Assembly: GCF_000423465.1 (NCBI RefSeq)
Contig: NZ_AUIA01000018.1
Location: 1-64,000 of the forward strand
Direction of reading: 5' to 3'
Length of the DNA stretch: 64,000 bases
Source of the DNA: Propionicicella superfundia DSM 22317
GTDB taxonomy: Bacteria > Actinomycetota > Actinomycetes > Propionibacteriales > Propionibacteriaceae
Shown here: in pieces, positions 1 to 64,000 of the stretch
Layout: every line of letters begins with the position of its first letter
How positions within the stretch are numbered: the stretch's first letter is position 1
Program-made: the position numbers and the translations under genes
The notes under the pieces: model-generated
Told to the model about the DNA's origin: nothing
What the model saw: only the letters and a program-made list of their open reading frames with translations
The model's database searches: none

Positions 1-700
1 CGACGCCGATCCGGCGGAACGTATCGAGCTGATCGATCACCGCCGGCGCCGCACGCGTCCCGATCAACTCAGCCCCCGCCATCAAGAACACATACGCATT
101 CTGCGCATGCGGCGCCTTGATCCCCGACACCTTCACCCGCGTACCCGACCCCGCCAACGTGTCCACCATCACCAACACCTGCTCCAACGTCGGCGCCTCG
201 AACTGACCCGTCGCCGACTTCGCCCAATCGATCCCCGCCTCCGCGATCAACCGACACGCCGTCGCAACCTCCTCCACCGACAAGAACGCCGTATCGATGA
301 TCATCTTCGTCATCACACCCTGCGCCGCATCCACATACTCCCGGAACTCCGCCAGGATCTTGTCGTACTTCCGATCCTTCAGATCATGCAGATTCATCGT
401 GTTGTCCAACACCGTCGCCCCCCACCCGACGGCCTCCTCCACCTCCCGACACTTCACCGCACTCGACTGATTCCCGAACGGGAACCCCACACCAGCCCCC
501 ACCAACACACCCGTCCCCGCCAACTCCTCAGCCACCACCGGCGTCCAATACGACGACCCGAAACAAAACGCCATGCAGTTATACGCCACCGCCGTCTTGC
601 ACTCCGCCCGGATCTCCGCCTCCGTGATGTCCTTCCGCAAAATCGCGTAATCAAAACACTTCCCCAACTCACGCTTCGTCAACCTCGCGAAATCAGGCAT
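1..700 (-). CDS. deoC: Deoxyribose-phosphate aldolase family protein (3' end cut by window edge)
   Basis: The gene begins at an ATG at 700 behind a clear AAGGAG and runs off the left edge, so 233 residues are visible. The order of motifs matches class I DeoC aldolases, which reversibly cleave 2-deoxyribose-5-phosphate to acetaldehyde and glyceraldehyde-3-phosphate through a Schiff base. The Schiff-base lysine is in AKSATGQ, the second active-site lysine in VKVSGIK, and the catalytic aspartate in VLDNTMN. The usual N-terminal DHTLL is replaced by FDYAIL, so the substrate may be a related sugar phosphate. Codon use is odd: 13 of 16 leucines are TTG and nearly all valines GTG, unlike the CTC/CTG and GTC of neighbouring genes, suggesting a different origin. 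Confidence 0.8.
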   Translation of the reverse strand, partial: MPDFARLTKRELGKCFDYAILRKDITEAEIRAECKTAVAYNCMAFCFGSSYWTPVVAEELAGTGVLVGAGVGFPFGNQSSAVKCREVEEAVGWGATVLDNTMNLHDLKDRKYDKILAEFREYVDAAQGVMTKMIIDTAFLSVEEVATACRLIAEAGIDWAKSATGQFEAPTLEQVLVMVDTLAGSGTRVKVSGIKAPHAQNAYVFLMAGAELIGTRAAPAVIDQLDTFRRIGV

Positions 701-775
701 GAAAGACTCCTTGTCCGTCGCACAGCAAAGCCGCCGTCGTTGGCGGCACTCGTTCGGCTCTGATCGATGTTGTGC

Positions 776-795
776 GAACCTGTTAGAACCTGTTC
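776..795 (-). promoter_or_regulatory. Tandem operator-like repeat upstream of deoC
   Basis: GAACCTGTT occurs twice with a 10-bp period (776-784 and 786-794), placing both copies on one DNA face. Read toward deoC it is ATTGAACAGGTTC followed by TAACAGGTTC, which resembles the TTGAAC/TTCAA type of site bound by SorC/DeoR-family repressors of deo genes. The regulator is not adjacent; this is an inference from the repeat alone. Confidence 0.4.
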
Positions 796-859
796 AATAA
801 TGTCATCTCCTGCGGACGGCCGCAAGGGCAACCCGGACCGGACGAGGCGGTGAGCGGCG

Positions 860-950
860 GCGTAGCTACGCTCCGGCCGGGAAGCTACCGGGGGACCGGT
901 AGCGTCCCGGCCTTGGCGTAGCGTCCCGACCCGGGACGTAGCGACGCCGA
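860..950 (+). repeat. Cluster of inverted repeats upstream of the phosphodiesterase gene
   Basis: Three separate dyads are visible. A perfect 12-bp palindrome GCGTAGCTACGC spans 860-871. A long hairpin spans 875-912: an 8-bp stem (GGCCGGGA with TCCCGGCC), a one-base mismatch, a second 8-bp stem (GCTACCGG with CCGGTAGC) and a four-base loop. A third dyad, GTCCCG-ACC-CGGGAC, lies near 923-937. The word GTAGC or its complement recurs in all parts. It could be a structured leader, a terminator or a repetitive element. Confidence 0.5.
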
Positions 951-1027
951 TCCATGCGTCGCCTTCGCGACCGAATGGTGGTTCTGCGCGCCGCGATTGT
1001 CTCTGGACCCATCGGTGCGGTAACACT

Positions 1028-1846
1028 TTGCAGGTGACGAGGTCTCATATTCTCCTGCTCGGTGTCGACGGGTTCTACCTTCCGATCCTGGAGGCCGAGC
1101 CTCTCTGCGGACCGGCGCTCATGTCGCTGGCACAAGAGGGAACGCGCGTGGACATGCGGATGCCAGTTCCGACACTGTCAGGCCCCGGGTGGGCGACGAT
1201 CCTCACCGGAGTGCCCGCCGAGCAGCATGGGGTCACCAACAACCAACTCTTCGGTAACCGGCTGGTCATGTTTCCCGACCTGCTGAGCCGGGCCTTCTAT
1301 GCCGATCAGACCACCGTCACCTTCGCGGCCGCCGGCTGGTCGCCGCTCGTCGATCCCGCGAGCACCGGGCCCGTCATCCACGAGCGGCGGGAGCAGCAGC
1401 TCGCGGGGCTGCACTACGTCATCTCGCGCGAGGGCGAGCAGCGCGGGTACACCGTGACCGACGCCGAGATCACCGACTACGCGGACTTCGCCCTGCGGCA
1501 GGACGTCGCCGTGGACGTCGGCTTCGTGTACTTCTGCGGCACCGACGAGGCGGCACACCTGTTCGGGACGGAGGGGCCGGAGTACCGGCGGGCCATCACG
1601 CGCATCGACACCCATGTGGCTCGCATCCTCGCCCGGGTGGAGGAGCGCGCTGCGCGGGGCGAGCCCTGGCTGGTGGCGGCGGTCACCGACCACGGACACC
1701 GTCCCGAGGGCGGCCACGGCGGCGGGTCCGACCGCGAGACGGCGTCCTTCGTCCTCGCCCGCGGTTACGGACGTCCCAATCCCGACTGGCCCGCCCGGAT
1801 CGAACCGCACGAACTCGCGGGGCTGCTTCTCGCCGAACGCGCCTGA
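1028..1846 (+). CDS. Alkaline phosphatase superfamily / type I phosphodiesterase-like hydrolase
   Basis: The 272-residue product fits the nucleotide pyrophosphatase/phosphodiesterase branch of the alkaline phosphatase superfamily, metal-dependent phosphoester hydrolases. LLGVDGF near the N-terminus supplies the first metal aspartate. PTLSGPGWATILTG around residue 50 carries the nucleophile region typical of the family, GTDEAAHLFG supplies Asp/His metal ligands, and TDHGH supplies the last pair. No signal peptide is evident, so it is probably cytoplasmic. The start is uncertain: TTG at 1028 or GTG two codons later, neither with a strong Shine-Dalgarno sequence. Substrate is unknown. Confidence 0.75.
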   Translation: MQVTRSHILLLGVDGFYLPILEAEPLCGPALMSLAQEGTRVDMRMPVPTLSGPGWATILTGVPAEQHGVTNNQLFGNRLVMFPDLLSRAFYADQTTVTFAAAGWSPLVDPASTGPVIHERREQQLAGLHYVISREGEQRGYTVTDAEITDYADFALRQDVAVDVGFVYFCGTDEAAHLFGTEGPEYRRAITRIDTHVARILARVEERAARGEPWLVAAVTDHGHRPEGGHGGGSDRETASFVLARGYGRPNPDWPARIEPHELAGLLLAERA

Positions 1847-1949
1847 GGCCCCGGGAGCACAGGGCCCGGACCAGGACGAACCACAGGGCCGGACCGGACC
1901 GGCTCCGGACCGGAGCACGGGAGACGGGACGTCCGCACCGCCCTCCCGA

Positions 1950-3101
1950 TCAGAGAGCCGGCTGCGCGTCCGCTCCGCCGCTGGCGGGAACGTATTCCCG
2001 GGGGACCCGGCGCGTGATGGCGCACGTGACCTCGTAGGAGATCGTGCCGAGCAGATCGGCCAGTTCGGTCGTCGTGATCCGTTCGTCGCCCGAGCGCCCC
2101 ACGAGGACGACCTCGGCGCCCCGGGAGACCGCCGAGCCAGGCCCGAGGTCGACCATGAACTGGTCCATGCAGACGCGTCCCGCGATCGGGTAGGACCGGC
2201 CCTCGATGAGAACCCGCCCCGTATTGGACAGTCGCCGGTTGTACCCGTCCCCGTAGCCGACGGGGATCGTCGCGATCCGCGTGGCGCGCGGCGCCGTCCA
2301 GGTGCGGCCATAGCTGACCGTCTCTCCCGCGACGACGTCCTTCACGAACGACACCCGCGTGCTCCACGCGAGCGCCGGCCGCAGATCGACCGTCCGGGGG
2401 GTCGCCGCGTCGGGGTACGAACCGTAGATCATGATGCCGGGCCGCACCATGTCGAACCAGGTGTCGGGGTGCGCCAGGACACCCGCCGAGTTCGCGAGGT
2501 GCACGATGCGCGGACGGCCACGGGCCGCCGTGACGGCTTCGACCGCCGCGGCGAAGCGCCGCGTCTGCGCCGCCGTGTACTCGTCCTGAGCCGGGACGTC
2601 GGCGACCGCGAGATGGGAGAACAGACCCTCCAGGTCGAGGTTCGGTGCGTCGTCGATCAGCGCTGCCAGGTCGGCGGCCCGCTCCGGCCGCTCCCCGAGG
2701 CGTCCCATGCCGGTGTCGATCTTCAGGTGCACGGGAACGGTGACGCCGGCTCGACCCGCCGCCGCGGCGACCATGTCGATGGTCGTCGCATCGACGACCG
2801 TCAGCGTGATGCCGTGCGCGACCGCCGCGTCGACCTCGTCGGAGAAGCACGGGCTCAGCTTGAGAATCGGCAGCTCGACGCCTGCCCTGCGGAGTTCGAG
2901 TCCCTCGGCCACGGTGGCGACACCGAACCGGTCGGTCACCCCGGCCGCGGCCAGGTGGCGGGCGACCGGCACGGCACCATGGCCGTAGGCGTCGGCCTTG
3001 ACGGCGGACAGGATCAGCCTGTCCCCCACACGAGCGCGGATTCCGCGCAGATTCTCCTCGATCGCGCCGAGATCGACCCGGGCGTACGTCGGCTGGCTCA
3101 C
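1950..3101 (-). CDS. alr: Alanine racemase
   Basis: This PLP enzyme interconverts L- and D-alanine for peptidoglycan. The N-terminal TIM-barrel domain opens with YARVDLGAIEENL and carries the PLP lysine in AVKADAYGHG (residue 35 from this start). The C-terminal domain has the catalytic tyrosine context VSYGRTW and the family motif GRVCMDQFMVD. About 383 residues, the usual size. GTG at 3101 is preferred because the conserved domain begins five residues later; an in-frame GTG at 3134 would add 11 residues. It is convergent with the upstream phosphodiesterase-like gene and appears monocistronic. Confidence 0.93.
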   Translation of the reverse strand: MSQPTYARVDLGAIEENLRGIRARVGDRLILSAVKADAYGHGAVPVARHLAAAGVTDRFGVATVAEGLELRRAGVELPILKLSPCFSDEVDAAVAHGITLTVVDATTIDMVAAAAGRAGVTVPVHLKIDTGMGRLGERPERAADLAALIDDAPNLDLEGLFSHLAVADVPAQDEYTAAQTRRFAAAVEAVTAARGRPRIVHLANSAGVLAHPDTWFDMVRPGIMIYGSYPDAATPRTVDLRPALAWSTRVSFVKDVVAGETVSYGRTWTAPRATRIATIPVGYGDGYNRRLSNTGRVLIEGRSYPIAGRVCMDQFMVDLGPGSAVSRGAEVVLVGRSGDERITTTELADLLGTISYEVTCAITRRVPREYVPASGGADAQPAL

Positions 3102-3218
3102 GGACTCACCGTAGCGCCGTCCCGCCGAACTCACCGAGCGCTCTGCATCCTCCGGAATTCCGCCGATTCCCGCGGGAAGGGGAGCGCTCGGCGAGACGGG
3201 TTCTCCGCGACGGGCCCG

Positions 3219-3872
3219 TCAGGCGGCGTCCGTCTGCCCCGGCTCCCCCGGCACGGCATGCGCAGCCGCGACCGTCGCCGTCGCGAACTCCACGAACACG
3301 CGGACGAGACCGGTCACCACGAGCGGGAAGACCCAGCCCGTCAACAGGAACAGCACCGCGACCACCATGTAGAAGCTGTTGACGGTGCTCCCCCCGTAGG
3401 GGAGGGCGCTCATCGAGGAGTAGAACAGCCCGGCGACCGTGCCGACGTACCACAGCAGGCCCGCGGCAAACGTCCCCACATGGAGCAGTTTGCCGAGCTG
3501 CGGTGTCGCGACCTTGCTGAACCCGAAGTCGAACAGCAGGCCGAACGGGCTCGGCTTCACCGGTGCGGCCGCGTAGCCGGGGACCGTCGCCGGGTACCCG
3601 GTCGGTCCGGGGGCGGCGGAGGCCGCGCTCTGCGGATAGGACGGGCTCGGCGGATACGCCGGGGACCCGCCCTCCTGCGGCTGGACACCGTACCCGTAGG
3701 CCTGCGACACGTCGGGCGCCTGACGCGCACCCTCGTACGGATTGGGCGCCGACGGATAGCCGGCGGCCGGGTAACCCGCCGATCCGGCGGAGGAGGGGTA
3801 GCCGCCCTGCCCCTGAGGCTGCTGCGGGTCGTAGTTCGGTCCGAGGTTCGCGTAGGGATCCTGCTGCGTCAT
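3219..3872 (-). CDS. DUF4282 domain membrane protein
   Basis: 217 residues. Roughly the first 105 are low complexity, rich in Pro, Gly, Tyr, Gln and Ser, with repeated GYP/AYP-type motifs. The second half has two hydrophobic segments flanking a short loop (about LLHVGTFAAGLLWYVGTVAG and FYMVVAVLFLLTGWVFPLVV), ending in a conserved-looking VFVEFATATV stretch. This is the layout of actinobacterial DUF4282 proteins. The disordered, presumably cytoplasmic tail suggests protein-protein contacts. No function is known. Confidence 0.75.
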   Translation of the reverse strand: MTQQDPYANLGPNYDPQQPQGQGGYPSSAGSAGYPAAGYPSAPNPYEGARQAPDVSQAYGYGVQPQEGGSPAYPPSPSYPQSAASAAPGPTGYPATVPGYAAAPVKPSPFGLLFDFGFSKVATPQLGKLLHVGTFAAGLLWYVGTVAGLFYSSMSALPYGGSTVNSFYMVVAVLFLLTGWVFPLVVTGLVRVFVEFATATVAAAHAVPGEPGQTDAA

Positions 3873-3929
3873 GGACCTATCCTCCCCCGCCGGGGGCCAG
3901 GTCGCAGCCCGTGGGATCCCCCGGTCCCC

Positions 3930-5420
3930 TCAGAACAGCAGCGAGAGGCCCGGATCCTCCAGGATCGTGGCGACGTCGCCGAGGAACTTCGACCCCATCT
4001 CCCCGTCGACGAGACGATGGTCGAACGTGATGACCACCGTGCACACGTAACGGGGCTCGATCCGCTCCTCGGCGCCGGTGCCGACCAGCCACGGACGCCG
4101 CTTGACCGTCCCGAGGCAGAGGATCGCGGCCTCGCCCGGGTTGAGGATCGGCGTCCCGGCGTCCACCCCGAAGATGCCCACGTTCGTGATCGTGAAGGTT
4201 CCGCCGACCATGTCGGACGGCTGCACGCGACCCTCCCGCGCCACGGCGATCATCCGGTTCATGGCCTGGGCGAGCTCCACGAGGTTCAGCTCGTTGGCCT
4301 GCTTGATGTTCGGCACGATGAGACCTCGCGGCGTGGCCGCGGCGATGCCGAGGTTCACGTCGCGGTGCAGGACGATCTCACCGGTCGCCTCGTCGTAGCT
4401 GGAGTTGATCTCGGGGTTGCGGGCGATCGCCAGGCACGCGGCCTTCGCGAACACCAGCAGAGGCGAGACGCGCAGGCTGGCGAACTCGCGGCGCCCCTTC
4501 AGCGACTCGACGAGCGTCATCGTCTCGGTCACGTCGATGGTCACCCACGCCGTCGCCTGCGGCACGCGCAGCGACTCGGTCATGGACGTGACCATCGCCT
4601 TGCGCACGCCGCGCAGCGGCCGCCGCTCGTGCTCGGGCCGCGTCACCCGCACCGACGACACGGCGTCGGCCGCCGCGACGACGTCCTCGCGTGTGATCAC
4701 TCCCCCCGGCCCCGACCCGGGCACGCCGTGAAGGTCGACACCCAGATCGCGTGCGAGGCGGCGCACCTGCGGGGCGGCGAGCGGGCTGCGCGGCAGCGAC
4801 GGCGCGGGCGGTTCGGCACCGGGCGCGGGCAGCGGATCGCCTGCCGCCTCGGCCGTCACCGCATGGGTCTCGGTGACCTCGTCCACACGCCGCGAGACGG
4901 GCCTGTCCGTCGCGTACGACTCCTGGACCTGTTCCTTCGTCTCCTCCGGCGGGACCGCGACGACGCCCTTGCGCGGCCGTCTGCTGACCGCGCCCGGCCT
5001 GGCCCCGTAGCCGACGAGCAGCGCGGCGCCCGCCTCCGCGGCGGTGGAACGTCCACCCTCGACCTCGCGCGGGGCGGCGTCGGGGGCGGCCGGAGTCGGC
5101 GCGCTGGGCGCCGACGGCGCGGACTCTGCGAGGTCGGTCACCGTCGTGACCGACGATCCGGCGTCGGGAGAGGGTCCGTTGCCCCGGCCGTCGTCGATCT
5201 CGATGACCGGCGTCCCGATCGCGACGGTGTCGCCCTCGGCGACCAGGAGGCGGGCGACCCGGCCGGCGTGGGGCGAGGGCAGCTCGACCAGGGACTTCGC
5301 GGTCTCGATCTCCAGCAGGATGTCGTTGACCTGCACCTCGTCGCCGACGGCAACGCGCCACGACGTGATCTCGGCCTCCACCAGTCCCTCGCCGGGATCG
5401 GGGAGTCGGAACTGCAGCAT
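3930..5420 (-). CDS. bkdC: Branched-chain alpha-keto acid dehydrogenase E2 (dihydrolipoyl acyltransferase)
   Basis: E2 core of a 2-oxoacid dehydrogenase complex: it accepts the acyl group from E1 on a lipoyl arm and passes it to CoA. The N-terminal lipoyl domain (1-75) carries the lipoylated lysine in IETAKSLVEL (Lys42). A Pro/Ala-rich linker follows, then an E1/E3-binding domain near 211-250 (APQVRRLARDLGVDL, GSGPGGVITREDV), then the catalytic domain with FDHRLVDG (His468, Asp472). Last gene of the E1a-E1b-E2 operon, 26 bp after E1 beta. Branched-chain specificity is inferred from the gene set; a pyruvate-type complex cannot be excluded. E3 is not encoded nearby. Confidence 0.88.
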   Translation of the reverse strand: MLQFRLPDPGEGLVEAEITSWRVAVGDEVQVNDILLEIETAKSLVELPSPHAGRVARLLVAEGDTVAIGTPVIEIDDGRGNGPSPDAGSSVTTVTDLAESAPSAPSAPTPAAPDAAPREVEGGRSTAAEAGAALLVGYGARPGAVSRRPRKGVVAVPPEETKEQVQESYATDRPVSRRVDEVTETHAVTAEAAGDPLPAPGAEPPAPSLPRSPLAAPQVRRLARDLGVDLHGVPGSGPGGVITREDVVAAADAVSSVRVTRPEHERRPLRGVRKAMVTSMTESLRVPQATAWVTIDVTETMTLVESLKGRREFASLRVSPLLVFAKAACLAIARNPEINSSYDEATGEIVLHRDVNLGIAAATPRGLIVPNIKQANELNLVELAQAMNRMIAVAREGRVQPSDMVGGTFTITNVGIFGVDAGTPILNPGEAAILCLGTVKRRPWLVGTGAEERIEPRYVCTVVITFDHRLVDGEMGSKFLGDVATILEDPGLSLLF

Positions 5421-5446
5421 GGTGGTCTCCTCGTTGTCGCGCGTGC

Positions 5447-6421
5447 TCAGTAGGCCAGGGTGCGGTCGACCGCGTCAAGGATCCGGTCGAGGTCGGGCAG
5501 GAACTCCGACTCCAGCTTGCTCGGCGGGTACGGGAAGTCGTAGCCCGTCACCCGCAGCACGGGGGCGTGGAGCGAGAAGAAGCACCCCTCCTGGACCCGG
5601 GCGGCGATCTCGGCGCCCAGCCCGGCATTGCGGCTCGCCTCGTGGACGACCACGGCCCGGCCCGTGCGGGCCACCGACTCGAGGACCGTGGCGTCGTCCA
5701 GCGGGGACAGCGAGCGCAGGTCGACCACCTCCAGGTCCTTGCCCTCCTCGGCGGCCGCGACGGCGGCCTCCAGGCAGGTTCGCACCTGTCCGCCGTAGGT
5801 GAGGAGCGTGGCGTCCCGGCCGGGCTTCACCACGCGCGCCCGGTGCAGCGGGAGCGGCGGGGCGACCAGGTCGACCTCGCCCTTCTCGTGGTAGCGCCGC
5901 TTCGGCTCGAAGAAGATCACCGGATCGTCGCTCGCGATGGACTGCTGGATCATCCAGTACGCGTCCAGCGGATTGGACGGTGTCACGACCTTCAGCCCGG
6001 GGGTGTGGGCGAAGTACGCCTCGGGCGACTCCGAGTGGTGCTCGATCGCGCCCACCCCGCCGCCGGCCGGCATCCGCACGACGACCGGCATCGGGAGCCT
6101 CCCGTGCGACCGGAAGAACATCCGGGACAACTGGCTCACGATCTGATCGAACGCCGGGAACACGAACCCCTCGAACTGGATCTCGACGACCGGCCGGTAC
6201 CCGCGCAGGGCCAGGCCGATCGCCGTCCCGACGATGCCCGACTCGGCCAGCGGCGAGTCGACGACGCGATCGGTGCCGAACTCCTCCTGCAACCCCTCGG
6301 TGATGCGGAAGACGCCGCCGAGCCTGCCGATGTCCTCGCCTGCGAGCAGCACCTTCGGGTCGGCCTCCAGGGACCGCCGCAACCCCGCGTTGAGGGCCTT
6401 CGCCATCGTGAACGCGGTCAT
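5447..6421 (-). CDS. bkdB: Branched-chain alpha-keto acid dehydrogenase E1 subunit beta
   Basis: 324 residues, the normal length for E1 beta, which with E1 alpha forms the thiamine-diphosphate decarboxylase of the complex. Diagnostic segments are LLAGEDIGRLGGVFRIT, the TPP-contacting region around DSPLAESGIVGTAIGLAL, and the C-terminal half RPVVEIQFEGFVFPAFDQ and VVVHEASRNAGLG. The ATG at 6421 overlaps the E1 alpha stop as ATGA, implying translational coupling. Longer readings upstream of this start lie inside E1 alpha and are not real. Confidence 0.9.
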   Translation of the reverse strand: MTAFTMAKALNAGLRRSLEADPKVLLAGEDIGRLGGVFRITEGLQEEFGTDRVVDSPLAESGIVGTAIGLALRGYRPVVEIQFEGFVFPAFDQIVSQLSRMFFRSHGRLPMPVVVRMPAGGGVGAIEHHSESPEAYFAHTPGLKVVTPSNPLDAYWMIQQSIASDDPVIFFEPKRRYHEKGEVDLVAPPLPLHRARVVKPGRDATLLTYGGQVRTCLEAAVAAAEEGKDLEVVDLRSLSPLDDATVLESVARTGRAVVVHEASRNAGLGAEIAARVQEGCFFSLHAPVLRVTGYDFPYPPSKLESEFLPDLDRILDAVDRTLAY

Positions 6422-7533
6422 CCGGCCACCTCCGCGTCGAGGAAGCTGTCCGCGTAGGCGACGTAGGCCGCCCGCTGCGTCGCGAGGTACTGGGGGGTGG
6501 CGGCGAAGGCTCGCGACCACATGTCCGGCAACTCGGGCGGAGGCAGCGTCAGGCAGCCGGTCCGCATCCGCTCGGCGAGCGCGTCCGACTCCGCCTGCAG
6601 GTCGTCCAGGAACGGCTGGTCGATCGCGCCGCGGTCCAGCAGGTACGCCTTCGTGCGTTCGATCGGATCCTTGGCCCGCCATTCGGCGAGCTCGGCCTCG
6701 AGCCGGTACTTGGTCGGATCGTCGGACGTCGTGTGCGCGCCCATGCGGTAGGTGAACGCCTCGATGAACGTCGGCCCCTTGCCGGAGCGGGCGCGTTCCA
6801 GCGCCCACGATGTCACCGCGTGCACGGCCAGCGGGTCGTTGCCGTCGACGCGAACCCCCGGGAATCCGTAGCCGTCGGCCCGGCGGTACAGCGGGATGCG
6901 GGACTGGCGCGCGATCGGCTCGGAGATCGCCCACTGGTTGTTCTGGCAGAAGAAGACCACCGGGGCCTGGTAGGAGGCCGCGAAGACGAAGGCCTCGTTG
7001 ACGTCTCCCTGGGACGTCGCGCCGTCGCCGAAGTAGACGAGCGTCGCGCCGTTGTCGGCGGGGTCGGGATTGCCCACGACACCGTCACGTTGCATGCCCA
7101 TGGCGTACCCGACGGCATGCAGCGTCTGGGTGCCGATCACGAAGGAGTACAGGTGGAAGCGCAGCCGCCGCGGGTCCCAGTCGATCATGGACGTTCCGCG
7201 GAACGGCGCCAGCAGTGCGAGCGGGTCGACGCCCATCTTCAGCGCCACCGCGTGCTCGCGGTAACTGGGGAAGACGAAGTCGAGCGGCCCCACCGCGGCG
7301 GCCGAGCCGACCTGCGCGCCCTCCTGGCCGAGCAGCGGGCACCACAGCCCGAGCTCTCCCTTGCGCTGGAGTGCGGTGCCCTCCGTGTCGAGGCGGCGGG
7401 CGAGGACCATGTCGCGGAGGTACCCGGCGACGTCCTCGTCGGTGCCCGTGAAGGCGAAGTCCGCGTTGGCGGTGCGTTCCCCTGCGGGAGTGAGGAGCTG
7501 GACGATCTCGTCCTCGGTCGTATCGGGTGTCAC
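6418..7533 (-). CDS. bkdA: Branched-chain alpha-keto acid dehydrogenase E1 subunit alpha
   Basis: 371 residues from the chosen GTG at 7533, which has an AGGAG six bases upstream; the open frame extends further but only into non-conserved Arg/Gly-rich sequence. The TPP/Mg2+ motif is GDGATSQGDVNEAF, ending in QNNQWAIS. RMGAHTTSDDPTKYR is the phosphorylation-loop region of E1 alpha subunits. LALLAPFRGTSMIDWDPRR and FPSYREHAVAL are also typical. First gene of the operon; an operator-like inverted repeat lies 74 bp upstream of the start. Confidence 0.88.
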   Translation of the reverse strand: MTPDTTEDEIVQLLTPAGERTANADFAFTGTDEDVAGYLRDMVLARRLDTEGTALQRKGELGLWCPLLGQEGAQVGSAAAVGPLDFVFPSYREHAVALKMGVDPLALLAPFRGTSMIDWDPRRLRFHLYSFVIGTQTLHAVGYAMGMQRDGVVGNPDPADNGATLVYFGDGATSQGDVNEAFVFAASYQAPVVFFCQNNQWAISEPIARQSRIPLYRRADGYGFPGVRVDGNDPLAVHAVTSWALERARSGKGPTFIEAFTYRMGAHTTSDDPTKYRLEAELAEWRAKDPIERTKAYLLDRGAIDQPFLDDLQAESDALAERMRTGCLTLPPPELPDMWSRAFAATPQYLATQRAAYVAYADSFLDAEVAG

Positions 7534-7606
7534 GCGGCGCTCCTGTCGGTCCGGACGACGGATGGACGGTGATCGCGATCGGGAGAACCGCCCCGGCCGC
7601 GACAAA

Positions 7607-7628
7607 CCTACGGTACCGTAACCGTAGG
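7607..7628 (-). promoter_or_regulatory. Inverted repeat upstream of the bkd operon
   Basis: CCTACGGT (7607-7614) and ACCGTAGG (7621-7628) form a perfect 8-bp inverted repeat with a 6-bp spacer, and the inner 12 bases TACGGTACCGTA are themselves palindromic. Dyads of this form are typical TetR- or MerR-family operators. It sits between E1 alpha and the symporter gene, both on the minus strand, so it most likely controls the bkd operon. Confidence 0.5.
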
Positions 7629-7702
7629 TACCTCCCAAGGTCCAGCCCTGTGCCACACGCCGGGCGGCCCCGGATCTCCCAGGGCGGCCCGGCGGTGGGC
7701 TC

Positions 7703-9274
7703 TCAGTGCGCGACAGCTCCAGCGGACCCGGCACCCGTCATCGACCGCACCTCCATCTCGGCCTGAAGCTCGGCGTCCGCCGGCACGGAGGACGTGACCG
7801 TGCCGATCCATCCCGCGAGGAAGGCCAGCGGCAAGGACACGATGGTCGGGCTGGTCAGGGGGAAGATCGCGATCGGATTGGTCGCCGAGATCGCCGGCGA
7901 GAGCACGATGAGGACGATCGCCGACACGAGCCCGGTGTAGATCGACCACACCGAGCCGCGCGTGGTGAACCGCTTCCAGTACAGCGTCATCAGGATCGCC
8001 GGCAGATTGGCGGACGCCGCGACCGCGAACGCCAGCGACACGAGGAACGCGATGTTCTGTCCGTTCGCCGCGATGCCGCCCACGATGGCGAGCACCCCGA
8101 TGACCACGGCGGTGGTGCGCGCGACCTTCACCTCCTGCGCCGGATCGGCCTTGCCCTTCTTCAGCACCGAGTTGTAGAAGTCGTGGGCGAACGAGGCCGA
8201 CGCCGTGATCGTGAGTCCGGCCACGACGGCCAGGATCGTCGCGAACGCGACGCCGGAGATGATCCCCATCAGGACCTCGCCGCCAAGGACGAGGGCGAGC
8301 AGCGGTGCGGCGGAGTTGGCCTTGCCCGGAGCAGCCAGGATGCGCTCGACCCCCACGAGTTGCGCGGCGCCGTATCCGAGCATCAGCGTGAACAGGAAGA
8401 AGATCCCGACCAGCACGATCGCCCAGGTGGCCGAGCGACGCGCCTCCTTGGCCGACGGCACCGTGTAGAACCGCATCAGCACATGCGGCAGGCCGGACGG
8501 GCCGGCGACCAGGGCGATCGCCAGGGACAGGAAGCTGAGCTTGGTGACGACCCCTCCGGCGCCGTACTGGAGCATCGGCTGCAGGATCGCATCCCCCTTC
8601 GGATGGACCGCGGCGGCGTTGCCGAGGAGCGTGGACAGGTTGAACCCGTTCTTCGACATCACCCAGAACGTCATCAGCGCCGCGCCGGCGATGAGGAGCG
8701 TCGCCTTGATCATCTGCACCCAGGTCGTCCCCTTCATGCCTCCGATCAGGACGTACACGATCATGACGACGCCGACGACGACGATCACCCCCGACTGGGC
8801 CAGGGGATCGGTGACGCCGAGCAGCAAGGCCACCAGCCCGCCCGCGCCGGCCATCTGCGCGAGGAGGTACACGAACGAGATGGTGAGCGTCGACAGCGCC
8901 GCCGCCGTCCTCACCGGCCGTTGGTTCATGCGGAAGCTCAAGACGTCGGCCATCGTGTACTGACCGGTGTTCCGCAGCGGCTCGGCCACGAGGTACAGCG
9001 CGAGCAGCAGTGCGACGAAGAAGCCCACGGAGTACAGCAGCCCGTCGTAGCCGTAGACGGCGATGGCGCCGGTGACGCCGAGGAACGCTGCGGCGGACAG
9101 GTAATCACCGGTTATAGCAAGTCCGTTCTGGCGACCGGAAAAGGCCGCGCCGCCCGTGTAGAAGGAGCCGGCCCGCTTCTCTGAATCACGGGTCACTTTG
9201 ATCACGACAAGCAGTGTGACAACGACGAATGCCGCAAAGATCGCAATGTTGATGATGGGATTCCCGGTGTTCAT
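7703..9274 (-). CDS. actP: Cation/acetate symporter (SSS family)
   Basis: A 523-residue sodium:solute symporter with about 13 hydrophobic segments. FYTGGAAFSGRQNGLAITGDYLSAAAFLG near the N-terminus is the ActP/MctC signature, and GPSGLPHVLMRFYTVPSAKEARRS is also characteristic of acetate/pyruvate permeases. It should import acetate or another short monocarboxylate with Na+ or H+. The ATG at 9274 overlaps the stop of the preceding DUF485 gene (ATGA), the usual yjcH-actP pairing. Substrate is inferred from family and partner. Confidence 0.88.
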   Translation of the reverse strand: MNTGNPIINIAIFAAFVVVTLLVVIKVTRDSEKRAGSFYTGGAAFSGRQNGLAITGDYLSAAAFLGVTGAIAVYGYDGLLYSVGFFVALLLALYLVAEPLRNTGQYTMADVLSFRMNQRPVRTAAALSTLTISFVYLLAQMAGAGGLVALLLGVTDPLAQSGVIVVVGVVMIVYVLIGGMKGTTWVQMIKATLLIAGAALMTFWVMSKNGFNLSTLLGNAAAVHPKGDAILQPMLQYGAGGVVTKLSFLSLAIALVAGPSGLPHVLMRFYTVPSAKEARRSATWAIVLVGIFFLFTLMLGYGAAQLVGVERILAAPGKANSAAPLLALVLGGEVLMGIISGVAFATILAVVAGLTITASASFAHDFYNSVLKKGKADPAQEVKVARTTAVVIGVLAIVGGIAANGQNIAFLVSLAFAVAASANLPAILMTLYWKRFTTRGSVWSIYTGLVSAIVLIVLSPAISATNPIAIFPLTSPTIVSLPLAFLAGWIGTVTSSVPADAELQAEMEVRSMTGAGSAGAVAH

Positions 9275-9702
9275 GCCCCCACCTCCGCTTCGACCCGCTG
9301 CCGCAATTCGGCCGCCTGCGGGTCGAGCACCGTCGCCGTCCGGCGCATGTAGAGCCACGTCGCGAACCAGGTGGTCGGGAACTGGATGAGGCCGATGATC
9401 ATCCCGTTGGTGAGAGTGCCGACCAGCGGAGCGCCCATGAACTCCTCGGCGAAGGTGGACAGCAGGACGTAGAGGAAGTACCACGCCAGCACCGCCACCA
9501 CCACAGGGAAGGCGAAGGTCCGGAAGCTCCGCCGGAGGCCCTGGAAGTCGTCCGAGCGCTGCATCCGGACGTAGGCCGACATCGGGGGGTGCGGGTGCGG
9601 TTCGACCGTGCTCAACTCGGGCAGAGGCCAGTGGTCCTCGGGAAGGCGGTACTCCGGCGAACTCTCGTCCGGCATACCCTGGGGGGTATCGTGCGACGTC
9701 AT
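9271..9702 (-). CDS. DUF485 membrane protein, partner of ActP
   Basis: 143 residues from ATG 9702, which has an AGAAGGG five bases upstream. The body RSFRTFAFPVVVAVLAWYFLYVLLST plus a second hydrophobic segment match DUF485 (YjcH), a two-helix protein almost always encoded upstream of acetate symporters. The N-terminal 60 residues are hydrophilic and Pro/Glu-rich. A second ATG at 9675 is possible; it would place the ATACCC-N4-GGGTAT palindrome (9674-9689) across the start instead of in the coding region. Confidence 0.8.
   Translation of the reverse strand: MTSHDTPQGMPDESSPEYRLPEDHWPLPELSTVEPHPHPPMSAYVRMQRSDDFQGLRRSFRTFAFPVVVAVLAWYFLYVLLSTFAEEFMGAPLVGTLTNGMIIGLIQFPTTWFATWLYMRRTATVLDPQAAELRQRVEAEVGA
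9674..9689 (-). promoter_or_regulatory. CsoR/CstR-type palindrome at the 5' end of DUF485-actP
   Basis: ATACCC-TGGG-GGGTAT has exactly the half-sites and 4-bp spacing of the site between the CoA-disulfide reductase and CstR genes at 50889-50904. It lies in the first codons of the DUF485 gene, or overlaps its alternative ATG at 9675. Such 16-bp sites bind tetrameric CsoR-family repressors. Regulation of actP by one is an inference. Confidence 0.4.
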
Positions 9703-9943
9703 ATCGGCCCTTCTGATCGGAAGCGGTCGGATGGGACCGGGCACCCTCGCCCGGTGGAGTCAATCAGCGGACAATCCCTGCACGGAAAGCGATTCCGTCG
9801 AACGGAATGCGGAGAAAATACGGGAGCAGGAACGGGATGTCAACACTTGTCGGGAAAAAGTCACACCCGCACCGGGCAGAAGTGACCAACGGCCGCCGCC
9901 ACGGCATCGAATCACCGGAGAAGCGACCGCCGACGCCGGGAGC

Positions 9944-9983
9944 CGCGTCACCTCGTACGGCGGCGCGTCACCTCGTACGGCGG
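9944..9983. repeat. Perfect 20-bp tandem duplication at the end of the Ig-repeat gene
   Basis: CGCGTCACCTCGTACGGCGG is present twice in a row (9944-9963 and 9964-9983). The second copy contains the last codons and stop of the secreted protein gene, and the first is a duplicate just beyond the stop. It looks like a replication-slippage or recombination scar. Confidence 0.75.
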
Positions 9984-11341
9984 ATCGTGTAGCTCGGCGA
10001 CGTGGACGTGAAGCCATACGGATTCGTGTACGACAGCCGCCACCGGTACGTCCCCGCCGTCCCCGACCCGTACGTCAACGGAATCGTCACCTGACCCGAC
10101 GAGTTCGTCACCCCCGACCGACTCCTCGACCACGACCCGCCCACCAGGAACTGCACCCACACCGTCCGGCCCGACCCCGTGTTCGGCACCGACCCCCTCA
10201 CCGACACCGACCGACCCACCTTGGCCGTGGCGGGACGCGAGACGACGGCCGGAGTGGTCCCCCGCCGCGTGACCGTATAGGTCGGCGAGGTCGACGTGAA
10301 GCCATGCGGATTCGTGTACGACAGCCGCCACCGGTACGTCCCCGCCGTCCCCGACCCGTACGTCAACGGAATCGTCACCTGACCCGACGAGTTCGTCACC
10401 CCCGACCGACTCCTCGACCACGACCCGCCCACCAGGAACTGCACCCACACCGTCCGGCCCGACCCCGTGTTCGGCACCGACCCCCTCACCGACACCGACT
10501 GACCCACCAGCGCCGACGCGGGCCGGGAGGTCACGACCGGAGTGGTCCCCCGCCGCGTGACCGCGAAAGTGCCCGAGTAGGTCACCGCCGTGCCCGATCC
10601 CACCCGCAGCCGGTAGGTGTACGTGCCGGCGGTCGTGGCGCCATAGGTCAGGGGCAGCGCGACCCGCCCGTCGGACGCCGTCGTGCCCGTCCGGCTCGTC
10701 GACCAGCCCGACCCGGTCCTGACCTCCAGCGCGACCGGCCTGCCGCCGGGGTTGACCTCGCTCACCGTCGCCGTCACCGACGCCGACTGCCCGACCAGCA
10801 GCGAACCCGGGACGGACGTCGCGGCGACACTCACGGACTGCCGCGGCGGCGTCTGCGAGGGAGCCGGCGGACTCATGGTGTTCACGGTCACGAACCGCCA
10901 CCCCTCGGCGGATCCCCTCACCGGCCGGTAGGTCGCCGCACCGGACTGCGAGTACGACCAGGACGACCACGTGCCGTCCCCGTTCTCGACGGCATGCCAG
11001 TACGACCAGTAGTGATCGGCCGCGACACGCTCGTCGCTCGGCAGGCCGTCGATCGACGTGAGGAGCCCCGAGCGCTGCGTGACGGCGTAGCCGGCGCTCT
11101 GCAGCGCGTCCAGACCCGTGTCGTGCGACGCGGCGCACCCGCGCGTCACCCCCTGCCCGAGCGCGGACGCGTCCACGACGACCCACACGCCGGCGCACGT
11201 CTCCGGCGCGGCGACAGGCGCGGCGCTCGCGGCGGGCACGGCTCCCCCGGCCAGCAGGCCGGCCACGGTCAGCGCGGCGACAGCCCGCAGGACGCCGCGA
11301 CGCGACCTCCGCCACGTCCGCAGGTGGGTGATCAGGGACAT
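9968..11341 (-). CDS. Secreted DUF4430-like protein with three Ig-like repeats, B12-riboswitch controlled
   Basis: 457 residues from ATG 11341. Residues 1-40 form a signal peptide after a twin-arginine-like SRRGVLRAV and end around AASAAPV. The next 110 residues resemble DUF4430, the C-terminal domain of intrinsic factor/transcobalamin-like proteins: TGLDALQSAG, GLLTSIDG, HYWSYWHA, AEGWRF. Three Ig-like modules of about 96 residues follow, each ending in a TAGTYRWRL/TYTYRL-type strand and TRRGTTP linker; the last two are nearly identical. No LPXTG or transmembrane anchor is seen. With a cobalamin riboswitch in its leader, capture of extracellular corrinoid is a reasonable inference. Confidence 0.72.
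   Translation of the reverse strand: MSLITHLRTWRRSRRGVLRAVAALTVAGLLAGGAVPAASAAPVAAPETCAGVWVVVDASALGQGVTRGCAASHDTGLDALQSAGYAVTQRSGLLTSIDGLPSDERVAADHYWSYWHAVENGDGTWSSWSYSQSGAATYRPVRGSAEGWRFVTVNTMSPPAPSQTPPRQSVSVAATSVPGSLLVGQSASVTATVSEVNPGGRPVALEVRTGSGWSTSRTGTTASDGRVALPLTYGATTAGTYTYRLRVGSGTAVTYSGTFAVTRRGTTPVVTSRPASALVGQSVSVRGSVPNTGSGRTVWVQFLVGGSWSRSRSGVTNSSGQVTIPLTYGSGTAGTYRWRLSYTNPHGFTSTSPTYTVTRRGTTPAVVSRPATAKVGRSVSVRGSVPNTGSGRTVWVQFLVGGSWSRSRSGVTNSSGQVTIPLTYGSGTAGTYRWRLSYTNPYGFTSTSPSYTIRRTR
10005..10499. repeat. Two near-identical 207-bp direct repeats (Ig modules)
   Basis: Copies at 10005-10211 and 10293-10499, period 288 bp (96 codons). I see one mismatch, TAC versus TGC context, near the left end. 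They encode the second and third Ig-like modules. Their codons favour G in third position (CCG, TTG, GGG, TCG), unlike the first module, which uses the C-ending codons usual in this window. Confidence 0.85.
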
Positions 11342-11404
11342 CTCCGCCCGTCCTTCCGATGGGTCGGCGCACCGGAGGAGGACCTGGGCGCGCTGACGGT
11401 CGTC

Positions 11405-11490
11405 ACCCGCAGGCATTCCGGCTGTACGGTTGCGCGTCAGCCCCGGAGTCGCACCGGGTTCCCCTGCATGGCCCGACCACGGTAACGCGC
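11405..11490 (-). ncRNA. Cobalamin riboswitch
   Basis: On the minus strand the leader of the DUF4430-like gene contains GGGAACCCGGTGCGACTCC followed by GGGGCTGACGCGCAACCGTA, matching the conserved core of cobalamin riboswitches (GGGAA, GGTG, AATCC-like, CGC..CAACYGT). A downstream GCCGGAATGCCTGC matches the closing GGAxACCTGCC element. It begins about 150 bases and ends about 65 bases before the start codon. It should lower expression when adenosyl- or methylcobalamin is abundant. The outer boundaries are approximate. Confidence 0.8.
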
Positions 11491-11589
11491 CCGGCGCCCG
11501 AGCGCACGCCGTCGATATCCCTGCACCCGCTCCGCCGGGCATCGACCCCTGTCAGACTGGACACGACCACGATCTGCGCGGGAGGTGCC

Positions 11590-12258
11590 ATGCTCGTCGC
11601 CGAGGACCTTCTCCTGCTGCTCACCGACGACGACTCCGGCAAGCCCGAGGTCATGACGTCCAACTCCGGATTCCTGCTCGCCGGAGCCCTGCTGGCCGAT
11701 CTGGCGCTGAGCGGCCACCTGCGGCTGACCGAGCGCGGCGAGACGACGCGCCGCAACAGGATCGTCCCGGACCCTGGCCTCGAACCCCCCGCAGACCCGC
11801 TCCTCGCCGAGGCTCTCAGCCGCGCCGCCCGGAAGAGCAGTTGGCGACCGGGCGCCCTCGTCTCCGCGCTGTCGCGGCTCCCCCGGCTCCGCACCCGCCT
11901 GTTCGAACGGCTGTCGCGGGCCGAGCTCGTCCAGCGCGACGAGCGGAGCTTCCTCGGGTTCCGGTGGTCCCGGTGGCCGGCCGTGGCGGACGGTCACGAG
12001 GCCGACGTCCGGCGGGGGCTGCAGGACGTGCTGCTGCTCGGCGCCGCCCCCGACGACCGGCAGGCGGCCCTCATCGGACTGCTCGCCGCCGCCGGCATCG
12101 TCCCCCGCATCCTGCTGCGGGGAATCGCCCACGACGGCGCCGGCGTCCGCCGCCAGACCAAGGAGTTGCGGACCCGGCACTGGGTCGCGCGGGCGACCTA
12201 CGACGCGATCCAGGAGGCACAGGCCGCCGCGGCGGGCGCGGCGACCGGCGGGTCCTGA
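11590..12258 (+). CDS. GPP34 family (GOLPH3-like) protein
   Basis: 222 residues starting at ATG 11590 behind GGGAGGTG. The N-terminus LVAEDLLLLLTDDDSGKP, the GFLLAGALLADLALSGHL helix and the later DVLLLGAAPDDRQAALIGLLAAAG segment define GPP34, the bacterial relatives of Golgi phosphoprotein 3. The eukaryotic members bind phosphatidylinositol-4-phosphate on membranes; actinobacteria carry many copies with unknown roles. Transcribed alone, convergent with argF. Confidence 0.85.
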   Translation: MLVAEDLLLLLTDDDSGKPEVMTSNSGFLLAGALLADLALSGHLRLTERGETTRRNRIVPDPGLEPPADPLLAEALSRAARKSSWRPGALVSALSRLPRLRTRLFERLSRAELVQRDERSFLGFRWSRWPAVADGHEADVRRGLQDVLLLGAAPDDRQAALIGLLAAAGIVPRILLRGIAHDGAGVRRQTKELRTRHWVARATYDAIQEAQAAAAGAATGGS

Positions 12259-12297
12259 CCGGCCGCGGTCCGGCGGAAGCCTCCCGCGTCGGCCCTC

Positions 12298-13311
12298 TCA
12301 GTCCGTCAGGGTGGCGGCGAGCACCGCCTTGATCGAGTGCATCCGGTTCTCGGACTGCGCGAACACGATGGACTGCGGCGAGCCGAACACCTCGTCGGTC
12401 ACCTCCAGCTCGCTCATCCCGGCCAGCCGGTACACCTCGTCGGCGACCGCCGTGCTGCGGTCGTGGTAGGCGGGCAGGCAGTGCATGAATCTCACATCGG
12501 AGTTGCCGGTCTGCTCCAAGACGTCCATCGTCACCTGGTACGGGCGCAGCGCCGCGATCCTCCGTGCCCACACCTCTGCCGGCTCCCCCATCGTCAGCCA
12601 CACGTCGGTGTGCACGAAATCGACGTCGGCCACCCCGGTACGCACATCGTCGGTCACCGTGATCCGCGCGCCCGTGATCGCGGCCGCGTCGCGGGCCTGC
12701 TCCACCAGCTCGACCGGCGGCTGGAACCCCGACGGGGCGACGATGCGGACGTCCATGCCCAGCAGCGCCCCCGCGTACAGCAGCGAGCGGGCGACGTTGA
12801 AGCGCGCGTCGCCGAGGAACGCGAAGGCGATGTCCCGATCCTCCAGGCCCGACGACTCGCGCATCGTGAACATGTCGCACAGGCTCTGCGTCGGATGCCA
12901 CTCGTCGGTGAGCCCGTTGTACACGGGCACCTGCGCATGCTCCGCGAGGATCTCCACATCGCGGTGCGAACCGCCGCGGAAGGCGATCGCATCGTAGATC
13001 CCGCCCAGCATCCGCGCCGTGTCGGCGACGGACTCCTGAAGCGCCAGATGCGTGTCGTCGGGGCCGAGGTAGGTCGTGAACGCGCCCTGGTGGAACGCGG
13101 CGACCTCGAAGGAGGTCCGCGTCCGGGTCGACGGCCTGTCGAAGACGACCGCGATCGTCCGGCCCACGAGCCTGCGCGCCTCGACCCCGGCGCGCCGGTC
13201 CGCCTTCAGGCGTGCCGTCAGATCCACCAGATGCCGCCACTCCGCGGGGGTGAAATCCGTCTCCTTCAAGAAGTCACGCCCGGCAAGGGAGCGCACGGCC
13301 TCCTGCGACAT
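12298..13311 (-). CDS. argF: Ornithine carbamoyltransferase
   Basis: 337 residues. It transfers the carbamoyl group from carbamoyl phosphate to ornithine to give citrulline, or runs in reverse in arginine deiminase pathways. The carbamoyl-phosphate loop STRTRTSFE is at 61-69, HPTQ at 139-142, and the ornithine-binding loop MHCLPA has its cysteine at 278. The N-terminus and length are closer to the longer ArgF/ArcB type. It stands alone, with no other arginine gene adjacent, so biosynthetic or catabolic use cannot be decided here. Longer upstream reading is not conserved. Confidence 0.92.
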
Positions 13312-13383
13312 ATGCCCGCTGTTCCTCTCACGCGTAGGTGGCCACGATAACGGGCATGCCTCCGGCCGTGACAGTATCGACAC

Positions 13384-13767
13384 ATGCTGACTCGCTTCCT
13401 GGCGAACGCCGCGGCCCTCGCGGTCGCGACCCTCCTCGTCCCGGGAATCTCCGCCGGAGGAACGACGAACGCCGACAAGGTCTTCGCGATCCTCCTGGTC
13501 GCGGTCATCTTCGGCGTGGTGAATGCCCTGGTCAAGCCGTTCTTCACCTTCGTCACCGCCCCGCTCGTCCTCGTGACGCTCGGCATCTTCCTGCTCGTCG
13601 TGAACGCCGCTCTGCTGATGCTGACGTCCTGGCTGGCGGGGTACCTGCAGATCGGGTGGCACGTGGACGACTTCTGGTCGGCCGTCCTCGGCGCCCTCAT
13701 CGTGTCGACGGTGAGCTTCATCGTCAACGCCTTCCTGGACAACAACCGAGAGGAGACGCACCAGTGA
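13384..13767 (+). CDS. Phage holin family (DUF360) membrane protein
   Basis: 127 residues, four hydrophobic segments. The pattern [27 protein letters not shown] followed by [15 protein letters not shown] is the PF04020 signature. Despite the family name these are usually chromosomal housekeeping membrane proteins; no phage genes are nearby. Its stop overlaps the GTG of the downstream phosphatase (GTGA), so the two are translated together. Confidence 0.85.
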
Positions 13768-14300
13768 CGTCCCGCCGATCCCGCGCCCACGACCGCCCGG
13801 AGCCCGGCGAGACGGACACCTTCGGCGTCGTCTTCGTGTGCACCGGCAACATCTGCCGATCCCCGATGGCCGAGTTCATCGCACGCGGCAGGGCGGAGCG
13901 CGAACTGGACGTCCCTGCCCGCTTCTCCAGCGCGGGAACCAGCGACGAGGAGGACGGCAATCCCGTCGATCCGCGGGCGGCCCGGCAGCTCCGCGCCGCC
14001 GGGTACGCCACCGGCGGTCACGTCGCCCACCGGATCACCGGTGCCGAGATCGCCGCCGCCGACCTGATCGTCGGCATGGAGGAGCACCATGTGCGCGCCC
14101 TCCGCCGCTCCGCTCCCGGCGCCGACGTCCGGCTGCTCAGCGAGTTCGACCCCGGCGCCCGGCCGGGCCAGGGCGTCCCCGATCCGTGGTACGGCGGGCA
14201 GGAGGGATTCGAGCGCACCGCCGCCGCGATCGAGGCGGCGATCCCGGGCATCTTCGCGCACATCCGCCGGTTCGCGACCGGGGCGGCCGACGCCGTCTGA
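13764..14300 (+). CDS. Low-molecular-weight protein-tyrosine phosphatase
   Basis: 178 residues from GTG 13764. The P-loop VCTGNICRS has the CX5R catalytic cysteine and arginine, and the general-acid loop is PDPWYGG (Asp-Pro motif). It should dephosphorylate phosphotyrosine proteins or arginine phosphates. GTGA overlap with the upstream membrane protein indicates an operon. The first 20 residues before [10 protein letters not shown] are Arg/Pro-rich and probably disordered. Confidence 0.88.
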
Positions 14301-14404
14301 CGATCAGGCTGCCCGCCCCATAACGCTCCTCACAGGTCCGCCGATCCGCGGACGCGCGGCCGAACGCGTCCATGCCGGTCCGGAAAGCGTGGCAGGCTGG
14401 CACC

Positions 14405-15091
14405 ATGCACATCCTGGTGGTTGACGACGACCAGGCGGTCCGGGACTCCCTCGCACGGTCGCTGCAGTACAGCGGCTACGAGGTCTCGACCGCCGTCGAC
14501 GGCGTGGACGCCCTGGCAAAGCTGGCGGGAGCGCGTCCCGACGCCGTCATCATGGACGTGATGATGCCGCGCCTCGACGGCCTGGAGGCCACGCGCATGC
14601 TGCGGGCGAACGGCAACGACGTGCCGATCCTCGTCCTGACGGCGCGCGACGCGGTCAACGACCGGGTCGACGGGTTGGATGCCGGCGGCGACGACTACAT
14701 GGCCAAGCCGTTCGCGCTCGACGAGCTCCTCGCCCGCATCCGGGCGCTCACGCGGCGCTCGAAGCCTGCCGCGGAGTTCACCACCGACCTGCTGGTGTTC
14801 GAGAACCTCACGCTCGACCTGCAGACCCGCGAGGTGACACGGGCCGGGCGGCGGATCTCGCTCACCCGCACCGAGTTCGCCCTGCTGCAGACCTTCATGG
14901 AGCATCCGCGCCGCGTCCTGGAGCGCGGCTGGCTGCTCAACGAGGTGTGGGGATTCGACTTCCCGACCACCGCGAACTCCCTCGAGGTCTACATCGGGTA
15001 CCTGCGCCGCAAGACCGAGGTCGATTCCGAGCCTCGGCTGATCCACACGGTGCGCGGGATCGGCTACGTCCTGCGTGAATCCCCACCGTGA
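14405..15091 (+). CDS. OmpR/PhoB-family response regulator (MprA-like)
   Basis: 228 residues. The receiver domain (1-115) has the acidic pair VVDDDQ, phospho-acceptor Asp51 in [11 protein letters not shown], Thr in LVLTARD and Lys in MAKPF. The C-terminal winged helix has [12 protein letters not shown] and [11 protein letters not shown]-type ([13 protein letters not shown]) motifs and ends [15 protein letters not shown] 14405 starts the domain directly; the frame upstream is not conserved. It overlaps the kinase gene by GTGA. Similar actinobacterial pairs sense envelope stress; targets here are unknown. Confidence 0.88.
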
Positions 15092-16533
15092 TCCGGGAAC
15101 TCCTGGAGAGGCTGCCGAATCCCCGCCGATTGCTGCAGGACCGGATCTCGGTCCTGGTCGCGATCGGTGTCGCCTTCGCCGTCGGTATGGCCTCCGTGGC
15201 GGCGTACGTGACAAGCGCCGTCGCGCTGTACGCCCGCACCGACGACGAACTCGTCGAGATCGCCGCCGTCACCCGCACCTGGGTACAGCGCGACATCGAG
15301 GGGATGGGCGGGATCAACAACGACGCGCTCCGCGCGGTGAACGCCAACGTCGTGCTGCTGCGCTCGGACAACCAGTCGACCTACGTGCCGGGATCGCCCG
15401 CACCGTTCACCCCCGGGGCCACCGAGCTGGCGATCGCACGCACGCAGGTGGGCTCGTCGGCGCGCACCGTCAAGGGCACCGACGGCGCGCGGTACCGGCT
15501 CGTCGCCGTCCCGCTCGACGTGGACGGGTCGTACTACGCGCTCGTCATCGGTCGTCCGCTCGCCCCCACCGAGGACATCCTCCGCTCGCTCCAGATCGCC
15601 ATCCTCGTATTCGGCTTCACCGGGATCGTCCTCGCGACCGGATTCGGGTGGTGGATCGGGCGCTCGGCCGTGCGTCCGCTGCGCGACCTCAGCCAGGCCG
15701 TCGCCGTCATCACCGAGACCGACGACCTCGAACCCATCACGGTCCGGGGCGACGACGAGATCGCCGACCTGACGCGGGCGTTCAACACGATGCTGTTGAG
15801 CCTCGAGTCGTCCAGGGAGCGGCAGAAGCGGCTCATCGCCGACGCCGGGCACGAACTGCGGACCCCCCTGACCTCGATGCGGACGAACATCGAGCTGCTG
15901 ATGGCCGACGACCGGTCCGGCATGCTTCCGCCCGGCGCGCGCAGCGAGATCCTCGCCGATGTGGCGGCGCAGCTCGGCGAGTTCACGACGCTCGTGGGCG
16001 ATCTCGTCCAGCTCTCCCGCGAGGACCGCGTCGAGGCCGCGCCCGAGCCCATCGACTTCCAGGACGTGGTCGCGCGGGCCGTCGAGCGGGCGAAACGGCG
16101 CGGACCGAGTCTCACCTTCGACGTCTCCCTGGAGCCGCTGTACCTCGTCGGCGAGCCCGACAGCCTGGAGCGGGCGGTGACGAACCTGCTCGACAACGCG
16201 GTGAAGTTCTCCCCCGACGGGGGCACGGTCACGGTCGAGATGGCCGACGGCCGGCTCCGGATCGCCGACCAGGGACCGGGCATCGCCGAGGAGGACCTGC
16301 CGCACGTCTTCGACCGGTTCTACCGCTCCGACAAGGCCCGCACCACTCCCGGGACAGGGCTGGGCCTGTCCATCGTCGACCACACGGTGAAGGCGCACGG
16401 CGGCGCGGTCGCGGCCGGCCGCGCCCCCGAAGGCGGCGCCGAGTTCGTCGTGAGCCTGCCCGGTCGGAGCGCACCCTGGTCGTCCGACGAGGACACCGAG
16501 GAGACCGTCGTCCTGCGTCGCGACGACTTGTAG
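15088..16533 (+). CDS. Sensor histidine kinase (MprB-like)
   Basis: 481 residues. Two membrane helices (about 20-43 and 167-191) bracket an extracellular domain of roughly 120 residues. A HAMP domain follows, then the dimerisation helix with phospho-accepting His255 in [12 protein letters not shown], and a HATPase domain with [13 protein letters not shown] (N box), [18 protein letters not shown] and GTGLGLSIV (G boxes). It pairs with the response regulator that overlaps its start. A 42-bp perfect hairpin begins nine bases after its stop. Confidence 0.9.
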
Positions 16534-16541
16534 GCGCCCAC

Positions 16542-16583
16542 CGTGGAGAGTTGATGTTGGTAGTCCAACATCAACTCTCCACG
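16542..16583. repeat. Left copy of the 42-bp hairpin repeat
   Basis: Perfect inverted repeat with 19-bp arms, CGTGGAGAGTTGATGTTGG and its complement, separated by the loop TAGT. It lies between the histidine kinase stop and the DUF559 gene. The whole 42 bases are the exact reverse complement of the copy at 17576-17617, so the two form terminal inverted repeats around that gene. No T-run follows it. Confidence 0.9.
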
Positions 16584-16600
16584 CAACGCCCGTTCGGGAG

Positions 16601-16609
16601 TTGTCCACA
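16601..16609 (+). promoter_or_regulatory. DnaA-box-like TTGTCCACA
   Basis: TTGTCCACA matches the DnaA-box consensus used by high-GC actinobacteria. It lies between the left hairpin repeat and the DUF559 start codon. A single copy is not an origin, but its position inside the hairpin-bounded segment is notable. Confidence 0.3.
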
Positions 16610-16651
16610 GGCCCGGAGGCGCCCCGGCACGGGAGACGCCATGCTCGGTGC

Positions 16652-17575
16652 ATGCACAGTCGGCTCCCCACCCCGCCCGAGGCCATCTCCCTGGCCGTGC
16701 GGCAGGGCCACGCGATCGCCCGTTCCCAGCTCGCCGCGCTCGGGGTCAGCCCCGAGGTGGTCCGGCGGCTGCGCCGCGAAGGCCGCCTCGTCCCGCTGGC
16801 CCGCGGTGTCTACGCCACCGGAGACGGCGGATGGGCGCAGGTGGCCTGGGCGGGGGTGTTGATCGGCGGATCACGGGCCGTGCTCGGGCTCCGCGCCGCA
16901 GCGTTCCTGCACGGCATGGTGCGCGAACCCGTGCTACCCGTCGAGGTCTTCGTCGGGAGCGCGCGTCATGAGCGTGACGAGCGCTGGCGGTTCATCCGCT
17001 CCGATCGATCCGGGCGGGGGGACCTTCCGCGCACGTCGATCCCGCAGACTCTCGTCGATCTCGCCGCCGAGGTCGAGTCCGATGAGCTCGTCGCCTTGGT
17101 GGCGGAGGCGACACGCGCCCGTCGCACCCATGGCCGCGAGGTGCTGCACCTTCTGGACGACCTTCCCCGGCATCCGCGCCGGAGGCTCCTCGCCGACCTT
17201 GTCGCCGAGGTGGCGGCGGGGTGCGAGAGTCCGCTCGAACTGCGGTATGCGCGGGACGTCGAGCGCGCTCACGGACTTCCCCGTGCCGTCCGGCAGGCCG
17301 GCCCGACCGCCCGCTACCGTGCCGACGTCTGGTACCGGGAGTACGGCGTCGTCGTCGAACTGGACGGCCGGCGCTACCACGCGGGGCGCGCCGCGCTCAT
17401 GGACATGACGCGGGACAACGAGCATCGCCTGGCGGGGCTGATCACCCTCAGATTCGGCTGGGCGCATGTCGTGGGATCGCCGTGCGACGTGGCATGGACG
17501 GTCGCGCGGGCGCTGGCTGATCGCGGCTGGTCCGGGCTGCCGGTCTCCTGCCCGCGCTGCCACCGCGTGGCCTAG
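16652..17575 (+). CDS. AbiEi-like wHTH plus DUF559 endonuclease-like protein
   Basis: 307 residues from ATG 16652. The N-terminal 70 residues resemble the AbiEi-type winged helix often found at the start of such proteins (HAIARSQLAALGVSPEVVRRL, LARGVYA). The C-terminal third is DUF559, a Vsr-related PD-(D/E)XK fold: ESPLELRYARDV, RADVWY with Asp225, VVVELDGRRYH with Glu236 and Asp238, and a final ITLRFGWAHV. Metal-dependent DNA cleavage is inferred, not shown. The gene is enclosed by two perfect 42-bp hairpin repeats in inverted orientation, the right one starting at its stop codon. Confidence 0.75.
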   Translation: MHSRLPTPPEAISLAVRQGHAIARSQLAALGVSPEVVRRLRREGRLVPLARGVYATGDGGWAQVAWAGVLIGGSRAVLGLRAAAFLHGMVREPVLPVEVFVGSARHERDERWRFIRSDRSGRGDLPRTSIPQTLVDLAAEVESDELVALVAEATRARRTHGREVLHLLDDLPRHPRRRLLADLVAEVAAGCESPLELRYARDVERAHGLPRAVRQAGPTARYRADVWYREYGVVVELDGRRYHAGRAALMDMTRDNEHRLAGLITLRFGWAHVVGSPCDVAWTVARALADRGWSGLPVSCPRCHRVA

Positions 17576-17617
17576 CGTGGAGAGTTGATGTTGGACTACC
17601 AACATCAACTCTCCACG
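17576..17617. repeat. Right copy of the 42-bp hairpin repeat
   Basis: Same 19-bp arms as the left copy but with loop ACTA, i.e. the reverse complement of the left element. Pairing extends two more bases at the base (AG with CT), giving a 21-bp stem overlapping the last two bases of the DUF559 stop codon. The MTA/SAH nucleosidase start is 18 bases further on. Confidence 0.9.
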
Positions 17618-17635
17618 CTGGCCGACAATGGCGGC

Positions 17636-18379
17636 ATGCAGCAACGTGTGGTCGCCGTCGTCGCGGCGATGGCCGAGGAACTCCGGGCGCTGGCCGACGC
17701 GACGGCCGCCGAAGGCGCGGTCCGCGAGGAGCACGTCCTCGGCAGAAGCCTCCGCCACGGCACGCTCGCCGGGACACCGGTGGTCCTCGCCCGTTCCGGC
17801 GTCGGGAAGGTCGCCGCTGCGGCCACGGCGGCGATCCTGTGCCAGCGGGCGGATGCCGTCGTGATGGTCGGGACCGCCGGAGGGCTGGCGCCCGAGGTTC
17901 GTCCCGGGGACGTGGTCGTCGCCGACGCGCTCCTCCAGCACGATGTGGATCCCCGGCCGCTGTTTCCCCGCTGGCAGGTCGACGGCGTGGTCCGGCTCCG
18001 GCCCGATCCCGAACTCACCGGCGCGCTGGGCGCCGCCGCGTCCGATGCCGTTGCCGGGCACCGCGACGCCCTGGCCGCACTCGGCCTGCCGACCCCGAGG
18101 TGGCACACCGGGCTCATCGTGAGCGGCGACCAGTTCATCGCCGACAGCGCGGCGTCCGACGCCCTGCGCCGCGACCTCCCCGACGCGCTGGCCGTCGAGA
18201 TGGAAGGAGCGGCGGTCGCCCAGGTGTGCACCGGCGCCCGCGTTCCGTTCGCCGTCGCGCGCACGATCTCCGACCGGGCCGACGACGACGCCCATGTCGA
18301 TTTCGCCCGCTTCCTCGCGACGGTGGCCGCCCCGTATGCGCGCGACCTCGTCGTGCGGGCGCTCACGATCCTCGGCTAG
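17636..18379 (+). CDS. mtnN: 5'-Methylthioadenosine/S-adenosylhomocysteine nucleosidase
   Basis: 247 residues. Cleaves MTA and SAH to adenine and the thioribose product, linking methionine salvage and methyl-group recycling. Catalytic elements are the early AMAEEL glutamate, GTAGGLAPEVRPGDVVVAD, SGDQFIA, the ribose-binding VEMEGAAVAQV, and the proton-donor aspartate in RTISDRAD. ATG 17636 is chosen because homology begins there; the reading frame upstream runs into the hairpin repeat. Confidence 0.88.
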   Translation: MQQRVVAVVAAMAEELRALADATAAEGAVREEHVLGRSLRHGTLAGTPVVLARSGVGKVAAAATAAILCQRADAVVMVGTAGGLAPEVRPGDVVVADALLQHDVDPRPLFPRWQVDGVVRLRPDPELTGALGAAASDAVAGHRDALAALGLPTPRWHTGLIVSGDQFIADSAASDALRRDLPDALAVEMEGAAVAQVCTGARVPFAVARTISDRADDDAHVDFARFLATVAAPYARDLVVRALTILG

Positions 18380-18615
18380 CGTTCCTGATTCGGTATCGAC
18401 GCCGACAACGCCGCCTGGCGATATGACCGTCACCCCGGGCGGCGCCACGGTCGACGCAGCCCGCTGACGACAGCCACGAACGCCCGCACGTCACCCAGCC
18501 GCCCACGATCGGAGGATGAGCCTGCAACGACGGCCCGCACGAATCCCGTCGCCGCCGAGTGTATGGGGCGCATGAGGCGCGACAGCGCGTCTGATGATCG
18601 AGAAGGGACTCGACG

Positions 18616-19542
18616 ATGAAGAACCGCATGTGCAGGGGGGCCTTGCTGTTATGGGCGGCCGCAGCGAGCATTGGTCTGATCCTGCTGCCGGGCGGTGTCG
18701 CCCGGGCGGACGACGCCGGTTCGGATGGCCAGGCGAAGCTGCAGAAGACCTCATCGGGAGGGGAAGTCTCCCAACTCGACATCTTCGCAAGAGAGGCGGG
18801 AGCTGCCTTCTTGGACAACCAGGCTGCCCTGGGCCAGTTGAAGGGTTGGATCCTGGACCAGCCCGAGACAGCGAAAAGCGGCTATCTGGAGCAGATCAAC
18901 GACGCGGCCACCCTGTCCACGCGGATTCTGTGGTACGGAGACAAGAACCCGTTCCTAGTCAAGATATTGGATAAGGCCGCCAGCCTCGGTATCAAGGCCG
19001 AAGCTGAGCCCCGGTCAATGTCGCTGTCCCAAATCGGGCAGGCCACCCAGAAGATCTGGGACAACGCCGACAGGATCAACAGGTCCGGCTCTGTCGTCAC
19101 ATCCATCGCCGGTATCGGCCTGGAGGACAACGGCTTGGAGGTCGACGGAGTGTGGGTCGGGGCTCTCACCGCCGACTCGACGGGCAAAGTCGCTCAGGAT
19201 GTTCTGGTGTCCCGCCAGGCTCTTTCCGCCGAGGTGGCCAAGCTGTCCGGAGCCAGGGCCTTCCTGATCGAGAGCGACGCGGATGTCGCGGCGACTCGGT
19301 CGAAGGACACATCGCCCTTTTGGGCGGGTGGCTACATGAAGAACACCAGCGGCGGTGTGTGTGCAACCGGTTTCTCCCTGAAGGTGGTCGGCATGATCCA
19401 AGGCCTCTCCGGCACCGTGATGACGGGTTCCCAGTGCGGCTCGGTGCACGACGCCGGCACCAACAAGTGCAGCACGACCGTGCTGTTCTCCTCGACCAGA
19501 ACCATCGCCCGCTCCTTTGGCGCGACTCTTATCACCGCCTGA
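18616..19542 (+). CDS. Secreted protein, truncated S1-protease-like
   Basis: 308 residues behind AAGGGA. A signal peptide (LLLWAAAASIGLILLPGGVARA) precedes a long prodomain-like region ending at SPFWAGGYMKNTSGGVCATGF, which resembles the mature N-terminus of actinobacterial S1 proteases. Where TAGHCG with the catalytic histidine is expected the sequence reads MTGSQCGS, and the protein stops 44 residues after that SQC, before any catalytic Asp or Ser. It is therefore probably not an active protease; I found no continuation in other frames. It begins a compositionally less GC-rich accessory stretch. Confidence 0.55.
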   Translation: MKNRMCRGALLLWAAAASIGLILLPGGVARADDAGSDGQAKLQKTSSGGEVSQLDIFAREAGAAFLDNQAALGQLKGWILDQPETAKSGYLEQINDAATLSTRILWYGDKNPFLVKILDKAASLGIKAEAEPRSMSLSQIGQATQKIWDNADRINRSGSVVTSIAGIGLEDNGLEVDGVWVGALTADSTGKVAQDVLVSRQALSAEVAKLSGARAFLIESDADVAATRSKDTSPFWAGGYMKNTSGGVCATGFSLKVVGMIQGLSGTVMTGSQCGSVHDAGTNKCSTTVLFSSTRTIARSFGATLITA

Positions 19543-19635
19543 GGCTGCTGCGGCGGCCCGTGCAACCGGTTTCGAACCCGGCTGGCGGGCAGCCGCCCAT
19601 CACATGCTTGCCCGCATGCAAAAGGAGCACCTCAC

Positions 19636-20172
19636 ATGTCCAGCCCACACGGCCTTTCGACCCGCATCCTGGCCCTCATCGCAGCCGTGGTCCTCGCTGG
19701 CTGCTCATCGGGCGCTCTCACCAGCCCCGATGCGTCCGGCGAGGACAGCCCCTGGTGGAGCGCCTCCCCCTCCCGCCCAGCCGGGTGCTGGCTGCCCGGC
19801 TCCGAACTGGTCTCGTGCGGCAGGCTCGTCAGTGTCGCCGGGCAGGGCCCCGACGGCTCGACCGTCCCCCTGCCCGGCGTGGTCCGCTTGTCATCCAGCA
19901 CCTTCAGCGCGGCAGGCGACTGGCTGGAACTGGTCACCGAGATCGGCCCGTGCCACATCTCAACCACCCCGTACCGCATCAGCGACGGGCAATGGATCCC
20001 GGACCTCACGAGGCGGACCGTCGCCACCATAGGCTGCGCGACGGGCGCCGACGACACTCCCGAGTGGGTACGGGCGCTCTTCGACGACGAGTTCCACGTC
20101 GCCACGACGGACAGCGGTCGGGTCGAACTCGCCTCCGGGCCATCGGAGTGGATCGAGCTCGAATGGGAATGA
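19636..20172 (+). CDS. Lipoprotein with META/HslJ-like domain
   Basis: 178 residues with a lipoprotein signal: hydrophobic ILALIAAVVLAGC, where LAGC is the lipobox. An acidic/Ser-rich linker follows. The remainder, with GPCHISTTPYRISDGQWIPD, TIGCATG and EWVRALFDDEF, weakly resembles META domains. A strong AAAAGGAG lies upstream (about 19620-19626). It sits between a secreted protein and a sigma/anti-sigma-like pair and may be part of the same regulon. Confidence 0.6.
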   Translation: MSSPHGLSTRILALIAAVVLAGCSSGALTSPDASGEDSPWWSASPSRPAGCWLPGSELVSCGRLVSVAGQGPDGSTVPLPGVVRLSSSTFSAAGDWLELVTEIGPCHISTTPYRISDGQWIPDLTRRTVATIGCATGADDTPEWVRALFDDEFHVATTDSGRVELASGPSEWIELEWE

Positions 20173-20248
20173 GCGCTCCGCCCATCGCCCTTCGCGCGGC
20201 ACCCCGCCGCCACGCACGAAACGCCGGTCCGGAGCGTGTGGGCAGAAT

Positions 20249-20785
20249 GTGACGATGCCAAGGACGACAGGCGAAACGGACGGAGCCGGTGGGCGACCCG
20301 CGCCACCGGACTTCGACAGCTACGTCCGCACCCAGTGGGAGTCCTGGATGCGGTTCGCCTACATCGTGACCGGCAACCGCCACGACGCTGAGGACGCGGT
20401 GCAGGACGCCCTTGTGGGCATCTACCCCCGATGGCGGCGCGTGTCTTCCCACGGCGACCCAGACGCCTACATCCGCCGCTCCATCGTCAACGCCAACATC
20501 ACTCGATGGCGGCGGACGCGGAAGACCACCCCATATCCAGATCTCGATCCCGCTACCCGGACCGATGGCGACGCCACCGACGCCTTCGCTGATGCGGCGC
20601 TGCTCGCCGAACTGCTGCGCGGGCTCCAGCCGCGGCAACGGGCCATCGTTGCCTTGCGCTACCTCGAGGACCGCAGCTACGCGGACATCGCAACTCTCTG
20701 CAACTGCACCGACGCGGCAGCCCGATCCGTCGTCCGCCACGCATTGAACGCCCTGCGGGATGCGGTTGACAAGGAACAACCATGA
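20249..20785 (+). CDS. ECF-type RNA polymerase sigma factor (SigE-like)
   Basis: 178 residues from GTG 20249, or two fewer from ATG 20255. Region 2 is present as FAYIVTGNRHDAEDAVQDALVGIYPRW and region 4 as LRGLQPRQRAIVALRYLEDRSYADIATLCNCTDAAARSVVRHAL, the pattern of small extracytoplasmic-function sigma factors. The stop overlaps the next gene's ATG (ATGA), so it is coupled to a single-helix membrane protein that probably acts as its anti-sigma partner. Confidence 0.85.
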   Translation: MTMPRTTGETDGAGGRPAPPDFDSYVRTQWESWMRFAYIVTGNRHDAEDAVQDALVGIYPRWRRVSSHGDPDAYIRRSIVNANITRWRRTRKTTPYPDLDPATRTDGDATDAFADAALLAELLRGLQPRQRAIVALRYLEDRSYADIATLCNCTDAAARSVVRHALNALRDAVDKEQP

Positions 20786-21459
20786 ACCAAGACCAGACCA
20801 ACCCAGAAGAGCCCACCGACGCGGCAGCCCACCGGAGCACCCGGGACCGCCTCACACGCGCCCTGGAGACCCTCAGCGACCCGGCAGCCACTCCGCTCAC
20901 CGGGGCCATGCTGGCGGAGATCCACGCTCGCGCAGCCAGAACCAGGCTGGTTCTCGCGACTGTTGTCTGCGTCGGCGTGATCGCCCTCGTCGTCGGCATC
21001 GCCGTCGCCTCACGCCTGTCCGTCGAACCCGTGCCCTCCGGCACCGAGACCACGACGCCCTACATCGAGGCAGGGGGCGGCGTCGGCACACCTGCCGCTC
21101 CCAGCGGCTTCCGCTGGGAGACCAGAGGCTCCGTTTCTGTCGCCGTCCCCGACGACTGGACCACAGGGTCCGCACCGCGCCCGGACTACTGCGCCCGGCC
21201 GGCAACCCCGGCGCGGCCGTACATCGACCTCGACTATGCCACCGGCAGCACGTCGACCACGTGCCCCGCTTTCCCCGACGCCGCGCAGGCCATCCATGTC
21301 ACCCTGAACGACGCCTCCGCCCCAGCGCCCTGGCAACCCGAGTCGTCCACATGGACACACGCGGAAACCACAATCGCAGATACACGGATCACCGTCGTCT
21401 TCACCTCGGACCAAGCGAACCTGGCTCACCAGATACTCGAATCCGCCCACGACTCGTGA
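20782..21459 (+). CDS. Single-pass membrane protein, putative anti-sigma partner
   Basis: 225 residues: an N-terminal cytoplasmic segment of about 52 residues, one hydrophobic helix (LVLATVVCVGVIALVVGIAVA), and an extracellular domain of about 150 residues with three cysteines. Position and ATGA overlap directly after a sigma factor suggest an anti-sigma or sensor role. No zinc-binding HxxxCxxC motif is visible, so it is not a classical ZAS anti-sigma factor. Confidence 0.55.
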   Translation: MNQDQTNPEEPTDAAAHRSTRDRLTRALETLSDPAATPLTGAMLAEIHARAARTRLVLATVVCVGVIALVVGIAVASRLSVEPVPSGTETTTPYIEAGGGVGTPAAPSGFRWETRGSVSVAVPDDWTTGSAPRPDYCARPATPARPYIDLDYATGSTSTTCPAFPDAAQAIHVTLNDASAPAPWQPESSTWTHAETTIADTRITVVFTSDQANLAHQILESAHDS

Positions 21460-21513
21460 GCCGCCGGAAGATGCTCGGTCTGCCGAGCGGCGCTCCGGGG
21501 ACGCCGACGGGCA

Positions 21514-21882
21514 TCAGTCCTCGACGGTCTCGCCCACGTAGTCGGCGACCCACTCCACGAGGGGCAGCAGCCGCTCGGCGAGTTCCCGCCCCCGGTTGGT
21601 CAGCGAGTACTCGACCCGCGGCGGGACCGTTCCGAACGTCTCCCGGTGCACGAAGCCGTCCGCTTCGAGGGTCCGCAGTGTCGTGCCCAGCATCTTCTCG
21701 CTGATCCCGTCGACCTCGCGCCGCAACTCCCCCCAGCGGTGCGTGCCGCCCGAGAGCACCACGATCACGAGGACGCCCCACTTGCGCGTCACATGGTCGA
21801 GGACGACGCGGGTCGAGCACTCCGCCGAGAAGAGAGGCTTGTCGCCGCCTCGGGCCCGCAACTCCGCAAAACTAACAGACAT
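21514..21882 (-). CDS. HxlR-family transcriptional regulator
   Basis: 122 residues. The winged-helix core matches HxlR/DUF24: ECSTRVVLDHVTRKWGVLVIVVLSGG, RWGELRREVDGISEKMLGTTLRTLEADGFVHRE, and PPRVEYSLTNRGREL. A cysteine (residue 22) sits at the N-terminal position used for redox or electrophile sensing in many members. It is divergent from an NmrA-type quinone reductase, the classic QorR-type arrangement, and likely represses it and itself. Confidence 0.88.
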   Translation of the reverse strand: MSVSFAELRARGGDKPLFSAECSTRVVLDHVTRKWGVLVIVVLSGGTHRWGELRREVDGISEKMLGTTLRTLEADGFVHRETFGTVPPRVEYSLTNRGRELAERLLPLVEWVADYVGETVED

Positions 21883-21886
21883 ACCT

Positions 21887-21910
21887 GTACCTAACCAGAA
21901 AGTGGGTACC
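21887..21910. promoter_or_regulatory. Dyad between HxlR and the NmrA-type reductase
   Basis: GTACCTAACC and GTGGGTACC form an imperfect inverted repeat with GTACC/GGTAC ends, five bases in front of the HxlR start and about 85 bases before the reductase start. HxlR regulators usually bind GTAC-ended dyads of this size. The binding is inferred. Confidence 0.4.
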
Positions 21911-21993
21911 GTCATTCCGGAATACGCGTCGTCCCGGCAGAGGTTGTCCCTGGCGACACGCGCACCCGCGCACCGACGAAAGGAACCCTCACC

Positions 21994-22848
21994 ATGACCA
22001 TCCTCGTCACCGGCGCGACCGGTCACCTCGGCGGCCTCGTCATCGACGCACTCCTCGCCCGCGGCGCGGAGCCCGGCGACATCATCGCCGTCGGGCGAAA
22101 CACCGAACGGCTGAGCGGGCTGGCCGGACGCGGTCTCGGGACCGCGGTGGTCGACTACACCGATCCGGCCACGGTCGCAGCCGCTGTCGCGGGCGCGGAC
22201 ACGGTGCTCCTCATCTCGGGCAACGAGATCGGGCAACGTCTCGCGCAGCACCGCAACGTCATCGAGGCCGCGGCGCGGGCGGGCGTGACACGATTCGCGT
22301 ACACCAGCGCCCCGTTCGCCACGACGTCCACGCTGCTCCTGGCTCCCGAGCACAAGGCGACCGAGGAGGCCATCGCCGAGGCGGGACTGCCCGCCGTGAT
22401 CCTCCGCAACAACTGGTACAACGAGAACGCCGTGCCCGACTACGAGCGGGCCACCGCGTCGGGCGTCCTTCTCACCAGCGCCGGGGACGGCCGCATCGCC
22501 TACGCCGCCCGAGCCGACTACGCCGAGGCGGCCGCCGCGGTCCTGCTCGCCGCCGAGCCTCCGGCGGCGGTGCTCGAACTCGCCGGCGACCGGGCCCTCC
22601 TGCCCGAAGACGTGGCGGAGTCCTTCGCCGCCGTGTCCGGTCGTCCGGTCGAGGTGCGCCACGTGACCGGCGACGAGCATCGCGCCGCGCTGCTGGCCGC
22701 GGGCGTGCCCGAGGCGGCGGTCGGCTTCGCGGTCGCCCTCGACGCCAACGTGGCCGACGGCACCCTCGGCTACACCGACGGCACGCTGTCGCGGCTCCTC
22801 GGACGGCCGACGACCCCGTTGGCGGATACGCTGCGCGAAGCCCGCTGA
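21994..22848 (+). CDS. NmrA-like NAD(P)H:quinone oxidoreductase
   Basis: 284 residues, atypical short-chain dehydrogenase fold. ILVTGATGHLGGLVIDAL is the nucleotide-binding glycine motif, VGRNTERLSGLAGRG follows, and VILRNNWYNEN is typical of QOR2/YtfG-like enzymes, which reduce quinones or similar electrophiles with NADPH. A Shine-Dalgarno AAAGGAA precedes ATG 21994. Divergent from an HxlR regulator; followed by a strong terminator hairpin. Confidence 0.85.
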   Translation: MTILVTGATGHLGGLVIDALLARGAEPGDIIAVGRNTERLSGLAGRGLGTAVVDYTDPATVAAAVAGADTVLLISGNEIGQRLAQHRNVIEAAARAGVTRFAYTSAPFATTSTLLLAPEHKATEEAIAEAGLPAVILRNNWYNENAVPDYERATASGVLLTSAGDGRIAYAARADYAEAAAAVLLAAEPPAAVLELAGDRALLPEDVAESFAAVSGRPVEVRHVTGDEHRAALLAAGVPEAAVGFAVALDANVADGTLGYTDGTLSRLLGRPTTPLADTLREAR

Positions 22849-22857
22849 ACGGGCGAC

Positions 22858-22896
22858 GGCCTCGCCCGGCTGTGCGGACCTCAGCCGGGCGAGGCC
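22858..22896 (+). terminator. Hairpin terminator after the NmrA-like gene
   Basis: Perfect 15-bp stem, GGCCTCGCCCGGCTG (22858-22872) with its complement at 22882-22896, 9-base loop, beginning nine bases after the stop codon. It is followed by CTTCGG, not a T-run, as is common in high-GC genomes. Confidence 0.8.
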
Positions 22897-23084
22897 CTTC
22901 GGCCCTCCGCCCGCCGTATCCCGCCGCGTCCGTACGGCATCCTCCGGGACCGTCCGGCAGTTTGCTCTTTTCTCGATCTTCTTCCGCTGTTCCCTCACAC
23001 GGCCATCGCGTACTTTGCTCATGGACGGAGGCAAGGTCGCGCCGTACCCGAGCGGGCAGCGATGCCCGCAGAGAGGAGCAAGAA

Positions 23085-24575
23085 ATGACTAACCAAGGAT
23101 TGGTCATCGGCATCGACTTCGGCACCGGAAGCTCGAAGGGGGTGCTGGCCGAGCTGGACGGCAAGGTCATCGCCACTTCGGAGCAGCAGCACCGGACATC
23201 CATGCCGAAGCCCGGTCACGTCGAACACGACGCCGATGAGGTGTGGTGGGCGGACTTCCTGGCGATCACACAAGATCTGTTGCACAAGGCCAGCGGCCCG
23301 ATCGTCGGCATCACGACGTCCGGCATCGGACCCTGCAGCGTCTTCTGCGACGCCAACGGGGTCCCGCTTCGCCCGGCGATCCTGTACGGCGTGGACACCC
23401 GCGCCTACAAGGAGGTGGAGGAACTCACCGACAAGCTCGGCGTCGACGCCCTGCTCGAACGGTGCGGCAACCTGCTGACCTCGCAGTCGCACGGCCCGAA
23501 GTTCCTGTGGACGGTCCGCAACGAACCCTGGGTGTGGGAGAAGGCGAAGTACTTCTTCATGAGCCAGACCTACGTCGCCTTCAAGCTGACCGGCGCCTAC
23601 GTGCTGGATCATCAGTCGGCGTCCATGTTCGATCCGATGTACTCGCCCCGGACACAGAGCTGGATCCCCGAGTGGTCCGAGCTGTGCGCCCCCGGAATGG
23701 CCCTCCCCGAGCTGAAGTACTCCAATGAGATCGCCGGGTACATCACGGCCGAGGGGGCCCGGCTCAGCGGGCTGCCCGAAGGCATCCCGGTCGGCGTCGG
23801 CACGACCGACGCCTTCAGCGAGGCGATCAGCGTCGGCGTGAAGGACGCCGGCGACGTCATGCTGATGTACGGCTCGACGATCGTCGCCGATCTGATCGCC
23901 GACCACGTCATGGCACACCCGAACCTGTGGGCCTGCACCAGCGTGTACCGCAACACGTTCGCCCTCGCCGGCGGCCTCTCGGCCTCCGGGGCACTGACCA
24001 CCTGGCTCAAGGACCTCACCGGCGGCGTCGAGTACGCGGTGCTCACCGAGGAGGCCGAAGAGGTCAAGCCAGGGGCCAACGGACTGCTCGCCCTGCCGTA
24101 CTTCGCCGGTGAGCGGACGCCGATCAGCGACCCGATGGCCCGCGGCGTGATCGCAGGCCTGACGCTGAGCACCACCCGCGGCGAGCTGTACAGGGCGCTG
24201 CTGGAGGCCACGGCCTACGGCACCCGGCACCTGCTGGAGTCCATCAAGGAGGCCGGCGGCGAAGGAAAGCGCTTCGTCGCGGTCGGCGGCGGCACCAAGG
24301 GCGGCCTGTGGACCCAGATCATGTCGGATGTCTGCGGCATCGAGCAGGTGCTGCCGAAGCTCGCCATCGGCGCCAGCTACGGCGACGCGCTGATCTCGGC
24401 CCAGAACGTCGGCGCCGCCGACGAGGCGACGAGCTGGATGGAGCCCGCGGCGACCGTCACCCCGAACCCCGACAACAAGGGGCTGTACGACGAGATGTTC
24501 GCCCGCTACCTCGAGCTGTACCCGGCCACGAAGGACATCGCGCACTTCCTGGCCGCCAAGCAGATCGACGGCTGA
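23085..24575 (+). CDS. FGGY-family carbohydrate kinase (xylulokinase-like)
   Basis: 496 residues, ATG 23085 behind AGAGGAG. Phosphorylates a sugar with ATP. The N-terminal ATP-phosphate motif is IGIDFGTGSSKGVL; the second domain has GTTDAFSEAISVGV, LMYGSTIV, LPYFAGERTPISDP and the adenosine motif VGGGTKGGLWTQIMSDVCG. Overall it is closest to xylulokinase-type FGGY enzymes, but family substrates vary (xylulose, ribulose, erythritol and others), so the sugar is open. It is monocistronic, ended by a strong hairpin. Confidence 0.82.
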   Translation: MTNQGLVIGIDFGTGSSKGVLAELDGKVIATSEQQHRTSMPKPGHVEHDADEVWWADFLAITQDLLHKASGPIVGITTSGIGPCSVFCDANGVPLRPAILYGVDTRAYKEVEELTDKLGVDALLERCGNLLTSQSHGPKFLWTVRNEPWVWEKAKYFFMSQTYVAFKLTGAYVLDHQSASMFDPMYSPRTQSWIPEWSELCAPGMALPELKYSNEIAGYITAEGARLSGLPEGIPVGVGTTDAFSEAISVGVKDAGDVMLMYGSTIVADLIADHVMAHPNLWACTSVYRNTFALAGGLSASGALTTWLKDLTGGVEYAVLTEEAEEVKPGANGLLALPYFAGERTPISDPMARGVIAGLTLSTTRGELYRALLEATAYGTRHLLESIKEAGGEGKRFVAVGGGTKGGLWTQIMSDVCGIEQVLPKLAIGASYGDALISAQNVGAADEATSWMEPAATVTPNPDNKGLYDEMFARYLELYPATKDIAHFLAAKQIDG

Positions 24576-24586
24576 TCCTCGACGGG

Positions 24587-24619
24587 ACGAGGGGTGGCGG
24601 CCTGGCCGTCACCCCTCGT
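24587..24619 (+). terminator. Hairpin terminator after the FGGY kinase
   Basis: ACGAGGGGTGGCGGCC and its near-complement GGCCGTCACCCCTCGT form a 16-bp stem with one mismatch and a minimal loop, 12 bases after the kinase stop. Confidence 0.8.
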
Positions 24620-24703
24620 GCTGTGTCGTGAGCCGTGTCCGGAGCGGGGGGCGCGACGCCGGCACCACGCCGCCCGCGCAGGTCGCCGACGTAGGGTGAC
24701 GCC

Positions 24704-25030
24704 ATGACTTCTCCGCGCTGGAAGCCCGCACGCGACGTGTCCACCGCCTCGGTCACCGCCCTCGGCCTCATCGGCGGGTGGGTGAGCGCCCGCGAGTCGG
24801 GCGTTCGGCCGCTCGGCACCGTCCTGCTCGGGGCGGCGGCGGTGTGGGCCGGGCGCACCTGGTACGCGCGTCACGGCGCGGGGCCGGCCGCCGCGCTGCT
24901 CGCGCTGTACGTGGCGGCGTTCGGCGCGTCCCATCCCCTGGCCCGGAGGATCGGCCCGTGGCCGGCGGTGCTGACCGCGACGACCGTCACGGCGGGCACG
25001 GCGTACCTGGCGTCCGACCGCCGGGCCTGA
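24704..25030 (+). CDS. Small membrane protein
   Basis: 108 residues with three or four short hydrophobic segments (TALGLIGGWV, LGTVLLGAAAVWAG, AALLALYVAAFGA, VLTATTVTAGTAYLA) separated by basic residues. No family is recognised. It stands alone between the kinase terminator and a convergent DJ-1/PfpI gene. Confidence 0.6.
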   Translation: MTSPRWKPARDVSTASVTALGLIGGWVSARESGVRPLGTVLLGAAAVWAGRTWYARHGAGPAAALLALYVAAFGASHPLARRIGPWPAVLTATTVTAGTAYLASDRRA

Positions 25031-25087
25031 CGTTGCGGGCTCGACCCGGAGCGATGGCCGGCACGCGGCGGCCGCGACCGGCAGCGG

Positions 25088-25669
25088 TCAGACCGGCGGC
25101 TCGGGATCGTACTGGATCCCGCGGCGCACCTGCCGCGCCCGTTCCCGCCCGGCCAGGCGGTCGACCAGATGCAGCGCCATGTCGATCCCCGCGGACACAC
25201 CGGCGGCGGTGACGACGTCCCCCGTGTCGACCCAGCGCGCCTCGCGATCGGGCAGGCAGGTCGGCTCGGCGGCGAGCAGCTCGCCGAAACTCGCATGGTA
25301 GGTGGTCGCGGCACGTCCCGCGAGCAGCCCGGCGGCAGCCAGGACCAGCGCGCCCGTGCACACGCTGGTGATGAGCGCGCCGCGTTCGCGAAGGTCGCGC
25401 ACCCAGGCGAGGGTGCCGGCGTCCCTCATGAGCGCGCGCGTCCCGGCGCCGCCGGGGATCACGACGAGATCCAGGTCGGGCGCCCACGCCGCGTGCGGGA
25501 CGAGGACCGCGCCCTTCGCGGCGGTGACCGGCACCTTGTCACGGGCCACGAGCCGCGTCTCCCAGCCGTCGGCCGGGTGGTGGCTGGTCCAGTACGACAG
25601 GACCTCCCAGGGGCCCATCGCGTCGAGTTCCTCCACCCCGTCGAACAGCAGGATCCCGAGTCGTCTCAC
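25088..25669 (-). CDS. DJ-1/PfpI family protein (class I glutamine amidotransferase-like)
   Basis: 193 residues from GTG 25669. LGILLFDGVEELDAMGPWEVL, VVIPGGAGTRAL and the nucleophile elbow ITSVCTGALVLAAAGLLAG (cysteine in SVCTGA) are typical of the isonitrile hydratase/AraC-N-like branch; TYHASFGELL and the D-x-G-DVVTAAGVSAGIDMALHLV segment complete the domain. There is no fused HTH. Function could be an isonitrile hydratase, glyoxalase-like or protective enzyme; not decidable here. Confidence 0.82.
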   Translation of the reverse strand: MRRLGILLFDGVEELDAMGPWEVLSYWTSHHPADGWETRLVARDKVPVTAAKGAVLVPHAAWAPDLDLVVIPGGAGTRALMRDAGTLAWVRDLRERGALITSVCTGALVLAAAGLLAGRAATTYHASFGELLAAEPTCLPDREARWVDTGDVVTAAGVSAGIDMALHLVDRLAGRERARQVRRGIQYDPEPPV

Positions 25670-25707
25670 CCGGCCAGTATCGCCGACGCCGCCGAGCGAT
25701 CCCGGCG

Positions 25708-26364
25708 TCAGCACGAGGACACGACCCACAGATTCTGGATGTCGGCGTAGCGGACGACGTGGGGATCCCGCTCGCCGGCGACGTCGAGGCGCACCTCGCC
25801 GTGGTCGCCCGAGGCGACCGTCCCGCACACCGTCGCGGCGCTCGTCCTCACCTTCAGGTACGGCGTCGTGGCCTTCGGCGGCGCGAGCCACAGCAGGGAC
25901 GCCCCGATCAGCAGGGCGACGACGCTCACGACCGCCGCCCCTCGGGCGACGGCGAGCCGCGCCACGGACCCGCTGCGCCGCTGGACGCTGAAGTCGTCGA
26001 ACGACTCGTACCGCCGCTCGAACTCGGCACGGGAGATGGTGGCGGGGTGCCCCGCCGTCGCCGTCAGCGCCGTCCACAGCGATGTGAGGCCCGCGACGGT
26101 CGCGACCACGGCGATCGCCACGACCGCGATCCTCCAGGCCGGGTCGATCGAGGCGGCATCGGGCAGCTTGATGAGCAGCAGCCCCGCGGCGGCGGTGCTG
26201 ACGAGCCCCGAGAGGCCGCCTCTCCAGGCATCGACGGAGGTGGGCACCTCCTTCTCCGCGAGGGCGGCCAGCCGCTGCCAGTCCTGGCTGCGACGCTGCG
26301 CCTCCGCCGTCGGCGCGGCGGGCGGACGGTCCGGCAACGGCCGGGGGGTCTGCGGTTCGGACAT
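25708..26364 (-). CDS. Hypothetical membrane protein
   Basis: 218 residues. A Pro-rich N-terminus is followed by a pair of hydrophobic helices around residues 65-105, a charged loop with SRAEFERRYESFDDFSVQRR, and a further helix VVSVVALLIGASLLWLA leading to an extracytoplasmic C-terminal domain that ends in Cys. Its start lies eight bases after the stop of the zinc-ribbon-like gene, so the two form an operon. No family recognised. Confidence 0.6.
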   Translation of the reverse strand: MSEPQTPRPLPDRPPAAPTAEAQRRSQDWQRLAALAEKEVPTSVDAWRGGLSGLVSTAAAGLLLIKLPDAASIDPAWRIAVVAIAVVATVAGLTSLWTALTATAGHPATISRAEFERRYESFDDFSVQRRSGSVARLAVARGAAVVSVVALLIGASLLWLAPPKATTPYLKVRTSAATVCGTVASGDHGEVRLDVAGERDPHVVRYADIQNLWVVSSC

Positions 26365-26372
26365 GGCTCTCC

Positions 26373-26738
26373 TCACAGGACGTACAGCGTGAAGCAGGCG
26401 CCGCACCCGGCGACACCGCCGGGCGCGCCGTCGTAGATCCCGGGTGCGTCGCAGGTGACGGTCACGGTCGAGGGAGGTCCGTCACCGTCCCCGAGCGCGG
26501 CGGCGGACGCGACGCCTTCCGCGTCGGCCACCTCGTCGTCCAGCCGGGCCACGACGGACTGCTCGGCCTCCTCGCGGAAGGTGAAGGGGCCGGAGCAGCG
26601 CGGGCACGGCCCCGCCGCGGTGATCCGCCATCCCGTGCGGCGTCTCGCGGCGGCGGTCCTGATCCTCCCCTCCTGCTGCAACCGGTAGGACTCATCGGTC
26701 CAATGCTGCGAAGGGGTGCTCTCGTGGACATACTTCAT
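26373..26738 (-). CDS. Hypothetical Cys-rich (zinc-ribbon-like) protein
   Basis: 121 residues from ATG 26738, behind GGGGAGG. CPRCSGPF in the middle and CGAC plus a nearby single Cys (VTCDAPG) toward the end could coordinate zinc. No membrane helix. Operon partner of the downstream membrane protein. Function unknown. Confidence 0.6.
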   Translation of the reverse strand: MKYVHESTPSQHWTDESYRLQQEGRIRTAAARRRTGWRITAAGPCPRCSGPFTFREEAEQSVVARLDDEVADAEGVASAAALGDGDGPPSTVTVTCDAPGIYDGAPGGVAGCGACFTLYVL

Positions 26739-26915
26739 GGCGCCTCCCCGTGGGCCATCCCACCGCGTCCCCGCGCGGTGCCCCATCGTCCCCCGGGAGA
26801 ACGGGTCGGCGGCAGTCACCGACTCGATGGACGTCCCGGCGAGGCGGCGCGACGGTCCTTCCGGGCCCCACAGACTCCGCACAGGACTGTCCGACGCGGC
26901 TTGTAGGGTGGCCGA

Positions 26916-28205
26916 ATGGACTCACGCGCCGCCTCGCCGGAGCTCGACGCCGCCGACCGCCCTCACTGGCGGCGCGATGTCGCCGTGTTCCTCTCCGGCC
27001 AGGCCGTGTCGCTGTTCGGCTCGATGATCGTGCAGTACGCGGTGATGTGGTACATCACGCTCACGACCAAGGACGGCGTCGCCGTGGCCATGTCGGCCGT
27101 GTTCGGGTTCCTCCCGCAGGCGATCATCTCGATCTTCGGCGGCGTCTGGGCCGACCGGCACAACCGGAAGCTGCTCATCATGGGCTCCGACGCGGTGATC
27201 GCGCTGACGACCCTCGTCCTCGCGCTGCTGATGCTGTCGGGGCGGACCGACCTGTGGCTCATCTTCTGCGCGCTCGCGGTGCGCTCCGCCGGAGCGGGCA
27301 TTCAGACACCCGCCGTCGGTGCCCTGATCCCCCAGTTGGTGCCGACCACTCACCTGATGACCATCAACGGGCTCAACCAGAGCATCCAGTCCGGACTGAT
27401 GCTCATCGGTCCCGCGGTCGCGGCCCTGCTGTACAGCGTCCTGCCGATCGGTGCCGTGTTCTTCGTGGACGTCGGCACCGCGATCATCGGCATCGGGCTT
27501 CTTGCGCTCGTGCCCGTCGGCAAGGTCGCGCGGTCCTCCGAGGCCGTCAGCTACTTCGGGGACCTCGTGGAGGGGGCGAGGTACGCGGCCGGGCACGGGC
27601 TCGTACGGTGGCTGCTGGGGCTCAACGCCGTCGTGATGGTCCTCGCCGCGGCGCCGTCCTACCTCACGCCGCTGATGGTCGCCAACACCTTCGGCGACGA
27701 GGTGTGGAAGCTGACGGTGCTGGAGCTGTCCTTCTCGGTCGGCATGCTGATCGCGGGCGCGACCGTCGGGTTGTGGGGCGCGAGGCTCGACCGCATCCGC
27801 CTCATCTTCGGCTCGGCGATCGCCTTCGGCATCCTGTCGATCGCCCTGGGCCTGTCGCCCAATCTGTGGGTGTTCTACGTCTTCATGTTCCTGACCGGTG
27901 CGGTCGTGCCCGCCTTCTCCACCCCGTCCATGACGGTGCTGCAGGAGTCGGTGGAGCCGGAGCGGCAGGGTCGGGTGTTCGGTCTCTTCGGCATCGTGTC
28001 GGCCGTGGCGATGCCCCTGGGCATGGCGGTCTTCGGTCCGCTGGCCGAGGTCTGGTCCGTGCAGGTCGTCCTCGTGCTCGCGGGGGTCGCGACCTTCGCC
28101 GCCGCGGTGCTCGCCGTGTCCCTGCCGGTGGGCCGTGCCGCGCTGCGCGAGGCCCGAGCCGTCGCCGGGGGGCCTTCCACGGGGGGCACGCCGACACAGG
28201 CCTGA
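26916..28205 (+). CDS. MFS transporter (macrolide-efflux/MFS_3-like)
   Basis: 429 residues with 12 hydrophobic segments. VFLSGQAVSLFGSMIVQYAVMWYI at the start, the loop GGVWADRHNRKLLIMGSDA (motif A-like), and the second-half VEPERQGRVFGLFG are typical of the MefA/enterobactin-exporter-like MFS_3 family. Drug or siderophore export is plausible; no regulator is adjacent, so the substrate is unknown. Confidence 0.82.
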   Translation: MDSRAASPELDAADRPHWRRDVAVFLSGQAVSLFGSMIVQYAVMWYITLTTKDGVAVAMSAVFGFLPQAIISIFGGVWADRHNRKLLIMGSDAVIALTTLVLALLMLSGRTDLWLIFCALAVRSAGAGIQTPAVGALIPQLVPTTHLMTINGLNQSIQSGLMLIGPAVAALLYSVLPIGAVFFVDVGTAIIGIGLLALVPVGKVARSSEAVSYFGDLVEGARYAAGHGLVRWLLGLNAVVMVLAAAPSYLTPLMVANTFGDEVWKLTVLELSFSVGMLIAGATVGLWGARLDRIRLIFGSAIAFGILSIALGLSPNLWVFYVFMFLTGAVVPAFSTPSMTVLQESVEPERQGRVFGLFGIVSAVAMPLGMAVFGPLAEVWSVQVVLVLAGVATFAAAVLAVSLPVGRAALREARAVAGGPSTGGTPTQA

Positions 28206-28259
28206 CGTCCGGGCTCGCTGCGCACGGGCCGACAGGGCCTTCCGCCCGCCCGGGCGGCG

Positions 28260-29177
28260 TCAGGCGGCGACCGCCCGCGCCGGTTCGTCCTGCGGCGGGG
28301 GGGCGTCCCCGGGCTCGGCCCGCCCGGCGCGTGCCGCCAGCATCGCGATCAGCCAGACGATGACGCCGGCGAGCATGGAGTACACCGCGGCCAGCCAGAT
28401 GTTGCGGGGCTGACCGCCCGTGAACTGACCGACGATGGCCTGGCCCAGGACGAGTTCGGCCAGCCATGCGGCGGCGAGGACGACGACGTGGACACGCAAC
28501 CGGCGGCGTCCCCAGGCCCGCACCAGCAGCCAGGCCAGCATCACGACGGCGACCGCTCCCAGCGCGAGGCGTGCCCACTGGAGCGCCGGGTATTCGTCGC
28601 CCTCGACGATCCGCCACACGGGCCAGCCCAGGCAGCGCACCAGCGATCCCTCGCCGGCGACGACGATGCCGAGCAGGTGCATGACGATCACCACGCCGGT
28701 CGTCGCCCAGCCCCACCGGCCGAGTCGGGACTCGCCGTCTCCCGGGTCCTCCAGACGGACGGCCGCCCACGAGATGAGGCAGAGCGCCACCTGAGCCGCT
28801 GCGACGTCCAGCACGCCGAGAGCCTTCGGCAGGCTGAAGAGCACGATCATCATGCCGAAGAAGCCCGAGGCGATCGCGGCGACCAGCGCGGCGAACGGGA
28901 ACCACCGCAGGCGCCTGTCGGGAAGGCGCCGCCCGAACCACGCTGCGAAACCCAGGGACACCAGCGAGCCGAAGGCGACGACCCGGTGGGTGAACTCGAT
29001 GGCCGAGTGAAGGCCGCTGGGCGTCACCTGATCGTGGAAGCACCCGGGCCAGGTGGGGCAGGCGAGTCCCGACTCGGTCGCGCAGACGGCCGACCCGAGC
29101 AGGACGGCGCCGAGGGTGAAGCCGGTCGCCAGCCGGTAGCTCCGACGCGGGACGGGCACCTGTTCGGTCACACTCAT
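28260..29177 (-). CDS. ctaA: Heme A synthase (COX15/CtaA)
   Basis: 305 residues, eight predicted helices. Oxidises the heme O methyl group to heme A for cytochrome c oxidase. ATESGLACPTWPGC gives the paired cysteines of the extracytoplasmic loop, HSAIEFTHRVVA and VIVMHLLGIVVA supply heme-ligand histidine regions, and QAIVGQFTGGQPRNIW begins the C-terminal repeat. The family His in the final helix is not evident (YSMLAGVIVW), which is worth noting. ATG 29177 is preferred over a longer reading. Confidence 0.82.
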   Translation of the reverse strand: MSVTEQVPVPRRSYRLATGFTLGAVLLGSAVCATESGLACPTWPGCFHDQVTPSGLHSAIEFTHRVVAFGSLVSLGFAAWFGRRLPDRRLRWFPFAALVAAIASGFFGMMIVLFSLPKALGVLDVAAAQVALCLISWAAVRLEDPGDGESRLGRWGWATTGVVIVMHLLGIVVAGEGSLVRCLGWPVWRIVEGDEYPALQWARLALGAVAVVMLAWLLVRAWGRRRLRVHVVVLAAAWLAELVLGQAIVGQFTGGQPRNIWLAAVYSMLAGVIVWLIAMLAARAGRAEPGDAPPPQDEPARAVAA

Positions 29178-29307
29178 CAGCCGGTCTCCTGGATCCGCGG
29201 CACGCCGCGGCCGGACGCCGGGGTCGCCGGTGCCGATCATGCCAGTCCGGGACGTCCGCCGCTGGCGATTCGTGACGTGACAAGCACCGCGGCGGGATTC
29301 CGGTGAC

Positions 29308-29327
29308 GCTCCCCGGTACCGGGGAGC
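29308..29327. repeat. Perfect 20-bp palindrome downstream of the EamA gene
   Basis: GCTCCCCGGTACCGGGGAGC is a perfect palindrome, 61 bases beyond the EamA stop and 131 bases before the ctaA start (both minus strand). It could end the cobalt operon or be an operator for ctaA. Confidence 0.5.
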
Positions 29328-29387
29328 CCACCCTGGCGTCCCGGTGATCGACCCCTGGCAGACTCGCTGACCCGCCGCGGGCGCCGC

Positions 29388-30452
29388 TCACACCTCGGCG
29401 TGACCGTGGCTGTGGCGGTGGTGGCTGTCGGGGAAGTGCGGATGGGAATGCGTGACGGGCTCGTGGGTGTGGACGTGCCGGTGCCGCACCCCGGCCGGGA
29501 CGGGCGGTTCGTGGACGTGGTCGTGATGCCCGTCGTCGTGGGTGTGCCAGTGCTCGTGCGTGATCGGCTCGTGCGTGTGCTCGTGGACGTGCGCCTCGGT
29601 GAGGTGCAGCCAGACCCCCGCCCCCATGAGGACGGCGGCCACCACGAGCGGCCAGCCGAGCGGGTCGCCGAGTGCGACCGCGAGGCCGGCGCCGACGAAG
29701 GGGGCGACCGAATAGTACGCCCCGGCGCGGGCCGTCCCGACCTTCGCGAGGGCGGTGATGAACAGCACCAGGCTGATGCCGTACGACACGACGCCGACCG
29801 CGGCCGCCCCGAGCAGCGGTACGGCCCCGGGCAGCGTCGCTCCGAGGACCAGCGCCAGCACGAGGTTCACCGGGCCCGCGACCGCTCCCTTGACGGCCGC
29901 CAGCCAGGTGGCGTCGGTGAGGGCCACCTGCCGGGTGAGATTGTTGTCGATCCCCCAGCACAGGCAGGCGCCGAGCACGGCCGCCGCGGGCCAGACTCCG
30001 GAGAACTCGACGGCGCCCGGCCACGACAGGACGACCGCCCCGAGCGCGATCAGAGCGAATCCGGCGACGACGCGCCGGTCGGTCGCCTCGCGAAAGACGA
30101 CCCACGCGATCAGGGCCGTGAACACGCCTTCGGCATTGAGCAGGAGGGACGCCCCCGAGGCGGGCATCGCGCTGAGGCCGAGCATCAGCAGCACGGGGCC
30201 GAGGACGCCTCCGAACACGATGGCGCCGGCCAGCGGCGGGATGTCGGCGCGGGCGAGGTGGACACGCGGGCTCCGGCGCACCAGCCGCCATGCGAACAGG
30301 GCGAGGCCCGACGCGGTGTACAGCAGCCCGGCCAGCAGCCACGGGCTGATGTCGCCCAGCAGCAGCTTCGCGACCGGGGCCCCGGCACCGAACAGGACGG
30401 CCGACCCGAGACCGGCCAACGCCCCCGCGGACGACGCGATCCGGCGGCTCAT
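29388..30452 (-). CDS. EamA-family (DMT) transporter with a His-rich tail
   Basis: 354 residues. Ten hydrophobic helices in two EamA repeats cover about 1-285. The last 70 residues hold about 24 histidines in HxH, HDH and HHxHSH patterns, a probable metal-binding tail. The start at 30452 is four bases after cbiO, with GGAGGTGAG overlapping the cbiO end, so it is the fifth gene of the riboswitch-controlled cobalt operon. Cobalt or nickel handling, as exporter or auxiliary importer, is inferred from the tail and the operon; EamA proteins normally move small organic molecules. Confidence 0.78.
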   Translation of the reverse strand: MSRRIASSAGALAGLGSAVLFGAGAPVAKLLLGDISPWLLAGLLYTASGLALFAWRLVRRSPRVHLARADIPPLAGAIVFGGVLGPVLLMLGLSAMPASGASLLLNAEGVFTALIAWVVFREATDRRVVAGFALIALGAVVLSWPGAVEFSGVWPAAAVLGACLCWGIDNNLTRQVALTDATWLAAVKGAVAGPVNLVLALVLGATLPGAVPLLGAAAVGVVSYGISLVLFITALAKVGTARAGAYYSVAPFVGAGLAVALGDPLGWPLVVAAVLMGAGVWLHLTEAHVHEHTHEPITHEHWHTHDDGHHDHVHEPPVPAGVRHRHVHTHEPVTHSHPHFPDSHHRHSHGHAEV

Positions 30453-30456
30453 CCAC

Positions 30457-31284
30457 TCACCTCCACTGCTCCTGGGCGGCACGCACCGCATCCACCAGCC
30501 CGGCGACGTCGCGGATACCGGCCGGGTCCAGCCCCAGCCGCGCGGCCGCCTGCAGCACCATGGGCTGCCGAAGACGCGCCCTTCCCACGAGATCCTCGTC
30601 GGACAACAGGGCCGCCGGCCCGCCGTGCCGCACCGCACCACTCTCCAACACTGCTACCGAATCGGCCCACCACAAGGCGAAATCTACCTCGTGGGTTGAG
30701 ATCACCACTGTCGTCCGCGCCCGCAGCAGGCTCTCCAGTGCGGCGACCATCTCGTCGACGCCCTGCGGATCGAGCCCGGCGGTCGGCTCGTCCAGCAGGA
30801 TCAGGCACGGCTTCATCGCCAGCGCCCCGGCGATCGCGACCCGCTTGCGCTGCCCGTACGACAGTTCGTGGATCGGGCGCTCGGCGAGATCGGCGATGGA
30901 CAGGACGCCCAGCGCCTCGTCCACCCGCCGACGCACCTCGTCCTCGGGCAGGCCGAGGTTCACGGGCCCGAACGACACGTCCCGCTGGACGTCCGCGGCG
31001 AAGAGCTGGTCGTCGGGGTTCTGGGCGACGAACTGGACCACCTGACGATGGGCCCGCAGACCGCGCCGATCGTAGGCGACAGGGGCGCCGTCGACCAGCA
31101 CGCGTCCCTCCCCGGGGCGGATCGCCCCCGACAGGGTGCGCAGCAGCGTCGTCTTGCCCGAGCCGTTGGCCCCGAGCAGAGCGAGCCGCCCGCCCCGGGG
31201 GATGTCGAGATCGGTCCCCCGCAGCACCTCGTGCTCCCCGAAGCGAACCGACAGTCCCTCGGCCGTGAGGTGACGGTGGCTCAT
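30457..31284 (-). CDS. cbiO: Cobalt ECF transporter ATPase CbiO
   Basis: 275 residues. Walker A GANGSGKTT, Q-loop region FVAQNPDDQLFA (the ECF-type NPDDQ signature), ABC signature LSYGQRKRVAIAGAL, Walker B LILLDEPTAGLDP and H-loop STHEVDF. It energises cobalt import with CbiMNQ. Its ATG overlaps the cbiQ stop (ATGA). Confidence 0.93.
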   Translation of the reverse strand: MSHRHLTAEGLSVRFGEHEVLRGTDLDIPRGGRLALLGANGSGKTTLLRTLSGAIRPGEGRVLVDGAPVAYDRRGLRAHRQVVQFVAQNPDDQLFAADVQRDVSFGPVNLGLPEDEVRRRVDEALGVLSIADLAERPIHELSYGQRKRVAIAGALAMKPCLILLDEPTAGLDPQGVDEMVAALESLLRARTTVVISTHEVDFALWWADSVAVLESGAVRHGGPAALLSDEDLVGRARLRQPMVLQAAARLGLDPAGIRDVAGLVDAVRAAQEQWR

Positions 31285-32039
31285 CGCGCCCACTCCCACG
31301 CGAGCGCGCCGCCGCCGATCGCCGCCACCACCGCCACGCTCGCGACGAGGAACCCCGTCGACCGCACGCGTTCGGGCGCGAGGGTGCGCAGACCCTCCTC
31401 GTACCCGCGTCCGGCCAGGCCGGCCTCCAGCCGCCGCGCACGCTCCCAGGCCCGGACGAACAGGACGGCGACCCCCATCGACGCCGATCGCATCGCAGCC
31501 CGCCGTGTCGCGTAGCCGAGGCGCGCCTCCTGTGCGGCGTGGATGGCTCCGGCGGACTCCAGCAGCCCGAACGTGAAGCGGTACACGAGGGCCGCGATCT
31601 CCACGAGCGCATCGGGAAGATGCGCCCGGCGCAGTCCCTCCAGCAGGTCGACCATCGGCGTCGAGCAGGCCAGCACGAACATGGCCAGGGTCGCCGCGAG
31701 GGCACGGATCAGCAGATTGCCGGCCGTGGCGACTCCCTCGGGGGTGACGCGCACGACGAGCGCACCGTCCCACGCGACGCTCACGGCGACCGTCGCGACC
31801 CCGATCAGGATCGACACCAGCGGCACCCAGCCGATCCGGCCGAGCCTCCTCCAGCCGACCCCGACCGGCCCGACCAGCAGCACCAGGCTGACCACCGCCA
31901 CCGCGCACCCACCCGGGACGGACGGCAGCGACACCGCCGCGAGCAGCAGTCCCGCCGACAGGATTCCCTTGTCACGCAGCGACCGCACGCGCCACGGGCT
32001 GGACCACGCGGCGTGGTCCAGCGCGAGGCCGTGGGCCAT
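31281..32039 (-). CDS. cbiQ: Cobalt ECF transporter transmembrane protein CbiQ
   Basis: 252 residues with about five helices. The cytoplasmic coupling motifs are recognisable: LEGLRRAHLPDALVEIAALVYRF and RAWERARRLEAGLAGRGYEEGLRTL, the Ala-Arg-Gly-like elements that contact CbiO. Start codon overlaps the cbiN stop by one base (TGATG), and its stop overlaps cbiO. Confidence 0.9.
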   Translation of the reverse strand: MAHGLALDHAAWSSPWRVRSLRDKGILSAGLLLAAVSLPSVPGGCAVAVVSLVLLVGPVGVGWRRLGRIGWVPLVSILIGVATVAVSVAWDGALVVRVTPEGVATAGNLLIRALAATLAMFVLACSTPMVDLLEGLRRAHLPDALVEIAALVYRFTFGLLESAGAIHAAQEARLGYATRRAAMRSASMGVAVLFVRAWERARRLEAGLAGRGYEEGLRTLAPERVRSTGFLVASVAVVAAIGGGALAWEWAR

Positions 32040-32386
32040 CAGGCGGCGGGATCGGGCGACGGCCGGCCGTCGGGAGCCGCGGCCTTGCTCCGGCGACGTC
32101 CCCACAGCCCGCCGAAGGCGAAGCCGAGGACGACGCCGCCGAGGGCGGCCTGCAGCGCGAACAGGCCCGACTCGACCTCGCCGGACTCGGGCTGGAAGAA
32201 CGGCTCGAACCAGGGCTGGTAGTCGGGATTGGATTCCTCGATCTGCGCCGTGGCCGCCCCGTCGGTGCCGCCGAAGCGCTCCTCGGGGTCGGTGCGGGTG
32301 CCGCCGACGACGAAGCTGACCGCGAAGATCACGACGAGGGCGGCGACGAGCAGGATGTTGACGGTGGACTTCCGCAGCCTTCCCAT
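32039..32386 (-). CDS. cbiN: Cobalt ECF transporter component CbiN (PDGKE-type)
   Basis: 115 residues with two helices (LLVAALVVIFAVSFVVGG and FALQAALGGVVLGFAFGGLWG) and an extracytoplasmic loop containing NPDYQPWFEPFFQPESGEVESG, the CbiN/PDGLE-type signature. CbiN inserts into CbiM to help load Co2+. One base separates it from cbiM. Confidence 0.88.
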   Translation of the reverse strand: MGRLRKSTVNILLVAALVVIFAVSFVVGGTRTDPEERFGGTDGAATAQIEESNPDYQPWFEPFFQPESGEVESGLFALQAALGGVVLGFAFGGLWGRRRSKAAAPDGRPSPDPAA

Positions 32387-32387
32387 C

Positions 32388-33068
32388 TCAGGCCTCCTTC
32401 ACCGCGAGGGAGCCGAGGACGCCGAGCCGCTCCAGCTCGGGCCGGGCGACATCGGTCAGCAGACGGAAGACGAGCACGCCGAGGATTCCCTCGGCGATCG
32501 CGAGCGGCACCTGCGAGATCGCGAAGATGCCCATGAACTTCGCCACCGAGCCGAAGATGCCCGAGACGGGGTCGGGGAAGGCGAGGGCGAGCTGGAACGA
32601 CGTGACGACGTACGTCGACAGGTCGGCGAACGCGAGCGCGAGGAACACGCCGACGTTGCGGTTCAGCTTCAGCTTGTTCGACAGCGTCCAGAACGCGTAG
32701 CCCACCCACGGCCCGGCGATGCCCATCGAGAAGACGTTCGCGCCGAGCGTCGTGATGCCGCCGTGCGCGAGCAGCAGCGCCTGGAACACGAGGACGATCG
32801 TGGACAGGAACGCCATCACGGGTGGCCGGAAGAGCACCGCGCCGAGCCCTGTCCCGGTGGGATGGGAGGAACTGCCCGTGACCGATGGCAGCTTGATGGA
32901 GGACAGGACGAAGGTGAACGCCCCGGCGGCGGCGAGCAGCAGGCGCGACTCGGGGTGCTCCTTCGCCTGCTTCACGACCGCACGGGCCCCATGGACGATG
33001 AATGGTGTGGACACCGCGTACCAGGCGACGCAGTGGGCGACAGGCAGGAATCCCTCAGCGATATGCAT
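32388..33068 (-). CDS. cbiM: Cobalt ECF transporter substrate-binding component CbiM
   Basis: 226 residues beginning MHIAEGFLP; in this family the N-terminal amine, His2 and a downstream His coordinate Co2+, so the start at 33068 is fixed by function. Other signatures are [21 protein letters not shown] and [24 protein letters not shown]. First gene of cbiM-cbiN-cbiQ-cbiO-EamA, directly behind a cobalamin riboswitch. Confidence 0.95.
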
Positions 33069-33094
33069 GAGTTCCCTCTCTAGGTGACGTGGCC

Positions 33095-33215
33095 TAAGGA
33101 ACCGACGCCTGCGCACGTATCTGACTGCCAGCCGAAGCTGGATCACAGTGGCCCGACCGTCCCGGATTCGCACCGGGTTCCGTCACGCAGGCACTTGGCA
33201 TGATGCCACACTTCG
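33095..33215 (-). ncRNA. Cobalamin riboswitch of the cobalt operon
   Basis: On the minus strand: GCCTGCGTGACGGAACCCGG, TGCGAATCCGGGACGGTC and GGGCCACTGTGATCC, then GGCAGTCAGATACGTGCGC, which are the successive conserved blocks of a cobalamin riboswitch, including the B12-box ending CCACTGT and the AGTCAGAtAC element. It ends about 30 bases before cbiM. Import of cobalt would be shut off when cobalamin is plentiful. Confidence 0.93.
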
Positions 33216-33260
33216 GACGGCCCGGAGGCCGATCCGCGGCACTCGCCGAGGGGGCTCGTC

Positions 33261-33914
33261 TCAGTCCAGCAGGAAGGGCATGGCCGCCGCGAGGAAGCCC
33301 TGCGGATCCCGGGAGTGGACGCGGTGACCGGCCGCGACCGTGACGACGCGCGCGTCGGGAAGGGCGGTCGCGAGCGCGACGAGGCGTGGCAGCGGGACCC
33401 GGCTCAGCGGGCCGCCCGCGACGACGAGCGCCGGCGCGGAGACGGCTCCGAGCGCGGCCCACCACTGCTGCTGCGGCGACGTCAGTTGCGCGATCACCTG
33501 CCACATCAGCCGGGGGTCGAAACGGCGCATCCCCAGCGGAGCGAGCGCGCACATCCCGAGCGCGGTGCGGCACGGGAACGGAGGCCCGTCGTACGGGCCG
33601 CGCGGCGGCACCGGGGGGTCTTCGAGGACGAGGCGCGTGATGCGGTCGGGGTCGTGCTGCGCGACGAGCGTGGCCGTGTACGCCCCGAGGGAGTGCCCGA
33701 CGAGGGCCAGCCGCTCCACACCGGCGTGGTCGAGGCGCCTCAGGACGTCGTCACGGAACGCGACGAGCGGATATCTGCCGGGACACGCGGCGCCGCGGTG
33801 GCCGAGCAGCGGGAACGCCAGGGTCGTCCGGCCGTGGGCGTGGAGTGCGCCGCGCACCCGATCCCACGTCGCAGGACGGCTCGCCGCCCCGTGCAGACAG
33901 ACGACAGGTTCCAC
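33261..33914 (-). CDS. Alpha/beta-hydrolase
   Basis: 217 residues from GTG 33914. VVCLHGAASRPATWD is the oxyanion-hole HG motif, VGHSLGAYTATLVA carries the nucleophile serine, and GHRVHSRDP near the end supplies the catalytic histidine. The lid region around residues 100-160 is Pro/Trp-rich. Substrate unknown. Divergent from the pilus operon. Confidence 0.82.
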   Translation of the reverse strand: MEPVVCLHGAASRPATWDRVRGALHAHGRTTLAFPLLGHRGAACPGRYPLVAFRDDVLRRLDHAGVERLALVGHSLGAYTATLVAQHDPDRITRLVLEDPPVPPRGPYDGPPFPCRTALGMCALAPLGMRRFDPRLMWQVIAQLTSPQQQWWAALGAVSAPALVVAGGPLSRVPLPRLVALATALPDARVVTVAAGHRVHSRDPQGFLAAAMPFLLD

Positions 33915-34309
33915 TCGGCCAACCTAGCTCGGGCCGCAATCCGAGACGGGCCGGGACGCTCATCCGCGTCGGGTCCCGCGCAGGCCCTCCGGCCCGCGGA
34001 TCGGCCGGTTCGGGCTGTGTCCAGCCTGTGGACGTCCCTTGACGAGCGGGCACGGCCATCGGAGACACGGGGGCCCGACGCGGGTCAACAGCGTGTCCGC
34101 CTTGTGGATGACGGGATCTCCCGCCGACGGCTGATCCCCCTGACAGGACAGGGTTTCTGCACTGATCGTCCAGGTTTCGACCGGACTGTCCACAACACTG
34201 TCCACAGAACGCCGAAGAGTCCATCATTCAATGGACTCGGGTGTCCTAGAGTCTGTTGTCAACCTGACACGCCGCCAGGGAACCGACCCAAGTTCGAGGG
34301 GCCGCCCCC
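33915..34309. other. Divergent intergenic region, 395 bp
   Basis: No gene seen. It contains three DnaA-box-like words, CTGTGGACG at 34026 and CTGTCCACA at 34186 and 34198 (12-bp period), plus a perfect inverted repeat GAGTCCAT-N6-ATGGACTC at 34217-34238. It should contain the promoters of the hydrolase and of the pilus operon. Confidence 0.55.
34217..34238. promoter_or_regulatory. Inverted repeat upstream of the tad operon
   Basis: GAGTCCAT and ATGGACTC form a perfect 8-bp inverted repeat with a 6-bp spacer, about 70 bases before the first gene of the pilus operon. Operator-like; the regulator is unknown. Confidence 0.4.
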
Positions 34310-34927
34310 ATGACCGTTCCGCCATCAGCCGCACCCGCGCGACACCTGCGGGCACGCCGGAATCCCCGCTGGATCGCCGCGGGCATCCTGGCCATCTGCC
34401 TCGGCGCCGTCGGGTCGCTGCTGCTCTACTCGCGCGCCGCGACGGCCAACGTGGTCGTGGCCATGGCCGCCACCGTCATGCGCGGCGAGGTGGTCGACGC
34501 GGACGATCTCGTACAGATGACCGTCGGGCATCTCGGCGGCATGCGAGCCGTCCCGTCGGCGCGGCTCACCGATCTGGTCGGGCAGGAGGCACTGGTGGAC
34601 CTCCCCGCCGGCAGCATCGTCCTGGAGGGCACGACCGGGACGTCCGAGCAGCCCGCGGGGCGGGCACAGGTCGGGATCAGGCTCCCGCTCGGCCGGCTGC
34701 CCGTGGCCGCCCTCCCCCGCGGAACGCCGGTGCGGATCATCTCGGTGCCGCCGCCGGACGCTGCCGGAACGAGCCCGGTCAGCGTGCGGGGAACGGTCGC
34801 CTCCGCTCCGCTGGAGACGGCCGACGGCGCCCGCGTGCTGGACGTGTGGGTGCCCGCGGCGTCCGCCGAGACGGTCGCCCGGCTCGCCGCGGTCGATCAG
34901 CTCGCGTTGATCCTGGAGGCGCCGTGA
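34310..34927 (+). CDS. SAF-domain protein (CpaB/RcpC-like)
   Basis: 205 residues. One membrane helix (WIAAGILAICLGAVGSLLLYS) precedes a SAF domain: VVAMAATVMRGEVVDADDLVQMTV, then DLVGQEALVDLPAGSIVLEG, as in flagellar/pilus CpaB proteins. It probably anchors the pilus machine in the envelope. First gene of the tad operon; its stop overlaps the next gene's GTG. Confidence 0.78.
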   Translation: MTVPPSAAPARHLRARRNPRWIAAGILAICLGAVGSLLLYSRAATANVVVAMAATVMRGEVVDADDLVQMTVGHLGGMRAVPSARLTDLVGQEALVDLPAGSIVLEGTTGTSEQPAGRAQVGIRLPLGRLPVAALPRGTPVRIISVPPPDAAGTSPVSVRGTVASAPLETADGARVLDVWVPAASAETVARLAAVDQLALILEAP

Positions 34928-35700
34928 GCGTGCTGGTGCTGACGTCCGCCGGTGGCTCCCCGGGCGTCACGACGACCGCGGTGGGGCTGACCCTGGAATG
35001 GCCGCGGGACGCGCTGCTGGCCGACTGCAACCGCGACCCCGACCAGGCCGTCCTCGCCGGATACCTCGCGGGTGCCGATCCGAGCGGACGGGGCCTCCCC
35101 GCCCTCGCCCTCGTCCACCGGGAAGGGCGGTCCCTCGACTCCGAGATCCTGCGGGCGACGATGCCCCTGACGAGCGCGCCGCCGTACCGCAGCCTTCTTC
35201 CGGGCTTCGTGCACCCGGCCGGAAGCGACCTCTTCGCCCCGGTGTGGCCGGCGCTGCTGGACGCGTTCCAGGCGACCAGCGCGGCAGGCACCGACGTGAT
35301 CGTCGACGGCGGCCGGATCGGGCGGACGGGACTGCCCGACGTCCTGGTGACCCGGGCCGATGCGCTGGTGGTGTGCTGCCGGACCAGCCTGCGCTCCCTC
35401 GCCGGACTGCGCCTGTACCTGCCGCCGCTGCAGGACGCCGCCCGCGAGGCGGGGACGCGCGTCGGGCTGCTTCTCGTCGGCGACGGGCAGCCCTACGGAG
35501 CGGCCGAGATCGCCGCGCAGTTCCAGACGCCCATCGTCGCCACGGTGGCACACGATCCCGTGGCCGCCGGCGTCTTCAGCGAGGGTCACCCCGCGCCCCG
35601 CCGCTTCGCCGAATCGCCCTACCGTCGCTCGATCGTGGCGGCCGCCTCGCGACTCTCGGCCCTCGCTGCGCGGCCCCACGCCCGGCAGGGCGCCTCATGA
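34924..35700 (+). CDS. TadZ/CpaE-like P-loop protein
   Basis: 258 residues. A MinD/ParA-like fold: LTSAGGSPGVTTTAVGLTLEW is the Walker A region (deviant form), LLADCNRDPDQA follows, and VIVDGGRI is the later strand. In tad loci such proteins localise the secretion ATPase. The overlap with both neighbours (GTGA and ATGA) places it firmly in the operon. Confidence 0.78.
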   Translation: MSVLVLTSAGGSPGVTTTAVGLTLEWPRDALLADCNRDPDQAVLAGYLAGADPSGRGLPALALVHREGRSLDSEILRATMPLTSAPPYRSLLPGFVHPAGSDLFAPVWPALLDAFQATSAAGTDVIVDGGRIGRTGLPDVLVTRADALVVCCRTSLRSLAGLRLYLPPLQDAAREAGTRVGLLLVGDGQPYGAAEIAAQFQTPIVATVAHDPVAAGVFSEGHPAPRRFAESPYRRSIVAAASRLSALAARPHARQGAS

Positions 35701-37130
35701 AGCCTCTCGGAACGATCCCGCTGCTCGCCCGCGACGACGGCCTCGATCCCACGATGCCCGCGGCGACCCCGCCCGCGCCGCGTCCCGAGTTCGCTCGCGA
35801 ACCCGACGGGATCGACTGGCCGCTCATCGTCGGCCTTCGCCGGGTGGCCTCGGCCGAGATCGCGGCACGCCTCGCCGCGCACCTCGCGAGCACGGGCCGT
35901 CCTCTTCCCGAGTTCGACCGCCGGCTGCTCGGGCGCTCGGTCGTCCGCTCGGTCGTCCGCGCGCACGCACGCCAGCAGAGCGACGCCGGGCTGGCCCTGT
36001 GGTCGCTGGCGACCGAGCAGGTGTACGCACAGGCGCTCGAGAGCGCGATCTTCGGCTATGGCCGCCTCCAGCCGCTGTTCGAGATCCCGGCCGCGGAGAA
36101 CATCGAGATCAACGGGCACGAGTCCGTCATGGTGCAGTTCCCCGACGGCACCCGGACGCCGCACCCGCCCGTCGCGGACAGCGACGAGGAACTCATCGAG
36201 GCCATCCGCTTCCTCGGCGAGTCCGCCACGCCGTCGCGCCCGTTCGACGAGGCGCATCCCACCATGACCCTGGCGCTCGGCGACCGGTTCCGGCTCCATG
36301 CGATCGCGTTCGGACTCACGCACAGGCCCGCGATCACCATCCGGCAGCACACGCTCACCGACGTGTCCCTCCCCGACCTGGCGGACACGGGAATGCTCCC
36401 CCGGGAACTGGCGCGACTGCTCACCGCGGCGGTGCGCGCCCGCAAGTCCGTGGTGATCGCCGGCGACCAGGGCGCAGGGAAGACCACCCTGCTGCGGGCG
36501 CTCATCGCGGCGATCCCGCACGGCGAGCGCTTCGGCACGCTCGAGACCGACTACGAGCTCCTCACGCATCTGCAGCCCGGTCGCTCCAACATCGTCGCGC
36601 TCCAGGCGCGCATCGGGATGGGCGAACTGGTCGACGGTCGGCACCTCGGGGAGTACTCCGTCGCCGACCTCATCCCCGAGGCGCTGCGGCAGAACCTCAC
36701 CCGGCTCGTCGTCGGCGAGGTCCGCGGCACCGAGGCAGGCGCCATGTTCCAGGCCATGCAGGCCGGTGCCGGCACCTTGTCGACGACGCACAGCCATTCG
36801 GCGGAGTCCACGATCGACCGCCTCGCCGCCCGCGTCGCCGAAGGCGGGGTCCTGACCATGTCCGAGGCGTACCGGCAGATCGCCCACCACCTGGATCTGC
36901 TGATCCATGTGCAGCTCACCGACGACACCTGGCGAGGCGGGCGCCGGCGGCGCGTCGTCTCCGAGGTCCGCGGCCTGACCGGCGCCGTCGAGAGGGAGCG
37001 TCCCGTCACCCACCTCGTCTACCGCGCGTCCGGCGGCACCCCGGGCGTCCTCGATCCCGGCGACAGGCTCCGCCGGGACCTCGCCGAGTTCCTGCCGCAC
37101 GATTCCCCGAGGGGCGATCGCCATGCCTGA
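35697..37130 (+). CDS. TadA/CpaF-type secretion ATPase
   Basis: 477 residues. Hexameric ATPase for type IVc (Flp/Tad) pilus assembly. IFGYGRLQPLFEIPAAENIEING is the N-terminal domain signature. The ATPase core has Walker A GDQGAGKTT (256-264), the Asp box ETDYELLTHLQ, Walker B LTRLVVGEVRGTEAGAMFQAMQAG and the His box LSTTHSHSAESTIDRLA. ATG 35697 overlaps the TadZ stop, so longer upstream reading is spurious. Confidence 0.9.
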   Translation: MKPLGTIPLLARDDGLDPTMPAATPPAPRPEFAREPDGIDWPLIVGLRRVASAEIAARLAAHLASTGRPLPEFDRRLLGRSVVRSVVRAHARQQSDAGLALWSLATEQVYAQALESAIFGYGRLQPLFEIPAAENIEINGHESVMVQFPDGTRTPHPPVADSDEELIEAIRFLGESATPSRPFDEAHPTMTLALGDRFRLHAIAFGLTHRPAITIRQHTLTDVSLPDLADTGMLPRELARLLTAAVRARKSVVIAGDQGAGKTTLLRALIAAIPHGERFGTLETDYELLTHLQPGRSNIVALQARIGMGELVDGRHLGEYSVADLIPEALRQNLTRLVVGEVRGTEAGAMFQAMQAGAGTLSTTHSHSAESTIDRLAARVAEGGVLTMSEAYRQIAHHLDLLIHVQLTDDTWRGGRRRRVVSEVRGLTGAVERERPVTHLVYRASGGTPGVLDPGDRLRRDLAEFLPHDSPRGDRHA

Positions 37131-37962
37131 GGTGCTCGCCCTCGCGTGCGGGGCCCTGATCGCAGGGGGCCTCTGCGCGTTCCTGGCCGGACTGACGGGG
37201 GTGGTTCCGCGACGGGGATCGAAGCGCCGCCGAAGCCACCGCGAACGGCGGCGGCGGCTCGGCACGGCCGCCACCGGCAGGGTCGCGCTCGCCGTCGCCG
37301 GGGGCGTGCTCGGCACGGCACTGACCGGGTGGCCCGTCGTCACGATCCTCGTCCCGGCCGTCGTCCTGCTGCTGCCCGGGCTGCTCGCGACGCCCGTCAA
37401 TCGAGACCTCCTCCTCCTGGAGGCCCTCGACCGATGGGTGCGGCTCCTGGTCGCGACCCTGTCCACGGGGGTGTCGATCCCCGATGCGATCCGCGCGACA
37501 CGCCGCCAGGTCCCCGCTCTCCTCGCCGATCCCGTCGCGGCGCTCGTGGCCCGGCTCGACGACCGGTGGCCGATCCGCCAGTCGCTGCTCGCGACCGCCG
37601 ACGACCTGGCCAGCCCCGACGCCGACGCCGTTCTCGCCGCCCTCGTCCTCGCCGCGGAACGAGGCGGCACCGGTGCCGTCGAGACGCTCCAGTCGCTGGC
37701 CGACTCCATCGGCGACCGGCTGCGGGCCGGACGGGAGATCGAGGCCGAGCAGGCCAAGCCCCGGATCGTGGTGCGGCAGGTCACCGTCCTCACCCTCGTC
37801 ATCCTGGGCGGGGCGATCATCCTCGGACGAGACTTCTTCGCCCCGTACGGCACGTGGTACGGACAGATCATCCTCGCCTCGTTGCTCGCGGCCTATCTCG
37901 GGTCGCTCGTCTGGCTGCGCCGCCTGACCGCTCCCCGTGTGCGCGAGAGGATCCTCCAGTGA
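37123..37962 (+). CDS. TadB-like type II/IV secretion F-domain protein
   Basis: 279 residues with four hydrophobic segments and a central cytoplasmic T2SSF domain (LDRWVRLLVATLSTGVSIPDAIRATRRQVP, DADAVLAALVLAAERGGTGAVETLQSLADSI). Inner-membrane platform protein on which TadA acts. It overlaps cpaF by eight bases and the TadC-like gene by four. Confidence 0.85.
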   Translation: MPEVLALACGALIAGGLCAFLAGLTGVVPRRGSKRRRSHRERRRRLGTAATGRVALAVAGGVLGTALTGWPVVTILVPAVVLLLPGLLATPVNRDLLLLEALDRWVRLLVATLSTGVSIPDAIRATRRQVPALLADPVAALVARLDDRWPIRQSLLATADDLASPDADAVLAALVLAAERGGTGAVETLQSLADSIGDRLRAGREIEAEQAKPRIVVRQVTVLTLVILGGAIILGRDFFAPYGTWYGQIILASLLAAYLGSLVWLRRLTAPRVRERILQ

Positions 37963-38849
37963 CCGGCCCGGTCATCGCGTTGATCGCGGGCATGCTCCTC
38001 GCGGGCGGAAGCTGGCTGATCGCGGCGGGAGCCGTCCACCATCCGCCGCGGCTGACCGACGCCCTGGACGTCCTCGACGGCATCCGCGGGGGCGCGTCCG
38101 AGGACCGCATCGCGGCCGGGGACGGCCGGCTCGAACGCGTCGGCGCCGCGGTCTTCCGCGCAGTGCGGCTCCCGCTGACGACCCGGCAGCGCTCCGCACT
38201 GCTGCGCCAGGAGCGCTCCGTGGGCGACTTCTACGCGGAGAAGCTGATCTGGGCACTCGTCGGCCTCGCGGCCCCGCTCGTCCTCACCGGGGTGCTCGCG
38301 GGCGTCGGCGGTCTCCCGGGATTCGTTCCGATCGGCGCCGGACTCGCCGGCGCGGTCGCCGGGTTCCTCGTGCCCGACCTGGTGCTGCGGCGACAGGCGA
38401 AGGCCGATCGCAGCGACGGCCGCGAAGCCCTGTTCACCTACTTCGACCTCGTCGTCCTGGAGCGTCTGGCCAACAGGTCGGGGCCCCAGGCGCTCGCGGC
38501 AGCGGCAGAGGTGTCGCAGCATCCCGTCTTCACCCGCATCCGGGGTGCGCTCGACCGGGCGCGGCTGGAGCAGACGGCACCGTACGCGCACCTACGCGCC
38601 CTCGCCGACGAGTTGGAGTTCTCCGAGCTCCACGACATCGCCGACGTGATGCGGCTCGACGAGTCCGGCGCGGCCCTGGCCGGCGTCCTCCGGGCCCGGG
38701 TGGCCGAGCTTCGCGATGCACACCTCACCGGCCGGCGCATCGCCGCACAGACCGTGTCGGAACGCATGACCCTGCCCATGACCGTCCCGACCCTCGTCTT
38801 CACCCTGATCCTGTTCGTCCCCCCGCTGCTTCGGCTGCTGACCCCCTGA
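37959..38849 (+). CDS. TadC-like type II/IV secretion F-domain protein
   Basis: 296 residues from GTG 37959. Hydrophobic N-terminal segment, then LPLTTRQRSALLRQERSVGDFYAEK, two helices (ALVGLAAPLVLTGVLAGVGG and IGAGLAGAVAGFLVPDLVL), T2SSF-like DLVVLERLANRSGPQALAAAAEVSQHPVFTRIRGAL, and a C-terminal helix. Second platform protein of the Tad machine. Confidence 0.83.
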   Translation: MTGPVIALIAGMLLAGGSWLIAAGAVHHPPRLTDALDVLDGIRGGASEDRIAAGDGRLERVGAAVFRAVRLPLTTRQRSALLRQERSVGDFYAEKLIWALVGLAAPLVLTGVLAGVGGLPGFVPIGAGLAGAVAGFLVPDLVLRRQAKADRSDGREALFTYFDLVVLERLANRSGPQALAAAAEVSQHPVFTRIRGALDRARLEQTAPYAHLRALADELEFSELHDIADVMRLDESGAALAGVLRARVAELRDAHLTGRRIAAQTVSERMTLPMTVPTLVFTLILFVPPLLRLLTP

Positions 38850-38892
38850 CCGGCCCCGTCCATCCGAACCGACCCCTACCCAAGGAGTACCC

Positions 38893-39069
38893 GTGCTGAT
38901 CCCGTTCCAGGTCCTCGCATCGCTGGTCGCCGCACCGAGGAGGGATGAGCGCGGGCTGTCGCAGTCGACGGAGAACGCCCTCCTCGTCGCCGGCGCGGTC
39001 GCCGTCGCGCTGCTGATCGTCACCGTCGTCACGGCGTACGTGACCGGAAAGCTGCAAGGCCTGCAATGA
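38893..39069 (+). CDS. Small Flp-type prepilin
   Basis: 58 residues from GTG 38893, behind AAGGAG seven bases upstream. A basic/acidic leader ending DERG is followed by LSQSTENALLVAGAVAVALLIVTVVTAYVTGKL, a single long hydrophobic helix with a polar start, the form of Flp pilins with class III signal peptides. Position in the Tad operon, just before two TadE-like proteins that share the DERG(L/M)xxS junction, supports a role as major pilin. Its stop overlaps the next ATG. Confidence 0.75.
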   Translation: MLIPFQVLASLVAAPRRDERGLSQSTENALLVAGAVAVALLIVTVVTAYVTGKLQGLQ

Positions 39070-39449
39070 CCCGCCCGGAACGGCGCGACGAACGCGGCCT
39101 CGCGGACTCGACCGCCTGGGCGCTGCTCATGCCGTTGCTGCTCGCCCTCATCCTCGGCCTGCTGGCCGTGGGTCTGTGGATGTACGCCCGCATGGGTGCT
39201 GCCACCGCCGCCGCGGTGGCCGGCGACACCGCCGCTGCCGCGACCGGGGATCCCGACGAGGCGCGCCGGAAGGCGATCCGTATCGCCGAGAACGCCGGCG
39301 TCCGGGAGATCGACGTGTCGATCAGCCGGGCGGACGGCCTCGTGACCGTGACCGTCCGCGGGAATGCCGTCCTGCCCGTCGAGGTGGGCGGCCTCGGCCG
39401 CATCCACGAACAGGCCACGCGACCTGTCGAGGCGGCGACCCGACCATGA
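39066..39449 (+). CDS. TadE-like pseudopilin 1
   Basis: 127 residues. Leader RRDERGLADSTA precedes a hydrophobic helix WALLMPLLLALILGLLAVGLWMYA, then an extracytoplasmic domain (EARRKAIRIAENAGVREIDVSISRADGLVTVTVRGNAV) typical of TadE/TadG-type minor pilins. The glutamate usual after the cleavage site is absent (Ala). Overlaps both neighbours by ATGA. Confidence 0.75.
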   Translation: MTRPERRDERGLADSTAWALLMPLLLALILGLLAVGLWMYARMGAATAAAVAGDTAAAATGDPDEARRKAIRIAENAGVREIDVSISRADGLVTVTVRGNAVLPVEVGGLGRIHEQATRPVEAATRP

Positions 39450-39889
39450 GACACCCGCCACCCCCGCGGGACGAGCGGGGCATGTCGATGTCCGTCGAGC
39501 TCGTCATCGTCGTCCCGGTGCTGATCGTGCTTCTCGGCGTCGTCGCCGGCGGCGGCAGGTACTGGCACGCCCGCACGACCGTGGAACGCGCCGCGGCCTC
39601 GGCCGCCCGGGCCGCCACGTTGCAGCGCTCGGCTTCCGCGGCGGAGGCGGCCGCGCGGCTCGTCGCCACGACGGAGTTGGACGGTGCCGGAGTCGGGTGC
39701 GGATCGCGGGATGTCGCCGTCGACACGTCGGGGTTCGCCGTCCCCGTCGGTCGGCCCGCCACGGTGACGGTCGCCGTGGCGTGCCATGTGTCCTTCGGAG
39801 GCCTGATCGTCCCCGGCCGGCCGGGGACGATCGTCGTCGCCCACTCCGCTTCCTCCGTCCTGGACCGCTACCGAGGGAGACACGCATGA
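39446..39889 (+). CDS. TadE-like pseudopilin 2
   Basis: 147 residues. Leader DERGMSMSVELVIVVPVLIVLLGVVAGGGRYWHARTTVERAAASAARAA is a clear TadE pattern including the conserved Glu at the start of the helix. The C-terminal domain has two cysteines likely to form a disulfide (VGCGSRD and VACHVSFG). Overlaps the LysM-BTAD gene by ATGA. Confidence 0.8.
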   Translation: MRHPPPPRDERGMSMSVELVIVVPVLIVLLGVVAGGGRYWHARTTVERAAASAARAATLQRSASAAEAAARLVATTELDGAGVGCGSRDVAVDTSGFAVPVGRPATVTVAVACHVSFGGLIVPGRPGTIVVAHSASSVLDRYRGRHA

Positions 39890-42789
39890 AGATCGTGCGC
39901 GGGGTTCTCGCCCTGCTCGTCCTGCTGGGGCTCGTCGCCGGCGCTCCGGTGCTGCTGGCGGCCGCGTTCCGTCCGCCCGACCTCGGCCGGGGCTGGCGCA
40001 TCCTGCTCATGCCCGATGACGGGACGCTGCTGACCTTCGCCGTCGTCCTCGCGGGCTGGGCCGCGTGGCTGGTGTTCGTCGTCTCGCTGCTGGCAGAGCT
40101 CGCCGAGCGGGTGTCGCACGGGCGGGTCCGCACACCGCGCGGGCTGCGGGCGCCGCGCGCGGCGGCGGCGTTCCTCGTGGGGGCGGTCGCCGCTCTCGCG
40201 ACCCTGCGCGCCGTCGCGGGCGATGACGTCCCGCCGCCGGCCCACGCCTCGGTGCTGTACGCGCCGGTCCCCGACGCCGTGCCGGAGGCCGAGCGGCCGG
40301 CGACCGCGGCGGAGGCCGTTCCGCCGCCCGCTGCGGAGACGCAGGCCGTCGACGACGCGCACCTCTCCTACACGGTGGCTCCCGGCGACGACCTGTGGAC
40401 ACTCTCCGAGCAGTTCCTCGGCTCCGGAGCGCGGTGGTCCGATCTCGTCGCGGTGAATCCCGGTCTCGACCCGCGCCTCGACCTCCGGGCCGGCCAGATC
40501 CTGCGGCTCCCGGCCGACGCGAACCCGCCCGGCACGAGTCTCGCGGCCGGGCCACGTCTTCCCGCCGCTCCGCTGGACAGGGCATCGGGAGAGAGCCGGA
40601 CGGTCACGGTCCAGCGCGGCGACTCCCTGTGGTCCATCGCCGAGCGGTCCCTGGGCGACGGGGAGCGGTGGCGCGAGATTCACGAACTCAACCTCGATCA
40701 GATCGCCGATCCCGACCAGATCGACATCGGCTGGGTGCTGCGACTCCCCGGCTCGGCGGGGACCGCGTCCCCGCAGCCGCCGGCACCCGAACGACCCGCG
40801 GCCAGGCCGGACTCGGCACAGACGCCGCGGACCGCGCAGCCCACGTCGGACCCCCCGGTGGGGTCGGCTCCTGCCACGCCGGCAGCCACGACGGGCTCAC
40901 CCGACGAGGTCGACACGGAGGATCGGGCCACGGTGATCGCCGGCGAGTCCGCCGCGAACCCCGCGCTCCTGCTCCTCGGCGGAGCCGGCCCGCTGATGGC
41001 CGCCGGGATCTGCGCCGCGCTGGCGGCGTCGCGGGAGACGCAGGGATGGAGCCGCCCGCGTGGGCGACGTTTCCTGCAGCCCGGCGAGGACGGTGCCCGG
41101 GTCCGGACGGCTCTGGCGACCGTGGCCGATCCCCTGCGGCTGACCCTGCTCGACGCAGCCCTGCGCCTGGTCGGAGAGCACTGCCAGGTGTTCGGCATCG
41201 ACCCGCCGCCTCTGTCGCGCCTCGGCGTCACCCGCGACCGGATCGTCCTCGCCTTCGACGGCGCGCCCCCCGCGCCGCCCGCGTTGTTCGAGGCCGCCGC
41301 CGACGGATGGGTGCTGCCTGCCTCCGCGCGGGCCGACGCGGGCGACCCGGCCGGGCCGCACCCGTACCCGGCCCTCGTCACGCTCGGCGAGCTCGACGGC
41401 GAGACCGTCCTGCACGATCTGCTGTCCACCCCGGTGCTGGGCATCTGCGGCCCGACGTCGGCCGTGGACGACGTGGCGACGGCCTGGGTGCTCGAACTGG
41501 CCACCGCTCCGTGGGCGCCCGACCTGCTGCTCCATGTGACCCCGGGGCTGGCCGGGCTCCTCCTCCCGGCGCGCGACGACGTCTGCTCCGGCACCGAGGA
41601 CGATCTGGTGGACGGGCTGGAATCGCTCGTGGCGGCCCGGCGCGAGGGACTTCGCCACGGACTCGCCGACGTCCGGCCCGCCGCGGTCTTCGTGTTCGGC
41701 GGACGACTCCCCGCCGCCCTGCGCGACAGGGTGCTCGCCGCGCGCGCCCACGAGGCCGGCGTCACGGTCGTCCTCGCGCACGACACCGGCCCCGCGACCT
41801 GGGAGGTGACCGGCCCCGAGGCCGCTCTGCGAGGTCGCCTGCTGCCGCAGGGGCCCGCGGTGTCGCACGCGCAACGCCTGGCCGCGCAGACGCAGGCGGC
41901 GGTCGCGGAGCTCCGCCAGGTCGCCGAGAGCCCCCGGTCCACCCCGGCCCCGTGGTGGCCCCCCGAGGGCGAGGACCCGCCCCCTTCCACGCCCTCGAAC
42001 CGTCCCCTCGTCGTCAGCCGCCAGGAGGAAGCCGTGCCAGGAAGCCACCGACCGCTGCATCCGCTCCTCAACCTTCTCGGGCCGATCGAACTGCTCGGGA
42101 CGACCGGCTCCCCGCCCGCACGGGGGCAGCGGACCTGCATGGAGTACTGCGCCTGGCTCCTGGAGCATCAGGGCAGCACCGCCGCGGCGATGACGTCGTC
42201 GCTGCTGGTCGCCGAGTCGTCGCGGCGGTCGTCCGTGAGCAGGCTGCGGTCGTGGCTCGGCAAGGACGACGACGGCGCCGCGTACCTGCCGGACGCCTAT
42301 TCGGGGCGCATCTGGCTGCACCCCGCCGTCAGTTCGGACTGGCAACAATTGCAGATTCTCATCGCGCCCGGGGTGAATCGCACACCGCCGGAGACGCTGC
42401 ACACGGCGCTCGGCATGGTGCGCGGCGCCGTGCTGGCGGACGCGGCGCCCGGCCAGTGGAGCTGGGCCGAGGAGTTGCGGATGGACATCATGGCGACGAT
42501 CCGCGACATCGGGCTGGAACTCACCGATCACGCCCTGAACGCGGGGGACATCGACCGTGCGCGGTGGGCGATCGCCCGCGCGCTGACCGTCTCGCCCGAG
42601 GACGAGGAGTTGCTGTGCGCACGGATCCGCACCGAACGCCGGGCCGGGAATCATCGTGAGGTCGAGCGTCTGGCGCTGAAGACCACGGCACACGCCCGCC
42701 GGCTCGGCGTCGACCTCCGGACGGACACGGTCCGGCTTCTCCAGGAGGTGATGGAGGGGCGCATCCGAGCCCGCACGATCCTGCCCTGA
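39886..42789 (+). CDS. Membrane-anchored LysM-BTAD regulatory protein
   Basis: 967 residues. Hydrophobic segments at about 5-27, 48-71, 92-112 and 358-381. Two LysM domains lie between the third and fourth (160-209, YTVAPGDDLWTLSEQFLG; 238-288, VTVQRGDSLWSIAERSLG), predicted outside the membrane. A long cytoplasmic part follows, ending in a bacterial transcriptional activation domain-like TPR region (about 745-967). LysM plus BTAD fusions recur next to actinobacterial tad loci. Sensing of peptidoglycan with transmission to the cytoplasm is inferred. Last gene of the operon. Confidence 0.82.
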   Translation: MKIVRGVLALLVLLGLVAGAPVLLAAAFRPPDLGRGWRILLMPDDGTLLTFAVVLAGWAAWLVFVVSLLAELAERVSHGRVRTPRGLRAPRAAAAFLVGAVAALATLRAVAGDDVPPPAHASVLYAPVPDAVPEAERPATAAEAVPPPAAETQAVDDAHLSYTVAPGDDLWTLSEQFLGSGARWSDLVAVNPGLDPRLDLRAGQILRLPADANPPGTSLAAGPRLPAAPLDRASGESRTVTVQRGDSLWSIAERSLGDGERWREIHELNLDQIADPDQIDIGWVLRLPGSAGTASPQPPAPERPAARPDSAQTPRTAQPTSDPPVGSAPATPAATTGSPDEVDTEDRATVIAGESAANPALLLLGGAGPLMAAGICAALAASRETQGWSRPRGRRFLQPGEDGARVRTALATVADPLRLTLLDAALRLVGEHCQVFGIDPPPLSRLGVTRDRIVLAFDGAPPAPPALFEAAADGWVLPASARADAGDPAGPHPYPALVTLGELDGETVLHDLLSTPVLGICGPTSAVDDVATAWVLELATAPWAPDLLLHVTPGLAGLLLPARDDVCSGTEDDLVDGLESLVAARREGLRHGLADVRPAAVFVFGGRLPAALRDRVLAARAHEAGVTVVLAHDTGPATWEVTGPEAALRGRLLPQGPAVSHAQRLAAQTQAAVAELRQVAESPRSTPAPWWPPEGEDPPPSTPSNRPLVVSRQEEAVPGSHRPLHPLLNLLGPIELLGTTGSPPARGQRTCMEYCAWLLEHQGSTAAAMTSSLLVAESSRRSSVSRLRSWLGKDDDGAAYLPDAYSGRIWLHPAVSSDWQQLQILIAPGVNRTPPETLHTALGMVRGAVLADAAPGQWSWAEELRMDIMATIRDIGLELTDHALNAGDIDRARWAIARALTVSPEDEELLCARIRTERRAGNHREVERLALKTTAHARRLGVDLRTDTVRLLQEVMEGRIRARTILP

Positions 42790-42834
42790 AAACCCGCCGC
42801 GGCACGCCGCGACCGACTGGCAATACGGGTAGGC

Positions 42835-42876
42835 ACAGGTTCACACTTGGGGCGCAGATCTGAAACACTGTGCAAC
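42835..42876 (+). promoter_or_regulatory. Candidate operator words in front of the SorC-type gene
   Basis: ACAGGTTC at 42835-42842 is the same 8-mer found twice (as its complement) in the deoC promoter, and GTGCAAC at 42870-42876 recurs as GTTGCAC in the dyad upstream of the FBPase-like gene. Short words of this kind can occur by chance; an autoregulatory site is a suggestion only. Confidence 0.25.
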
Positions 42877-42904
42877 CAGCGCGTGGGAATTTGTGGGGTG
42901 CGTC

Positions 42905-43855
42905 ATGAACGACCGATACGACGACATGTACCAGGCCGCGTCCAGGTACTACGTCCAGGGGGAGACGATGCAGAGCATCGCCCGCCACCTCGGGCTCTCG
43001 CGATCTTCGGTCTCCAGACTGCTGAAGAATGCGCGCGAGACCGGACTCGTCCGCATCAGTCTCGCCGAGCAGAGCGGCTCGCAGTCCCCGGCGGCGAAGG
43101 CCATCGGCGATGCGTTCGGTGTCCGGGTCCACATCATCTCGGTGCGCGACAGCGCCAACGAGTACGTCCGTTTCGACCAGGTCGCCCGGCTCGCGGCCCG
43201 GCTCATCACCGAGGCGGTCGGCGACAACATGCTGATCGGGGCCGCGTGGGGTGTGACGGTCGCCAACGTCGCCCGGCATCTCGGTCACCGCTCGCTGGTG
43301 GGCAGCAGCATCGTCCAGCTCAACGGCGGCGCGAACTCGCACAGCACCGGGATCCCGTACATAGGGGAGATCCTCGAGACGATAGGAGAGGCCTTCGACG
43401 CCCGCGTCGTCCACTTTCCCGTCCCGGCGTTCTTCGACTACGCCGAGACCAAGGCGGCCATGTGGCGGGAACGGTCCATCCAGTACGTCCTCAACAAACT
43501 GGCGCATCTGGACATCGCGATCTTCGGCGTGGGGTCGCCCCAGGGCGCGGTGCCGTCCCAGGTGTACACCGCCGGCTACTTCGACCCCGACGAGATCGCC
43601 CGCATAACCAAGCGGGGCATCGTCGGGGACGTGTGCACCGTCCTGCTGCGCGAGGACGGTTCCTGGGAGGACATCGATTTCAACCACCGCGCGTCGGGCG
43701 TCACACCGCGCGATCTTCGCAAGGTCCCGAAGCGCATCTGCGTCGTGGGCGACCCGCGGCGGGCGCCCGCCCTGCTGGGGGCGTTGCGGGCGGGCGTCGT
43801 GACGCACCTCGTCGTCGACGAAGGGACCGCTCGGCTCGTCCTCGACCGGATGTGA
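42905..43855 (+). CDS. SorC/DeoR-type sugar-binding transcriptional regulator
   Basis: 316 residues from ATG 42905 (an in-frame GTG at 42893 is also possible). N-terminal HTH: AASRYYVQGETMQSIARHLGLSRSSVSRLLKNARETGLVRI. The C-terminal sugar-binding domain has IGAAWGVTVANVARHL, NGGANSH, and IFGVGSPQGAVPS, typical of SorC effectors that bind phosphorylated sugars. It is convergent with the phosphoribulokinase operon, separated by two 81-bp repeats, and may regulate that operon. Confidence 0.88.
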   Translation: MNDRYDDMYQAASRYYVQGETMQSIARHLGLSRSSVSRLLKNARETGLVRISLAEQSGSQSPAAKAIGDAFGVRVHIISVRDSANEYVRFDQVARLAARLITEAVGDNMLIGAAWGVTVANVARHLGHRSLVGSSIVQLNGGANSHSTGIPYIGEILETIGEAFDARVVHFPVPAFFDYAETKAAMWRERSIQYVLNKLAHLDIAIFGVGSPQGAVPSQVYTAGYFDPDEIARITKRGIVGDVCTVLLREDGSWEDIDFNHRASGVTPRDLRKVPKRICVVGDPRRAPALLGALRAGVVTHLVVDEGTARLVLDRM

Positions 43856-43873
43856 GGTCCGGGCCACGGCCCC

Positions 43874-44050
43874 GGCACCCCCGCCGAACGCTCTGAAACC
43901 CCCGGAAATCAGCGGGAAACCGGCAGTTTGGGAGCGCTCGGCGGATGGAGCGGGCGGGAGCACCCGCAAGGCACCCCCGCCGAACGCTCTGAAACCCCCG
44001 GAAATCAGCAGGAAACCGGCAGTTTGGGAGCGCTCGGCGGATGGAGCGGG
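43874..44050. repeat. Two 81-bp direct repeats, each an imperfect hairpin
   Basis: Copies at 43874-43954 and 43970-44050 (period 96) differ at one base (AGCGGG versus AGCAGG). Each copy has ends CCGCCGAACGCTC and GAGCGCTCGGCGG that pair over 12 of 13 bases, with a 38-base interior. They fill the space between two convergent operons and may act as bidirectional terminators or belong to a genome-wide repeat family. Confidence 0.8.
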
Positions 44051-44052
44051 GG

Positions 44053-44922
44053 TCAGTCCCGGTCGAGGGCGCGGCGGCGGCGATCCATGATGCGCAGGAT
44101 CATCGGCGTGAAGATCAGTTGCATGGCCAACTCCATCTTGCCGCCCGGCACCACGATGGTGTTCGCCCGCGACATGTAGGAGTCGTGCAGCATCGACAGC
44201 AGGTACGGGAAGTCGATACCGCGCGGATTCGCGAACCGGATGACGACGATCGACTCGTCGGGCGTCGGGATCCAGCGGGCGACGAACGGGTTGGACGTGT
44301 CGACGACGGGAACCCGCTGGAAGTTGATGTGCGACCGCGTGAACTGCGGGCAGATGTAGTGCACGTAGTCGTTCATGCGCCGCAGGATCGTGTCCGTGAC
44401 CGCCTCGGTGGTGTACCCGCGTTTCGCCCGGTCGCGGTGGATCTTCTGGATCCACTCGAGATTCACCACCGGCACCACGCCGATGAGCAGATCGACGTGC
44501 TGGGCGACGTTGGCGTCGTCGGTGACGACACCGCCGTGCAGGCCCTCGTAGAAGAGGACGTCGCTCGACGGCAGATCCTCCCAGGCGGTGAAGGTACCCG
44601 GGTCCTGCCCGTACGGGGCCGCCTCCGTCGTGTCGTGAAGGTAACGCCGCACCTTGCCGGAGCCGGTCTCGGCGTACGACGCGAACGTCTGCTCCAACTC
44701 GGGGAACAGGTTCGCCTCGGGGCCGAAGTGGCTCAGCGTCCCTCCCGACTCGGCGATCCGCTTGGACATCTCGACGCGGTCGTAGCGGTGGAAGCTGTCA
44801 CCCTCGATGAACGTCGCGTCGACCCCTTCCCGGCGGAAGATCCCCGAGAAGGTCTGCATGACCGACGTCGTCCCCGCCCCGGACGAGCCGGTGATCGCGA
44901 TGATGGGATGTTTCGTTGACAT
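44053..44922 (-). CDS. prk: Phosphoribulokinase (proteobacterial octameric type)
   Basis: 289 residues. ATP-dependent phosphorylation of ribulose-5-phosphate to ribulose-1,5-bisphosphate. P-loop GSSGAGTTS at 12-20; IEGDSFHRYDR holds the catalytic Asp42 plus His45 and Arg49; LFYEGLHGG, WIQKIHRDRAKRGYTTEAV, NFQRVPVVDTSNPF and FANPRGIDFPYLLSM follow the classical CbbP sequence closely. All key residues I can check are present. No RuBisCO is in the window. Located 26 bases after the FBPase-like gene, so the two are co-transcribed. Confidence 0.9.
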   Translation of the reverse strand: MSTKHPIIAITGSSGAGTTSVMQTFSGIFRREGVDATFIEGDSFHRYDRVEMSKRIAESGGTLSHFGPEANLFPELEQTFASYAETGSGKVRRYLHDTTEAAPYGQDPGTFTAWEDLPSSDVLFYEGLHGGVVTDDANVAQHVDLLIGVVPVVNLEWIQKIHRDRAKRGYTTEAVTDTILRRMNDYVHYICPQFTRSHINFQRVPVVDTSNPFVARWIPTPDESIVVIRFANPRGIDFPYLLSMLHDSYMSRANTIVVPGGKMELAMQLIFTPMILRIMDRRRRALDRD

Positions 44923-44948
44923 GGTGCCTGGCCCTCCTCGGCGAGTGG

Positions 44949-45998
44949 TCACTCGCCCCGATCGTCGAACAGGCCGCGCTCGGCGAACAGCGGCGACGTG
45001 TACGTGCGATGGGACGTCTCATCCGTGTGGTAGTCCTCGATGCGCGAGACCTCCTTGGCAGACCCGAAGATGAACGGGCTGTGCTGGTAGAGGTCGGTCG
45101 GCACCGTGTCGAGGGGCGACGCCACACCGGTCGTCACCCTGCCCCCGGCCTGCTGGACGACGAAGGCGACGGGGTCGACCTCCGGGAGCAGCAGGAGCTT
45201 GCCGTGCCGCAGGTCTGTGCGGATCAGGCGCGGCGACAGGAACACGCCTCCACGCATGAGGATCCGGTGGCAGTCGGCGACCAGGGATGCCACCCACCGC
45301 ATGTTGAAGTCCTTGCCGCGGTCTCCGGACGAGCCGCGCAGGCACTCGTCGACGTACCGCTTCACCGGGGACTCCCAGAAGCGCGCGTAGGAGGAGTTGA
45401 TGTGGAAATCGGTCGTCTGCTCCGGGATCCGGATCTGCGGATGGGTCTGCAGCCACTCGCCGGTCAGCGGGTCGAGGGTGAACCCGTGAGTGCCGTGCCC
45501 CAGTGTGAGGACGAGCATCGTGGACGGTCCGTAGATGGCGTAGCCGGCCACCACCTGGGTCGAGCCCGGCACCAGGAAGTCGGTCTCGCAGGCGCTCTGG
45601 TCCCCGCTGGTCCGCAGGATCGAGAAGATGCTGCCCACGGTGCCGTTGAGATCGATGTTCCGCGCACCGTCCAACTGGTCGCAGATCAGGGCGTAGTGTC
45701 CCCGCGGGATGAACCGCGGCGGGCAGATCGGGCCGTTGCTCTTGTCGGACAGCAGGCCGCAGGTCAGCCCGGTGCGGGACACCGAGGTGCTGAAGATCTC
45801 GAGGGCCTCCTCGTCGAGCGACTGCGGCGGCTGATCGGGGACGACGCCGAGTCTGCCCTGGGCGATCCGCTTCGAGATGAGCTTGCAGGCCGTGGCGACG
45901 GCCAGCACCAGGCTGTTCAGATCGCCCGTGGTGGTGCAGGACTGCGCGCGGCGCTGGTCGATCAGGAACTGCGTGAGGGTCTTGTACTCGTGGATCAT
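44949..45998 (-). CDS. Class 1 fructose-1,6-bisphosphatase family protein with altered metal site
   Basis: 349 residues from ATG 45998, where homology begins (YKTLTQFL). The FBPase fold is clear: CDQLDGARNIDLNGTVGSIFSI, and near the C-terminus VDPVAFVVQQAGG, then DLYQHSPFIFGSAKEV. Active-site positions differ from canonical FBPase: SEE becomes SDK, DPLDGSS becomes DQLDGAR, and the glutamate of VEQAGG is Gln. The two aspartates of the D-x-L-D motif remain. Ordinary FBPase activity is therefore uncertain; another sugar bisphosphate or a non-catalytic role is possible. Directly upstream of phosphoribulokinase. Confidence 0.78.
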   Translation of the reverse strand: MIHEYKTLTQFLIDQRRAQSCTTTGDLNSLVLAVATACKLISKRIAQGRLGVVPDQPPQSLDEEALEIFSTSVSRTGLTCGLLSDKSNGPICPPRFIPRGHYALICDQLDGARNIDLNGTVGSIFSILRTSGDQSACETDFLVPGSTQVVAGYAIYGPSTMLVLTLGHGTHGFTLDPLTGEWLQTHPQIRIPEQTTDFHINSSYARFWESPVKRYVDECLRGSSGDRGKDFNMRWVASLVADCHRILMRGGVFLSPRLIRTDLRHGKLLLLPEVDPVAFVVQQAGGRVTTGVASPLDTVPTDLYQHSPFIFGSAKEVSRIEDYHTDETSHRTYTSPLFAERGLFDDRGE

Positions 45999-46011
45999 CG
46001 CGCGCCCCCGG

Positions 46012-46098
46012 TCACCGCGTCCAGGCCTGCCGCGGCGCACCGGCGACAGGACGATCCGGCGGGTCACCGAGCGGCCTGCGGCTCTGCGAATCGGTCAT
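46012..46098 (-). CDS. Putative 28-residue leader peptide upstream of the FBPase-like gene
   Basis: ATG 46098 is preceded at five bases by AAGGAGGG, the strongest Shine-Dalgarno sequence in this operon. The frame encodes 28 residues, starting MTDSQSRRPLGDPPDRP, and stops 13 bases before the FBPase-like ATG. It is Pro/Arg-rich with no hydrophobic segment. It may couple translation into the downstream gene or act as a leader peptide. Existence of the peptide is inferred only from the ribosome-binding site and spacing. Confidence 0.4.
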   Translation of the reverse strand: MTDSQSRRPLGDPPDRPVAGAPRQAWTR

Positions 46099-46168
46099 GA
46101 ACACCCTCCTTGCTGAAGGTGCCTCCATCGTGTGGCCCGGGACGGACGGCCACCCGGGATTCGGCAAA

Positions 46169-46186
46169 GTTGCACGCTTGCGCAAC
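46169..46186 (-). promoter_or_regulatory. Dyad upstream of the FBPase-like/phosphoribulokinase operon
   Basis: GTTGCACGCTTGCGCAAC is an imperfect 18-bp dyad with perfect GTTGC/GCAAC ends. It lies 70 bases before the leader-peptide ATG, where a promoter would be expected, and shares GTTGCAC with the region in front of the SorC-type gene. Confidence 0.4.
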
Positions 46187-46224
46187 AGGACGCCGCCCCA
46201 CCGCGCGCCTTGGACGCGTGCCGG

Positions 46225-47085
46225 TCAGCGCTGGACGGAGTCCCGGTACGCGCGCAGCAGCCAGGGCCAGTCGGTCTGGATGGCGTCGACGCCGAGGTCG
46301 AACAGCGGCTGCCACGCCGCAGCGGGACAGTCGAAGATCGCGTCCTCGTCCTCGTAGCCTCCGAACTGGGGGATTCCCGTCGTGAGCGTCACCGAGTTGA
46401 CGAGGATGAACAGTCCCCGGCGGTGGTAGCCCTCGATGACGTCCGGATCGAACCACGGACTCTGCGGCGTCGTGGTGATGAGCTCCAGCCCGACGGTGTT
46501 GAGCTCGTCCAGGCGCAGGACGTCCTCGACCTCCTCCTCGGTGCTGCAGATCGGAACGAACGGGTACTTCGTGGGGTGGCGCCGCAGCCGTGAGATCGCC
46601 TCCATCTCCCACGCGGGAGCCTTCAGCATCAACTGGCCCGGCATGCGCAGGCCGTCGAGGGCGACCAGAAGCTGGGGCCACCGCCACCACGAGCGGTCGA
46701 TCGTGAACAGCACCGGGCCACCGGCGAACTTGCCCAGCAGTTCGAGCAGGGGCTGGACGCGCGCCGTCCGGCCCGGGCGGTCGCGCCAGATGTAGGACTG
46801 CTGCCGCACCTCGGTCGCGGTCAGCGTCTGGATGTTGCGCTCGATGCCGAGATGTTCGGGCTCGAACCCGTCGTGGAACGCCCAGAAGTACATGTCGGCC
46901 GACGCGCTCACCGGGATCTGCACGACCTCCGCCCCGCTGCGGACGGCGGCGCGCACCGCCCCGATGGTGTTCGGCGCGATACTGGCGTGGCCGAGGCCGC
47001 GGTGGGCCACGACGGCGGGTTTGGCTCGGCGCAGAGTCTCACCGAGCTGAGAGTTGAGGGCGGCGTAGTCCGGAAGTCCCAACAT
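46225..47085 (-). CDS. Glycerophosphodiester phosphodiesterase-like protein with altered metal site
   Basis: 286 residues from ATG 47085. The GDPD TIM-barrel pattern is visible: VVAHRGLGHASIAPNTIGAVRAAVRSGAEVVQIPV, FHDG, LFTIDRS and IQTDWPWLL at the end. Where active enzymes have the metal-binding E-x-D (as in IELDV) this protein has VQIPV, and the usual PENT is APNT. The two histidines are retained. Catalysis is doubtful or different. It is upstream of, and on the same strand as, the FBPase-like and kinase genes, with 126 bases between its stop and the leader-peptide ATG. Confidence 0.7.
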   Translation of the reverse strand: MLGLPDYAALNSQLGETLRRAKPAVVAHRGLGHASIAPNTIGAVRAAVRSGAEVVQIPVSASADMYFWAFHDGFEPEHLGIERNIQTLTATEVRQQSYIWRDRPGRTARVQPLLELLGKFAGGPVLFTIDRSWWRWPQLLVALDGLRMPGQLMLKAPAWEMEAISRLRRHPTKYPFVPICSTEEEVEDVLRLDELNTVGLELITTTPQSPWFDPDVIEGYHRRGLFILVNSVTLTTGIPQFGGYEDEDAIFDCPAAAWQPLFDLGVDAIQTDWPWLLRAYRDSVQR

Positions 47086-47165
47086 GCTCGACCTTCCCTG
47101 GTCCCGAGCGGGATGCTCCACGGGGACAGTCTAGCGAGACCCGGCCCGTGGACACTGTGGGTCGG

Positions 47166-48455
<1,290 letters not shown>

Positions 48456-48555
48456 GAGAACTCCTTCACTCACGCGGCTCCTGCCGCAATCGCCGTCGAT
48501 CATGCGCAACACTACAGGCGCGTCGTGGCAGAACCGGATCTTCTTCGAGAAGTAC

Positions 48556-48597
48556 TTGATAGTTCAACCAATCTCCTCTACCATCAGGATAGTTGAC
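48556..48597 (+). promoter_or_regulatory. Promoter and direct repeats for yceI
   Basis: TTGATA (48556-48561), a 17-base spacer and TACCAT (48579-48584) form a sigma70-like promoter 42 bases before the YceI start. GATAGTT occurs at 48558 and 48588, and AGTTCAAC/AGTTGAC half-sites resemble MarR-family targets, which often control yceI genes. Confidence 0.45.
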
Positions 48598-48625
48598 TTC
48601 TAAATGACCACGCGAGGAGAACACC

Positions 48626-49174
48626 ATGACCACCATCGCCGACCTCACCGGAACCTATGCTCTCGACCCCAGCCACTCCCGCCTCGGCTTCGTGACGCGG
48701 CACGCCATGATCACCAAGGTCCGCGGATCCTTCGACACCTTCGAGGGCAGCGGGACGATCGACGGCACCGACGTCGCGAAGTCCGGCGTCGCGGTGACCA
48801 TCCAGTCGACCAGCATCAACACCAACAACGCCGACCGCGACAACCACCTGCGCAGCGGTGACTTCTTCGGCGCCGGGGACTTCCCGACCATCACCTTCAC
48901 GTCGACGGGCTTCGCACAGACCGACGAGCTCACGCTCGAGGTGACCGGCGACCTGACGATCAAGGGCGTGACCAAGTCCGTCACCGTCCCGTTCGAGTTC
49001 ACCGGTGCGGCGACCGACCCGTTCGGCAACCAGCGCGTGGGGTTCGAGGGCAGCACGGTCATCTCCCGCGCCGACTGGGGGATCACCTGGAACGCGGCCC
49101 TCGAGGCCGGCGGCGTGCTCGTGAGCGACAAGATCACCCTGGAGATCGAGGTCTCCGCCATCAAGCAGGCCTGA
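48626..49174 (+). CDS. YceI family protein
   Basis: 182 residues, lipocalin-like. Starts GTYALDPSHSRLGFVTRHAMITKVRGSFDTFEG and has LRSGDFFGAGDFPTITFTST, GDLTIKGVTKSVTVPFEF and the Asp/Trp near SRADWGITWNAALEAGGVLVSDKI, all standard for YceI, which bind isoprenoids or amphiphiles. No signal peptide, as in most actinobacterial cytoplasmic versions. AGGAG precedes the ATG; a bidirectional terminator follows. Confidence 0.92.
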   Translation: MTTIADLTGTYALDPSHSRLGFVTRHAMITKVRGSFDTFEGSGTIDGTDVAKSGVAVTIQSTSINTNNADRDNHLRSGDFFGAGDFPTITFTSTGFAQTDELTLEVTGDLTIKGVTKSVTVPFEFTGAATDPFGNQRVGFEGSTVISRADWGITWNAALEAGGVLVSDKITLEIEVSAIKQA

Positions 49175-49190
49175 GCGCCCGCCGCCCGGA

Positions 49191-49221
49191 GGCGGCTCGT
49201 CCCCAGTGAGGACGAGTCGCC
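49191..49221. terminator. Bidirectional terminator between yceI and the reductase-rhodanese gene
   Basis: GGCGGCTCGTCC (49191-49202) pairs with GGACGAGTCGCC (49210-49221) over 11 of 12 bases, 7-base loop, followed by TTT on the plus strand. It separates two convergent genes. Confidence 0.75.
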
Positions 49222-49239
49222 TTTCGTCGTCCCGCCCGG

Positions 49240-50877
49240 TCACGGACGGGCACGCACGCCCGCCCGCCAGGTCTTGATCCCGCCGTCCAGGTTGCGGACC
49301 GTCCGCCCCGCCTGGGCCAGCAACCGGGTCGCCGAGTGCCCGCGCTGCCCCACGGCGCAGAAGACGAGGACCTCCGCGTCGACAGGGATCTCGTCGAGAC
49401 GCTCGCGCACCTCGTCCAGCGGAACGTTGACGGCGCCGGGGATCGTCCCGGCGGCGAACTCACCGACGGTCCGCACGTCCAGAAGCATCGCCCCGTGGGT
49501 CGCCAGGTCCGCCACCTCGTGCCACTGCGCCGTCCGGACGAGGCCCCGGTGCTGGTTGTCGGCCAGGTAGCCGAGCATGTTCACGGGGTCTTTGGCCGAC
49601 CCGAACTGAGGTGCGTAGCACAGGTCGAGGTCGAGCAACTCGGAGGCGGTCATCCCCGCGGTCATCGCTGTCGCGATGACGTCGATGCGCTTGTCGGCTC
49701 CGGACGCACCCACGGCCTGCGCCCCCAGGATGGCGTCGGAATCGGGGTCGACGAGCAGTTTCAGGGCCAGTGCGCTCGCGCCCGGATAGTAGCCGGCATG
49801 GTTCAGGGGGTGGGTGTGGATCACGCGGTGCGGACGCCCGCTCGCCCGCAGTGCCTTCTCGGTGACGCCCGTCGCGGCGACCTGCAGGCCGCACACGCCG
49901 ACGACGGCCGTGCCGAGGGCGCGTGGGTTCCTGACCGGCAGTCCCGCGATCGAGTCGGCGGCCAGCCTGCCCTGCCTGTTGGCGGGCCCGGCGAGAGGGA
50001 CCAGCCCGGCCGTGCCGTCGGGGCGGCGTTTCTCGATCACATCGCCGACGGCCCACACGCCCGGGGCGCTGGTGCGGAGTTCGTCGTCCACGGCGATGCC
50101 GCCCGCCTGCCCGAGCTCGATGCCCGCCGCGGCGGCCAGCGTGGTGTCGGGCCGGACGCCGATGGCGGCGACCACGACGTCGGCAGCGACGACGTCGCCG
50201 TCGGCGAGGCGGACCCCGCCCTCGGAGATCTCGACGGCGGAGGCTCCGAGGCGAACGGCGATGCCGTCGGCTTCGAGCGCATCCGCGACGAGCCTGGCCA
50301 TCTCGGGGTCCAGCGGGGCCATGACCTGGTCGGTGGCCTCCACGACAGTCACGTCGAGCCCCCTGTGGCGCAGGTTCTCGGCCACCTCGAGCCCGATGAA
50401 CCCGCCACCGATCACCGCGGCGCTGCCCGCACCCGCGATCGCCTCCGTCATGCGGTCGGTGTCCTCGATGTCGCGCAGGGTCAGTGCCCGGTCGATCCCG
50501 GGGATCGGGGGCCGCACCGCACGAGCACCGGGCGACAGCACGAGGGCGTCGTACGCGAGCTCGGACTCCTGGCCGGTGGCGAGATCGCGCACCGCGACGA
50601 CCCGCCGGGCGACGTCGATCGCCGTGGCCTCGTGGTGGATCCGCACATCGAGGCGGAACCGGTCGAAGAGGGACTCGGGCGTCTGCAGGAGCAGCGCGGA
50701 ACGCTCCTCGATGACACCCCCCACGTAGTAGGGCAGGCCGCAGTTCGCGAAGGAGACGTTGCCGCTGCGTTCGAGCACGGTGATCGTGGCGTCTTCGAGC
50801 AGCCTGCGCAGGCGGGTGGCGGCGGACATGCCGCCGGCGACGCCGCCGATGATGACAATGGACTTCGGGTTGTTCAC
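49240..50877 (-). CDS. CoA-disulfide reductase-rhodanese fusion (persulfide reductase type)
   Basis: 545 residues from GTG 50877. N-terminal FAD/NAD(P)H disulfide reductase: IIGGVAGGMSAATRLRRL (FAD), active-site cysteine in SFANCGLPYYVGG (about residue 46), AVIGGGFIGLEVAENLRHRG (NAD), and VWAVGDVIE. The C-terminal rhodanese domain (about 455-545) has LLDVRTVGEF and the catalytic cysteine in VFCAVGQRGHSATRLL. Such fusions reduce CoA or other persulfides and polysulfides. Divergent from a small Cys-rich protein and CstR-like repressor across a shared operator. Confidence 0.88.
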   Translation of the reverse strand: MNNPKSIVIIGGVAGGMSAATRLRRLLEDATITVLERSGNVSFANCGLPYYVGGVIEERSALLLQTPESLFDRFRLDVRIHHEATAIDVARRVVAVRDLATGQESELAYDALVLSPGARAVRPPIPGIDRALTLRDIEDTDRMTEAIAGAGSAAVIGGGFIGLEVAENLRHRGLDVTVVEATDQVMAPLDPEMARLVADALEADGIAVRLGASAVEISEGGVRLADGDVVAADVVVAAIGVRPDTTLAAAAGIELGQAGGIAVDDELRTSAPGVWAVGDVIEKRRPDGTAGLVPLAGPANRQGRLAADSIAGLPVRNPRALGTAVVGVCGLQVAATGVTEKALRASGRPHRVIHTHPLNHAGYYPGASALALKLLVDPDSDAILGAQAVGASGADKRIDVIATAMTAGMTASELLDLDLCYAPQFGSAKDPVNMLGYLADNQHRGLVRTAQWHEVADLATHGAMLLDVRTVGEFAAGTIPGAVNVPLDEVRERLDEIPVDAEVLVFCAVGQRGHSATRLLAQAGRTVRNLDGGIKTWRAGVRARP

Positions 50878-50887
50878 GCTTGAAGCC

Positions 50888-50905
50888 TATACCCCAGGGG
50901 GTATA
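50888..50905. promoter_or_regulatory. CstR/CsoR operator in the shared promoter
   Basis: TATACCCC-AG-GGGGTATA, a perfect 8-bp inverted repeat with a 2-bp centre, 10 bases before the reductase-rhodanese start and 43 bases before the divergent small gene. CsoR-family repressors recognise exactly such TA(T)ACCC...GGGTA(T)A elements. The CstR-like gene itself is in the divergent operon, so autoregulation is expected. Confidence 0.78.
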
Positions 50906-50948
50906 TGGTTCCACCCGTAGGGAACCCGACCAAGGAGATCATCAGAAC

Positions 50949-51107
50949 ATGTGTTACCCGGTGGCGTGCAAGGTGTGCGGCAAGACGACCTGGGCCGGCT
51001 GCGGCCAGCACATCGACTCGGTGCGGAAGCAGGTTCCCGCCGGCCAGTGGTGCGGCGGACACGAGTCGCAGGCGAGCAGCTTCTTCTCGAAGCTCATCGG
51101 CCGATGA
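50949..51107 (+). CDS. Small Cys/His-rich protein (52 residues)
   Basis: Starts MCYPVACKVCGKTTWAGCGQH and contains six cysteines and two histidines in 38 residues (C, C-x2-C, C, then WCGGH), a probable zinc- or thiol-based microdomain. AAGGAG lies about 11 bases upstream. Its stop overlaps the CstR-like gene (ATGA), so it is translated with the repressor. Homologues of similar size are common in actinobacteria, to my knowledge without assigned function; the context suggests a role in sulfide or thiol stress. Confidence 0.7.
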   Translation: MCYPVACKVCGKTTWAGCGQHIDSVRKQVPAGQWCGGHESQASSFFSKLIGR

Positions 51108-51370
51108 CCCGGCTCCCGGCGGACGAGATGGCGTCGGTCATCCTGCGCCTCAAGCGTGCACAGGGCCAGCTCGGCGGCGTGATCGCCATGATCGAGGAAG
51201 GCCGCGAATGCCGTGACATCGTGACGCAGGTCGCAGCGGTCTCCAAGGCTCTCGACCGCGCCGGCTTCGCGATCATCGCGTCCGGCCTGCGGCAGTGCTT
51301 CACCCCCGAGGGCGAGCTGGACGAGGTCGACGTCAACGAGATGGAGAAGCTGTTCCTGTCCCTGGCCTGA
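51104..51370 (+). CDS. cstR: CsoR-family (CstR-like) metal/persulfide-sensing repressor
   Basis: 88 residues. ILRLKRAQGQLGGVIAMIEEGRECRDIVTQVAAVSKAL is the DUF156/CsoR core. The first cysteine (GRECRD) and second (LRQCF) are present, but the histidine that completes the copper site in true CsoR (position four before the second Cys) is absent: IIASGLRQC. Two Cys without the His is the pattern of CstR-type persulfide sensors. Linked to a CoA-disulfide reductase-rhodanese and a matching operator. Confidence 0.82.
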   Translation: MTRLPADEMASVILRLKRAQGQLGGVIAMIEEGRECRDIVTQVAAVSKALDRAGFAIIASGLRQCFTPEGELDEVDVNEMEKLFLSLA

Positions 51371-51380
51371 GACCTGGACG

Positions 51381-52592
51381 CTAGGAGCGCAGCGACTCCA
51401 CCACCTCGGCGAGCTGGACCATGGCCCATTCCAGCTCCCCCTCGGTGATCACCAGCGGCGGCGCGATACGGATGGTCTGAACGTGCGTGTCCTTCACGAG
51501 CAGCCCCCGCTCGAGCAGCCGCTCGCTCACCTCCCGGCCGGTCCCGGCCGCCGGATCGATGTCGACGCCCGCCCAGAGGCCGGCGGTTCGCACCTCGGTG
51601 ACGCCGTGGCCCACCAGCGGCTCCAGCGCGGCCCTCAACTGCGCCCCGCGTTCCACGGCCCGCTGCTGCATCTCCCCGGTGTGCAGCAGCGCGATCACGG
51701 CGGACCCGACGGCGCTCGCCAGCGGATTGCCGCCGAACGTCGAGCCGTGCTGCCCCGGCTGTATCAGTCCGAGGACGTCCCGGGTGCCGACGACGGCGGA
51801 CACGGGCACGATCCCGCCGCCGAGCGCCTTCCCGAGCAGGACGAGGTCGGGCTCGACCCCCACCTGGTCGCAGTACAGCGTCGTGCCCGTGCGGGCCATG
51901 CCGGTCTGGATCTCGTCCACGATCATGAGGACGTTGCGCTCGCGCGTCAGCCGCCGCACCTCCGCCAGGAACCCCTCGGGCGGGAGGATGACGCCGGCCT
52001 CACCCTGGATGGGCTCCAGGAGGACGGCGACCGTGTTGGGGGTGATCGCCGCACGCAACGCGTCGACGTCGCCGAACGGGACGGACGTGAGCCCCGGGGT
52101 GTAGGGCCCGAAGTCGGCCCGGGCGCTGTCGTCGTTGCTGAGCGAGATGATCGTCGTCGTCCGCCCGTGGAAGTTGTCCTGCATCCCCACGATCTCGGCC
52201 GCGTCCGGGGCGACGCCCTTGACCTGGTACCCCCACTTGCGCGCGAGCTTGATGGCGGTCTCGACGGCCTCGGCGCCGGTGTTCATCGGCAGCATCATGT
52301 CCATGCCGAGGAGTTCGCACAGGTCCTGGGCGAACGGGCCGAACGCGGACGCATAGAACGCTCGCGACGTCAGGCACACCTTGTGGAGCTGCGCGACGGC
52401 CGCCTCGACGAGGACGGGATGGTTGTGACCGAAGTTCATCGCCGAATAGGCCGACAGGAAGTCCATGTAGCGGCGTCCGTCGACGTCGGTCATCCACACG
52501 CCCTGGGCCGACTCGATGACGACCGGCAGCGGATGGTAGTTGTGAGCGGCGAAAGTCTCGATCTGGTCGATCACCGTGTGCGAACGTGCCAC
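51381..52592 (-). CDS. rocD: Ornithine aminotransferase
   Basis: 403 residues from GTG 52592, with GAGGA seven bases upstream; a GTG six codons later is possible. Class III PLP aminotransferase: FLSAYSAMNFGHNHP, MNTGAEAVETAIKLARKWGY, NFHGRTTTIISLS, LLEPIQGEAGVILPPEGFL, DEIQTGMARTG, and the PLP lysine in LLGKALGGGIVPVSAV. It converts ornithine to glutamate semialdehyde. Convergent with the CstR-like gene. Confidence 0.92.
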   Translation of the reverse strand: MARSHTVIDQIETFAAHNYHPLPVVIESAQGVWMTDVDGRRYMDFLSAYSAMNFGHNHPVLVEAAVAQLHKVCLTSRAFYASAFGPFAQDLCELLGMDMMLPMNTGAEAVETAIKLARKWGYQVKGVAPDAAEIVGMQDNFHGRTTTIISLSNDDSARADFGPYTPGLTSVPFGDVDALRAAITPNTVAVLLEPIQGEAGVILPPEGFLAEVRRLTRERNVLMIVDEIQTGMARTGTTLYCDQVGVEPDLVLLGKALGGGIVPVSAVVGTRDVLGLIQPGQHGSTFGGNPLASAVGSAVIALLHTGEMQQRAVERGAQLRAALEPLVGHGVTEVRTAGLWAGVDIDPAAGTGREVSERLLERGLLVKDTHVQTIRIAPPLVITEGELEWAMVQLAEVVESLRS

Positions 52593-52701
52593 CTGTCCGT
52601 CCTCGCTCCCTCGGGCGGCGCCCTCGCCGCGCGCAGTCGGCTCCCACCCTAGTGGCGCTCGCCCACGGTCCGTTCGCGATTCCGGCGCCCCGGCACCGGC
52701 G

Positions 52702-53619
52702 CTACACGGCGGCGACGGCCACGCTGGACGAGAGCGGGCTGTCCGCGGGCAGCGACGCCAGCGCCTCCGCCCCCACGAGCCCGTCTCCGGCCGCCTCGAA
52801 CGGCTCGAACCGCGGCCACTCGCGGCGGAGCCCGGCGATACAGGATTCGCGCACGTGCCGGCTGCGGAACACACCGCCGACGAGGCAGACGACGGGACGC
52901 GGCGACGCGGCCTCGCCGATCCGGGACACGGCGGTCCGCGCCGACAACGCGAGCTCCTCCCCCGCTCGCCGGCAGATGGCCGCGGCCACCTCGTCGGTCT
53001 CCGCCAGACAGGCGATGCCCTTCGCGAACGAGGCGACGAGCCGCACATGACCCGGGTTTCCCTGCAGTTCGATGTACGCCTGGGACAGATCGGGCCAGCG
53101 CTCCGTCGCCAGTTCGGTGATCGCCGTGGCGGGGCCGCGCCCGTCGTAGGCGCGCATGACGGCCTCCAGCCCGGATCGCCCGATCCAGAACCCGCTGCCG
53201 ACGTCGCCCATGAGGTTGCCCCAGCCGTCCACGCGCGCGACCGAGTCCGCGCCGACCCCGAACGTCACCACGCCTGTGCCGGACGCCACCACGACGCCCC
53301 GGCGGAAGCCGACGGCACCGAGGAAGGACGTCACGGAGTCGTGGGCGAGGATCACCCGCCCGACGCCTCTCGCCCTGCACAGCTCCAGCAGGATGCGCGG
53401 ATCGCCCTCCGCCCTCGTCAGACCCGTGGTGCCGACCGCCACGGTCCAGTCCGACGGGCCCGGAGCGGGGATCACCGCGGAGACCACCTCCGCCAACTGC
53501 GGCATGATCTCGGTGTTGGTGCGCAGACCGGGGAAGGACAGCCGCCGGCCCGCATGCGAGACCTTCACGGCCGTCTGCCCTCCGTCGATCGCAAGGAAGC
53601 GGTCGTCTGCCGTACTCAT
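52702..53619 (-). CDS. BadF/BadG/BcrA-type ATPase, N-acetylglucosamine kinase-like
   Basis: 305 residues, ASKHA fold. AIDGGQTAVKVSHAGRRL is phosphate motif 1, ILAHDSVTSFLGAVG and VVVASGTGVVTFGVG are the phosphate-2 region, GWGNLMGDVGSGFWIGRSGLEAVMRAYDG is typical of NAGK-type kinases, and VCLVGGVFRS is the adenosine motif. Follows the sugar-binding protein gene by 72 bases, so it probably phosphorylates the imported sugar. Confidence 0.8.
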   Translation of the reverse strand: MSTADDRFLAIDGGQTAVKVSHAGRRLSFPGLRTNTEIMPQLAEVVSAVIPAPGPSDWTVAVGTTGLTRAEGDPRILLELCRARGVGRVILAHDSVTSFLGAVGFRRGVVVASGTGVVTFGVGADSVARVDGWGNLMGDVGSGFWIGRSGLEAVMRAYDGRGPATAITELATERWPDLSQAYIELQGNPGHVRLVASFAKGIACLAETDEVAAAICRRAGEELALSARTAVSRIGEAASPRPVVCLVGGVFRSRHVRESCIAGLRREWPRFEPFEAAGDGLVGAEALASLPADSPLSSSVAVAAV

Positions 53620-53648
53620 GGACGGGGCGCCCTTTCCGCAGGATGAAC

Positions 53649-53679
53649 GGTGGGTGTGCCGCGCTGCGGCACACCCACC
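53649..53679 (-). terminator. 14-bp hairpin after the sugar-binding protein gene
   Basis: GGTGGGTGTGCCGC and its complement with a 3-base loop, beginning 12 bases after the binding-protein stop. In such operons a hairpin here lowers readthrough into the following kinase gene and stabilises the abundant binding-protein mRNA. Confidence 0.65.
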
Positions 53680-53691
53680 GGGATTCGTGGA

Positions 53692-54789
53692 TCAGCCCTT
53701 GGTGAGCGGGCCGAGGGTCTTGTCGTCCTTGTACACCTCGGCGGCGTTCTCCTTGGTCACGATAACCGGGTCCAGCAGGTACGCCGGGACGATCTTGACG
53801 CCGTTGTCATAGGACTTGGTGTCGTTGACCGGGACCTCTTCGCCCTTCTGCAGGGCATTGACCATGGTGATGGTCTGGGCCACGAGCTTGTTGGTGTCCT
53901 TGAAGATGGTCGAGTACTGCTCGCCCGCCATGATGGACTTCACGGACTCCACCTCGGAGTCCTGGCCGGTCACGACCGGGATCTCCTTGCCGGCGGCCTT
54001 CACCGACGTCATCGCCGCGCGAGCGAGCGTGTCGTTCGGGGAGAGGATGCCGTCGAGCTCGGCACTGCTGTAGTAGCCCGACAGCACGGTGTCCATGCGC
54101 TTCTGCGCGTTCTCGGCCTTCCAGCCCTGGGTGGAGACCTGCGAGAAGGTCGTCTGTCCCGACAGGACCTTGAGGGTGCCGTCGTCGATCTTCGGCTGGA
54201 GCACGCTCATGGCGCCGTTGAAGAACACCTGGCTGTTGGCATCGTCGGGCGAGCCCGCGATGAGTTCGATGTTCCACGGGCTGGAGCCCTTGCGCGCCTT
54301 CAGGCCGTCGAGCAGCGCCTGGCCCTGCAACTGACCGACCTTGTAGTTGTCGAAGGCGACGTAGTAGTCGACGTCATTGGTGTTGAGCAGCAGCCGGTCG
54401 TAGGCGATGACCGTGGCGCCCGAGTCCTTGGCCGCCTTGAGCTGCGTGTTGAGCTGAGAGCCGTCGATGGCTCCGACGACGATGACCTTGGCACCCTTGG
54501 TGACCATCGCATCGATCTGGTTCTGCTGCTCCGAGACGCCGCCGTTGGCGAACTGGACGTCGGCCTGGTAGCCCGCAGCCTTCAGCCCGTCGTTGAACAG
54601 CCCTTCGGCGAGCACCCAGTTCTCCGACGTCTTCTGCGGCAGCGCGACACCGATCAAGGAGCCGGCCGCGAAGCCTCCGGAGCCACCGGTCGACCCGCTG
54701 GTCGACTCGGTCCGGCCGCTGCCACAGCCGGCCAGGGCCAACGTCGCGGCAGCAGCAAGGGCTACCGCGCCCTTCGTGAACTTCCTCAT
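53692..54789 (-). CDS. chvE: Sugar ABC transporter substrate-binding lipoprotein (ChvE-like)
   Basis: 365 residues. Lipoprotein signal FTKGAVALAAAATLALAGC, then a Ser/Gly linker. The periplasmic-binding-protein type I fold begins IGVALPQKTSENWVLAEGLFNDGLKAAGY and has VGAIDGSQL, AYDRLLLNTNDVDYYVAFDNYKVG, ELIAGSPDDANSQVFFNGAM and SPNDTLARAAM, close to the multiple-sugar-binding ChvE family (xylose, arabinose, galactose, glucose). Third gene of the importer operon; 84 bases after the permease. Confidence 0.88.
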   Translation of the reverse strand: MRKFTKGAVALAAAATLALAGCGSGRTESTSGSTGGSGGFAAGSLIGVALPQKTSENWVLAEGLFNDGLKAAGYQADVQFANGGVSEQQNQIDAMVTKGAKVIVVGAIDGSQLNTQLKAAKDSGATVIAYDRLLLNTNDVDYYVAFDNYKVGQLQGQALLDGLKARKGSSPWNIELIAGSPDDANSQVFFNGAMSVLQPKIDDGTLKVLSGQTTFSQVSTQGWKAENAQKRMDTVLSGYYSSAELDGILSPNDTLARAAMTSVKAAGKEIPVVTGQDSEVESVKSIMAGEQYSTIFKDTNKLVAQTITMVNALQKGEEVPVNDTKSYDNGVKIVPAYLLDPVIVTKENAAEVYKDDKTLGPLTKG

Positions 54790-54873
54790 TCCGAACCTTC
54801 CTGATTGGAGCAATCGGCCGAGCCGGCTGGCTGCGGCCACGGGTGCGGTTCCACTGCGAACCGGGACGGACGT

Positions 54874-56154
54874 TCAGACCTTCTGTGTGACGTCCTCGAC
54901 GGGGGGTGTCTCTTCCGTGGGCTCGGCGATGTCCGAGACCATCTGCTGCGCGGCCCTCCGCCGCAGCAGGAGACCGGTGATGGAGGGGCGGCCCTGCTGT
55001 TTGTTCCACACGTCGACCGCCACGGCGAGCAGCAGCACCAGGCCCTTGATCATCTGCTTCCAGTCCGCCCCGGCGCCCATGAGATCGAGCCCGTTGTTGA
55101 GGACGGCCATGACCAGACCACCGACCATGGAGCCGACGACCGTGCCGACGCCGCCCGAGACGGCCGCGCCGCCGATGAACACGGCCGCGATGGCGTCGAG
55201 CTCCCAGCCGACGCCGTCGAACGGACCGGAGGCGGTCGACCGGGCGACGAACATCATGCCGGCGAGTGCGGCCAGGGTCGACATGTTGACCATGACGAGG
55301 AAGTAGACGGTCTTGCTGTTCACGCCGGACAGCTCGGCGGCGTGCCGGTTGCCGCCCACGGCGTAGATGTGGCGGCCGATCGGGGTCTTCTGCGAGAAGA
55401 AGCTGTACAGGAACACGAGCGCGACGAGGATGAGCCCCGAGATGGGGAAGGACGTGCCGGGCCGCCCGGACGCGTACATGATCGTCACGAAGACGATGAC
55501 CAGAGACAGCAGGACGATGCGCGTGATCGTCGCCCACATCGGCGGCACCTCTGCACCGACCCGGACGAGCTTGGCCCGGCCGCGGATCTGGAAGACCGCG
55601 AGGGCCACGACGGCGAGGACGCCGACGAGCAGCGTGGAGTTGTTCATGCCGGTGTCCGGGCCCCATTCCGGCAGGTAGCCGGCGCCGATGACCTGGAACG
55701 CCTCGGGCACCGGCACGGTGTTCGACTTGCCGACGAACTGGTTGGCGCCGCGGAAGAACAGGTAGCCGGCGAGTGTGACGATGAAGCCCGGGATGCCGAC
55801 GTAGGCCATCCAGAAGCCCTGCCAGGCGCCGATGACCGCCCCGAGCACGATTCCGAGCAGGATGCCCGCCCACCACGGAACTCCCCAGTCACGCATGGCG
55901 ATCGCCACCACGATGCCGACGAACGCCGCGACCGAGCCGACCGACAGGTCGATGTGGCCGGCGATGATCACCAGCACCATGCCGATGGCCAGCACCAGGA
56001 TGTACGAGTTCCCGTTGAGCAGGTTCATCAGGTTCGTCGGCGTCCACACGCGCCCGCGCGTCAGGATCTGGAAGAGACCGACCATCACGACGAGAGTGAT
56101 CAGCATGCCGAACTGGCGGAGGTTGCCCCCGAACAGTTTCTTGAGGTGCTCCAT
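54874..56154 (-). CDS. mmsB: Sugar ABC transporter permease (GguB/MmsB type)
   Basis: 426 residues, about 12 hydrophobic segments. ILVLAIGMVLVIIAGHIDLSVGSVAAF is the BPD_transp_2 signature, HIYAVGGNRHAAELSGVNSK the cytoplasmic EAA-like loop, and AVFIGGAAVSGGVGTVVGSMVGGLVMAVLNNGLDLMG the C-terminal part. The extra length matches GguB/MmsB rather than RbsC. 24 bases downstream of the ATPase gene. Confidence 0.88.
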   Translation of the reverse strand: MEHLKKLFGGNLRQFGMLITLVVMVGLFQILTRGRVWTPTNLMNLLNGNSYILVLAIGMVLVIIAGHIDLSVGSVAAFVGIVVAIAMRDWGVPWWAGILLGIVLGAVIGAWQGFWMAYVGIPGFIVTLAGYLFFRGANQFVGKSNTVPVPEAFQVIGAGYLPEWGPDTGMNNSTLLVGVLAVVALAVFQIRGRAKLVRVGAEVPPMWATITRIVLLSLVIVFVTIMYASGRPGTSFPISGLILVALVFLYSFFSQKTPIGRHIYAVGGNRHAAELSGVNSKTVYFLVMVNMSTLAALAGMMFVARSTASGPFDGVGWELDAIAAVFIGGAAVSGGVGTVVGSMVGGLVMAVLNNGLDLMGAGADWKQMIKGLVLLLAVAVDVWNKQQGRPSITGLLLRRRAAQQMVSDIAEPTEETPPVEDVTQKV

Positions 56155-56178
56155 CGATGTGTTCCTTCTGGGTGGCGC

Positions 56179-57732
<1,554 letters not shown>

Positions 57733-57862
57733 TGCCGCTGCCTCCTCGCACACGACTGGGCGATACTGCGCTGTCACCGCTCTCGGAGCGTAGGCAGGCC
57801 GGTTCTTGATGTCAACGATGTCTGCATGCCCATCGGCGCACACCGCCATCAGATATAGGGTG

Positions 57863-57891
57863 TTGACAAGGCATTTTGCCTTCTGTAACGA
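57863..57891 (+). promoter_or_regulatory. Promoter with spacer dyad in the divergent importer/lacI region
   Basis: TTGACA (57863-57868), 17-base spacer, TAACGA (57886-57891). The spacer holds AAGGCA-TTT-TGCCTT (57868-57882), a perfect 6-bp inverted repeat. It would start transcription toward lacI with a leader of roughly 60 bases, and a repressor on the dyad would block it. Confidence 0.55.
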
Positions 57892-57918
57892 TTTGGACAC
57901 GGCTACCCGCGACAGGGC

Positions 57919-57949
57919 TTGTCCTACGATGTCATCCGACGCCTATACT
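57919..57949 (+). promoter_or_regulatory. Second lacI promoter, giving a near-leaderless mRNA
   Basis: TTGTCC (57919-57924), 19-base spacer, TATACT (57944-57949). The GTG start is at 57958, eight bases past the -10 hexamer, so a transcript starting at the usual distance would have no or almost no leader. No Shine-Dalgarno sequence precedes the GTG, which fits leaderless translation. Confidence 0.5.
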
Positions 57950-57957
57950 GTTGAGTC

Positions 57958-58983
57958 GTGAGTTCGGGACAACACGCCCCCATCGTTCACGCGAGGCCGA
58001 CGCTGGCCGATGTCGCGCGACTGTCCGGAGTGAGCCCGAAGACGGTCTCCCGTGTCTACGCCCACCCCGACGCCGTCTCGCCGGACACCCGCGAGAAAGT
58101 CCTGGCCGCCGCCGACCGGCTCCACTTCCGCCCCAACGTCCTGGCGAGCAGCCTCCGCCGCGACGGTCTCATGCGGACCGTCGGCTTCGTCACCGCCGAG
58201 CTCACGAACCAGTTCTACGTCCAGGTCGCGACCGGTATCGAGCGGGAGATGTCCGCCCACGACCTCACCATGGTGGTGGCCACGAGCGACGATCCCGAGG
58301 GGGAGAGGCGCGTCATCGACGCACTCGTGTCCCAGCGCGTCCGCAGCATCCTGTTCGTCCCGGTCGGCGCCGACCACTCCTTCCTCGAGGGCGAGCGACG
58401 GCTCGGCCTGTCGATCGTGGCCCTCGACCGACCGGCCCGCAACCTCGTGGCGGACTCGGTCGTGCTCGACAACCGCCGCGGCGGGTACCTGGCGACACGC
58501 TCGCTCGTCGAGCACGGGCACCGGCGCATCGGGTACGTCTGCAATCCGCTCGGGGTGTACACCCAGGACGAGCGGCTCGCCGGCTACGACGACGCTCTCG
58601 GCGAGGTGGGGCTGCCCACCGGCCGCACCTACCTCCGCGGGTCCGACGACGTGTCGGTGCCCATCGAACGCCTCATCGAGGACCTGCTCGACCTGCCGGA
58701 CCCGCCGACCGCGATCGTCTGCGGGAACAACCGCGCGACCACCGCCGCCGTCCGCGTCCTGCGGCGGCGCCGCGCCGACGTGGCGCTCGTCGGCTACGAC
58801 GACCTGGATCTGGCGGACATGTTCGGCATCTCGGTGATCCGGCACGATCCGGTCGAGCTCGGCCGGATCGCCGCACGGCGGGCCCTGCACCGCCTCGACG
58901 ACCCCACCGGAGCGACGGAGATGATCGTGGTCCCCGTCGAGTACGTCGCCCGTGGCTCCGGCGAACGTCCCCCCGTCGGCTAG
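57958..58983 (+). CDS. LacI-family transcriptional repressor
   Basis: 341 residues. HTH: PTLADVARLSGVSPKTVSRVYAHPDAVSPDTREKVLAAADRLHFRPN, with RRDGLMRTVGFVTAELTNQFYVQV beginning the sugar-binding domain and LVGYDDLDLADMFGISVIRHDPVELGRIAA near the end. Divergent from the ChvE/MmsAB importer operon, which it most likely represses in the absence of the transported sugar. Confidence 0.92.
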   Translation: MSSGQHAPIVHARPTLADVARLSGVSPKTVSRVYAHPDAVSPDTREKVLAAADRLHFRPNVLASSLRRDGLMRTVGFVTAELTNQFYVQVATGIEREMSAHDLTMVVATSDDPEGERRVIDALVSQRVRSILFVPVGADHSFLEGERRLGLSIVALDRPARNLVADSVVLDNRRGGYLATRSLVEHGHRRIGYVCNPLGVYTQDERLAGYDDALGEVGLPTGRTYLRGSDDVSVPIERLIEDLLDLPDPPTAIVCGNNRATTAAVRVLRRRRADVALVGYDDLDLADMFGISVIRHDPVELGRIAARRALHRLDDPTGATEMIVVPVEYVARGSGERPPVG

Positions 58984-59065
58984 GAGCGCTCGCGAGGTTC
59001 GGGTCTGACGGTGGCCGGCCGCCGCGCCCGGCAGAGCGCCAACCGGCGCTCGCCGCGGGCCCGGA

Positions 59066-60289
59066 TCAGGCCATGCCCAGCGCCTTGCGGACGTCCAGTC
59101 TGGCGTTGTACGAGATCGATCCCGTGCGGAACAACCGGACGCCGACCGCCAGCAGCGCGGCCGCGAACACGAACAGCTCCACCAGCACGATCAGCGCCTC
59201 CCACCAGTCCAGCGCCCCGGCCGCGTTGCGGAGCATGGCGGTGACCGGCGCGGTCAGGGGGAAGTAGGTGAAGATCTGCGCGACGGTCCCTCGCGGCTCG
59301 GCGATCAGCATCGCGACGGCGTAGAACGGCAGGAACAGCGACACGATCACGACCGCGAACGCGCTGCCGGCCTCCTTCGCGCTCGGCATCACCGAGCCGA
59401 TCGCGACCAGCAGCCCGGTGAACATCAGGAACCCGGTGCCGAACAACAGCCCGCCCACGACCATCCGGCCGGGATCGATCACCAGCGCGCTGAGGTCGAC
59501 ATCGGGCAGGTCCACCAGTCCCGGCATGACAGCGAGGGCGACGATCACCGGCAGCGAGAACACGAGTCCCTGGATGATCCCCACGATCACGAGGGCGACC
59601 ACCTTGCCGACGATGAGGGATGTCGGCCGGATGGTCGTCAGGATCATCTCGGTGACGCGGTTCTCCTTCTCCTCCAGCGTCACGTTCAGCATCTGGTTCC
59701 CGAGCATCATGATCGACAGGTAGAACAGCACCAGGAAGACCATCGGGGCGAGAAACGACAAGATCCCCCCTGTCGGCACCCCGTCCCTGTAGGTGCTGGC
59801 CTGGACGTCGACACCGGCGGCGGCCAGGGTCGCCAACTCCGGGTCACCGATCCGTTGAGCCACACTCGCCTTGATCAACGCCTGCGCGACCGAGGCGTAC
59901 TTGCCGCTGTCGAACAAGCCCGCGTCCTGGCCGTACACCCGGGTCGCCTGCGTCGCCGGCTCGGCGGGAAAGGCGAAGTACGCGGTGGACGTCCCGGCCC
60001 GGACGTCGGCCAGCGCGGCCTCGCCGTCGGTCACCTCGCGCCCGCCCATCGCCGCCGCGAGGTGCGGATCGACGATCCCCGACGCGTCGGTGTAGGTGAA
60101 GTCGAAGCGCTGCTCGGACTGCGCGGTGGCCGCCGACTCCGTCGACGAACTGCTGAAGTACACCAGGCCGAACACCGCACCGAACAGCAGCGGCACGGCC
60201 AGCGACAGCGCCCAGAACGTCGGCTTGCGCAAGGTCCGGGTCACCTCGAACCGGATGACCCTGCCGACGTTGTGCACCGAGAGATTCAT
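59066..60289 (-). CDS. ABC-2 type permease (NatB-like)
   Basis: 407 residues. An N-terminal helix (FWALSLAVPLLFGAVFGLVYF), a large extracytoplasmic domain of about 130 residues, then five or six helices (LAPMVFLVLFYLSIMMLGNQML, VIVGIIQGLVFSLPVIVALAVM and others). The loop TLEEKENRVTEMILTTIRPTSLIVGKV is diagnostic for the NatB/YhaP group of ABC-2 exporters. One base after the ATPase stop. Confidence 0.85.
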   Translation of the reverse strand: MNLSVHNVGRVIRFEVTRTLRKPTFWALSLAVPLLFGAVFGLVYFSSSSTESAATAQSEQRFDFTYTDASGIVDPHLAAAMGGREVTDGEAALADVRAGTSTAYFAFPAEPATQATRVYGQDAGLFDSGKYASVAQALIKASVAQRIGDPELATLAAAGVDVQASTYRDGVPTGGILSFLAPMVFLVLFYLSIMMLGNQMLNVTLEEKENRVTEMILTTIRPTSLIVGKVVALVIVGIIQGLVFSLPVIVALAVMPGLVDLPDVDLSALVIDPGRMVVGGLLFGTGFLMFTGLLVAIGSVMPSAKEAGSAFAVVIVSLFLPFYAVAMLIAEPRGTVAQIFTYFPLTAPVTAMLRNAAGALDWWEALIVLVELFVFAAALLAVGVRLFRTGSISYNARLDVRKALGMA

Positions 60290-60290
60290 G

Positions 60291-61202
60291 TCAGTCCTCC
60301 GCTCGCTCCCCGTAGACCTGCAGGAAGATCTGCTCCAGGCTCGCCCGGGACGTCTCGAACCGACGGATCTCGACCCCGGCGTCCAGCAGTTCGCGCAGGA
60401 TGCCTGTGGCCGGAGCACCGTCCGGAAGCGGGATCTCGGCGTAGTTCTGCTCCCGGACCGTGGGACGCACCGTCGGCGAGTCCGGCAGCCGCCCGGTGAA
60501 CTCGATCCGCAGCGTCCGCCCACCGTACTGGTCCTGGACCTGGGGCACCGTGCCGTAGGCCTCGGCCACACCGTCCTTGAGGAGGAGAACCCGGTCGCAC
60601 AGCCGCTCGACCTCCTCCATCTGGTGGGTGATCATCACGATCGTCGCGCCACGCTGCCGGTGCTCCTCGACGATGGACATCAGCAGCCGCCGGTTGACCG
60701 GGTCGAACCCCTTCGTCGGCTCGTCGAGGATGAGCAGCGCGGGGTCGTTCATGATGGTCACGCCGAGCTGGACCTTCTGCTGCTCCCCGCCCGACAGCTT
60801 GTCGAGCCGCGTGCGCTCCTTCCCGGCGAGCCCGACCTTCTCCAGATACCCGCGCGACCACCCCTCCGCCACCGCCGCCGGCATCCCCTTGAGCTGGCCG
60901 AAATAGGTCATGACAGGCAGCACGGGCTCCTTGCGGTACAGCCCGCGCTCCTCCGGCAGGTACCCGATCCGGGCACCCATGCTCGGATCGAACCGCGTCC
61001 CCTCGATGAGGGCCTCGCCACGAGCCGTGGGGTAGATGCCGAGCAGAGCGCGCAGCGTCGTCGTCTTCCCGGAGCCGTTGGAGCCGAGCAGACCGAAGGT
61101 CTCCCCGCGGTACACCTCGAAGGAGAGACCCTTCAGCACGTGCTGCTCGCCGAAGCTCATGTGCAGGTCCCGGACCGAGATGACCGCGTTCGGCTCTGTC
61201 AT
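60291..61202 (-). CDS. ABC exporter ATP-binding protein (NatA-like)
   Basis: 303 residues from ATG 61202. Walker A GSNGSGKTTTL, GYLPEERGLYRKEPV (Q-loop region typical of NatA), signature LSGGEQQKVQLGV, Walker B LLILDEPTKGFDPVN, H-loop ITHQMEEVE, and a C-terminal extension (RTLRIEFTGRL onward). Works with the downstream permease; possible substrates are ions or small toxic molecules. Confidence 0.87.
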   Translation of the reverse strand: MTEPNAVISVRDLHMSFGEQHVLKGLSFEVYRGETFGLLGSNGSGKTTTLRALLGIYPTARGEALIEGTRFDPSMGARIGYLPEERGLYRKEPVLPVMTYFGQLKGMPAAVAEGWSRGYLEKVGLAGKERTRLDKLSGGEQQKVQLGVTIMNDPALLILDEPTKGFDPVNRRLLMSIVEEHRQRGATIVMITHQMEEVERLCDRVLLLKDGVAEAYGTVPQVQDQYGGRTLRIEFTGRLPDSPTVRPTVREQNYAEIPLPDGAPATGILRELLDAGVEIRRFETSRASLEQIFLQVYGERAED

Positions 61203-61262
61203 GTCCGCCAACCTAGCCAACGTTCGCACCCCGACGGGCACACTCCGGGAGTAGAATCGCGG

Positions 61263-61345
61263 CAACGACGCGGGGTGCCCCGGCGACATGGGGCTGAGAA
61301 CACACCCGTCGAACCTGATCTAGATCGTGCTAGCGAAGGGACGTC
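61263..61345 (+). ncRNA. TPP riboswitch
   Basis: ACGCGGGGTGCCCCGGCGAC, GGGGCTGAGAACACACCCGT, CGAACCTGATCTAGATCGTG and CTAGCGAAGGGA are in order and match the thi-box (GGGGTGCC, CTGAGA, ACCC, GAACCTGATCT, GCGNAGGGA). It ends a few bases before thiM and should turn the operon off when thiamine pyrophosphate is plentiful; the ending AAGGGA overlaps the ribosome-binding site, suggesting translational control. Confidence 0.97.
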
Positions 61346-61348
61346 GAC

Positions 61349-62158
61349 ATGACGACCACCACATCACTGTCATCCGCTGCGCTCGCGGCCGCCCTCGCCG
61401 ATTTCCGGTCGGCCCAGCCGCTCGTCGCCTGCATCACGAACATCGTCGTCGCCCAATGGACGGCCAACGTCCTCCTCGCGTCCGGCGCCGCACCCGCGAT
61501 GGTCGACAACCCGCGGGAGTCCGGCGACTTCGCGAAGGTGGCGAGCGGCATCCTGGTCAATCTCGGCACGCCGTATCTCGAACCCGTCGAGGCGATGCGC
61601 GTGGCCGTGTCCGCCGCGGCCGAGGCAGACACGCCCTGGGTCCTCGACCCGGTCGCCGCCGGCGGCCTGGCGTGGCGGACCGGGGTGGCGCGCGAGCTGC
61701 TGGGCCTCGCGAACCCCGCGATCCTGCGCGGGAACGCCTCCGAGATCGCGGGCCTGGCGGGCGGCGCGGGCGGACGGGGGGTCGACAGCTCCGAGTCGTC
61801 CGCGTCCGTCGTGGACATCGCCCGCGACCTCGCCAGAGCCCATCGCACCGTCGTCGCCGTGTCGGGCGACGTCGACCAGCTCACCGACGGCGACCGGCTC
61901 GTCCGGATCCACAACGGGCACCCGGTCATGACGCGGGTCACCGGCGTCGGATGCTCCCTCGGCGCCCTCATGGCGGGGTTCGCGGCCGTGACCGACGACC
62001 GGCTGCTGGCGGCCGCGACCGCCACGGCTCTGCTCACCGTCGCCGCCGAGCGCGCCGTGCGCGTCGCGCCCCGGCCCGGGTCGTTCGCCGTCGCGCTGCT
62101 CGACGAACTGGACGCCGTCACACCCGCCGACATCGAGGCAGGAGCGCGGCTGTCGTGA
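61349..62158 (+). CDS. thiM: Hydroxyethylthiazole kinase
   Basis: 269 residues. Phosphorylates the thiazole alcohol in thiamine salvage. QPLVACITNIVVAQWTANVLLASGAAPAMVDNPRESGDFAKVASG is the N-terminal ThiM signature, WVLDPVAAGGLAWRT and ILRGNASEIAGLAG follow, and GVGCSLGALMAGFAAV contains the catalytic cysteine. First gene after the TPP riboswitch; overlaps thiE by GTGA. Confidence 0.95.
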   Translation: MTTTTSLSSAALAAALADFRSAQPLVACITNIVVAQWTANVLLASGAAPAMVDNPRESGDFAKVASGILVNLGTPYLEPVEAMRVAVSAAAEADTPWVLDPVAAGGLAWRTGVARELLGLANPAILRGNASEIAGLAGGAGGRGVDSSESSASVVDIARDLARAHRTVVAVSGDVDQLTDGDRLVRIHNGHPVMTRVTGVGCSLGALMAGFAAVTDDRLLAAATATALLTVAAERAVRVAPRPGSFAVALLDELDAVTPADIEAGARLS

Positions 62159-62787
62159 CCCTCGACCTCTCCGTCTATCTCATCACCGACACCGGCCTGT
62201 GCGGCGGGTACGGCGTGGCCCGCACCGTCCGCGACGCCATCGGCGCCGGGGCCACGTTCGTCCAGGTCCGTGATCCCCACGCCACCGACGACGAATTCCT
62301 CGCCCTCGCCGTCCAGGTCGTCGCCGCCGCCCGCGGGACCGGGGTGCCGGTCGTCCTCAACGACCGCGTCCACCTCGTCGCCGCGGCGGGCGCCGACGGC
62401 GCTCACGTCGGGCAGGGAGACATGCCGATCGCACAGGCCCGGGAGCTGCTCGGTCCCGACGCGATCCTCGGCCTCTCGGCGTCCGAGCCGGCCGAGTTCG
62501 CCGCGGCCCGCGCCACGGGCGCCCGACTGGACTACGTCGGCATCGGGCCGGTGTTCGACCAGTCGACCAAACCCGACGCGGGAGCCGCCCTCGGGCTCGC
62601 CGGCTTGGCGGAGCGGGTGGCCGCCTGCCCGTGGCCGGCCGTCGCGATCGGCGGCATCGGACCCTCCAACATCGCCGCCGTTCGGGACACCGGCGTCGCC
62701 GGGGCATCCGTGGTGAGCGCGATCTGCGGGCAGCCCGACCCGGCGGCCGCGACCGCCTCGCTCGTGCGTGAATGGAGTCGTCGATGA
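62155..62787 (+). CDS. thiE: Thiamine-phosphate synthase
   Basis: 210 residues from GTG 62155. TIM barrel joining the thiazole and pyrimidine halves of thiamine. YLITDTGLCGG, FVQVRDPHATDDEFLALA, VVLNDRVHLVAAAGADGAHVGQGDMP, LGLSASEP, DYVGIGPVFDQSTKPDAG and AIGGIGPSNI are the family motifs. Overlaps thiD by ATGA. Confidence 0.94.
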   Translation: MTLDLSVYLITDTGLCGGYGVARTVRDAIGAGATFVQVRDPHATDDEFLALAVQVVAAARGTGVPVVLNDRVHLVAAAGADGAHVGQGDMPIAQARELLGPDAILGLSASEPAEFAAARATGARLDYVGIGPVFDQSTKPDAGAALGLAGLAERVAACPWPAVAIGGIGPSNIAAVRDTGVAGASVVSAICGQPDPAAATASLVREWSRR

Positions 62788-63578
62788 CCATCACCGCCTT
62801 GTCGATCGCCGGCAGCGACCCGTCGGGGGGCGCCGGCATCCAGGCCGACCTGAAGACGTTCTCGGCCCTCGGCGCCTACGGCATGACCGTGATCACGGCC
62901 CTCACCGCGCAGAGCACCCAGGGCGTCACCGGCGTCCACGTCGTCCCGACCGACTTCGTGAAGCTGCAACTCGACACCGTCCTGGCGGACATCGCACCGA
63001 CCGCCGTGAAAATCGGGATGCTCGCCACGACCGACCTGGCCGACCTCGTCGGGCAGTACCTGCCCGGGTTCGCGATCAGCGTCCTCGACCCCGTCATGGT
63101 CGCCACCAGCGGGGACCGGCTCCTGTCGCGCGACGCCGAGGACGCCGTCCGCCGGCTCATCCCCCTGGCGAGCCTCATCACCCCGAACATCTCCGAGGCG
63201 GCCGTCCTGCTGGACACCGCCCCGGCGACGACGACGGCCGGACTCGAGGCCCAGGCCCGGGCCCTGCTCGACCTCGGGGCCCAGCGGGTCCTGCTGAAGG
63301 GCGGGCACCTCGACGACGCCGCGACCGACGTCTACACCGAGCCCGGACGCACCGTCCGACTCACCGCGCGCCGCGTCGCCACGACGAACACGCACGGCAC
63401 CGGCTGCACCCTGTCGTCGGCGATCGCGGCGCTCCGCCCGGTCAGCGCCGACTGGGTCGACGCCGTCGCCGCCGCCAAGGAGTACCTGACCGGGGCGATC
63501 GCCGCGGCCGACGGTCTGCGGATCGGGAGCGGCAACGGCCCGGTGCACCACTTCTTCGACATCTGGGAGCGCGCATGA
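62784..63578 (+). CDS. thiD: Hydroxymethylpyrimidine/phosphomethylpyrimidine kinase
   Basis: 264 residues from ATG 62784, which overlaps the thiE stop; an earlier ATG at 62772 is less likely. Phosphorylates HMP to HMP-PP. SIAGSDPSGGAGIQADLKTFSALGAYGMTVITALTAQ, VKIGMLATTDL, VLDPVMVATSG, LITPNISEAAVLL, VLLKGGHL and NTHGTGCTLSSAIAA (anion hole) are all present. Confidence 0.95.
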   Translation: MTITALSIAGSDPSGGAGIQADLKTFSALGAYGMTVITALTAQSTQGVTGVHVVPTDFVKLQLDTVLADIAPTAVKIGMLATTDLADLVGQYLPGFAISVLDPVMVATSGDRLLSRDAEDAVRRLIPLASLITPNISEAAVLLDTAPATTTAGLEAQARALLDLGAQRVLLKGGHLDDAATDVYTEPGRTVRLTARRVATTNTHGTGCTLSSAIAALRPVSADWVDAVAAAKEYLTGAIAAADGLRIGSGNGPVHHFFDIWERA

Positions 63579-64000
63579 GGTTCACCGACCGCCTGTGGGA
63601 GGCCATCGTCCCGATCCGGGCCGCGATCGGCGAACACCCGTTCCTGCAGACACTCGGGGACGGGACCCTCGACCGCGACCTGTTCGTGGGATACCTCACG
63701 CAGGACGCCCTCTACCTCGGCCAGTACGGACGCGTGCTCGCGGGTCTCGCCACGATGGCGACCGACCCCGCCGACCTCGTCTTCTGGGCGACCGGCGCCC
63801 GGGAGTCCATCGAGGTCGAGCGGCAACTCCACGCCAGCCACGTCGCGGACCCCGACGCGGCCACGATGTCGCCGACCTCCCGCGCCTACACGTCCTACCT
63901 GCTCTCGCTCCTCGCGGGTGGGAACTACGCCGAGGCCGCGACCGGCGTCCTGCCGTGCTACTGGGTGTACCAGGACGTCGGGAACGAACTGCTGGAGCGC
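63575..64000 (+). CDS. tenA: Aminopyrimidine aminohydrolase TenA (5' part)
   Basis: The first 142 codons are in the window; the gene runs off the right edge. Salvages thiamine pyrimidine from degraded thiamine. FLQTLGDGTLDRDLFVGYLTQDALYLGQYGRVLA, and LPCYWVYQDVG with the catalytic cysteine near residue 130, match TenA. Its ATG overlaps the thiD stop, making it the fourth gene of the TPP-riboswitch operon. Confidence 0.92.
   Translation, partial: MRFTDRLWEAIVPIRAAIGEHPFLQTLGDGTLDRDLFVGYLTQDALYLGQYGRVLAGLATMATDPADLVFWATGARESIEVERQLHASHVADPDAATMSPTSRAYTSYLLSLLAGGNYAEAATGVLPCYWVYQDVGNELLER

Follow-up and report, generated by a model that had tools for sequence, protein, structure and literature searches.

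In the cbb operon of Cupriavidus necator pHG1, a class I FBPase gene lies directly upstream of the phosphoribulokinase (PRK) gene on the same strand. A variant of the Calvin cycle in which a PPi-dependent phosphofructokinase (PPi-PFK) replaces FBPase and SBPase has been described for the Solemya velum symbiont and Methylococcus, and pyrophosphate-linked sugar-phosphate chemistry in the cycle has been argued to save energy (PMC4287430). Gluconeogenic use of PPi-PFK in propionibacteria is described in two other papers (PMC2909200, PMC7650540).

The FBPase-PRK pair of Propionicicella superfundia DSM 22317 has the same order and orientation as the pair in C. necator. However, it lacks adjoining RuBisCO or other cbb genes, its FBPase residues are altered, and a GDPD-like gene and a SorC regulator are found close by. 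The host resembles the organisms with the PPi-PFK variant in that it has PPi-PFK, no GlpX was found and there is no normal class I FBPase, but it keeps an FBPase-fold protein beside PRK, which is absent in the variant. The reading we favor, with a probability of roughly 0.6, is that the pair represents cbbP and cbbF of a form II Calvin pathway in which PPi-PFK would carry out the FBP/SBP step and CbbF would be a weak or non-catalytic partner.

The phosphoribulokinase locus

All coordinates refer to the window, which is the whole 64,000-nt stretch analysed (NZ_AUIA01000018.1, positions 1 to 64,000). The following features were found:

44053..44922, minus strand: canonical PRK (CbbP) of the proteobacterial type; PF00485 and NF011997 over cut-off, 1a7j matched nearly full length
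44949..46067, minus strand: class I FBPase homologue at the place of CbbF, its catalytic residues altered; PF00316 and PF18913 over cut-off, residue table, fold model
46225..47121, minus strand: GDPD-like TIM-barrel protein with E-x-D changed to VQIPV; PF03009 and PF16387 over cut-off, homologue comparison
42893..43855, plus strand: SorC/DeoR-type sugar-binding regulator, convergent with the FBPase-PRK pair; PF04198
46012..46098, minus strand: possible 28-codon leader ORF (speculative), AGGAGG site close 5' of where the FBPase-like gene probably starts

This arrangement agrees with the initial annotation, which described PRK, FBPase-like and GDPD-like genes on one strand, convergent with a SorC-type regulator. 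The likely true start of the FBPase-like gene is the ATG at 45998, and that of the GDPD-like gene is at 47085. The long ORF of PRK reaches 44952, and GGAGG precedes the ATG. The trio is real, and its core is a cbbF-cbbP pair, that is, a class I FBPase followed by phosphoribulokinase. PRK had been called canonical, and its scores bear this out: 494 bits over the full length against NF011997 (cut-off 362) and 412 bits, nearly full length, against the solved PRK 1a7j. Its identity to the C. necator pHG1 protein is 74%.

The GDPD-like protein has GDPD and DUF4996 domains over cut-off, as do glycerophosphodiester phosphodiesterases of the 3i10-like, DUF4996 kind. Unlike the active enzymes, it does not have the E-x-D metal pair; the reported VQIPV is real, with Q-I-P in its place. 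Among the 11 homologues fetched (51-58% identity), nine had E-x-D and two had K-I-D.

Residues and fold of the FBPase-like protein

Residues were numbered by counting along the pig FBPase chain 1cnq. The window protein shares the Pfam domains of class I FBPase (PF00316, 118.6 against a cut-off of 34.8; PF18913, 119.4 against 27) and its fold, since the predicted model (pLDDT 84) matched 1lev with a Z of 43.5 and an rmsd of 1.8 over 311 residues. The replacements of SEE by SDK and of DPLDGSS by DQLDGAR seen in the initial annotation are real and correspond to E97D, E98K, P119Q, S123A and S124R; Y264S is also present. That annotation further claimed that Gln replaces the metal-binding Glu of VEQAGG. 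This alignment was ruled out by counting along 1cnq: the Glu in question is E289, whereas the ligand E280 falls in LLYEANP, whose Glu is kept in the window (LLPEVDP).

Unchanged residues include D74, D118, L120, D121, G122, R243, K274 and E280. We take the metal ligands of FBPase to be E97, D118, D121 and E280; the window protein keeps the last three and has Asp at 97, so the full set is not present. Since E280, D118, L120, D121, D74 and R243 are all kept, the change at E97 alters the metal site without emptying it. In class I FBPase, E98 and D74 together activate the attacking water. D74 is kept in the window protein and E98 is changed to Lys, which leaves the pair incomplete. Y264 and S124, which belong to the substrate site, are both changed.

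One alternative is that the protein is still a phosphatase, in which E97D is tolerated and S124R and Y264S shift the activity in favour of SBP or a different sugar bisphosphate. Some activity may be possible because D118, D121, E280 and D74 are kept, and the other unchanged residues and the intact fold of the model are consistent with this alternative. So is the outcome of searching the host genome, in which the window's protein was the only class I FBPase found and GlpX was not found. The changes at E98, E97 and the substrate site argue against it, however, and the protein falls below the NCBIfam FBPase equivalog cut-offs (best score 328.8 against 349). A phosphatase with shifted specificity seems rather unlikely, and the FBPase-like protein is most likely a weak or non-catalytic partner.

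Recurrent alteration of PRK-linked FBPases

The window's FBPase is not unique, as altered core residues recur in other PRK-linked FBPases. On a quick tree, alteration of at least two of the five core residues requires six changes among the PRK-linked proteins, a count that may be one or two too high or too low, for example through the placement of L173 next to clade B. Exact positions in the tree are unsure because of the long branches of the window protein, L205, L242 and a Paraburkholderia protein. Clade B, which accounts for one of the six changes, comprises 12 genomes of the host's family. Whereas class I FBPases have these core residues, clade B has four or five of the five altered, and the window protein has E97D, E98K, S124R and Y264S. 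Positions 97 and 98 of the Paraburkholderia caribensis protein shift between alignments, and its D121N is stable.

FBPases without an adjoining PRK were intact in 8/8 cases, all from chosen Proteobacteria and judged on short flanks. This control for linked and unlinked FBPases is small because a whole-order control, centred on another genus, was not possible and was replaced by 18 chosen genomes. Eight genomes of the control set had an altered sampled copy, and a second, intact class I FBPase was present only in Variovorax dw_308 (class I was compared). Residue counts omit three partial sequences (L051, L073, L209), a locus with no PRK on its short contig (L043), the G169 and G179 fragments, and L125, a second FBPase-PRK locus of G183. 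No relevant report on altered PRK-linked FBPases or on Calvin genes in the host's family was found in the open literature; this covers open papers only and is no proof of absence.

Other enzymes for the FBP/SBP step

The host encodes a PPi-PFK (NF005121, 703 bits against a cut-off of 395), and the same model was over cut-off in 186 of the 198 genomes of its family. Perhaps the catalytic loss in the phosphatase beside PRK reflects another enzyme having taken over the job. Absence of GlpX with presence of PPi-PFK is no predictor of loss, though, as relatives such as G121 and G172 have this combination together with intact linked FBPases. GlpX is present in G118, which has one altered residue, and in G010. 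In the clade-B genome G186, no PPi-PFK match reached the cut-off, and no further FBPase of the tested kinds was found.

If PPi-PFK made the FBPase-like gene redundant, the gene could merely be decaying, with no function left. The very long branch of its protein fits this, as does the missing metal pair of the adjoining GDPD-like gene. Against decay, the frame is open for 372 codons with a GC3 of 0.93, like its neighbours, and of the 61 columns with a conservation of 95% or more in 30 CbbF the window protein keeps 54, compared to 33 of the 128 least conserved columns. The loss is site-specific, with E97, P119 and Y264 among the seven conserved columns lost. Also, five clade-B gene pairs gave a dN/dS of 0.12-0.30, which indicates purifying selection on these homologues; no same-genus genome was among the relatives searched. 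We consider simple decay improbable.

RuBisCO and Calvin context

The statement in the initial annotation that no RuBisCO is in the window is correct, but for the window only. The genome-wide search that it had proposed showed that contig 1 carries a full-length form II gene (C1:189108-190484; 859 bits to 5c2c) and that the genome has two further RuBisCO-family homologues with 27-29% identity. The host genome thus encodes a predicted carboxylating form II RuBisCO, on another contig than the FBPase-PRK pair, which has no RuBisCO neighbour.

The FBPase-like gene was directly upstream of PRK in all 30 relatives' loci fetched, and an FBPase held this position in 78 of the best 80 PRK loci from named genomes. 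Form II RuBisCO was on the same stretch in 19 of the 30 relatives and form I in three, some of the stretches being short. The relatives' loci also carry transketolase, aldolase, CbbX and RbcS, an ordinary Calvin set. The idea of the trio as a conserved neighbourhood therefore stands for FBPase-PRK but not for the GDPD-like gene, which was absent from 30/30 of these stretches (some short) and is a neighbour with no conserved partnership. Homologues of the SorC regulator (PF04198, 179.4 against a cut-off of 27) at 59-62% identity adjoin form II RuBisCO in four relatives (L042, L050, L057, L064), and the SorC protein probably regulates the PRK/RuBisCO module.

Given the form II gene in the host and in the relatives' stretches, the locus is not a remnant lacking RuBisCO, and it gives no evidence of a new RuBP pathway. 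The proposal of a Calvin-type remnant with degenerate partners was right about the Calvin type and about the altered FBPase-like and GDPD-like active sites, but a RuBisCO-less remnant is excluded. The three proteins might instead act together in a separate route that uses RuBP, with AMP-type or RuBisCO-like chemistry as examples. The two RuBisCO-family homologues speak for such a route, but no finding demands one, and the full form II RuBisCO, the GDPD-like gene's absence from the relatives' stretches and their ordinary Calvin sets make it highly improbable. Overall, the observations in the initial annotation were confirmed in part, and its interpretation was supported in part.

Discussion

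We propose that the host, a member of an actinobacterial family, has a Calvin pathway based on form II RuBisCO, with the PRK gene as its cbbP and the FBPase-like gene as its cbbF. PPi-PFK would dephosphorylate FBP (and SBP) in this cycle. Freed from catalysis in this way, CbbF may persist as a partner of the PRK/RuBisCO module with weak or no catalytic activity, for example as a sugar-phosphate-sensing or scaffolding subunit.

A broader and only tentative explanation is that CbbF has a putative second, non-catalytic job at this module, common to Proteobacteria and Actinobacteria. Wherever FBP/SBP can be dephosphorylated by PPi-PFK, by GlpX or by a second FBPase, the PRK-linked copy could then drop catalysis and keep this job. 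Pseudo-FBPases with a binding or sensing role for PRK or RuBisCO would arise repeatedly in this way.

The puzzle of a PRK without RuBisCO resolves to an ordinary Calvin pair. The pattern left is that the PRK-adjacent phosphatase lost core catalytic residues several times and yet was kept, whereas the eight unlinked FBPases in the small control did not lose them. If confirmed, this would mean that some bacterial cbb operons encode a pseudoenzyme whose regulatory or structural role has gone unrecognised, and that a propionibacteria-like family runs its Calvin cycle on pyrophosphate-linked sugar-phosphate chemistry.

A form II Calvin pathway gene pair

The gene layout agreed with the initial annotation, with three genes on the minus strand and a SorC-type regulator convergent with them. 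These and two neighboring features are as follows:

42893-43855, plus strand, SorC-type regulator
44053-44922, minus strand, phosphoribulokinase (PRK, cbbP)
44949-46067, minus strand, FBPase-like protein (cbbF position)
46012-46098, minus strand, ORF of 28 codons with a strong AGGAGG site, just ahead of where the FBPase-like gene probably starts
46225-47121, minus strand, GDPD-like protein
47166-48512, minus strand, citrate synthase, lying upstream of the GDPD-like gene at a distance of about 45 bases

The 28-codon ORF might be a leader peptide. Since citrate synthase is so close and on the same strand, the four genes may be co-transcribed. PRK was confirmed as canonical by its NF011997 family score and its match to the solved enzyme 1a7j. 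The lack of an E-x-D pair in the GDPD-like protein is also genuine; the pair was present in 9 of 11 fetched homologues and the other two had K-I-D.

The initial annotation had noted that the window holds no RuBisCO. The host genome (3.62 Mb, 23 contigs) has three RuBisCO-family matches, of which C1:189108-190484 encodes a full-length form II enzyme (859 bits to 5c2c). KPKLG, GGDFIKNDEPQGNQ and GYGKMEG, which we take to be RuBisCO motifs, were intact when inspected by eye. Besides RuBisCO itself, no gene family in common with the PRK loci of relatives was seen near it. The other two homologues (G000:C3:302046-302885 and G000:C2:496004-496834) are 27-29% identical to the host form II enzyme.

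PRK (NF011997) was matched in 32 of the 198 genomes of the host's family, including the host, and in 9 of 29 genera. Thirty loci were fetched from 29 of the PRK-matching genomes, some as short stretches. An FBPase homologue was directly upstream of PRK on the same strand in all 30, an order also found in the C. necator pHG1 operon. The GDPD-like gene was in none of these stretches, some of them short, giving no support to the trio as a conserved neighborhood; a match to it anywhere in the genome was found in 56/198 family genomes including the host, many of them weak. Form II RuBisCO, 69-90% identical to the host's, was in the same stretch as PRK in 19 of the 30 loci. Three loci had a homologue at 30-31% identity, and with the host form II query none was seen in the remaining eight. 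Those three are form I, with a small subunit and CbbX, and two of the large subunits are each 84% identical to the third. Further neighbors were transketolase, class II aldolase, HAD phosphatase, LysR and a two-component pair (by Pfam) and RPE (by eye), and a SorC homologue (59-62%) adjoins RuBisCO in four loci. We conclude that the window holds an ordinary cbbF-cbbP pair, belonging to a Calvin pathway that uses form II RuBisCO, and that the actinobacterial family concerned is presumably Propionibacteriaceae.

One relative, G137, has FBPase, PRK, RbcS and CbbX (L046; C1, 15151-16692) in a one-contig genome of 5.7 Mb. Its form I RbcL was represented there by about the last 32 codons alone, with no N run, and a search of the genome with the form II query gave no RuBisCO-family match. 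This is apparently a natural loss of the form I large subunit.

Altered residues in the FBPase-like protein

Both FBPase domains of the window protein exceeded the Pfam cut-offs, and its scores were under the NCBIfam equivalog cut-offs. The predicted model is a complete FBPase fold (pLDDT 84; Z 43.5 and rmsd 1.8 across 311 residues against 1lev). On pig FBPase numbering, E97D, E98K, P119Q, S123A, S124R and Y264S are changed, and D74, D118, L120, D121, G122, R243, K274 and E280 are unchanged. The reported replacement of a metal-binding Glu by Gln (VEQAGG) was a misalignment: the Gln sits at E289 and the metal ligand E280 is retained.

Three of the four residues that we take to be metal ligands (E97, D118, D121 and E280) are thus retained, so residual or changed activity is possible but in our judgment unlikely; E98K and the substrate-site changes argue against normal catalysis. 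The intact frame argues against plain decay of the gene, as do a GC3 of 0.93 that matches its neighbors and the pattern of conservation: of 61 columns with 95% or more conservation among 30 CbbF, 54 are retained, compared to 33 of 128 poorly conserved columns.

Recurrent loss of catalytic residues by FBPases linked to PRK

Five core residues (E97, E98, D118, D121 and E280) were compared across the PRK-linked rows that could be read, 29 with the window counted in; the L051 and L073 sequences are incomplete, and the L043 contig has no visible PRK. All five were retained in 14 rows, one was changed in two (L055 and L063), two in the window row, and four or five in 12. These 12 (clade B) form a single clade with 100/100 support that does not include the window. 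They always carry E98G, D121H and E280 to N or T, with D74R too. Judged from these residues, no plausible hydrolase chemistry remains in clade B, which is a clearer pseudoenzyme than the window protein. Form II RuBisCO was in all 12 clade B loci; loci whose FBPase is intact can have it too (L047, L066 and others). Pairwise dN/dS was 0.12-0.30 for five clade B pairs and 0.02-0.33 for seven pairs from other groups, ranges that overlap; at comparable dS, clade B was on a par with the other groups or exceeded them by a factor of about two at most.

Single substitutions were seen in the otherwise canonical FBPases of G118 (L063, D121N) and G217 (L055, E98D), and E289T in the otherwise canonical ones of two relatives, G173 and G184 (L067, L073). 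G174 holds both a clade B pseudo-FBPase-PRK-RuBisCO-SorC locus (L050) and, separately, an intact FBPase-PRK locus that includes a two-component pair (L072). In G010, a partial FBPase-like gene without E97 and E98 (L043, C116) is cut off by the end of its contig; a two-component pair and form II RuBisCO are close by, and no PRK was seen.

Named genomes were scanned with a PRK alignment, and 575 loci were confirmed. In 78 of the 80 best of these, the gene immediately upstream of PRK is a class I FBPase. The five residues were all retained in 69 of the 77 with a readable site, and eight were altered: four Nocardia (E98Q, E280G), L147, L153 (E98D only), L173 and L205. Eighteen genomes were chosen from these, 8 with an altered copy and 10 without, and gave 29 class I FBPase matches. 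All 10 altered FBPases were PRK-linked, and the eight without PRK in short flanks all retained the five residues. Paraburkholderia sacchari has an altered second linked copy, an intact linked copy and an intact unlinked copy. The plasmid FBPase of Paraburkholderia caribensis, whose neighbors are PRK and form I RuBisCO, has altered residues as well. A quick tree was made of 121 rows without the active-site columns and had several long branches; on it, at least two altered residues (22 rows) required 6 changes of state and at least one (25 rows) required 9. Searches of an open-access collection turned up no published account of this loss.

Candidate enzymes for the FBPase step

The class I FBPase had a single match, the altered one, in the host and 11 of 12 clade B genomes; the exception, G174, has its second, intact locus and GlpX. 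In the search of 198 family genomes, GlpX was present in 28 and not found in the host. PPi-dependent phosphofructokinase (PPi-PFK) was over the cut-off in 186 of the 198, including the host (703 bits, cut-off 395) and 11 of 12 clade B genomes; G186 had no match over the cut-off. PPi-PFK has been proposed to stand in for both FBPase and SBPase when chemosynthetic symbionts run the Calvin cycle, and the Methylococcus PPi-PFK is reported to dephosphorylate both substrates in vitro (PMC4287430). Propionibacteria use PPi-PFK for gluconeogenesis (PMC2909200, PMC7650540). By analogy, PPi-PFK would take over the FBPase/SBPase step in the host's Calvin cycle.

Relatives with intact linked FBPases, such as G121 and G172, also lack GlpX and have PPi-PFK, and GlpX is present in G118 and G010, suggesting no simple cause of the loss. 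PPi-PFK or GlpX can permit the loss of these residues without accounting for the lineages in which it happened. What stands out is that catalytic residues have been repeatedly lost in PRK-linked FBPases.
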